Below are positions 1 to 33,383 of a DNA stretch of 33,383 bases, one piece after another. The DNA lies in assembly GCA_037379885.1 (NCBI GenBank), contig JARRJC010000033.1, positions 1-33,383 of the forward strand, given 5' to 3'. Position 1 is the first letter of the stretch. Every line of letters starts with the position of its first letter. A program made the position numbers and the translations under genes. Below the pieces are notes generated by a model. It did not search any database. It saw only the letters and a program-made list of their open reading frames with translations, and was not told the origin of the DNA. Origin of the DNA: Limibacillus sp. GTDB lineage: Bacteria; Pseudomonadota; Alphaproteobacteria; Kiloniellales; CECT-8803.

Positions 1-7
1 CTCCTAA

Positions 8-84
<77 letters not shown>

Positions 85-91
85 AATAGAT

Positions 92-128
92 AAAGCCCCG
101 CCAACTGACCTGTTGGCGGGGCTTTTTT
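92..128 (+). terminator. rho-independent terminator after tRNA-fMet
   Basis: A perfect inverted repeat, GCCCCGCCAAC (95-105) and GTTGGCGGGGC (112-122), with a six-base loop is followed by six T residues (123-128). The upstream A residues (92-94) extend pairing with the first T residues. It ends the tRNA transcript. Confidence 0.95.
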
Positions 129-201
129 GCGTGTGGAAAAGACCCAAGAGTCACGTCCAGAACTCGAACTGACGGAGGTCATTCGTTTCGCCGTCAGGGG
201 G

Positions 202-1821
202 CTACGCCGAGTAGACGACCTTGCCGTTCATCAACAGCAGTGAAACGTCGGTGCTCAGAAGAGACTTGGGGCCTTCGGCGAAGAAGTCCCGGTCCAGCAC
301 AACGATGTCCGCGGCCTTGCCCGCTTTCAACATACCCGTGGTCTTCTCCAGGTGCGCCGACCAGGCTGGTTCCCGCGTGCCGTGGCAAATCGCGTCTTCC
401 ATCGGCAAGGCCCAGTCGGGCCGGTGCGGCTGGATCGTCTCGTCACTCGGGGAGCGGCGGGTCGAAGCGATGTACATGTTGGGCAGCGCCTCGTGGGGCG
501 CTGTCGGCGTGTCCGATCCAAAGGCCAGCGGCGCACCCGCCGTCAGGTAAAGCGGCCAGGCGAAACCGTTTGCGCCCCGCTCGGGTCCCAGCTTCTCCAG
601 CCAGTTCGCAAGATAGGCGGGATCGACATGAACCGGCTGCATCGAGGCTGTGATGCCCAACCTGCCGATCCGCTCGATCTGGTCATGGCGCGCGTATTCA
701 AGGTGCTCGATCCGATGGCGCCGCCCGGTGGTTCCATTGACCTCTGCGGCCTTCTCGATCGCGTCGATGGCGTCGTCGATCGTCGCATCGCCGATGGCGT
801 GAATGGCGACCTGCAAACCTTCCTTGTCGGCGGCCGCGACCATCGGGATCAGAGCGTCGAGCGGCCAGATCGGATCGCAGTTGGTGCCGTCGCTGTAGGG
901 CTGGCTCAGCGCCGCCGTGCAGCCGTCGATGGTTCCATCCCCAATGAACTTGATGCCGGTGACCCGCAGCATGTCTCCCTGATGCTGCTCGGCGAGTTCG
1001 GCGGCCCGCGCGACCTGCGCCAGTTCCTCGTCCAGGTTCCCGGTCCGCCACATGATCATGTGCCCGATGACGCGCGCCGTGAGCTTGCCCGCCGCCTGCA
1101 AGCGGGCCAGGGATTCAAGCACCTCCTCCTCCAGGCCCATCTCGACAATCGAGGTGATTCCTGCCCGGGCGAAAGCCTGGAGCGCCGCGCAGACCTGCTG
1201 GTCGAGCTCATCCGCCGACACCTTGTTGAGGAGGGGCCAGACCATGTTCGAGGTCACCGTTTCCTGCAGCCAGCCGGTCGCCTCGCCGGTTTCCGGATCC
1301 CGCACGATCTCGCCGCCGACAGGATCGGGAGTCTCCCTGGTGATGCCGAGTTCCTCGAGCGCTGCCGAGTTCACCCAAGTCGAGTGAAAATCAAACGCGT
1401 CCAGGTAGACCGGCCGGTCCGGCACGATATCGTCCAGCATCGTCTTGTCCGGGCGGCCATTTGGCACATCGCCATGAACCCAGGCGGTGCCGAGAACTCT
1501 GGGCGCATCGGGGTTCTCCTCTGCCCATTGGTGGACCCGGCGGCGGATCTCCTCAACGCTTCCCGCGCCGCGCAGCTGAGCCTTGCGCATCGCCGCACCG
1601 GTCATCGCCAGGTGAGCATGACCATCCACGAACCCCGGCAAGATCAGACCGCCGGACGCATCGATCCGTTCGCAATCCGCCCCAGCCGCCAAGGTCGCCC
1701 CATCTGAGTCGCCGACGTAGACGATCTTGTCGTCCTGCACCACGACCGCCTGCGCCCAGGGTTCTTCCGGGTCCGCCGTGAACACCCGCCCGCCTGCGAT
1801 CAGAACGCTCTTTCCCGGCAT
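202..1821 (-). CDS. YtcJ-type amidohydrolase (amidohydrolase family 3)
   Basis: The 539-residue length is typical of the YtcJ/amidohydrolase-3 group, metal-dependent hydrolases of amide or related C-N bonds with mostly unknown substrates. An N-terminal beta-sandwich segment (about 1-60) leads into the metal motif GFVDGHAHL, with H68 and H70. A segment GIKFIGDGTIDG (about residues 290-300) corresponds to the family strand near the active site. The motifs AIHAIGD, RIEHLE and FGSDTP carry the remaining metal and substrate residues. The C-terminal GKAADIVVLDRDFF motif is the returning sandwich strand. There is no signal peptide, so it is probably cytoplasmic. It stands alone on the minus strand, about 66 bases downstream of the sulfotransferase gene in the same orientation, so co-transcription is possible. 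Confidence 0.9.
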   Translation of the reverse strand: MPGKSVLIAGGRVFTADPEEPWAQAVVVQDDKIVYVGDSDGATLAAGADCERIDASGGLILPGFVDGHAHLAMTGAAMRKAQLRGAGSVEEIRRRVHQWAEENPDAPRVLGTAWVHGDVPNGRPDKTMLDDIVPDRPVYLDAFDFHSTWVNSAALEELGITRETPDPVGGEIVRDPETGEATGWLQETVTSNMVWPLLNKVSADELDQQVCAALQAFARAGITSIVEMGLEEEVLESLARLQAAGKLTARVIGHMIMWRTGNLDEELAQVARAAELAEQHQGDMLRVTGIKFIGDGTIDGCTAALSQPYSDGTNCDPIWPLDALIPMVAAADKEGLQVAIHAIGDATIDDAIDAIEKAAEVNGTTGRRHRIEHLEYARHDQIERIGRLGITASMQPVHVDPAYLANWLEKLGPERGANGFAWPLYLTAGAPLAFGSDTPTAPHEALPNMYIASTRRSPSDETIQPHRPDWALPMEDAICHGTREPAWSAHLEKTTGMLKAGKAADIVVLDRDFFAEGPKSLLSTDVSLLLMNGKVVYSA

Positions 1822-1887
1822 GACCGCCTCATCCCTTCAATTTCCCGCCCTTAACCGAAAGAGGCACCGCCGCAGCCCGCAGAAGGC

Positions 1888-2511
1888 TTACTTCACACCC
1901 GCGACGCGATCCCAGAACTCGCCCCGGTCGTTGGTTCGGGGAAAGGGCTCTGAGGGAACGGGCTTCTCCAGAAACTCACACAAAGGCGCCCAGCCATCCT
2001 TCACCTGAAAGACGAGCAACTGCCTTTCTGGAATCGCCGCCCTGACGGCCTCTTCGTGAGCGAGGAAGGCCTTCTTCAAGCCTTCGAGATCCAGACCTGA
2101 AGGAAAGCCCGTCTTCTCGATGACCTTGGCTGCCATGTCGAGCCAAGCCCGCATCTCCTCCGGGGCGTCTTGTTTCTTGCCGAGGAGCTTATAGATGGTC
2201 TCTGAGAAGCTTGCCGCCCACGTATCGGGACTTCGAAGGGTGAGAATGAACTTCGCCTCCGGATAGGCGGCGTGCAGCTCCCTGAAGAATCCCGCGGTCG
2301 GCCAATCCACCGCGCTCGAATAGCCCTGATAGATGGCGTCCCAATCCGCGCGCCCCTCGACAGCCGCCGACCACAGGGGCACCTGTGAGGGCAGGTTAAA
2401 CAGCACCTCTTCCATATGATGGCATGGTCCAAAGCCAAGCTGATTGAGAGCAAGCTTGAGTGAATAGGTGCCCGTGCGTCCGACGCCAGCACCTATGATC
2501 TTAACGGTCAT
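1888..2511 (-). CDS. sulfotransferase family protein (P-loop, Sulfotransfer_4-like)
   Basis: The start is set at the ATG at 2511 because the protein then begins MTVKIIGAGVGRTGTYSLK, the usual N-terminus of this family. The upstream in-frame extension looks non-coding. The 207-residue product has the 5'-phosphosulfate-binding-like loop GVGRTGTYSLK at residues 9-19, a second helix with CHHMEE, and the 3'-phosphate-type segment FILTLRSPDTWAASF. Family members of this length occur widely in proteobacteria and eukaryotes. Sulfuryl transfer from PAPS is the expected chemistry, but substrates are mostly unknown. No signal peptide is seen. It is divergent from the small zinc-ribbon gene, with about 70-100 bases between them. 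Confidence 0.85.
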   Translation of the reverse strand: MTVKIIGAGVGRTGTYSLKLALNQLGFGPCHHMEEVLFNLPSQVPLWSAAVEGRADWDAIYQGYSSAVDWPTAGFFRELHAAYPEAKFILTLRSPDTWAASFSETIYKLLGKKQDAPEEMRAWLDMAAKVIEKTGFPSGLDLEGLKKAFLAHEEAVRAAIPERQLLVFQVKDGWAPLCEFLEKPVPSEPFPRTNDRGEFWDRVAGVK

Positions 2512-2610
2512 ACAAGATCTTCCCTTAAGCCAGACAAGCGCTTTCGGCGCACCCGCGGTTAGAATAGGCTCATCTGTAGGTTGATGGGTATCCAAATCAG
2601 GCGGGCAGGG

Positions 2611-2793
2611 ATGGTGACGACATCGAAACCAGAACCGGTCCTGGAATCCGAGATCACTTGCCCCCTCTGCGGTCATGTCGAGCTGGAGACAATGCCCAGG
2701 GATGCTTGCCAGTGGTTCTATGACTGCAAAGGGTGTGGCGCGCTGCTCAAGCCCAAACCTGGGGACTGCTGCAATAATGAAGTACAACGATGA
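2611..2793 (+). CDS. small zinc-ribbon protein, shortened GDCCVxC-type
   Basis: This is a 60-residue product if it starts at ATG 2611, which has an AGG about nine bases upstream. ATG 2584 and TTG 2581 are alternatives giving up to 70 residues. The core has the pattern ITCPLCGH, ETMPRDACQWFY, CKGCGALLKPKPGDCC, which matches the small GDCCVxC-domain (seleno)protein family seen near mercury and redox genes. Two CxxC pairs suggest metal binding. In the family the GDCC is followed by V-(F/U)-C-S and a Cys-containing tail. Here it is followed by NNEVQR and two successive stops, so the functional CxC end is missing. It may be a decayed or diverged copy. Confidence 0.6.
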   Translation: MVTTSKPEPVLESEITCPLCGHVELETMPRDACQWFYDCKGCGALLKPKPGDCCNNEVQR

Positions 2794-2984
2794 TAGCTTC
2801 AGCGTCTTAGCGAACCAAATCTGATTCTAACGCTTGTCCGCATCCGCTCCCAGCAGTGCAGCCTGCGCGGTCCCGGATTTGCGACATGTCAAAGCGCCGG
2901 GCCGACCGTGCTCCTAGCCTTTGGCCCTATCATGGCGGCGGAGAGAAAAAGAGTGGCCCCTGCCTCATTCAAAGGCCTAGCGGT

Positions 2985-4211
2985 ATGAGCCTGCGCGAGC
3001 CGGCTGAAAAGCGGAGTCTGTCGCGCGTCCTCGGCCTGCTACTGCTGGTGCTCTATGGCGTTGGCGTGACAGTCGGCGCCGGTATCTTCGTCATGATCGG
3101 CACGGTCGTGGGGATTGCCGGCCCTCGGGCGCCGCTGGCTTTCTTGCTGGCCGCCGTGATCGCCGGAGTGACGGCCATCGTTTACGCCACCCTGTCCGCG
3201 GGATTCCCAAGAGCGGCCGGCGCTTCGCTCTATGTCAAAACAGCCTTCGGAAAGGGCGCCGGCCTCGCGATCGGCGTCGGCGTGGCGGTCACCGGGATCG
3301 TATCCAGCGCGACCATCGTGGTCGGCTTCACCGGCTATGTCGCCGAGCTCGCGCCCATCCCCGGGCCGGTGACGATCCTGGCGGCACTCGGCGCCATCGG
3401 GCTGCTCACCCAAAGGGGCGTGAAGGAAAGCGTCGGCGCGGCGGCGGTCATCACCGTCATCGAGGTCGGCGTGCTCGCTGTGCTCATCGTCGCCGGAGTG
3501 CCAGAGCTGCTGACGATTGAGCCATGGGTGGCCGCCTTTGGAACGAGCAGCGCGCTTCCGCTCGCCGCCGTGCTGACGGCGGCCGTGCTCGCCTTCTTCG
3601 CCTTCATCGGCTTTGAGGACATCGTCAATATGGCTGAGGAGACGGTCAATCCGGAGAGCGTCATGGGCAAGGCGATCTTCTGGACCCTGGCCATCACCAC
3701 GACGCTTTACGTCCTGCTGGCCTTGATCGCCGTCGCCTCTCCCGATCCGCAGGCGCTGGCGGGCAGCGCCGCTCCGCTGTCGGCCCTCTGGACGCAATTG
3801 ACGGGCTGGTCGAGCACCTGGCTATCGAGTCTGGCGCTCATTGCGGTAATAAACGGGGTCATTGTCCAGGTGATCATGGCGAGCCGTCTGCTCTATGGCA
3901 TGGCGCGCGAAAAGATGCTGCCCTCCGTCCTCGCCCGCATCGGCAAGAGGCACACCCCGGTCGTGGCGATCTGGGTCGTCACCGGGATCATCGCGGGCTT
4001 GGCGCTGGCCTTTCCCCTCGCGTCGTTGGCGCGCGCCACGACCACGGTCACCTTGATCGTGTTCGCCTCAGTGAACCTCTCACTCGTGGTTCTCGGCGCG
4101 CGTGAGCGGGCGGGTCCGCTGTACCGCCGCCGTTGGATCGGGCTGCTGGGGCTCTTGCTGACCGGCGGTCTGGCGCTTCGTGAGATACTGGTCCATCTTG
4201 GGGGCATTTGA
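2985..4211 (+). CDS. APC-superfamily amino acid permease
   Basis: An in-frame extension begins at 2856, but the ATG at 2985 fits better because the protein then starts with a short hydrophilic stretch before TM1. The 408 residues form about 11-12 hydrophobic helices. TM1 holds the substrate-binding signature GVGVTVGAGIFVMIG (about 25-38), and a following segment has FPRAAGASLYVKTAFG. FFAFIGFEDIVNMAEE (about residues 205-220) is the TM6 unwound region of LeuT-fold APC transporters. These show an inner-membrane importer or exchanger of amino acids or polyamines; the substrate cannot be read. It lies upstream of the MBL-fold gene with 67 bases between, so the two may be co-transcribed. Confidence 0.87.
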   Translation: MSLREPAEKRSLSRVLGLLLLVLYGVGVTVGAGIFVMIGTVVGIAGPRAPLAFLLAAVIAGVTAIVYATLSAGFPRAAGASLYVKTAFGKGAGLAIGVGVAVTGIVSSATIVVGFTGYVAELAPIPGPVTILAALGAIGLLTQRGVKESVGAAAVITVIEVGVLAVLIVAGVPELLTIEPWVAAFGTSSALPLAAVLTAAVLAFFAFIGFEDIVNMAEETVNPESVMGKAIFWTLAITTTLYVLLALIAVASPDPQALAGSAAPLSALWTQLTGWSSTWLSSLALIAVINGVIVQVIMASRLLYGMAREKMLPSVLARIGKRHTPVVAIWVVTGIIAGLALAFPLASLARATTTVTLIVFASVNLSLVVLGARERAGPLYRRRWIGLLGLLLTGGLALREILVHLGGI

Positions 4212-4278
4212 AGCCCTGGAATCTGCGGCGCGGGTGAGGGGCTTTGATTCACCAAGGTAACGTGGGAGTGCGGTAAGC

Positions 4279-5640
4279 ATGGTTCGTCTAAGCTTCCTTG
4301 GGGCGGCAGGCACCGTCACCGGCTCGAAGTATCTGCTGGAGGCTGCGGGGCGGCGACTGCTGATCGATTGCGGCCTCTTTCAAGGATACAAGAACCTCCG
4401 CCTCAAGAACTGGCGGCCGCTGCCGGTGGACCCAGCCGAGATCGATGCGGTGGTTCTCACGCATGCGCATATCGACCACAGCGGATATCTGCCGCTTTTG
4501 ATTCGGAATGGCTTTTCGGGTCCCGTCTATAGCAGCGAGGGCACCCGCGATCTCTGCGAGATCCTGCTGCCCGACAGCGGATACCTTCAAGAGAAGGACG
4601 CGGAGTTCGCGAACCGCCATGGATTCAGCAAGCACCGCCCGGCTCTGCCGCTCTATGACGAAGCAGACGGCCGCGCCGCGCTAGAGAGCTTCACCCCCAT
4701 CCCCTTCGATAAAGAGTGGGAGCCGCTGCCCGGCATCACCGTCGTGCTAAGGCGGGCGGGCCATATCCTGGGGGCCGCTTGCCTGGAGATGCAGCTCGAC
4801 GGTCACCGTTTGGTGTTCTCGGGCGATCTGGGGCGGCCGAACGACCCGGTGATGCTGGCTCCTTGGCGGCCGTCCGGGGCGGATTACTTGGTTGTCGAGT
4901 CCACCTACGGCGACCGCCGGCACGACCCCGAGGACCCGGAAACGCTGCTGGCCACGGTCATCAAGGAAACTGCCGAAAGGGGAGGCAGCGTCTTGATACC
5001 GGCTTTTGCGGTCGGGCGCAGCCAGCTGATGCTCTTCCATCTCTGGAGGCTCTTGCGCGGGGGCGCCATACCCAACCTCCCCATCTATTTGGACAGCCCG
5101 ATGGCGATCAACGCCAGTGAGATCTTTCGCCGTCACGCCGACAGCCATCGCTTGAGCGAAGCTGAAGCCAAGGCCGTTTGCGATGTCGCGACCTATGTCC
5201 GGGAGGTTGAGGAGTCCAAAGCTCTCGGAAATCTGCGTGTGCCGGCCATCATCATTTCAGCAAGCGGAATGGCAACGGGCGGGCGGGTGCTCCATCACCT
5301 GAAGAGACTCGCCCCGGACCCCAGGAACGCCATCCTATTCACCGGCTTCCAGGCCGCGGGAACCCGCGGAGCGGCCATGCTGGCTGGGGCCGAGAGCATC
5401 AAGATTCACGGCGGCCACTATCCCGTGCGCGCCAAGGTTTCTTGCCTGGATATGCTTTCAGCCCATGCCGATGCGGACGAAATCCTGTCCTGGCTGAAGG
5501 CGATGGAACGCCCGCCCAGGACGACCTTCATCACCCACGGCGAACCGGAGGCGGCCGAAGCTCTGAGGCTCCGGATCGAAGAAGAACTCGGTTGGGACTG
5601 CGTGGTCCCAGAGTACCGGGATTCCCTGAAACTCGAATGA
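4279..5640 (+). CDS. MBL-fold beta-CASP RNase-like hydrolase (CPSF73/Ysh1 type)
   Basis: This 453-residue protein has the metallo-beta-lactamase motif HAHIDHSG, with H62, H64, D66 and H67 binding two zinc ions, and the downstream HILGAACLEM and SGDLGRPNDP metal motifs. A beta-CASP insert includes ESTYGDRRH, LIPAFAVGRSQ, DSPMA and ISASGMATGGRVLHHL. It ends in an RMMBL-type segment (SAHADADEI, FITHGEP). This order is typical of bacterial and archaeal CPSF73-like proteins that cut or trim RNA. In bacteria the true substrate is usually unknown. GGGAG lies about 12 bases before the ATG. It converges with the acyl-CoA synthetase gene across a 28-base gap in which no clear terminator is seen. Confidence 0.9.
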   Translation: MVRLSFLGAAGTVTGSKYLLEAAGRRLLIDCGLFQGYKNLRLKNWRPLPVDPAEIDAVVLTHAHIDHSGYLPLLIRNGFSGPVYSSEGTRDLCEILLPDSGYLQEKDAEFANRHGFSKHRPALPLYDEADGRAALESFTPIPFDKEWEPLPGITVVLRRAGHILGAACLEMQLDGHRLVFSGDLGRPNDPVMLAPWRPSGADYLVVESTYGDRRHDPEDPETLLATVIKETAERGGSVLIPAFAVGRSQLMLFHLWRLLRGGAIPNLPIYLDSPMAINASEIFRRHADSHRLSEAEAKAVCDVATYVREVEESKALGNLRVPAIIISASGMATGGRVLHHLKRLAPDPRNAILFTGFQAAGTRGAAMLAGAESIKIHGGHYPVRAKVSCLDMLSAHADADEILSWLKAMERPPRTTFITHGEPEAAEALRLRIEEELGWDCVVPEYRDSLKLE

Positions 5641-5668
5641 AAAGGCGTCCTGGCGCTGCCTCGGGCCC

Positions 5669-7318
5669 TCAGACAGCCTTGGCGTGAGTCGCCGCGAGGT
5701 CCGAGGCGCGCTGCCGCAGGATGAACTTCTGTATCTTTCCCGTCGGTGTCCGGGGAACCTCGTCGAAGACGAACCTGGAGGGAACCTTGTAGGACGCGAG
5801 ATGCTTGCGGCACCAGTCGCGCAGCTCCTCCGCGCTGACCTCGGCGTTCGACGCCAACTGCACGAAGGCGCAAGGCGTCTCGCCCCATTTATCGTGGGCC
5901 ATCGCGACCACGGCGGCGACGGCGACCGCTGGGTGGCGGTAGAGCGCCTCCTCGACCTCGATGGAGGAGATGTTCTCGCCGCCGGACACGATGATGTCCT
6001 TCGACCGGTCCTTCAGTTCGATATAGCCGTCGGGGTGGGTCACGCCGAGGTCGCCGGAATGGAACCATCCGCCCGCGAAGACCTTCCGGGTCGCGCCCGG
6101 ATTCCGGAAGTAGCCCTTCATCACGACATTGCCGCGGAACATGACCTCCCCCAAGGCGACGCCGTCATGGGGTGTCGGCATCATGGTCTCCGGGTCCATG
6201 ACCTCGAGGCCTTCCAAGGGCAGGTAGCGCACGCCTTGACGGGCCTTCAGGGTGGCTTGTTCGCCAGCGGGCAGATCGGACCAGGCGCTGTGCCAGTCGT
6301 TCACGACGGCCGGGCCGTAGGTCTCGGTCAGGCCGTAGAGGTGGGTCACGTCGAAACCGGCGGCTTGCATGTTCGCCAGAAGGCTGGCCGGCGGCGGCGC
6401 CGCGGCGGTGAAGAACTGGACCCGGCGGTCGAGGTCGCGTTTCTCGCCCTCCGGCGCGCCGATCATCAGGGACATCACGATGGGAGCGCCACAGAGGTGC
6501 GTGACCCCATGATCGGCCAAGCTGTTCCAGATGGCGTCGGCGCGGACCTGGCGAAGGCAGACATGGGTCCCGATGATGGCCGACAAGGTCCAGGGAAAGC
6601 ACCAGCCGTTGCAGTGGAACATCGGCAACGTCCAGAGGTAGACGGCGTGCTTGGCCATCGAGGTCGTCAGGGCGTTGCCTTGGGCTAGCAGGTAGGCGCC
6701 GCGATGGTGGGAGACCACGCCCTTGGGGTCGCCGGTCGTGCCGGAGGTGTAGTTGATCGAAATAGCGTCCCACTCGTCTTCGGGCATCAGCCAGTCGTAG
6801 GCGCTGTCGCCTTCGGTCAGGAAGGCTTCGTAGTCTTGGACATCCTCGGCGCCGTTCGCGCCGCTGTATTCCGGATCGTCGTACTGCACCACGAAGGGCT
6901 GCACCTGCGTCATGGCGAGGGCCTGCTGCAAGAGCGGCATGAACTCGCGGTCCGTGAAGATGATCTTCGAGCCGGCGTGATCCAGTTGGAAGGCGACGGT
7001 GGCGGCATCCAGCCGGGTGTTGATCGAATGCAGCACGGCGCCGCACATGGGTACGCCGTAGTGACACTCCAGCATCGCCGGCGTGTTGGCCAGGAGCGCC
7101 GAGACCGTGTCGCCGCGCCCGATCTCGCGGCGGGACAGCGCCGAGGCCAACTGGCGCGAGCGCGCATAGAACTCCGCGTAGCTGCGGCGCAAGGCCCCGT
7201 GGATGATCGCCGTGTGGTCCGGGTGCACGCTCGCGGCACGCTCCAGGAAGGTGAGCGGCGTCAGCGGCTGGTAGTTCGCCGGATTGCGGTCCAGATCGGT
7301 GTTGTAGGGATTGCTCAT
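5669..7318 (-). CDS. AMP-forming acyl-CoA synthetase
   Basis: This 549-residue member of the ANL superfamily activates a carboxylic acid as an acyl-adenylate and then as a CoA thioester. The P-loop YTSGTTGDPKG is at residues 190-200, followed by GLTETYG, the FHSGDLG hinge region and the C-terminal PTGKIQK with the catalytic lysine. The N-terminus resembles the medium/short-chain group in which many 3-methylmercaptopropionyl-CoA (DmdB-like) ligase annotations fall, but substrate cannot be assigned from sequence. It is the last gene of a four-gene unit. Six bases separate it from the crotonase-fold gene, which argues for co-translation. In a DMSP-type pathway it would activate the acid left after demethylation (inference). 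Confidence 0.92.
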   Translation of the reverse strand: MSNPYNTDLDRNPANYQPLTPLTFLERAASVHPDHTAIIHGALRRSYAEFYARSRQLASALSRREIGRGDTVSALLANTPAMLECHYGVPMCGAVLHSINTRLDAATVAFQLDHAGSKIIFTDREFMPLLQQALAMTQVQPFVVQYDDPEYSGANGAEDVQDYEAFLTEGDSAYDWLMPEDEWDAISINYTSGTTGDPKGVVSHHRGAYLLAQGNALTTSMAKHAVYLWTLPMFHCNGWCFPWTLSAIIGTHVCLRQVRADAIWNSLADHGVTHLCGAPIVMSLMIGAPEGEKRDLDRRVQFFTAAAPPPASLLANMQAAGFDVTHLYGLTETYGPAVVNDWHSAWSDLPAGEQATLKARQGVRYLPLEGLEVMDPETMMPTPHDGVALGEVMFRGNVVMKGYFRNPGATRKVFAGGWFHSGDLGVTHPDGYIELKDRSKDIIVSGGENISSIEVEEALYRHPAVAVAAVVAMAHDKWGETPCAFVQLASNAEVSAEELRDWCRKHLASYKVPSRFVFDEVPRTPTGKIQKFILRQRASDLAATHAKAV

Positions 7319-7324
7319 GATGTC

Positions 7325-8131
7325 CTACTTGTCCTGCCAGGCGGGCTGGCGCTTCTCGATGAAGGCGCCGATCCCTTCCTGGGCATCCTGGATCATCATG
7401 TTCTCGACCATGACGTTGGAGGCGTAGCTGTAAGCCTGCGCCAGGCCCATCTCGCGCTGCTCGTAGAAGGCCCGCTTTCCGATGGAGAGGGTGCGGCTGG
7501 ACTTGGCGGCGATCTTGTCGGCGAAGTCCATGGAGGCCGCGCGGAGGCGGTCGGCGGAGACGACCCGGTTGACCAGACCCATCTCGGCGGCGCGGGCGGC
7601 GGAGATCATATCGCCGGTCAGGAGCATCTCCATGGCGTGCTTGGCCGAGACGTTTCGGGACAGGGCGACCATCGGGGTGGAGCAGAACAGGCCGATATGG
7701 ACGCCCGGCGTGCTGAACTTGGCCTCTTCGGCCGCAACGGCGAGATCGCAGCTCGCGACGAGCTGGGCGCCCGCCGCCGTTGCGATGCCCGACACCTCGG
7801 CGATCACCGGCTTGGGGCAAGCGACGATGGCCTGCATGACGCCCGAGCACATCCCCATGATCTTCGTGAAGTAGGCTTTCCCGCCATCTGGCGAGGCACG
7901 TCCGGCGGTCAGTTCCTTCAGGTCGTGACCGGCGCAAAAGGCCGGGCCGTTCGCCGCCAGGATGACCGCCCGCGTCGCGGGGTCGGAACCGGCGGCGGTC
8001 ACGGCATCGCCCAGGACCTTCAACATGGCCTCGGAGAGCGCATTGCGCCGCCCGACGTCGTTCAGGGTGAGGCAGAGAATTCCCGTTCCCACCTGCTCGC
8101 GAAGGAGAATGCTGTCCGAGGGCTCCGTCAT
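7325..8131 (-). CDS. ECHDC3-type crotonase-fold protein without catalytic glutamates
   Basis: This 268-residue crotonase-fold protein has the CoA/oxyanion motifs GPAFCAGHDLKEL and GIATAAGAQLVASCDLAVA, and the ECHDC3-group ending EGIGAFIEKRQPAW. In classical enoyl-CoA hydratases two glutamates add water to the double bond. The first falls in GGGxE and is here Q123. The second falls in the FxxPE motif and is here G143 (FSTPGVHIG). Both substitutions match what I recall of human ECHDC3, so this is likely a subgroup property rather than decay. Hydratase activity is therefore doubtful; another CoA-thioester reaction or a binding role is possible. It lies 19 bases downstream of osmC-like and 6 bases upstream of the acyl-CoA synthetase. 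Confidence 0.88.
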   Translation of the reverse strand: MTEPSDSILLREQVGTGILCLTLNDVGRRNALSEAMLKVLGDAVTAAGSDPATRAVILAANGPAFCAGHDLKELTAGRASPDGGKAYFTKIMGMCSGVMQAIVACPKPVIAEVSGIATAAGAQLVASCDLAVAAEEAKFSTPGVHIGLFCSTPMVALSRNVSAKHAMEMLLTGDMISAARAAEMGLVNRVVSADRLRAASMDFADKIAAKSSRTLSIGKRAFYEQREMGLAQAYSYASNVMVENMMIQDAQEGIGAFIEKRQPAWQDK

Positions 8132-8150
8132 CTGTTCGCTCTTCTCTCCG

Positions 8151-8600
8151 TCAGGCGATGTTGTTTTCGACGTAGTCGGCCAAGGAGTTGGCCACGAAGC
8201 AGTAGCGGTGGGCGCGATGCTGCATCTCCTCGAGCTTCGAGGACTCGACGGAAAAGCCGCTGTCGAAACGGACGACCGGGTGCAGGTCGACCCGCATCAC
8301 GGCCATCTTGCCCTGTGGGTTCTTGCCCAGGTGGGCGACGGCGTGGTCGCTGTAGCTTGCGACCGGCCAACCGGCCTTCGCGGCAAACGCCAGAAAGGTC
8401 ATCATGTGGCAGCTGGAAAGCGATGCCGCGAGGGCCTGCTCGGGGTTCGTGCTGGCGGCATCGCCTCCCCAGTCCGGCGCGGCGTCGACGTCCAGTTCCG
8501 ACGATTCGTTGTAGCGTACGCGGTGCGCGTTGGAGTACGCACCGGCGCGCAACTCAGGGGTCGTGCGGTACCAGTCCAGATTGATCGACAGTTCGGACAT
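8151..8600 (-). CDS. OsmC family protein (thiol peroxidase-like)
   Basis: The 149-residue product has the OsmC/Ohr two-cysteine pattern. C64 is in LSSCHMMTF and C134 in HRYCFVANS, with the conserved NPEQ glutamate (E54) and an arginine-rich N-terminal strand. The family reduces organic or lipid hydroperoxides through the cysteine pair. This sequence is closer to the generic OsmC-type group than to Ohr, so the physiological substrate is open. It sits between the DmdA-like gene (15 bases upstream) and the crotonase-fold gene (19 bases downstream), all on the same strand. That implies a role linked to the pathway, for example handling reactive sulfur or aldehyde by-products (inference). Confidence 0.88.
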   Translation of the reverse strand: MSELSINLDWYRTTPELRAGAYSNAHRVRYNESSELDVDAAPDWGGDAASTNPEQALAASLSSCHMMTFLAFAAKAGWPVASYSDHAVAHLGKNPQGKMAVMRVDLHPVVRFDSGFSVESSKLEEMQHRAHRYCFVANSLADYVENNIA

Positions 8601-8615
8601 GACGAGGCTTCTCCG

Positions 8616-9764
8616 TTACAGGGCGTTGGTGGCGATCTTCTTCTGCGGGTCGTAGAAGGGGACCTCGGCCACGGTCGCGGGCATCCGCCGGATCTCGGTC
8701 TGGACCTCGACGGCCGTTCCGATTTCGGTGTGGCCGACCGAGACCATCGCAAGGGCAATGTTCTGATCGAGGCGCGGCGAGTAGGTCGCCGAGGTAACCT
8801 TGCCGATGGTCTCGTCACCGATGATGACCGGCCAGAACGAGGTGTTGGGCGCGGCGAGCGGCTGACAGTCGATGATCAGGCCGATCTGCTTGCGGCTGAC
8901 ACCCTCGTCACGGATCCGCTTCAAGGCCGCCTTGCCGATGAAGTCGGCTTCCATGTCCAAGTTCACGAGCCGGTCCATGCCCAGCTCGAAGGGGTTGGTG
9001 GTGATGTCGGCATCGGCATGGTAGGAGAGCATGCCGCCTTCGATCCGGCGAATGGTCGAGGTGTGGCCCGCCTTCAGGCCGAGCGGCTGACCGACCTCCA
9101 TGATGGTGTCCCAGAGCTCATCGCCGCGCGATCCGTCGCGCAAGTAGATCTCGTATCCCAGCTCGCTGGACCAGCCGGTGCGCGAGATGACCAGGGGGAT
9201 GCCGTTCAACTCGGTCTCGCGGAGCCAGTAGTAGCGGATCTCCTTGATCCACTCGCCGAACAGGGCCTCCATGATCTTGCCCGACAGGGGACCCTGCAAC
9301 TGCAGCGGCGAAACGTCGGGTTCGCAGATGGAAACGTCCATGCCGCTGTTGATGGCCAGGCCCTGCGCCCACAAGAGGACATCGCTGTCCGCCAGCGAGA
9401 TCCAGAAGTGGTTCTCACCGAGGCGCAGCAGGATCGGGTCGTTCAGGATGCCGCCGTCGGCGTTGGTGATCAGGACGTACTTGCACTGCCCGACCGCCAT
9501 CTTGGAGAGGTCGCGCGGCGTCATCATCTGGACGAACTTAGCAGCGTCCGGGCCGGTCACTTCGACCTGGCGCTCGACGCCGACGTCGCAGAGGATGGCC
9601 TCGTTGATGAGGTTCCAGAAGTTCTGCTCCGGGTTGGTGAAGTTCCGGGGGATGTACATGTGGTTGTACACCGAAAATTCCTGCGCGCCCCAGCGAACGG
9701 TCGCGTCGAAATAGGGGGACTTCCGGATCTGCGTTCCAAACCTGAAAAGACCGATATTGCTCAC
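8616..9764 (-). CDS. DmdA-like GcvT-fold demethylase
   Basis: This 382-residue protein of the glycine-cleavage T fold looks closer to DMSP demethylase DmdA than to GcvT. It has VYNHMYIP, CDVGVERQVEVTGPDAA, MTPRDL, the ISLADSDVLLWAQGLA segment, and RTGWSSELGYEIYL. In the last motif W198, E205 and Y207 keep the spacing of the W, E and Y that, from memory, surround DMSP in the Pelagibacter enzyme. C-terminal GCV_T segments follow (NPFELGMDRLV, GKVTSATYSP). The family moves a methyl group to tetrahydrofolate. Differences such as GHTSTIRRIE where DmdA has a CPNLIERIE-like motif leave room for another methylated substrate. It heads the four-gene unit, 187 bases after an Lrp-type regulator gene. Confidence 0.78.
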   Translation of the reverse strand: MSNIGLFRFGTQIRKSPYFDATVRWGAQEFSVYNHMYIPRNFTNPEQNFWNLINEAILCDVGVERQVEVTGPDAAKFVQMMTPRDLSKMAVGQCKYVLITNADGGILNDPILLRLGENHFWISLADSDVLLWAQGLAINSGMDVSICEPDVSPLQLQGPLSGKIMEALFGEWIKEIRYYWLRETELNGIPLVISRTGWSSELGYEIYLRDGSRGDELWDTIMEVGQPLGLKAGHTSTIRRIEGGMLSYHADADITTNPFELGMDRLVNLDMEADFIGKAALKRIRDEGVSRKQIGLIIDCQPLAAPNTSFWPVIIGDETIGKVTSATYSPRLDQNIALAMVSVGHTEIGTAVEVQTEIRRMPATVAEVPFYDPQKKIATNAL

Positions 9765-9951
9765 AGTTTCTACCCTCGTCTCGAGGCGGCCCGACCACCG
9801 GGCACGTCAACCTCACTGGGCGCACTGTGTAACGCTGCTCGCTAATATATGCGGTCTAAATGCGGCCCCTGCCGTGGTTCGTTCGTGCCAAAATCCGGGA
9901 TTGAAATAGGCCGTTCGGACCAAGCAGGCGAAAAAGCGGGTCCCGGGGGCC

Positions 9952-10434
9952 TCAGCGCAGGAGCAAGCGGGCCAAATCGGGCTGGGTGGATTTGACGGTT
10001 CGCGTGACGATGTAGGTCATGTAGCGGTCGATGCCCAGACCTTCGGACAGCAGGCTGTCCATCAGCGCCTGGAAGGTCTGCAGGTTCGAGGTGACGACGG
10101 TCAGGACGTAGTCCATTCCCCCGCCCGTTGCGATGCAGTTGGTCACTTCCTTCAAGTCGGCGATGCGCGCCTCGAAGCGTTCGAAATCGGTCTTGCGGTG
10201 ACTCTCCAGGGAGACGGTCACCACCACCTGGCTGACCTCGGCGATGCTGTCGAGAACGATGTCGGCGTGATAGCCGCGAATGATCCCCGCCTTCTTCAGC
10301 CTGTCGACCCGGATCCAGCAGGGCGTTGGCGACAGGTTGACCGCTTCGGCCAACTGCGACTTGCTGAGGCGGCCGTGTGTCTGAAGCGCAGTTAAAATGC
10401 GAACGTCCGTCGCGTCCAATACGTGCTGCTTCAT
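9952..10434 (-). CDS. Lrp/AsnC family transcriptional regulator
   Basis: The 160-residue protein has an N-terminal winged helix-turn-helix (about 5-60, including GRLSKSQLAEAVNLSPTPCWIRVDRL) and a C-terminal RAM/AsnC ligand domain (about 70-150, with TGGGMDYVLTVV). Members act as dimers or octamers and sense amino acids or other small molecules. The gene is on the same strand, 187 bases upstream of the DmdA-like gene, so it probably controls that unit. The AT-rich stretch 9841-9865 in the gap is the natural place for a promoter or operator, but I could not define boxes there. Confidence 0.93.
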   Translation of the reverse strand: MKQHVLDATDVRILTALQTHGRLSKSQLAEAVNLSPTPCWIRVDRLKKAGIIRGYHADIVLDSIAEVSQVVVTVSLESHRKTDFERFEARIADLKEVTNCIATGGGMDYVLTVVTSNLQTFQALMDSLLSEGLGIDRYMTYIVTRTVKSTQPDLARLLLR

Positions 10435-10513
10435 GGCTCTTCACCTCTTTCCAGGATCAAGACAATTGAGCAATTCAAGGGCTGAAAGCAAGGGCTTGCT
10501 TTTAGCCTACGCA

Positions 10514-10864
10514 TCAATTGGCAAGGTCCGCCGGGTGCAGAACCTGCGAGGGCAGATAACCCTGTTGCCCTTCGCAATCGCCGTCCAGGACTTTCACTTC
10601 AGCATAGCTATGAGGTCCGTGTCGGGCGGAGCGGAGGAAGCGAACGGGCGTCCGGTCGGCAACATCGCAGAGGCCCGCCCCGACATGGGGCGCCGAGAGC
10701 AGGGCGGCCGGGCTGTCCGGCTCGGAGGTCCGCACGATTCGCGTCTCCTCCTGCGCCGCCCCTGTGTCCGGATGCCAGAGGCAGCTCCAGGCAATCCCGC
10801 CCAGCAGCAAGGCTAGAGGCTTCCGGCCGAACGGCCAGGGCCTTTGAGCAGCCGAATGCTTCAT
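10514..10864 (-). CDS. secreted SH3b-like small protein at the end of the bufferin operon
   Basis: ATG 10864 is chosen over GTG 10876 because an AGGAGG lies about 12 bases before the ATG but touches the GTG. The 116-residue product has a basic N-terminus, a hydrophobic core (17-30) and a likely signal peptidase site near GAAQ (36-38). The mature part has two cysteines (C66, C97). Its pattern LCDVADRTPVRFLRS...EVKVLDGDCEGQQGYLPSQVL resembles a bacterial SH3 fold. The gene is 42 bases downstream of the DoxX gene in the same direction, so it is probably the last member of that operon. No specific function is recognised; periplasmic binding or copper-stress partner roles are only guesses. Confidence 0.6.
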   Translation of the reverse strand: MKHSAAQRPWPFGRKPLALLLGGIAWSCLWHPDTGAAQEETRIVRTSEPDSPAALLSAPHVGAGLCDVADRTPVRFLRSARHGPHSYAEVKVLDGDCEGQQGYLPSQVLHPADLAN

Positions 10865-10906
10865 GGTCTGGCGCACCCTCCTGACGCGTCCTCCGCTTCA
10901 AGCATC

Positions 10907-11473
10907 TTAAGGCACGGCTTCCAGCCGCCGCCACACCAGATGATCGACCGACAGCGTCCCCGCGCCGCGGATGACGAGGTAGGCGAGCAGGAAGACCCAG
11001 AGCGCGCGCTGGTCGAGGATGGCGGCATCGGGAAAGCGGTCGAACCAGCTCCCCACCGTCTCGGCGTCGGCGCCGTGGAAGGCGATGTCCACATAGCTCT
11101 GCACCAGCGTGAAGCCGATCATGCCCAGTGCCGCCAGCCGGGTGAAGGCGCCCGCCACGATCAGCAGCGGCAGGATGAACTCCGCATAGGTCCCGGCGGC
11201 GACGATCAGGCCGTAGGGGAAAAGAGGCACCTGGGACGCGTCGTACCCGTAGGCCTCGACAACGCTGGGCAGGATCTGGAAATAGGCGTTGTCGCCAATC
11301 GAGAAGAAGCCCGCGAGGCCGTCGCCCACCTTGGTCGATGCCGAGTTCAGGTAGTAGACCAGCAGAACCGCAGCGAAGACGAAGCGGGCGAGAAGACCCG
11401 TGAACCAGGGGTCCAGCCCGCGTTCCACTGCCCCGACGACGCGCCCGTATAGAGAGCTGAGAGTAGAGATCAT
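10907..11473 (-). CDS. DoxX family membrane protein of the bufferin operon
   Basis: The ATG at 11473 gives a 188-residue product with four predicted membrane helices. The segments include LLARFVFAAVLLVYYLNSA, FPYGLIVAAGTYAEFILPLL, LAALGMIGFTLVQSYVDIAF and LWVFLLAYLVIRGAGTLSVD, the usual DoxX arrangement. A longer frame upstream overlaps the preceding gene and is not needed. It begins 13 bases after the stop of the DUF2063 gene. DoxX proteins are frequent fourth members of DUF2282/DUF692/DUF2063 operons (HvfD/BufD position), perhaps for redox or membrane support of peptide maturation. That role is known only from association. Confidence 0.88.
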   Translation of the reverse strand: MISTLSSLYGRVVGAVERGLDPWFTGLLARFVFAAVLLVYYLNSASTKVGDGLAGFFSIGDNAYFQILPSVVEAYGYDASQVPLFPYGLIVAAGTYAEFILPLLIVAGAFTRLAALGMIGFTLVQSYVDIAFHGADAETVGSWFDRFPDAAILDQRALWVFLLAYLVIRGAGTLSVDHLVWRRLEAVP

Positions 11474-11486
11474 GGCTTTGGTATCC

Positions 11487-12272
11487 TTATGTGATTGAAC
11501 GGCCATCCGGGGCTGCGAGCCCGCAGACCGCGCCGATCTCGAAGATTCCTGAAAGGGCTGTCGAAAGGTCGAACTGTCCGTCTTGCTCCGCGGCTGTCTC
11601 CGCTGCCTCGTGAAGCGTCTCTCCCGCGGCCAGACGGCGGAGAAAGGCATGGTCGCCGACCTGCAAGACGCGCTGCTCGACCGAGAGCGCCGGGCGGAGC
11701 AGGACGATCTCCTCGCCCGCGTCCATCTTGACCTCCAACCCTTCGTCTCCGCCCTCGGTCGCCGCCCAAAGCGAGGCGACGGGGTAGCGCGACGACAGCA
11801 GGCGCAGGGAGGGGTGCAAGGAGAAGCGTAACGCCGCCAGGTCCTCCGCTGCGAGGCCCTGGAGCCGTTCGATGGGCAAGGAGGCGGCGTCGGGCGCGTT
11901 GGTCGCCTCGACCCGGGCCCATTCGAAGCGCGCGAGGTCGCCCAGGTAGGGAACGCTCCGGGCGGGCTCGAAGCCTTCCAGAAAATCGCCGAAGCCCGCG
12001 CCGAAAGTCAGCAGCACCGGCGAGCGCGGCGGCTCGACCTCAAGATAGAGCCGCCCGGCGGCTTCGAAGAACTCCGCACCGACGAAGCGAAGCACCGCCG
12101 GGTAAGTCTGCTTCAAAGCATCGATCAGGCTGACGATGCGATTGTTACGGTAGACGTTGAAGGCGCGGAGAGCGTCCTCGTCCCCGCCGCTCCGGATGCC
12201 GTCCGGCAGAGCCCGATCGGGGTCCTTGAGCGCGGCGGTGAAAGCCTTTTCCAACCGGGCGTGATCAGGCAT
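11487..12272 (-). CDS. bufC: BufC-type DUF2063 protein, MNIO partner
   Basis: The 261-residue product starts at ATG 12272, which overlaps the stop of the DUF692 gene by eight bases (ATGCCTGA) and indicates translational coupling. The N-terminal part (RLEKAFTAAL, AFNVYRNNRIVSLIDALKQTYPAVLRFVG, FFEAAGRLYL) is the DUF2063 putative DNA-binding-like domain. The C-terminal half resembles the second domain of MbnC/BufC proteins. In characterised MNIO systems this partner binds the precursor peptide and presents it to the iron enzyme. The gene lies exactly between bufB-like and doxX, as in bufferin and Hvf operons. Confidence 0.88.
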   Translation of the reverse strand: MPDHARLEKAFTAALKDPDRALPDGIRSGGDEDALRAFNVYRNNRIVSLIDALKQTYPAVLRFVGAEFFEAAGRLYLEVEPPRSPVLLTFGAGFGDFLEGFEPARSVPYLGDLARFEWARVEATNAPDAASLPIERLQGLAAEDLAALRFSLHPSLRLLSSRYPVASLWAATEGGDEGLEVKMDAGEEIVLLRPALSVEQRVLQVGDHAFLRRLAAGETLHEAAETAAEQDGQFDLSTALSGIFEIGAVCGLAAPDGRSIT

Positions 12273-13152
12273 GGAGGCTGGCTCCCTCGCGCTGGGCCTT
12301 CGCCTCTTCGGCGATCCTGTCGGCCTTCTGCGCTTCGGCCAGCAGGACCGGCCAGTCGGGCAGGTCGTTGTCCCACTCGACCAGCGCGGGGGCCTCGTGC
12401 CCCTCAGCCCGCAAGGCGGCGAAGAGCGACCAGACGGCATTGCCCGCCGGGCGGTCGTGGGCATCGATAAGCAGCGGGCGTCCCGAGGGCAAGGTCTCGC
12501 TCGCGTGCCCGGCCAAGTGGATCTCGCCCACCAGAGGAAGCGGAAAGGCGGAGAGGTAATCCGCCGCCTCATAGCCCCTGTTCGTCGCGGAGACCACGAG
12601 GTTGTTCAGATCGAGCAGGAGGCCGCAGCCGCTGCGCTTGGCCAGGGCGCGCAGGAACGCGGTTTCCTCAAGGGCGCTGTCCTCGAAACCGATGTAAAGG
12701 GAGGGGTTCTCGATCAGGACCTGGCGGCCCAAGACATCCTGGAACTGCTGAATGCGCCCGGCCACCCGGTCCAGGGTCTCCTCTGTATAGGGCAGGGGCA
12801 GCAGGTCGTTGAAGAACTCGCCGCCGTGACGGGTCCAGGCGAGATGCTCGCTTACCATCCAGGGCTGATAGCGCTCGCAGAGCGCCTTGAAGCGCAGCAT
12901 GTGTTCGCGGTCCAGCGGGTCGGTCCCGCCCAGGGAGAGGCCGACCCCGTGGAGGGAGAGGGGGTAGTCCCGGCGGATCGCCTCAAGCTGCGCGTGAGGC
13001 GGGCCGCCCGCGCCCATGTAGTTCTCGGCGTGCACCTCGAACCAGCCGGCGGCTGGCGTCTCCGAGCGGATCGCCTGGAAGTGCTCCGCCTTGAAGCTGA
13101 CGCCGGTTTTCTTGGGCGGCGTCCCTTGGACGGTATGAGCGCTGGAGACCAT
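12265..13152 (-). CDS. bufB: BufB-type DUF692 multinuclear non-heme iron oxidative enzyme (MNIO)
   Basis: This 295-residue TIM-barrel protein of family DUF692 has possible metal ligands at H68 (SLHGVGLSLGG), H103 (SEHLAW), E148 (LIENPS), D181 (LLLDLNN), E210, H212 and H216 (EIHLAGH) and D230/H232 (IDAHD). The group is related to MbnB and uses two or three iron ions and oxygen to convert cysteines of a partner peptide into heterocycles. In bufferins these are thiooxazoles. The start at 13152 puts GVSFKAEHF near the N-terminus as in relatives. The precursor gene is 116 bases upstream and the DUF2063 partner overlaps its 3' end. The precursor's two central cysteines are the expected substrate (inference). 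Confidence 0.93.
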   Translation of the reverse strand: MVSSAHTVQGTPPKKTGVSFKAEHFQAIRSETPAAGWFEVHAENYMGAGGPPHAQLEAIRRDYPLSLHGVGLSLGGTDPLDREHMLRFKALCERYQPWMVSEHLAWTRHGGEFFNDLLPLPYTEETLDRVAGRIQQFQDVLGRQVLIENPSLYIGFEDSALEETAFLRALAKRSGCGLLLDLNNLVVSATNRGYEAADYLSAFPLPLVGEIHLAGHASETLPSGRPLLIDAHDRPAGNAVWSLFAALRAEGHEAPALVEWDNDLPDWPVLLAEAQKADRIAEEAKAQREGASLHA

Positions 13153-13179
13153 CTTGGGGGATTCCCGTTAAGGCGAGGA

Positions 13180-13207
13180 GCCGGCCGCACCTGGACGGTG
13201 GGCCGGC
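13180..13207 (-). other. hairpin between bufA1 and bufB
   Basis: GCCGGCC (13180-13186) pairs with GGCCGGC (13201-13207) across a 14-base loop in the 116-base gap between the precursor and the enzyme gene. No U-run follows on the transcribed strand, so it is not a classical terminator. Such a structure could protect the 3' end of the precursor mRNA or reduce read-through into bufB. That would suit a peptide needed in excess over its enzyme (inference). Confidence 0.45.
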
Positions 13208-13268
13208 CCTTTGCCATGCCTTGCCGCCAAGAGCGGCCAGGCGTTCAGCCCTGCCTTCGGCTAAGCGT

Positions 13269-13601
13269 TCAGCCTTGCGGCAGATCGCGGTCGAGGGCTT
13301 CCAGGGAACCCACGCGGTCGCCCGGCAGCTCGTACTTGGCCTCGGACTCCTCGACGCCGTACTTGGCGCACTCGCCGGCGGGAACCAGCGTCCAGGCGTT
13401 GCCCTGGTAATCGACCTTGGAGGTGCCGGCGCAGGTGGTGCCGGGTCCGGCGGCGCAGTCGTTCTGCCCCGCCAGGGAGATGCCGAAGCACTTCTCCTTG
13501 GCCTGGGCCGAGGCGGTCTTGGCGCCCGCCGTGGCTGAAACGGCCAGGGCGACGGCGCCCGCGATCATGGCGGCGTTTATCTTCTTGCTGCGGTGTTCCA
13601 T
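13269..13601 (-). CDS. bufA1: BufA1-type bufferin precursor (DUF2282)
   Basis: The 110-residue product has a signal peptide (basic start, hydrophobic 10-25, probable cleavage after ASAQA at 34) and four cysteines: C38 (EKCFG), C49 (QNDCAAG), C57 ([16 protein letters not shown]) and C78 (GECAKYG). This spacing and the [15 protein letters not shown] block are the DUF2282 signature of bufferin 1 precursors. In those, two cysteines become thiooxazoles, the others form a disulfide, and the exported product chelates copper. An acidic C-terminal tail (79-110) follows the core. RBS: AGGAAGGACCTGA on the minus strand just before ATG 13601. It is 48 bases after the YHS-domain gene and 116 before bufB. 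Confidence 0.92.
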
Positions 13602-13649
13602 AGGTTCAGGTCCTTCCTTTGGAGTGGTTGAGGGTCAAGCCGAGCGAGA

Positions 13650-14189
13650 TCAGTTATCGAGCGGTGCGGAGGTGGAATAGGTGCCGTCGTTGTCGGCGAT
13701 CGCCTTCCAGCTCTTGGACGAGGCCTCCTTGGAGCCGAGCGAGGTCCAGTTCGCCTCCGACTTGGTGAGGTTGCCGGGGATGTCGGACTCCCAGAAGCCC
13801 ACGACCGTCGGCGTGATGTTCAGGTAGAGCTTGCCGTCGCGGATCCGCCAGAGGTTCGGATTGCCGGGAACCTTGCCGCCTTGGGCGATGCCATAGGCGC
13901 AGTGGCCGTCATAGGCCGGCGCATACTTCTCGGGATCGGCCAGGAACTTGTCCCGGTTCGCTTCGCTGGAAAAGGCCCAGGTGGCGCCGTTGTATTCAGC
14001 CGTGATGCCGGTCTTGCCGGGAATGGCTTCGGGCTGCTTGGTGCCGACCGGAGACTGTTCCAGATCGAAATAGGCGACGACATCGTAGCCACCGGCGGCA
14101 TAGCCGGACTGGTCGATGTACTGCTCGCCCGCCGCAGCGCTCCCGATCATCATCAGGGAGAAAGCAGAAGCTAGAATGTACTTACGCAT
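13650..14189 (-). CDS. secreted YHS-domain protein heading the bufferin operon
   Basis: ATG 14189 is chosen because MRKYILASAFSLMMIGSAAA is then a clean signal peptide with cleavage near residue 20. The 179-residue product has the YHS-like pattern GYDVVAYF (34-41), YNGATWAFSSEANRDKFLADP (66-86) and YAPAYDGHCAYGIA (89-102), with one cysteine, C97. A C-terminal part (110-179) includes a strand GKLYLNITP and no recognised domain. YHS domains bind metal in copper ATPases and related proteins. Many periplasmic YHS-like proteins of this type have unknown roles. It is 48 bases upstream of bufA1 on the same strand, so a periplasmic copper function with the bufferin is plausible. Confidence 0.87.
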   Translation of the reverse strand: MRKYILASAFSLMMIGSAAAGEQYIDQSGYAAGGYDVVAYFDLEQSPVGTKQPEAIPGKTGITAEYNGATWAFSSEANRDKFLADPEKYAPAYDGHCAYGIAQGGKVPGNPNLWRIRDGKLYLNITPTVVGFWESDIPGNLTKSEANWTSLGSKEASSKSWKAIADNDGTYSTSAPLDN

Positions 14190-14461
14190 GTTTGGACGCC
14201 TTTGCTCCGCGTTAAGAGGGGTGACAGCGTCAAACCGCTGCACGAAAGCCGCGCCACTCCGGCGCGCCCCTCTGATATCGCCGCAGAACGCGGCGGGCTC
14301 AAATCACGCCGGCACAAAGAATCGTGACCGGGTCTTCCAGCGCCGGGATTCTTGGCGGCTGAAAGTGGCCAGGACGCGCTTGTTCTGATCGCGCCGGGGG
14401 CTTACATAACGGTGGAAGCGATGCTCTCCCTCTCCCCCGGTAAGATGCGAGCAGTTGCGGC
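14190..14461. promoter_or_regulatory. divergent intergenic region between YHS/bufferin operon and ExoD gene
   Basis: These 272 bases separate two divergently transcribed units, so promoters for both must lie here. I looked for an ECF-type element (GTAAC and CGAA/CGTC boxes), because related operons in Caulobacter are under SigF control. I found no convincing pair. No small gene is evident. Confidence 0.4.
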
Positions 14462-15172
14462 ATGACCGCCGACGATCAGAAGCCCCCGGAGCGCAAGAAG
14501 CGCCGAAAGATGTCCCGCTCCATCCTGTTGGCGGCGCGGCATGGCGGGGGACGGCGCTCAAAGGAAGGCAAGGGGCAAGACGGCAAGAAAGCCGATCAAG
14601 CGCGCCCCGACAGAAGCGATGAGACCATCACCCTGGGGGAGATTCTCGAGGATCTGGGCGAGCGTTCCTTCGGCTGGTGCCTTTTCGTCTTCACGCTGAT
14701 CTCACTGCTGCCGCTGCCCATCGGCTCCAACATGCTGACCGCGCTGCCGGTCATCTGGGTGGCCGGGCAAATGGCGGCGGGCTACCGCCACATCCACCTG
14801 CCGCGCATCATGACCGACCGCGCCTTCAAGCGGCGTTCGGTCCGGGCGACGATCCACAGGTTCCGCTTCCTGCTGCGCCCGCTGGAGCGTATCGCCCACC
14901 CGCGCAGGCCCGAGTTCTTCACGCCCTCGCGCGAACGCCTGATCGGGATTGCCTTGCTGATCTTCTCGCTCGCGCTCTTCCTGCCGATCCCCTTGAGCGG
15001 CTACGGCCCCGCGATCGCGATCTTCATCTCCTCCCTGGGGTTGGTGGAGCGCGATGGGGTGGTGCTCATGATCGGCCTCGCCGTGGGCGTGCTGGCCGTG
15101 GTCATCACCATCGTCATGGCGCTTCTGATTCTCTTCGGAGTCCACAGCCTGGGCGCGCCCGCGCCGGTCTAG
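14462..15172 (+). CDS. exoD: ExoD-family membrane protein
   Basis: The 236-residue product has a long basic, hydrophilic N-terminus (1-50), then the ExoD pattern TLGEILEDLGERSFGWCLFVFTLISLLPLPIGSN (about 57-90) and RHIHLPRIM. A paired hydrophobic region (about 155-230) contains LFLPIPLSGYGPAIAIFISSLGLVERDGVVLMIGL. ExoD was described in Rhizobium as affecting exopolysaccharide production; its biochemical role is not established. The family is typically about 200 residues, so the extra N-terminus is longer than usual, and an internal ATG at 14510 is an alternative start. It converges with the next minus-strand gene, with 26 bases between stops. Confidence 0.85.
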   Translation: MTADDQKPPERKKRRKMSRSILLAARHGGGRRSKEGKGQDGKKADQARPDRSDETITLGEILEDLGERSFGWCLFVFTLISLLPLPIGSNMLTALPVIWVAGQMAAGYRHIHLPRIMTDRAFKRRSVRATIHRFRFLLRPLERIAHPRRPEFFTPSRERLIGIALLIFSLALFLPIPLSGYGPAIAIFISSLGLVERDGVVLMIGLAVGVLAVVITIVMALLILFGVHSLGAPAPV

Positions 15173-15198
15173 GCCCAAGGAAGTTCGGGTATGAGCGG

Positions 15199-15927
15199 TC
15201 AGGGGCTCGCTTTGCTGGTCGGGACGATGCTGTTCTCAAGCTGACCATAGACCCGGGGTGTGAAGCCGGAGCGCTCCAGCGGAACCGCGCCGGGTTCGGC
15301 CAACTCCAGGATCCAGATCTCGCCCCCTTCCTCGAACAGCACCAGGGCGTGTTCGAAGCCGCGCCGGTCCCGGCCTTGCGTGATGGCGAGGCTCTCCACA
15401 GGGTGACCCGAGGCGAGCGCCATGTAATAGGCGACGCTCGCAAGGTCTTCGGCGTCGCCGTATCCGCGCGCCAGGGTCTCATGCGGATCGCTCCAGTCGT
15501 TCTTGCCCCGGTCGCGCTCAAAGCGGAGGCCGTCGAGATAGCTCTGGATGGCGTTGCGCTTGTCCTTGGCGGTGAAGCCTTCGAGGCTGGCCCCGAAGGC
15601 ATGCCAGTCGGCGACCTCTTCGGGCGGCTGGTCGAGGAGAGCGGGCAGGCGCTCCGACACCGGCCGCCAGAGCGGGTAGTACTCCAAACCTTCCTTCAGG
15701 TAGCCGGCCAGCTGGCGCTTGGCGAGCAGGGCCTCGGCCACGCCCTTGTTGGCCGCGTATTGGTAGTCCGCACCGCCCAGGAAGCCCAGGAAGTTGCTTT
15801 TGACGTAGCCAGCGGCGGTGAAGATCCCATAGCCGCCGATCCCCAGCACGATGACGGCCGCGCCCAGGTGCCTGAAAACACCCCCGCGGGCCATGTCCAG
15901 GCCTGCTTCCCGCTCTCGTCGCGCCAT
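15199..15927 (-). CDS. membrane-anchored transglutaminase/C93-fold protein with Cys-to-Ala at the active site
   Basis: The 242-residue product has one N-terminal membrane helix (about 21-42), so the rest is likely periplasmic. Residues 144-195 read DWSDPHETLARGYGDAEDLA...FEHALVLFE. They follow the bacterial transglutaminase-like cysteine proteinase pattern W-x-x-P-x-E-x-L-x-x-G-x-GDCED...H. The nucleophile position is A159, encoded GCC, while H193 is kept and E208 or E211 could stand for the third residue. A non-catalytic or otherwise altered role is likely, unless this is a distant family in which Ala is normal. It is a single gene with an AT-rich upstream region (15960-16020). Confidence 0.6.
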   Translation of the reverse strand: MARREREAGLDMARGGVFRHLGAAVIVLGIGGYGIFTAAGYVKSNFLGFLGGADYQYAANKGVAEALLAKRQLAGYLKEGLEYYPLWRPVSERLPALLDQPPEEVADWHAFGASLEGFTAKDKRNAIQSYLDGLRFERDRGKNDWSDPHETLARGYGDAEDLASVAYYMALASGHPVESLAITQGRDRRGFEHALVLFEEGGEIWILELAEPGAVPLERSGFTPRVYGQLENSIVPTSKASP

Positions 15928-16046
15928 GCCGCTTCCTCAAGTCTCCTCGACTGAGGTTAGAAGAACGACAATATTATCGGGGAACAACACTTAACTATAC
16001 AATTATAGAAAGCAGCTTCTTTGGCGCGGGGCGGGGTTTTCTTTTC

Positions 16047-17063
16047 TCAGAGAGATTTCCTGACCAGTTCCGCTCCCGCCGCCAGCGCTTGCAGCTTGCC
16101 GCGCGCGACGCTGCGGGGCAGGGGCGCAAGACCGCAGTTGGTGCAGGGGTAGATCCGCTCCGGATCGACAAACTCCATGGCCGCGCGGATCGTCTCGGCC
16201 ACCTCCTCGGGCGTCTCGATCTCCTTGGTCGCCACGTCGATGGCCCCGACCATCAGCTCCTTCTTGTCGAGCAGGCCGAGCAGCGAGAGCGGCACGCGGG
16301 AGTTCGCGCATTCGAGGGAGACCTGCTGGATCTTGCTTTCGTTCAGCACGGGAAAGGTGTCCTCGTACTGCCGCCACTCGTTCCCCAGCGTCTTCTTCCA
16401 GTCGAGGTTCGCCTGAATGCCGTAGCCGTAGCAGATGTGGACGGCCGTCTTGCATTTCAGGCCCTCGGCGGCCCGCTCCAAGGTCGCGACGCCCCAGTCC
16501 TTCACATCCTCCATGAAGACGTTGAAGGCGGGCTCGTCGAACTGAACGATATCGGCGCCCAGGGCCTCCAGCTCACGCGCCTCCTGGTTCAGGAGTTCGG
16601 CGAAAGCCATGGCCATCTCCGGGCGGCTGCCGTAGTGGTCGTCGGCGATGGTGTCGCAGATCGTCATGGGCCCCGGCAGGGTCACCTTCAGGCCCTTGGT
16701 GGCGTGGGCGCGGGTGAAGCGCACCTCTTCGCTATGGATCGGGTACTTGCGGGAGACCTTGCCGGTCACCGTCGGGACGTCCACGACGTAGCGGTTGTCG
16801 CGGATGCCCATCTGCGTCTTCTTCTGCCAGTCGATGCCTTCGATGTGCTCCAGAAAGCCATGCACGAAATGGATCCTAAACTGCTCGCCATCGGTCACGA
16901 TGTCGATGCCCGCGTCCTCCTGCTCCTTGATCCAGAGCAGGGCGGCGTCCCGCTTGGCTTCGTCCAGTTCCTCGCCGCTGAAGCGCCACTCGGCCCAAAG
17001 CTTTTCAGGCTCTGCAAGCCAGAAGGGTTTCGGCAGGCTCCCGGCGATGGTGGTGCGCAGCAT
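16047..17063 (-). CDS. stand-alone core-MetE methionine synthase (MesD-like)
   Basis: This 338-residue protein corresponds to only the C-terminal catalytic barrel of cobalamin-independent methionine synthase. The zinc and homocysteine site is intact: H209 and C211 (AVHICYGYG), E251 (SLECANS) and C310 (PCTNCGLAP), with DEPAF at 176-180. It lacks the N-terminal folate-binding half of the 750-residue MetE. The C-terminal text (VGAIDVATKEIETPEEVA, RGKLQALAAGAELVRK) resembles the folate-independent MesD group as I remember it. MesD normally works with MesX (DUF1852), but no such gene is adjacent. The methyl donor is thus uncertain. It makes methionine from homocysteine in the cytoplasm. Confidence 0.82.
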   Translation of the reverse strand: MLRTTIAGSLPKPFWLAEPEKLWAEWRFSGEELDEAKRDAALLWIKEQEDAGIDIVTDGEQFRIHFVHGFLEHIEGIDWQKKTQMGIRDNRYVVDVPTVTGKVSRKYPIHSEEVRFTRAHATKGLKVTLPGPMTICDTIADDHYGSRPEMAMAFAELLNQEARELEALGADIVQFDEPAFNVFMEDVKDWGVATLERAAEGLKCKTAVHICYGYGIQANLDWKKTLGNEWRQYEDTFPVLNESKIQQVSLECANSRVPLSLLGLLDKKELMVGAIDVATKEIETPEEVAETIRAAMEFVDPERIYPCTNCGLAPLPRSVARGKLQALAAGAELVRKSL

Positions 17064-17194
17064 GGCGTTGGTCTCCCATGAATTCCGGTGTTGGATGTTT
17101 CTTGAATCGGCACGATCTTAGCGGTCCCATCCGGCGGTGGCAAAGCGCCGGCCCAGCGGTCACAATCGCAGGGGACCGGCGATAGAGGAAAGAC

Positions 17195-17896
17195 ATGGCG
17201 CGCAGACCAGCGAGACGCTTCACGACCGCAAGAGGCTTAGTCCTGACCGCCGCCGCCTGGCTTCTCGCAGCCGGGCTCCTGGCCCCTAGCCAAGTCGACG
17301 CAGCGCCGCTTTGCTTTTCTCAGCCGACCCGCAGCCACGCGATCGAGGTCACCCTGACCTTCGAGGAGGCGAAGATCGACCGCAGCCTTTCCAAGGCCGA
17401 CCTGACCGCACGCATGGGGCAAGGCGCCGGAAGGCAAGTGCACGGTCTGCACAGCCATGGGCTAGGGCTCTCCTACCGCATCCAGCCGGCGGCAATGCCG
17501 AAGGGCGAGGGCTACTGCTTCTGGCTGGAAAGCGTGGAGCTGGAGATCACCTACGCCGCGCCAACCATCTTCGTGGCCAGTGAGCACCGGCCGAACGGCT
17601 GCAACGATCAAGCCATCCGGCAGCACGAGGCCGAGCATGAGCGCGTGGCGCGCAACACCTTCGATTACTACCGCCCGCGCTTTGCCGACCTGCTGGCGCG
17701 CGCCCGGCTGCCACACCCCAGCGCCCCGGTCTGGACCGAAGACCCGCAAGCCAAGACCGAGGAGCTCCTGGCGGAGGTTCAGGCCCTGGTGGAGCCCGAA
17801 GTCGAGAAGCTTCGCAGCCTTATGAACGAACGGCAGGCGCGGGTCGACAGCCCCACCAATTATCGCCTTACCTTGCAGCGCTGCCCCAGCTGGTGA
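17195..17896 (+). CDS. secreted DUF922 putative zinc-dependent protease
   Basis: The 233-residue product has a signal peptide (basic 1-14, hydrophobic 15-30, probable cleavage near VDAAP, 34-38). The DUF922 pattern is recognisable: a beta-rich section about 45-125, then QAIRQHEAEHERVARNTFDYY with HExxH residues H144, E145 and H148, suggesting zinc binding. Four cysteines (C40, C108, C136, C230) could form disulfides in the periplasm. RBS: AGAGGAAAG precedes ATG 17195. It is divergent from the methionine synthase gene, with 131 bases between. Proteolytic activity of this family is predicted rather than widely shown. Confidence 0.82.
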   Translation: MARRPARRFTTARGLVLTAAAWLLAAGLLAPSQVDAAPLCFSQPTRSHAIEVTLTFEEAKIDRSLSKADLTARMGQGAGRQVHGLHSHGLGLSYRIQPAAMPKGEGYCFWLESVELEITYAAPTIFVASEHRPNGCNDQAIRQHEAEHERVARNTFDYYRPRFADLLARARLPHPSAPVWTEDPQAKTEELLAEVQALVEPEVEKLRSLMNERQARVDSPTNYRLTLQRCPSW

Positions 17897-18202
17897 GGGG
17901 CGCCAAACCCGCGTTGGAGCGACGACTCTGTCGCAATTCGACAAGATTGCACCTGACGTGCGACACTGTTTTCGTCAAAGGCCCATAGGCTTTTGGAGCT
18001 GGGTGGTGTGAATTGCCATCCCTTGAGGACCTGTCCTTTCGGTTCAATTCCTGCCGATGGACTAAGGGGGGGAGCCCGGCCAGCACCGGCAAAGGCGCTG
18101 GAATAAAACCGATGAACGAGGGGCCCCGCATCGCCCATGAATAGGGTGGGTGCAGGGAAGTAAGAGCCCCGCGGATTTTTGGAACGAACAAGGGGAAGGT
18201 AA
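17897..18202. other. 306-base non-coding stretch upstream of the Usp/BCCT pair
   Basis: No supported gene lies here. Visible elements are a short perfect inverted repeat TGTCG-CAATT-CGACA (17929-17943) and several G-rich/C-rich blocks around 18060-18170. A strong Shine-Dalgarno GGGGAAGG (18191-18198) sits before the Usp start. The promoter of the Usp/BCCT unit must be in this stretch, but I could not assign -35 and -10 boxes with confidence. Confidence 0.4.
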
Positions 18203-18616
18203 ATGTTCAAGAACATCATGGTCCCGGTGGATTTGACCCACCTGGAGCATCTGGAACGTGCGTTATCTGTGGCAGCGGATCTGGCAAAACATTATGCAGC
18301 CGATCTCTACTGCGTGGGCGTAACGACCAGCATGCCGGGCCCGGTCGCCCATAATCCTTCAGAATACGCTGAAAAACTTGCCGCCTTCGCAAAGCAGGAA
18401 AGCGAGAAGCAGGGTATTGAGATCAAGGCCCAGGCCTACAGCAGCCACGACCCTGCGGTGGACCTGGACGATACCCTTATGAAGGCGGCCGGCGAACTGG
18501 GTATCGACCTCGCGGTCATGGGATCTCACCAGCCCGGCCTTCCAGAGCACATCTTCGCATCGAACGCGGGTTACCTCGCCTCACACGCCGCAATCTCCGT
18601 CTTGGTTGTGCGCTGA
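18203..18616 (+). CDS. universal stress protein (UspA family)
   Basis: The 137-residue single Usp domain begins with FKNIMVPVDLTHLEHLERAL and ends with the nucleotide-loop region VMGSHQPGLPEHIFASNAGYLASHAAISVLVVR. The ATP-binding pattern G-2X-G-9X-G(S/T) is slightly altered because Ala-Ser stands where Gly-Ser is usual. GGGGAAGG precedes the ATG. It is directly upstream of a BCCT transporter gene (45 bases). This mirrors other osmolyte transport units in which a Usp protein (for example TeaD with the ectoine TRAP transporter) modulates uptake, so an ATP-linked regulator of the transporter is a fair inference. Confidence 0.93.
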   Translation: MFKNIMVPVDLTHLEHLERALSVAADLAKHYAADLYCVGVTTSMPGPVAHNPSEYAEKLAAFAKQESEKQGIEIKAQAYSSHDPAVDLDDTLMKAAGELGIDLAVMGSHQPGLPEHIFASNAGYLASHAAISVLVVR

Positions 18617-18661
18617 GACTACCGGTAACGAAAAGCCTGAATAGCTGCAGGAGATACTCTC

Positions 18662-20275
18662 ATGAGTGATCAATCGGATCTGACCCCGGATGGGGCAGCC
18701 AATATGATCGACACCGACTACGAGATCGGTCAGGACAACATCACGACAAGTGTCGGGCCTTTCGGCCTCGACATCCACAACCCCGTCTTCTTGATCTCCG
18801 GTCTGGTGATCGTCGCCTTCGTCGTTTTGACGCTGGCGTTCCAGAACGATGTGGAACCGTTGTTCAATTCCATGCGCAGTTGGACGACCTCGACCCTGGA
18901 TTGGTTCTTCATCGGGTCGGCCAACATCTTTGTGCTCCTCTGCCTCTTCCTGATTGTCTCGCCGCTCGGCAAGGTACGGTTGGGCGGTAAGGAAGCAACG
19001 CCGGACTACTCTTATCCCGGATGGTTTGCCATGCTATTCGCGGCGGGCATGGGCATCGGCCTCATGTTCTTTGGCGTTTCGGAACCTATTTCACACTTCA
19101 CCTCCTCCTTCTCCGAGGGGGCGGGCTCGCCAGACAGCTGGGCTCCACTCAGCGGTGCGGCCGGCGATGCCGATGCGGCCCGCCGGCTCGGCATGGCGGC
19201 GACGATCTTCCACTGGGGTCTGCACCCTTGGGCGATCTACGCCATCGTGGCGCTGTCTCTCGCGCTCTTCAGCTACAACAAGGGCCTGCCGCTGACCATG
19301 CGTTCGGTTCTCTACCCGGTGTTCGGCGAGAAGGTTTGGGGCTGGCCGGGGCACATCATCGACACCCTCGCGGTCTTCGCCACGCTGTTCGGTCTCGCGA
19401 CCTCGCTAGGCTACGGCGCGGAGCAGGCCAACGCGGGTTTGGAGTTTCTCTTTGGGTTTCCGGTCTCTGACGGCTCCAAGGTGTTCCTGATCGCCGCCAT
19501 CACCGCGGTGGCCCTTCTCTCCGTGGTGGCGGGAATGGACGCCGGGGTGAAGCGCCTGTCGGAAATCAACATGGTTTTGGCCTTCCTGCTTCTGGGTTTC
19601 GTCGTGGCCGTGGGGCCGACCATCGCGATTGTGAGCGGGTTCTTCGAGAACCTGTTGGCTTACGGCGAGTACCTATTGCCGCTCTCCAATCCGGTAGGCC
19701 GTTCCGACGCCAACTTCAGTCAGGGCTGGACCTCCTTCTACTGGGCCTGGTGGATTTCCTGGTCACCCTTCGTGGGCATGTTCATCGCCCGTGTCAGCAG
19801 GGGCCGCTCTGTGCGTGAGTTCATCATCTGCGTGCTCTTGATCCCCTCGCTCGTCTGTGTGCTCTGGATGACCGCTTTCGGCGGCACTGCCATCACTCAG
19901 ATCGTCCAGGACGGGTATCAGGGCGTGGCCGACGCCGCGCTTGAGCTGAAGCTCTTCGTGATGCTGGAGCAGCTGCCCCTGGCCATGGTGACCTCGTTCA
20001 TCGGCATCGTGCTGGTGATCGTGTTCTTCGTCACCTCCTCGGACTCCGGTTCGCTGGTGATCGACACCATTACCGCCGGCGGCAAGGTCGATGCGCCTCT
20101 GCCGCAGCGGGTCTTCTGGTGCGTGTTCGAAGGGTTGGTGGCCATCGCCCTGCTGCTGGGCGGGGGTCTCGGCGCCTTGCAAGCCATGGCGGTGACAACG
20201 GGCCTGCCCTTCACTATCGTGCTCTTGCTGGGCTGCTACGCCATCATCAAGGGCCTGGCGAGCGAGCCGCGCTGA
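18662..20275 (+). CDS. BCCT family betaine/choline/carnitine-type transporter
   Basis: This 537-residue inner-membrane protein has about 12 helices. The sequence GMGIGLMFFGVSEP (from about residue 129) is the TM3 motif of sodium-coupled members such as BetP. WWISWSPFVGMFIARVSRGR is the BCCT signature with the aromatic substrate box. VTSSDSGSLVIDTI is the TM9/10 conserved segment. Substrates of the family are quaternary ammonium or sulfonium compounds, including glycine betaine, choline, carnitine and DMSP. Which one applies here cannot be read. A short N-terminal extension without a long regulatory C-terminal tail argues against BetP-like osmosensing. An intrinsic terminator follows 32 bases after the stop. 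Confidence 0.95.
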   Translation: MSDQSDLTPDGAANMIDTDYEIGQDNITTSVGPFGLDIHNPVFLISGLVIVAFVVLTLAFQNDVEPLFNSMRSWTTSTLDWFFIGSANIFVLLCLFLIVSPLGKVRLGGKEATPDYSYPGWFAMLFAAGMGIGLMFFGVSEPISHFTSSFSEGAGSPDSWAPLSGAAGDADAARRLGMAATIFHWGLHPWAIYAIVALSLALFSYNKGLPLTMRSVLYPVFGEKVWGWPGHIIDTLAVFATLFGLATSLGYGAEQANAGLEFLFGFPVSDGSKVFLIAAITAVALLSVVAGMDAGVKRLSEINMVLAFLLLGFVVAVGPTIAIVSGFFENLLAYGEYLLPLSNPVGRSDANFSQGWTSFYWAWWISWSPFVGMFIARVSRGRSVREFIICVLLIPSLVCVLWMTAFGGTAITQIVQDGYQGVADAALELKLFVMLEQLPLAMVTSFIGIVLVIVFFVTSSDSGSLVIDTITAGGKVDAPLPQRVFWCVFEGLVAIALLLGGGLGALQAMAVTTGLPFTIVLLLGCYAIIKGLASEPR

Positions 20276-20307
20276 TTTCAGCGACGGCTTGAAGCCGACA
20301 AGAAAAT

Positions 20308-20338
20308 GGGCCGGGGCTTCGCGCTCCCGGCCCTTTTT
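20308..20338 (+). terminator. rho-independent terminator after the BCCT gene
   Basis: GGGCCGGG (20308-20315) pairs perfectly with CCCGGCCC (20326-20333) across a ten-base loop and is followed by TTTTT (20334-20338). It separates the BCCT transcript from the small reading frame at 20458. Confidence 0.9.
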
Positions 20339-20384
20339 GTTGCAGCGCAGCATCCTGCAAGGCGCGCAGGCGAGCCCTGCAAGG

Positions 20385-20419
20385 ATCGCAATTGTCGCTC
20401 CCTAGGCGGCGGCTTACTT
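20385..20419 (+). promoter_or_regulatory. possible promoter for the 41-residue small protein gene
   Basis: In the 118 bases between the BCCT terminator and the small reading frame, TTGTCG (about 20391) is followed 17 bases later by TACTTA (about 20414). This resembles a weak sigma-70-type pair with correct spacing. Matches are incomplete, so this is only a candidate. Confidence 0.25.
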
Positions 20420-20457
20420 AATCGGTCATGGAGCACTCGATAGAGGAGACCGGAAAG

Positions 20458-20583
20458 ATGTCCATGATGAAGCTGTTTCGCGCTTTGACCGTGCGCGTCG
20501 CCCGTGAGGCGATCTGCAAGGTCGCGCTCACCACTCCCAGCCAGGTGAACCCCCTGATGCTGAAGGGCCTCAACATCGGCTGA
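20458..20583 (+). CDS. candidate 41-residue small basic protein
   Basis: A short frame, ATG 20458 to TGA 20583, encodes 41 residues beginning MSMMKLFRALTVRVAREA and ending LMLKGLNIG. It has a strong Shine-Dalgarno, AGAGGAG, about ten bases before the start. It is bracketed by the BCCT terminator upstream and its own intrinsic terminator 28 bases after the stop, so it looks like an independent monocistronic unit. The product is basic and amphipathic, with one Cys and no membrane helix or known domain that I recognise. It could be a true small protein or the coding part of a dual-function RNA. I cannot name a function. Confidence 0.55.
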   Translation: MSMMKLFRALTVRVAREAICKVALTTPSQVNPLMLKGLNIG

Positions 20584-20606
20584 CGCCGAGCTTGACGGCA
20601 CGAAGA

Positions 20607-20642
20607 AAAAGGGCCCGGCGCTTTGCCGGGCCCTTTTCTTTT
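20607..20642. terminator. bidirectional rho-independent terminator
   Basis: GGGCCCGGC (20611-20619) pairs with GCCGGGCCC (20625-20633) across a five-base loop. It is flanked by A residues on the left (20605-20610) and TTTTCTTTT on the right (20634-20642), so it can end the small plus-strand gene. On the minus strand it can also end ilvE, whose stop is at 20668. Confidence 0.9.
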
Positions 20643-20667
20643 CGCGTTGGCGCGATGCCGATGGGCA

Positions 20668-21579
20668 TCAAGCAGCGCTGGCGGAGGTCGAGGCGGTCAA
20701 GTCGTTGGGCCGGCGGACCAGTTCGTCGTAGGCCGTCAGCAGGTCCTTGGTGATCTCGCCCGGCGTGAAGCTCATGTCGTCGATTTGCGCCACGGGGGTG
20801 ACTTCGACGGCGGTGCCGGTCAGGAAGACCTCCTGCGTCTTGGCCAGTTCCTCGGGCATGATGGCCCGCTCGATCACCTCGTAGCCCTTCTCCTTGGCGA
20901 GCGCGATCACCGTGCGGCGGGTGATGCCGTCCAGGAAGCAGTCGGGCGTGGGCGTGTGCAGCTTGCCGTCCTGAACCAGGAAGATGTTGGCGCCGGTCGC
21001 CTCTGCGATGCGCCCGCGGTAGTCCAGCATCAGGGCGTCGTTGTAGCCCTCGGCCTCCGCCTGGTGCTTGGAGAGGGTGCAGATCATGTAGAGACCGGCG
21101 GCCTTCGATTTGGTGGGCGCGGTGTCCGGCGCGGGCCGCTTCCAGCTGGAGGTCTTCATGCGGATGCCCTTGAGGCGGGCTTCCGGCGAGAAGTAGGCGG
21201 GCCACTCCCAGGCCGCGATCGCGAGGTGGATCTTGTTGTGCTGGGCGGAGACAGCCATCATCTCGCTGCCGCGCCAGGCGACGGGGCGCACATAGCCCTC
21301 GGAGATGCCGTTCTCCTTCAGCAGCGCCTCGGTCGCCTCGTTGATCTGCTCGACCGAGTAGGGAATCTGAAAGCCCAGGACCCGCGCTGATTCGTGCAGT
21401 CTCTGGTGGTGCTCGTTCATCTTGAAGACGCGGCCGTTGTAGACGCGCTCGCCCTCGAAAACGCAAGAGGCGTAGTGGAGGCCGTGGGTGAGGACGTGGA
21501 CCTTGGCCTCGCGCCAGGGAACCATTTGCCCGTTCTGCCAGATCACGCCGTCGCGGTCGTCGAAAGGTAGCATCGCCAT
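20668..21579 (-). CDS. ilvE: branched-chain amino acid aminotransferase
   Basis: The start is at ATG 21579, preceded by AAGGAAAGAGG; a longer upstream frame is not supported. The 303-residue class IV (fold type IV) PLP enzyme has K159 in APTKSKAAGLY as the Schiff-base lysine. It also has LTHGLHYASCVFEGERVY, YVRPVAWRG, RIAEATGANIFLV and FLTGTAVEVTPV. It performs the last step of Leu, Ile and Val synthesis and the first of their breakdown, using glutamate/2-oxoglutarate. It is divergent from the MarR gene, with 195 bases between. Confidence 0.95.
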   Translation of the reverse strand: MAMLPFDDRDGVIWQNGQMVPWREAKVHVLTHGLHYASCVFEGERVYNGRVFKMNEHHQRLHESARVLGFQIPYSVEQINEATEALLKENGISEGYVRPVAWRGSEMMAVSAQHNKIHLAIAAWEWPAYFSPEARLKGIRMKTSSWKRPAPDTAPTKSKAAGLYMICTLSKHQAEAEGYNDALMLDYRGRIAEATGANIFLVQDGKLHTPTPDCFLDGITRRTVIALAKEKGYEVIERAIMPEELAKTQEVFLTGTAVEVTPVAQIDDMSFTPGEITKDLLTAYDELVRRPNDLTASTSASAA

Positions 21580-21716
21580 GGCTTGTCGCCTCTTTCCTTC
21601 ATGGGGTCCCTCGGCTAGCGTTCTAACCAGGCGGGGGACGCTGTCGTTTCCTCGCTGCAGCCTAAAGGCCCAAAAGGGCAAATGGCTACGATACTGTCGC
21701 TACCGAGGGCAAGTTT

Positions 21717-21752
21717 GTTACTTTCTTTCGATAGCTTGAGCTTGTAAGTAAC
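21717..21752. promoter_or_regulatory. candidate MarR operator in the ilvE/petP intergenic region
   Basis: A perfect seven-base inverted repeat, GTTACTT (21717-21723) and AAGTAAC (21746-21752), lies within a 36-base AT-rich stretch and ends 22 bases before the MarR start codon. An inner CTTGAGCTTG repeat-like core is present. MarR proteins often bind such inverted repeats over their own promoter, so autoregulation is plausible. It could also be a binding site for another factor controlling ilvE. Confidence 0.35.
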
Positions 21753-21774
21753 ATCGCGAAGAAAATATGTCAAC

Positions 21775-22251
21775 ATGGCTGACGTAAAAACCGGACCCAA
21801 TCCACTTTTCCTGCGCGAGCAGGAACTGCGCGAGGCGATCGAGCTTCTGTTTTTCGCCTACCGCGATTTCACCGGCGAGCCGGACCGGGTCCTTGCGCGC
21901 TACAACTTCGGGCGGGCGCACCACCGGGTGATCTATTTCGTCGGGCGCAATCCGGGGATCACGGTCAGCGATCTGCTGCGCATCCTGGCGATCACCAAGC
22001 AGTCCCTCTCCCGCGTGCTCAGCCAACTGGTGGACGAGGGCTTCGTGGTGCAGCGCCAGGACAGCGAGGACCGCCGCCGCCGCCTCCTGACGCTGACAGA
22101 GAAGGGCCGCTCCCTGGAGCGCGACCTGACGGAGCGGCAGATGGCGCGCATCGCCCGCGCCTATCGGGAGGCGGGCCCGGAGGCGGTGGCCGGCTTCAAG
22201 CGTGTTCTGCTCGGGATCATCGACGAGCAGAACCGGCGCTTTCTCGACTGA
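21775..22251 (+). CDS. petP: MarR family regulator (PetP-like)
   Basis: The 158-residue winged-helix protein has the MarR core: RAHHRVIYFVGRNPGITVSDLLRILAITKQSLSRVLSQLVDEGFVVQRQDSEDRRRRLLTLTEKG. The recognition helix is about residues 72-86 and the DxRxR wing about 97-102. The protein and its position eight bases before an OmpR-type response regulator match the petP-petR pair known from Rhodobacter and other alphaproteobacteria. The symbol is assigned from that pairing. No pet (cytochrome bc1) genes are in the window. Confidence 0.85.
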   Translation: MADVKTGPNPLFLREQELREAIELLFFAYRDFTGEPDRVLARYNFGRAHHRVIYFVGRNPGITVSDLLRILAITKQSLSRVLSQLVDEGFVVQRQDSEDRRRRLLTLTEKGRSLERDLTERQMARIARAYREAGPEAVAGFKRVLLGIIDEQNRRFLD

Positions 22252-22259
22252 GCGCCGCG

Positions 22260-22949
22260 ATGCAGGAGGAACAACCGCACATACTGGTGGTCGACGACGA
22301 CACCCGCCTGCGCGACCTCCTGAAGAAGTACCTGAGCGAGCAGGGCTTCCGCGTCACCACGGCGGCCAACGCGGAGGAGGCGCGCGCCAAGCTGCGCTCG
22401 CTCGCCTTCGACCTTCTGGTCCTGGACATCATGATGCCCGGCGAGGACGGTCTCGCCCTCACCAGCAGCCTGCGCGAGGTCAGCGAGGTGCCGATCCTGC
22501 TCTTGACCGCCCGCGACGACGTGGCGGACCGCATCGAGGGGCTGGAGCACGGCGCCGACGACTATCTCTCCAAGCCCTTCGAGCCGCGCGAGCTGGTCCT
22601 GCGCATCAAGGCGGTCCTGCGGCGTCTGGCCGCCGTGGCTGAAACCCAGCCGCCGGGAGAAGTGACCTTCGGCGAGTTCAGCTTCGATCTCGCGCGTTCA
22701 GAGTTGCGCCGCGGAGAAAAGCACGTCTACCTGACCTCGGCGGAGGCGACCCTTCTGAAGGCCTTGGCCGAACAGGCCGGCGTGGCGGTCAGCCGGGACC
22801 GGCTGGGCGAGAAGACGGGCGCCAGCGCCAGCGTTCGCACCGTCGACGTTCAGATCACGCGGCTGCGCAAGAAGATCGAGGAGAATCCCAAATATCCGCG
22901 CTACCTACAGACGGCGCGGGGCATAGGCTATATCCTGATGCCGGATTGA
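22260..22949 (+). CDS. petR: OmpR-type response regulator (PetR-like)
   Basis: The 229-residue product has an N-terminal receiver domain (VVDDDTRLRDLLKKYLSEQGF, phospho-acceptor D56 in VLDIMMPGEDG, LLLTARDD, YLSKPFEPRELVLRI). A C-terminal winged-helix DNA-binding domain (about 135-229, TSAEATLLKALAEQAGVAVSRDRL, RTVDVQITRLRKKIEENPKYPRYLQTARGIGY) follows. It controls transcription when phosphorylated, most likely by the histidine kinase 49 bases downstream. It follows petP by eight bases. PetR is reported as essential in Rhodobacter capsulatus, which would fit conservation of this arrangement (family knowledge). Confidence 0.92.
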   Translation: MQEEQPHILVVDDDTRLRDLLKKYLSEQGFRVTTAANAEEARAKLRSLAFDLLVLDIMMPGEDGLALTSSLREVSEVPILLLTARDDVADRIEGLEHGADDYLSKPFEPRELVLRIKAVLRRLAAVAETQPPGEVTFGEFSFDLARSELRRGEKHVYLTSAEATLLKALAEQAGVAVSRDRLGEKTGASASVRTVDVQITRLRKKIEENPKYPRYLQTARGIGYILMPD

Positions 22950-22998
22950 AGGGTGGCCTCCCGATAAGTGAGAGGTCCCTCCAGCAGAGCGGAGCGGC

Positions 22999-24477
22999 AT
23001 GACCAGCGTGAGCGACCAGACCCGGGCCAAGCAGGCCGACGAGGACGCCGCCGGGACCCAAGCGGAGACGGGCGGCGCCCTTTCGCCGCTGCGCCGCCTC
23101 TTGCGGAAGATCGATTGGCGCGACCCCTTCGGCATCGCGCCGGTCCTGAAGCGCTATCTGCCGCGCAGCCTCATGGGGCGCGCCATGCTGATCATGGTCT
23201 CGCCCCTGATCCTGGTGCAGATCATCACCGCGGCGATCTTCTACGACCGCCACTACGACCACATCACTGACAATCTGGCGCGCGCGCTCGCCAGCGAGGT
23301 GGCCTTGATCACCGAGCAGATGCTGCGCAGCGAAGGGGCCGACGAGCGCGCGGAGACGATGGAGCTGCACGAAAGCTTCTTCAATTTCGATCTTTCCTTC
23401 CGCGAGCACGAGACGCTGCCGCCGGACAACGTGCCGCGCAATTCCTACCTGACCGACAAGATGCGCCAGGCGCTGCGCCAGCGCGTCACCTTCAACTTCA
23501 CCATGAACACCGAAGAGGTCGCGCGCGACGTGGTGGTCTACGTCCAGATGCTGGACGGCGTGCTGCGGGTACAGATCGCGCGGCACAGGCTTTTCAGTTC
23601 CTCCTCTGCGATCTTCGTCGGCTGGATGGTGGGCTCCTCCATCGTGCTCTTCGCCGTCGCCATGGTCTTCATGCGCAATCAGGTGCTGCGCAATCAGGTG
23701 CGCCCGATCCGCCGCCTTGCCGCTGCCGCCGAGCGCTTCGGCAAGGGCCGCGACACGCCGGGCTTCAAGCCGGAAGGCGCGACCGAGGTTCGCCAGGCCG
23801 CCGGCGCCTTCATCCAGATGCGCGAGCGTATCAAGCGGCAGATCCGCCAGCGCACCGAGATGCTGGCCGGGGTCAGCCATGACCTGCGCACGCCGCTCAC
23901 CCGCATGAAGCTCAGTCTCGCGCTGATGGGCGACGGGCCGGAGGTGGAAGAGTTGAAGTCGGACACCCTGGAGATGGAGCGCATGATCGAGGGCTATCTG
24001 GCCTTCGCGCGCGGCGAGGGCGGCGAAAGCGTGCGCGCCACGCCGCTGGGCAAGCTGGTCACGGAGGTGGTCGAACAGGCGCGCCGCGAGGCCGCCGCGA
24101 AGGACGGCAAGACCGTCGATCTGCACATCGAGGAGGAGATCACGCTGCCGCTCAGGCGGAACTCCCTGCGCCGCTGCCTGCAGAACGTCATTGGCAACGC
24201 GCTGCGCCATGGCGACAACATCATGGTGCGCGTGGCCGAGCAGGAGCGACGCGCCCTGGTCACCATCGACGACGACGGACCGGGCGTGCCCGCCGATCAG
24301 CGCGAAGATGTCTTCAAGCCCTTCTTCAGGCTCGACTCCTCGCGCAACCCCGAGACCGGCGGCACGGGCCTCGGCCTTACCATCGCCCGGGACGCCGTGC
24401 GCGGCCTGGGCGGCGAACTGCGGCTGGAGGATGCGCCCGGCGGGGGCTTGCGCGTGCGCATCAGCCTGCCGCTCTGA
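22999..24477 (+). CDS. EnvZ-like membrane histidine kinase, cognate to PetR-like regulator
   Basis: The 492-residue sensor has TM1 at about 60-82, a roughly 120-residue periplasmic region (VTFNFTMNTEEVARDVVVYVQML near its end), and TM2 at about 203-225. A HAMP segment (about 226-280) leads to the phospho-accepting H294 in AGVSHDLRTPLTRMK. The ATPase domain has NVIGNALRHG (N box), DDGPGVP (G1) and GGTGLGLTIARD (G2). The N-terminal 50 residues are cytosolic, basic and proline-rich. Start 22999 gives the natural membrane topology. The EnvZ-like layout suggests envelope or osmotic sensing, but the signal cannot be inferred. Confidence 0.93.
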   Translation: MTSVSDQTRAKQADEDAAGTQAETGGALSPLRRLLRKIDWRDPFGIAPVLKRYLPRSLMGRAMLIMVSPLILVQIITAAIFYDRHYDHITDNLARALASEVALITEQMLRSEGADERAETMELHESFFNFDLSFREHETLPPDNVPRNSYLTDKMRQALRQRVTFNFTMNTEEVARDVVVYVQMLDGVLRVQIARHRLFSSSSAIFVGWMVGSSIVLFAVAMVFMRNQVLRNQVRPIRRLAAAAERFGKGRDTPGFKPEGATEVRQAAGAFIQMRERIKRQIRQRTEMLAGVSHDLRTPLTRMKLSLALMGDGPEVEELKSDTLEMERMIEGYLAFARGEGGESVRATPLGKLVTEVVEQARREAAAKDGKTVDLHIEEEITLPLRRNSLRRCLQNVIGNALRHGDNIMVRVAEQERRALVTIDDDGPGVPADQREDVFKPFFRLDSSRNPETGGTGLGLTIARDAVRGLGGELRLEDAPGGGLRVRISLPL

Positions 24478-24507
24478 GCTCTCCCAGCAAGAAGGAAACG
24501 AACGGCC

Positions 24508-25407
24508 ATGCGGCTTCCCTACATGACGCTCGACGTATTCACCGATCAGCGTTTCGGCGGCAACCCGCTCGCCGTGGTGTTTGACGCCGACGGCCTGACG
24601 AGCGAGCAGATGCTGACCATCGCGCGCGAGTTCGGCTATTCGGAGACGACCTTCGTCTGCCGTCCGGACAGCCTGGAGAACGACGCCCAGGTGCGTATCT
24701 TCACGCCGACCTACGAGATGCCGTTCGCGGGCCACCCCAACGTCGGAACCGCCGTCGCCCTGGCCTTGCAGGGGCGCTTGAGGGTTGGGTCCGGGGGCGG
24801 GCTTAAGGCCCGCTTCGAGGAGGTCGCGGGGCTGGTGCCGCTGACGGTCGAGATCACGGCGGCGGGGGGTGCCGCGCGCCTCACCTCGCCCCAGGACTTC
24901 ACGGTGCAGGGCGAGCAGGATCCGGCCCTGGTGGCGGAACTCGTCGGCCTGCCGGAGAAGGATGTCCTGACGGAGCGGCATCCGCCCCTGGTCGCGAGTT
25001 GCGGCGCGGTCTTCCTGGTCGCCGAGCTGACGTCCCTCCAGGCGCTGGGCGCGTTGAAGCCCAATCTGGACGCGGCGGAGGGGATCGAGGACTTCCCCTT
25101 GGGCATCTCGCTCTACTGCCGGGAACCGGACAGCGGCGGCCATGACGTCAGGACACGGATGCTGTCGCGCGGCCTGGCGCAGATCGAGGACCCGGCCACC
25201 GGCTCCGCGGCGGTGGTCCTGGCCGGCGTCAACGCCAGTCAGGAGATGGCGAAAGAGGGAAGCTTTCACTATCGCATCGGCCAGGGGATCGAGATGGGGC
25301 GACCAAGCCTCTTGCTGGCCGAAGCGGACAAGAAGAACGGCACGGTGGTGGCCACCCATGTCGGCGGCGGCGCCGTCCCGGTGTTCGAGGGCTGGCTGAC
25401 GCTTTAG
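24508..25407 (+). CDS. PhzF family isomerase/epimerase-like protein
   Basis: The 299-residue product has the PhzF fold signature: an N-terminal LDVFTDQRFGGNPLAVVFD, E46 in FGYSETTFV at the position of the catalytic glutamate of PhzF, MPFAGHPNVGTAVAL in the first half and IEDPATGSAAVVLAG in the second. PhzF isomerises dihydro-hydroxyanthranilate in phenazine synthesis. Most chromosomal homologues are of unknown substrate, and no other phz genes occur here, so a phenazine role is unlikely. It overlaps the 3' end of the next, convergent gene by four bases (TTAG, 25404-25407). It is 30 bases after the histidine kinase and may be in the same transcript. Confidence 0.92.
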   Translation: MRLPYMTLDVFTDQRFGGNPLAVVFDADGLTSEQMLTIAREFGYSETTFVCRPDSLENDAQVRIFTPTYEMPFAGHPNVGTAVALALQGRLRVGSGGGLKARFEEVAGLVPLTVEITAAGGAARLTSPQDFTVQGEQDPALVAELVGLPEKDVLTERHPPLVASCGAVFLVAELTSLQALGALKPNLDAAEGIEDFPLGISLYCREPDSGGHDVRTRMLSRGLAQIEDPATGSAAVVLAGVNASQEMAKEGSFHYRIGQGIEMGRPSLLLAEADKKNGTVVATHVGGGAVPVFEGWLTL

Positions 25408-26705
25408 CGGACCTTTTCGGGGTCCAGTTCCAGCACCCAGCCTTTCGGCCAGATGCGGATAGGCCGCTCCGGGTCCTGACGCCAGGCCTCGACCTCGTCC
25501 GGCCAGGAGGGACCTGCCCAGCGTGCATGAAAGTAGCTCCACTGCGCGCTGTTGATGAAGAGGGCGACCAGAACCAGCGCCGCCAGGTTCTTCACCCTGG
25601 ACCCTTTGCCCAGGCTGGGCGCCATGAGCAGGACGAGCAGGATCAGATTGCCGTAGAGGAAGTAGCGCCCGCCGGAGATGACATGCAAAAAGACGCTCCA
25701 GTCATCCAGGGGGAACCCAATGGACCCCACGAGACTTAGGCCGCTGACCACAAAGATGCTTGCGAACAACAACAGGCCTTGGGGCCGTGGAAGCGACAAG
25801 GCGTGCCAGAAGCAGAAGGCCGCGATCGCAAGCGAAGCCGCAAGCGCCGCACCGAGAAGCGCGATGTCGGCCCTTTTAGCTGCATCGAAAACCGCCGCAG
25901 CGTGCTCTGCGAGGAAGGGGTATAGGAAGAGCTTCATCTGTCCGGCGAAGACTTGGGCGGGGAGCTGCGCCAGCCCCGTGCGCGGGTGGTCGCCGGAGAT
26001 GGTGTCGAACATCAAAAAGCCTTGGAGAAGAGCGCCGGCGCAGACGATCAGGGTCAGTCGGATGAAGGTCCGGTCTTTCTCGATCACGGCCATCAGCAGG
26101 AAGAAGGGCAACAGGAAGGTCGCAACCGGCCCCGTCAGCACCGCGATCACCAGCACAGGCGCGAGGAACCAAATCGTCCAGCGTTCGCGGGTGTCGATCA
26201 TCAGCACCAAGCCCGCCGCCACGCCCAGCCAGAACTGGTTGTTCACCAGATTCAGCCAGACCTCCGCACCCATGGTCGGGAACGCGATCAACGCCCCCAG
26301 AAGACAGCGCCTCCACCCAAGGATCCCAAGCCTGTTGGGCAGGAAGAGGATCATGAGGGAGGGAAGCAGCAAGGCCGCAAAAGAGAGGTATCCGGTGACC
26401 AGCGGCGCGGCCTCCAGAGGCACCCAGGTGGCGGCCTCGGCCCCCAGCCGGTTCAACAGGCTGTAGTAGCCGCCGAAGGGGCCGAAGAAGGTCTCCGCCC
26501 AAGGATTATGGACGGCGGCCTGGAAGTAGACCGTGCCGCCCTCGGCCCAGAACCGGCCTTCCAGCAGAATTTCGGGCACCCTGAGAAACACCACGAGGGC
26601 GACCGCCAGCAGGACCGCCAGGCGCGGCCCTAGACGATCGAAAACGCCTGGCCGGTCCGGCAGGCCGGGCGGGCGTTCGGTCTCTTCGCTGGTGAGCGAG
26701 GCCAT
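25404..26705 (-). CDS. polytopic membrane protein, GT-C-like, function unknown
   Basis: ATG 26705 gives 433 residues starting MASLTSEETERPP. The protein has about ten hydrophobic helices from residue 30 to 400. An early loop after TM1 reads EGRFWAEGGTVYFQAAVHNPW, and the motif GGYYSLLNRLGAEAATWVP follows, a pattern of extracytoplasmic acidic and aromatic residues seen in GT-C-type glycosyltransferase-like proteins. A short soluble C-terminus (about 385-433) has W-rich sequence. I do not recognise a named family, so glycosyl transfer to a lipid-linked or surface polymer is only a suggestion. Its stop overlaps the PhzF gene by four bases. Confidence 0.72.
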   Translation of the reverse strand: MASLTSEETERPPGLPDRPGVFDRLGPRLAVLLAVALVVFLRVPEILLEGRFWAEGGTVYFQAAVHNPWAETFFGPFGGYYSLLNRLGAEAATWVPLEAAPLVTGYLSFAALLLPSLMILFLPNRLGILGWRRCLLGALIAFPTMGAEVWLNLVNNQFWLGVAAGLVLMIDTRERWTIWFLAPVLVIAVLTGPVATFLLPFFLLMAVIEKDRTFIRLTLIVCAGALLQGFLMFDTISGDHPRTGLAQLPAQVFAGQMKLFLYPFLAEHAAAVFDAAKRADIALLGAALAASLAIAAFCFWHALSLPRPQGLLLFASIFVVSGLSLVGSIGFPLDDWSVFLHVISGGRYFLYGNLILLVLLMAPSLGKGSRVKNLAALVLVALFINSAQWSYFHARWAGPSWPDEVEAWRQDPERPIRIWPKGWVLELDPEKVR

Positions 26706-26750
26706 TGTCGCGAAAGGTCTCCCGGAGTTGGCGCTTTTATCTTGAGTTGA

Positions 26751-26762
26751 TTTTCCGGAAAA
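26751..26762. repeat. 12-base perfect palindrome TTTTCCGGAAAA
   Basis: A self-complementary 12-mer lies 46 bases upstream of the membrane protein start (minus strand) in the 123-base gap after uvrB. It could be part of an operator, but there is no second copy seen and no named factor. Confidence 0.35.
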
Positions 26763-26828
26763 CCATACGGCGATTCGTAGCCGTTGCATACGCGGGTGAA
26801 CGGCAGCCTGCAAGGCGCTCTGGTGGCT

Positions 26829-28994
<2,166 letters not shown>

Positions 28995-29039
28995 GGCCCT
29001 AAATGTAGGCAGCCGGGGGCCGAAAGGAAACGCCGCTTT

Positions 29040-29091
29040 AGTCGATCGCCTTAGTCAATCGCCTCAGTCGATCGCCTCAGTCGATTGCCTC
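29040..29091. repeat. four tandem 13-base units at the sortase stop codon
   Basis: Units of 13 bases start at 29040, 29053, 29066 and 29079, each a variant of AGTCGATCGCCTC. The fourth overlaps the sortase reading frame end (stop at 29077-29079 on the minus strand). On the minus strand each unit carries a GCGATCGACT(G/A)A block, so the stop codon region itself has been duplicated. This suggests replication slippage; the extra units are non-coding spacer before uvrB. Confidence 0.8.
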
Positions 29092-29706
29092 TGCCGTGAC
29101 GAGATAGCGGTAGGGTGTGGCCGGGTCGAGCGCGCCGAAGGGCCAGCAGGTGACAAGCGTGACGGCCCGGCGCGTGGGATCGAAGGTGAAGGCGCCTTCG
29201 CGCAGATCCACCACGCGCCCGTCCTTTACCCGATAGTGAAGCGCCCTTCCGTCCGGCCCTTGAAGGATCAGCGGCTGCCCGGCCTCCAGGTCCTCCAGAA
29301 AGGCGAAGTGGCTGTCGCGGTGCCCGGCGATGACGCTGTGGCCCTGCCCGCCTCGCTCGGCGCTCCCCGGTTTGGCGCTGCCGGGGATCAATCCGGGTCC
29401 GAAAGCAAGCGAGGTGCCGCCGGTGTCGGCCAGAACGTAGCGGGTGACGCCCAGCGCAGGCGCCTCCAGCTTGGCGACCGGATGCGTGTCGGCCCAGGGC
29501 CAGGGCGGGCGGGCCTCGCCGCCCTTCACCACATCGCCCCAGGCTTGGGCGATCAAGACCTGAGACAGCCAGGCCTTGGCCGTCAGCCAGCCAGCGCCGC
29601 CCAGCTGCCAGACGCCGAGGCCCAGCAACAGGGCGGCGGTGACGCCGAGGAGAACCCGCCGCGGGGAGAGCGGCTGCGCAAGGGCCGGAGGCCGCGGCGG
29701 GTTCAT
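29077..29706 (-). CDS. class GN sortase
   Basis: The 209-residue product has an N-terminal membrane anchor (about 18-36) and a sortase domain. The catalytic H129 is in SVIAGHRDSHF, C187 in AVTLVTCWPF and R200 in PYRYLV. Gram-negative class GN sortases cleave a LPxT-G/A-like motif on one dedicated partner protein and attach or release it. Start ATG 29706 is two bases downstream of the partner gene's stop (29709), so the two are one operon. The expected substrate is that VIT/VWA protein. The transpeptidation acceptor in gram-negative cells is unknown. Confidence 0.94.
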   Translation of the reverse strand: MNPPRPPALAQPLSPRRVLLGVTAALLLGLGVWQLGGAGWLTAKAWLSQVLIAQAWGDVVKGGEARPPWPWADTHPVAKLEAPALGVTRYVLADTGGTSLAFGPGLIPGSAKPGSAERGGQGHSVIAGHRDSHFAFLEDLEAGQPLILQGPDGRALHYRVKDGRVVDLREGAFTFDPTRRAVTLVTCWPFGALDPATPYRYLVTAEAID

Positions 29707-29708
29707 CC

Positions 29709-32009
29709 TCAGGCTTCCCCTGCTACGGCGCTCCGGCGGCGGAGCAACAGGAGCATGACCCCGGAAGCGGCGATCAGGAGAAAGCCTGCGAGGGCTTGCA
29801 GCAGCGCCGGGCTGGCGGTCTGCGGCAGGCCCAGGGTCTGCTGGGCGGCTGAGCGCGCGGCGGCGGGAAGCGCGACCGGCTCCATGGCCAGCTTTTCGAA
29901 GGCCGCGCGGTCCAGAGAGGGCGCGGCGGCAGGCGTGGCAGGGGCGGCTTTCGCGTCCTGCTCGATCAGCGAGGGGTCGGCGCCGAACACCTTGTTGGGG
30001 TCCATGCCCTCGGGCAGCGGACGCTCGATCTCACCGCTCACGAGGCCCTCGTCGTCCGGCCGGGCGATCTCGCTCTCGTCCACCGCGACCAGGGAGGTGA
30101 AGGGCGTCACCAGCTGGAAGGCGAGCGCGACCTCCGTCGCGGCGCTGCGAATCGCTTGGTGATCGGCCGGACCCTTGCCGCTGTAGGCGCTGTCCAGGAT
30201 GTCGGTGACCTTGTCGCGGGCCCAGAGGGTGGCGATGCCCTTGCCGCTGCGCAGGTCCGACAGCGGGACCTCGGCCTGCCAGTCCTCCGCGCCGTAGCGG
30301 CCCGAGAGCCGGAAGGTTCCCTCCAGATCCGCAAGGCTCTTGCCCGGCAGCCTCAGCGTGACGCGCAGGGGCTGACCCGAATAGAGATCGGGTAGGACGG
30401 CGGGGTAGTGCTCCAGGCCGTCGGCCAGCTCTTGCGGCAGAGAGAGGGCCAGGTCGGTCATCGCCGGGCGCGCCAGACGGTCGAGCAGAGCGGTCATCTG
30501 CGTCTCCACCTCCTCGACCTTGCCGATCCAGGTGAAGGAGCCGCGGCCCGCCTCGGCGGCCTTGCGCATGAAGTAGCCGTTGGGCGCTGCGCCGATGCCG
30601 ACGGTGAAGAGGCGGTTGTCCCCCAGGCGTTCGGCGATCACCCGGAAGAGCTCGGCCTCGTTGCTGACCGCGCCGTCGGTGATGAAGACGATCTGACGCA
30701 GGCGTCCGCGCGCCGGGCGGTCGCGCAGCGCCGCCTGCAGGGCCGGGCGCATCTCGGTGCCGCCCTCGGCTTCCAGGGAATCGACCGCGCGGCGGGCGAA
30801 GCTCAGGTTCTCGGGCGTGGCGGGCTGAGCAGAGCGCCAGAGCTGGCCGAAATCGCTGGAAAAGCGGATCAGGTTGAAGCGGTCCTGCGGCGCCAGCCGG
30901 TCCAGCGCCGCGTGTAGCGCGGCCCGCGCCTGCACGATGGAGGGGCCGGACATGGAGCCGGAGGTGTCCACGATCAGGATCATGTCGCGCGGCAGCTCGC
31001 TGCGGCCCGGATTCGGCAGCAGGGGCGGCAGGATGTCGGCGTTCAGGTAGAGGTCGCCGTTCAGTTCCTCCGCGAAGAGCGCGGTCTGCGGCTGGGCCGA
31101 GGGTAGCGGGCGCCAGGTCAGCACGAAGTCCTTGTTCGGCGGCACGCTGCCGGCGGCGAGCGTGATGACCCGCCGTCCCTCTCCATCGCTATCGATCAGC
31201 GCATCGTGATAGAGGCTCTCGACATTGGCCAGCGGCAGGCCGGCGTTGAGGCGCACCAGGAGGCTGAGGCTGTTGCCCGCAGGGCTGTCGTCCCGGCTGA
31301 CCGGCCCGAAGAGGTCGCCCTCGCGCGGCTGAACGGGAACGGCCACCAGACCTGGGCTGCCGGAGCCGCCGGGCGTGTAGCGCGGGGCCACGACCATCGG
31401 GAAGCGGTAGCTGTAGGTCCCGTCGGAATAGTCGGCGCGGTCCTGATAGCCGATCTCCACGGCGATCTTCTCGCCCGGTGCGATGTTGGCGACGGCGGTG
31501 GCGAAGACGTTGGCGCGCTCGGCGGAGAGCAGGCTTGCCTTGCGGCCCTCGGCGGCGGCCTGTTCATAGACCCGCTGGGCCTCCTCCTTGGGCAGGATCT
31601 TGCCTTCGATGCGGCGTTCGCCGACCAGGAGCGTCAGACGGTCCACCGCCGAGCCTTCGGGCAGCGGAAAGACGTAGACGCCCTCCAGCCATTGATCGCT
31701 GGGGTTCTCGAAGGTCTGGCGCACCTTCACGCGGGCGATCGGCCCTTCCAGGTCGATCACCACGTCGCTGTTCAGCAGCGGGGCCGCATAGCCCTGCGAG
31801 GGGTCATCGCCGTGGAAGAAGAGGCCCGAGGGCGGCGCGGTCTCGCTGGCCCTGGCCGCGAGACCGCCCGGGTCCAGCAGCAGGACGACCAGCAGCAAGA
31901 GCAAAAGCCCGAAAAGGGTCAAGAAGCGCGTGATGAGGCTGTAGCGCTCGAAGAGGCCCCGCCGGGCGAGCAGCCCGAAGGCGGGTGTCGTGACTGTAAG
32001 GTTGTGCAT
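29709..32009 (-). CDS. VIT/VWA sortase-target protein (marine proteobacterial type)
   Basis: ATG 32009 follows AGGGGAG by about nine bases. The 766-residue protein has an N-terminal hydrophobic export segment (about 28-46) and a VIT domain (about 70-200, DLEGPIARVKVRQTFENPSDQWLEGVYVFPLPEGSAVD). A von Willebrand A domain follows (from about 343, MILIVDTSGSMSGPS with MIDAS D348). The C-terminal sorting signal is LPQTA at 728-732, a hydrophobic helix and an RRR tail. This is the expected architecture of the partner of class GN sortase, resembling inter-alpha-trypsin inhibitor heavy chains. It is probably surface or periplasmic. Ligand binding or adhesion is inferred from the VWA domain. Confidence 0.94.
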   Translation of the reverse strand: MHNLTVTTPAFGLLARRGLFERYSLITRFLTLFGLLLLLLVVLLLDPGGLAARASETAPPSGLFFHGDDPSQGYAAPLLNSDVVIDLEGPIARVKVRQTFENPSDQWLEGVYVFPLPEGSAVDRLTLLVGERRIEGKILPKEEAQRVYEQAAAEGRKASLLSAERANVFATAVANIAPGEKIAVEIGYQDRADYSDGTYSYRFPMVVAPRYTPGGSGSPGLVAVPVQPREGDLFGPVSRDDSPAGNSLSLLVRLNAGLPLANVESLYHDALIDSDGEGRRVITLAAGSVPPNKDFVLTWRPLPSAQPQTALFAEELNGDLYLNADILPPLLPNPGRSELPRDMILIVDTSGSMSGPSIVQARAALHAALDRLAPQDRFNLIRFSSDFGQLWRSAQPATPENLSFARRAVDSLEAEGGTEMRPALQAALRDRPARGRLRQIVFITDGAVSNEAELFRVIAERLGDNRLFTVGIGAAPNGYFMRKAAEAGRGSFTWIGKVEEVETQMTALLDRLARPAMTDLALSLPQELADGLEHYPAVLPDLYSGQPLRVTLRLPGKSLADLEGTFRLSGRYGAEDWQAEVPLSDLRSGKGIATLWARDKVTDILDSAYSGKGPADHQAIRSAATEVALAFQLVTPFTSLVAVDESEIARPDDEGLVSGEIERPLPEGMDPNKVFGADPSLIEQDAKAAPATPAAAPSLDRAAFEKLAMEPVALPAAARSAAQQTLGLPQTASPALLQALAGFLLIAASGVMLLLLRRRSAVAGEA

Positions 32010-32153
32010 CGTCTTCAGCTCCCCTGCCGGTTGATGCGATAAGCCTTGGCGGCAGGGTCGAGAAAAGCCCGGCAATCCGGCCTTTGGCTGCCGGAAGCGT
32101 GGCGATAGCGGGACTCTTTGGGGCAAACTTGGGGCAGCGGCGGCGAAAGGCGG

Positions 32154-33383
<1,230 letters not shown>

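Follow-up and report, generated by a model that had tools for sequence, protein, structure and literature searches.

A bufferin-1 operon headed by a YHS-domain gene and an inverted repeat shared by bufferin and YHS promoters

Bufferins form a large peptide family. The window analyzed here, a 33,383-nucleotide stretch of DNA from Limibacillus sp. (contig JARRJC010000033.1), contains a bufferin operon in which YHS, bufA, bufB, bufC, and doxX follow one another on the minus strand (10514-14189, including an open reading frame [ORF] at the tail). The precursor gene, bufA (13269..13601), encodes a 110-aa bufferin-1 (DUF2282) protein (PF10048, E=2e-23), the cysteines of which (Cys38, Cys49, Cys57, and Cys78) all fall within the 11 columns that are at least 93% conserved across 155 BufA rows; its N-terminus was judged by eye to be signal-like. 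The bufferin maturase gene, bufB (12265..13152), encodes a 295-aa MNIO protein that scores 362 bits against NF050167 (cut-off 310), matches 38 of the 38 columns that are at least 93% conserved across 184 BufB rows, retrieves PDB 3BWW in a fold search (E=3e-39), and is the one MNIO match in the window genome. Its DUF2063 partner, the 261-aa BufC (11487..12272; PF09836, 5e-20), is encoded from a start that overlaps bufB by 8 nt. The 188-aa DoxX-family membrane protein (10907..11473) is barely above its family cut-off (PF07681, 23.9 bits versus 23.6), and its position in the operon is conserved among the surveyed bufB places. The remaining genes are separated by 48 nt (YHS-bufA), 116 nt (bufA-MNIO), 13 nt (bufC-doxX), and 42 nt (doxX-tail ORF).

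The bufA-bufB-bufC-doxX operon is genuine. An earlier note on this DNA had recognized the known bufferin layout, with a four-cysteine DUF2282 precursor and overlapping or closely spaced genes on one strand, and these points are borne out by the family cut-offs, the conserved columns, the 8-nt overlap, and the gaps of 13-116 nt (the signal peptide by eye only). Among the bufB matches listed in the class survey, from which at least five listed rows were left out (G076, G316, G293, G233, and one of G349), exactly this order is found at 68 of 147 places, with variants at others, and the gene order is therefore no accident. Scans of 9800-14600 for sigma-70 promoters (one match; shuffle mean 0.4) and terminators (three matches; shuffle mean 3.6) yielded nothing clearly above shuffles.

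The tail ORF (10514..10864, minus strand) is a doubtful gene. The earlier note had described it as encoding a secreted SH3b-like protein, which did not withstand scrutiny: at E<=1 the ORF matches no family in Pfam or NCBIfam, SH3-type families included, sequence searches yielded no relative, and a low-confidence single-sequence model (pLDDT 59) matched no fold in the PDB at E<=0.001. Its codon score lies under those of all 51 true-frame segments and is reached by 16% of 255 wrong-frame segments, and nothing similar stands behind doxX in other YHS-linked loci; on these grounds, we rejected it as a conserved module component. A signal-like N-terminus and an upstream AGGAGG nevertheless mean that the ORF could be a gene. 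Together with the short gap after doxX and a weak beta-strand prediction, these features would also fit a genuine gene of recent origin that belongs to the operon and encodes a secreted SH3-like protein, a reading that the missing relatives, the missing SH3 match, and the codon score make unlikely.

The operon is headed by a gene (13650..14189, minus strand) for a secreted 179-aa YHS-domain protein, which scores 123.1 bits against NF041384 (cut-off 70) and matches PF04945 (3e-10). Its single cysteine, Cys97, follows His96 in a His-Cys motif and is taken here to be the Sec/Cys position of the NF041384 family. Some members of that YHS (seleno)protein family use selenocysteine (NCBI family name; accessible part of PMC9312934). 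The cysteine is kept in 45 of 45 bufferin-linked copies (three of them from duplicate contigs) and also in the 32 unlinked YHS proteins inspected. A lysine nine residues further on was considered as a marker of linkage; it is present in 45 of 45 linked copies but is not diagnostic, since it also occurs in 65 of the 109 unlinked copies that have the motif. The structure model (pLDDT 72) gave weak matches, mainly to the YHS portions of toluene monooxygenase and of axonemal proteins, and no function was deduced from them. The protein may have a role in metal handling.

The YHS head gene is a genuine, recurrent extension of the bufferin operon. In the class survey, the collinear order YHS-bufA-bufB-bufC-doxX occurs at 13 of 147 bufB places in seven families, and of the 15 places with a YHS gene within 5.5 kb (the linkage limit; L084 and L136, in which YHS lies beyond it, counted as unlinked), in 13 the YHS gene immediately precedes bufA in the same orientation. 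When the search was started from YHS proteins, the number of distinct loci with collinear YHS-bufA-bufB rose to 42 among the matches listed; of 80 type-A YHS loci, 32 are collinear with bufA-bufB-bufC, 30 of these also with doxX, and 46 have no bufB in the stretch examined, and the protein therefore functions in the absence of a linked bufferin as well. The extended module of the earlier note thus stands at its head, where co-occurrence with DUF2282/DUF692 genes is found, and finds no support at its tail.

At least two YHS lineages are bufferin-linked, the starred branches of the YHS tree forcing at least three label changes. That tree includes lower-scoring YHS hits (40 regions taken of about 80 listed) and omits 18 near-identical rows; L211, L247, and L248, which duplicate the contigs of L064, L184, and L202, were left out of the trees and the YHS-linked promoter sets. 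In a first tree, a branch separated the 42 linked rows, together with 19 unlinked and three near rows, from all others; this grouping was dropped because it disappeared when 44 lower-scoring hits (43 unlinked and L290) were added. In the bufB tree, linked copies are clustered but are not one clade (10 changes). At the genome level, 68 genomes have both genes, 81 bufB only, 49 YHS only (of 117 with a YHS match), and 187 neither (p=3e-7); this co-occurrence is not taken as proof because genome size and kinship are confounders.

A de novo motif search upstream of YHS-linked bufferin operons (10 near-copies left out) recovered the inverted repeat TCACg-N4-cGTGA, and the same repeat was recovered independently, de novo, from 101 YHS-less bufferin promoters; as nulls, both runs had single-base shuffles, for which fewer restarts were used than for the actual sequences. 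With at most one mismatch, the repeat is present in 19 of 38 linked YHS promoters, 51 of 101 YHS-less bufA promoters, and 16 of 27 stand-alone YHS promoters, as compared with 42 of 542 control promoters, 8 of 156 internal bufC starts, and 4 of 42 bufA starts inside YHS-linked operons. Start codons in these sets were chosen by script, and from the YHS-less, control, and mismatch-count sets sequences with fewer than 30 mismatches per 100 nt from one already taken were dropped. The control set is conservative because some of its 10 exact matches belong to divergently transcribed genes that have their promoter in common with YHS or bufA (e.g. L203, L272, L135). When half-site spacings of 2-14 were compared, only spacing 6 was clearly enriched. 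The second YHS gene of the window genome carries an exact TCACTCAGGCGTGAT in its promoter, and none of 38 unlinked type-A YHS promoters contains an exact TCAC-N6-GTGA. This shared promoter element is an observation beyond the earlier note; YHS genes and bufferin operons are probably members of one regulon.

CenKR is an envelope two-component system of Rhodobacter sphaeroides (PMC9275681), and a matrix built from 31 published Rhodobacter CenR sites has a consensus that equals TCACg-N4-cGTGA. Its matches are found in 36 of 101 YHS-less bufA promoters (spread over 25 of 59 families, where some 5 would be expected), 10 of 38 linked YHS promoters, and 10 of 27 stand-alone YHS promoters, versus 28 of 542 controls; of 200 column-permuted matrices, 0, 1, and 0, respectively, reach those fractions. 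In the window, the best match within 200 nt upstream of YHS is the CenR-box-like site TCACGATTCTTTGTG (14313..14327, minus strand), 138 nt upstream of the start codon, which at 9.7 bits is under the 95% control threshold (10.4) and over the 90% threshold (8.8). The enclosing 28-mer at 14300-14327 is also the window-wide best match (19.5; next 15.1) to a matrix built from 12 sites in relatives, the window's own left out; these 12 had been picked in a motif run that included the window. As a positive control, we used tolQ, which in other species is a predicted and conserved target of CenR (PMC9275681); in the stretch around tolQ of the window genome, matches of at least 6.5 bits lie only inside coding sequence.

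In the bufferin family, BufB and BufC turn two central BufA cysteines into thiooxazoles, and Sec exports the peptide, which sequesters surplus periplasmic copper, while DoxX resides in the membrane. We consider it rather probable, if well short of assured, that the window holds a bufferin-1 operon led by a secreted YHS gene and read as a whole from one promoter upstream of that gene. By analogy with the family, Cys49 and Cys57 of BufA would be the converted residues; the YHS protein would be sent to the same compartment as the bufferin, the periplasm, where Cys97 may allow it to act alongside bufferin, as its thiol/copper partner, under a common stress response. The CenR-box-like site, judging from the enrichment over many genomes, would tie the operon to the alphaproteobacterial envelope/oxidative-stress response. 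This explanation is supported by core genes that reach their family cut-offs and retain every strongly conserved position, by the recurrence of the collinear operon with at least two linked YHS lineages, and by the same repeat and CenR-matrix enrichment in linked, YHS-less, and stand-alone promoters. It is weakened by the window site falling below the 95% threshold, by the negative tolQ control, by the type-A YHS loci and YHS genomes without bufB, by the lack of the exact repeat in unlinked type-A promoters, and by the control of Caulobacter bufferin operons by SigF through another motif (accessible part of PMC3511200).

The negative tolQ control would suit another OmpR-type regulator (e.g. 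ChvI or a copper-responsive one) as the owner of the shared element, and a similar repeat also occurs in the chvI promoter (accessible part of PMC9561847); the identity of the consensus with that of the published CenR sites and the failure of permuted matrices to reproduce the enrichment argue against this, leaving it a possibility of some substance that we do not favor. Alternatively, YHS could be a mere regulon neighbor, an envelope/redox stress gene brought beside bufA through the common promoter element and with no direct functional contact. Stand-alone YHS genes that bear the element, the second YHS gene of the window genome among them, fit such an arrangement, which we nonetheless think somewhat unlikely, given that nearby YHS genes of separate lineages lie so regularly directly upstream of bufA on its strand.

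Far less probable is that the YHS protein is a second MNIO substrate, BufB/BufC modifying its single cysteine to give a modified protein rather than a peptide. The protein is secreted, occupies the gene slot expected of a tandem precursor, and keeps its cysteine in every linked copy, and MNIOs may modify protein substrates (accessible part of PMC12452194); against this, no bufferin-like core surrounds the cysteine, and its presence in unlinked YHS proteins, with selenocysteine in some family members, suggests a generic role.

With the bufferin-1 (DUF2282) clusters of PMC12452194, the window operon shares precursor, MNIO, DUF2063 partner, DoxX, gene order, and four conserved cysteines, and it adds the YHS gene at the head. 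YHS is not mentioned in the main text of that paper, in which an unrelated gene had to lie no more than 10 bp from a known one to be included; the window YHS gene, 48 nt from bufA, would not have qualified. We found no description of a YHS head gene beside a bufferin operon in the literature searched. The Caulobacter SigF-NrsF bufferin operons have the core genes in common with the window but are under SigF, are induced by chromium or copper, and use the promoter GTAACC-N16-CGAA, which differs from TCAC-N6-GTGA; YHS is not named in the accessible main text of either source (PMC3511200, PMC8224329). The operator consensus TCACg....cGTGA is common to the CenKR regulon (PMC9275681) and Sinorhizobium meliloti srlA (accessible part of PMC9561847); no entry in Table 1 of PMC9275681 is named as a bufferin or YHS gene, and the window site is moderate. 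As a class name, captophorins has been proposed (PMC13097082).

More tentatively, CenK-CenR may directly control bufferin operons and secreted YHS (seleno)proteins across the Alphaproteobacteria, with YHS as a dedicated periplasmic partner of bufferin. If so, copper-peptide production would be part of the envelope/oxidative-stress response. The shared operator offers a concrete regulator hypothesis for bufferin control, the recurrent YHS partner singles out a protein that may carry out a periplasmic handling step, and a link with bufferins would give the uncharacterized YHS (seleno)proteins their first physiological context. Within the NF041384 family, the window protein, above the cut-off and with one cysteine, belongs to a His-Cys subclade (starred, 48 rows) that has a C-terminal tail and often lies beside bufA.

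Between 14189 and 10514, the minus strand of the window carries six reading frames, and four of them, encoding a DUF2282 precursor (BufA), an MNIO enzyme (BufB), a DUF2063 partner (BufC) and a DoxX protein, form a bufferin-1 core, all above the Pfam cut-off. The MNIO also exceeds the NCBI bufferin-maturase cut-off, matches 38 of the 38 columns that are at least 93% conserved in an alignment of 184 BufB rows and is the single MNIO match in the Limibacillus sp. genome (3.1 Mb, 128 contigs), while the precursor has all four family cysteines (positions 38, 49, 57 and 78). The bufferin core claimed in an earlier note on this DNA is thereby borne out. In bufferin precursors, it is the central two cysteines that are modified, the outer pair being joined by a disulphide (PMC12452194, in the text available); BufB and BufC form thiooxazoles on BufA, which binds copper once exported (PMC12452194 and PMC13097082, in the text available).

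The same note read the frame behind doxX (10864..10514, minus strand) as a secreted SH3b-like protein belonging to the module. Neither part of this reading is supported: the frame has no Pfam or NCBI family match, and its structure model is poor and gave no fold match. A search of 57 further genomes from its family and order returned no relative, and neither did a scan of the named genomes, sensitive to close relatives only, or a search of the fetched loci; nothing resembling it follows doxX in 42 other YHS-linked loci with doxX (three duplicates included). Its codon score (-0.04) is lower than that of any of 51 true-frame segments, whose minimum is 0.09, and 16% of 255 wrong-frame segments equal or exceed it.

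The gene at the head of the operon encodes a 179-residue protein with one cysteine and a signal-like N-terminus, a member of the NCBI YHS (seleno)protein family. A survey of 385 genomes from the class found a bufB match in 149 of them and a YHS match in 117. The order YHS-bufA-bufB-bufC-doxX is collinear at 13 of 147 bufB places, representing seven family codes, in 141 loci (140 stretches fetched around listed bufB matches, plus the window); at two further places, YHS is nearby on the opposite strand. From the YHS side, named genomes were scanned with an alignment of seven linked YHS proteins, and among the best 80 of 426 relatives (type A), bufferin genes are collinear with YHS at 32 (with doxX at 30; at two it is missing from the stretch examined) and nearby on the opposite strand at two, and the stretch examined around the remaining 46 contains no bufB. 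Combined, the searches yield 45 collinear loci, or 42 once three duplicate contigs are removed, so that the earlier reading of the YHS gene as an extension of the operon stands. The taxa include Pelagibius, Oceanibacterium, Denitrobaculum, Geminicoccaceae, Tepidamorphaceae and bins of Granulosicoccaceae, which we take to be Gammaproteobacteria. Searching the 385 class genomes with a type-A profile gave 11 strong matches of at least 248 bits (13 at E<=1e-45), seven collinear with bufferin genes and four not, with bufB elsewhere in three of the latter four genomes.

Other arrangements also occur. L290 has YHS-bufA-doxX with neither MNIO nor DUF2063 in between and MNIO matches elsewhere in its genome; in L242, a bufferin operon next to a YHS gene has its MNIO split over four reading-frame pieces (sequencing error or decay); and L283, L284 and L286, from three genomes (G201, G394 and G130), have paired adjacent YHS matches. 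In 15 Rhodobacteraceae-type loci with unlinked type-A YHS genes (among L252-L282), the next gene, named by eye, resembles a secreted rhodanese.

We found no paper joining ‘MNIO’ or ‘DUF2282’ with ‘YHS domain’ in literature searched without most subscription papers, and ‘YHS’ does not occur in the main texts, supplements aside, of PMC12452194 and PMC13097082. The former, a 2025 landscape paper, took in unrelated genes only if they lay at most 10 bp from a known gene (in the text available), and under this rule the linkage may have been overlooked: the YHS-bufA gap is 48 nt in the window and below 10 nt in three of 18 loci (those of the 42 in which both starts could be set by script).

Expectation-maximisation on 28 YHS-linked upstream regions returned TcACgtTTT.GTGa...ga.GTGAtTTG at a width of 28, and the same method on 101 previously unused bufA upstream regions of YHS-less operons returned TCACg....cGTGAt. 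Counted within 200 nt with at most one mismatch, TCAC-N6-GTGA precedes 19/38 linked YHS genes, 51/101 YHS-less bufA genes, 27/38 unlinked type-A, 16/27 high-scoring stand-alone and 12/44 lower-scoring YHS genes, against 42/542 promoters of other genes, 150/3000 random regions, 8/156 internal bufC starts and 4/42 bufA genes inside linked operons. Exact matches number 4/38, 19/101, 0/38, 4/27 and 4/44, against 10/542, 13/3000, 1/156 and 0/42, in the same order. Among spacings of 2-14, six is prominent (19 versus 0-2 in the bufA set, 4 versus 0-2 in the linked YHS set). The element is thus common to stand-alone YHS genes and bufferin operons; this shared operator is our finding, and its assignment to CenR is a hypothesis. 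By eye, three Granulosicoccaceae YHS-bufferin promoters (L241, L243 and L254) have, instead of the repeat, a GGAACCC-type sequence that recalls an ECF sigma promoter.

CenR, the response regulator of the envelope system CenKR, came from a literature search with six spellings of the repeat, which matched a single paper: the srlA promoter of Sinorhizobium meliloti carries the repeat and is bound by CenR in gel shifts (PMC9561847, in the text available). A matrix of 31 published CenR sites under ChIP-seq peaks (PMC9275681, in the text available) has the consensus TCACg....cGTGA, identical to the de novo one. At a threshold attained by 28/542 control promoters, it matches 36/101 YHS-less bufA (in 25 of 59 families versus about five expected), 10/38 linked, 9/38 unlinked type-A, 10/27 stand-alone and 11/44 lower-scoring YHS regions, against 4/156 internal bufC, 0/42 bufA in linked operons and 84/3000 random regions. 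Column-permuted matrices attained the real fraction in 1/200 cases for linked YHS and 0/200 each for YHS-less bufA, stand-alone and unlinked type-A YHS.

The candidate site of the window, TCACGATTCTTTGTG (14327..14313, minus strand), scores 9.7 with the CenR matrix, between the 90% and 95% control lines and within the range of published sites (0.8-14.8); it differs by two bases from the RSP_1024 site (PMC9275681, in the text available). A 28-base matrix from the sites of 12 relatives, the window excluded, ranks it first in the window (19.5; next 15.1), the second-best match (4803-4830, plus strand) lying within reading frame 4279-5640, probably by chance. Exact TCACN5CGTGAT occurs six times in the genome and the reversed control pattern not at all; by ORF lists and Pfam, the sites lie near genes for a stand-alone YHS protein, two AhpC/TSA peroxiredoxins, a DUF1223 protein, a small protein that begins like a signal peptide and an HTH protein. 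The YHS gene, second in this genome (L033/L326, contig C17, ~18229-18805), has TCACTCAGGCGTGAT ~115 nt upstream; the peroxiredoxin and DUF1223 sites (L323, L324 and L328) suggest a redox-stress regulon. In the stretch examined around tolQ, downstream of ybgC and ruvB (named by eye), coding-strand CenR-matrix matches of at least 6.5 bits lie only inside reading frames, and CenR is therefore only a hypothesis in this genome.

For the YHS-bufferin operon, with its established gene content, order, conservation and common promoter element, we propose that BufB and BufC would, as family knowledge has it, make thiooxazoles on BufA, which would bind copper after export; that the YHS protein may serve the bufferin as a periplasmic thiol/copper partner; and that both may be under common envelope-stress control. 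Against this partnership stand two rivals: the YHS protein, with its one cysteine, could itself be an MNIO substrate, or the YHS gene could be a regulon neighbour of the bufferin operon and nothing more, the element being present before YHS genes with and without adjoining bufB. A phylogeny of 123 YHS proteins (few columns, many open forks) has starred branches that cannot be reconciled with fewer than three changes of the label ‘linked’; linkage has therefore been gained or lost repeatedly. The window protein belongs to a starred group of 48 rows, made up of 29 linked, 15 unlinked type-A, two low-scoring and two near ones; members with a listed motif are of His-Cys type. The linked proteins of L085, L092, L095 and L161/L182 fall outside this group. 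L204, recorded as Mesoflavibacter (Bacteroidota), is probably a misnamed bin, its operon and YHS protein grouping with alphaproteobacterial ones. The predicted structure of the window protein has two units of a beta-hairpin plus helices (residues 59-89 and 110-151), perhaps an internal duplication.
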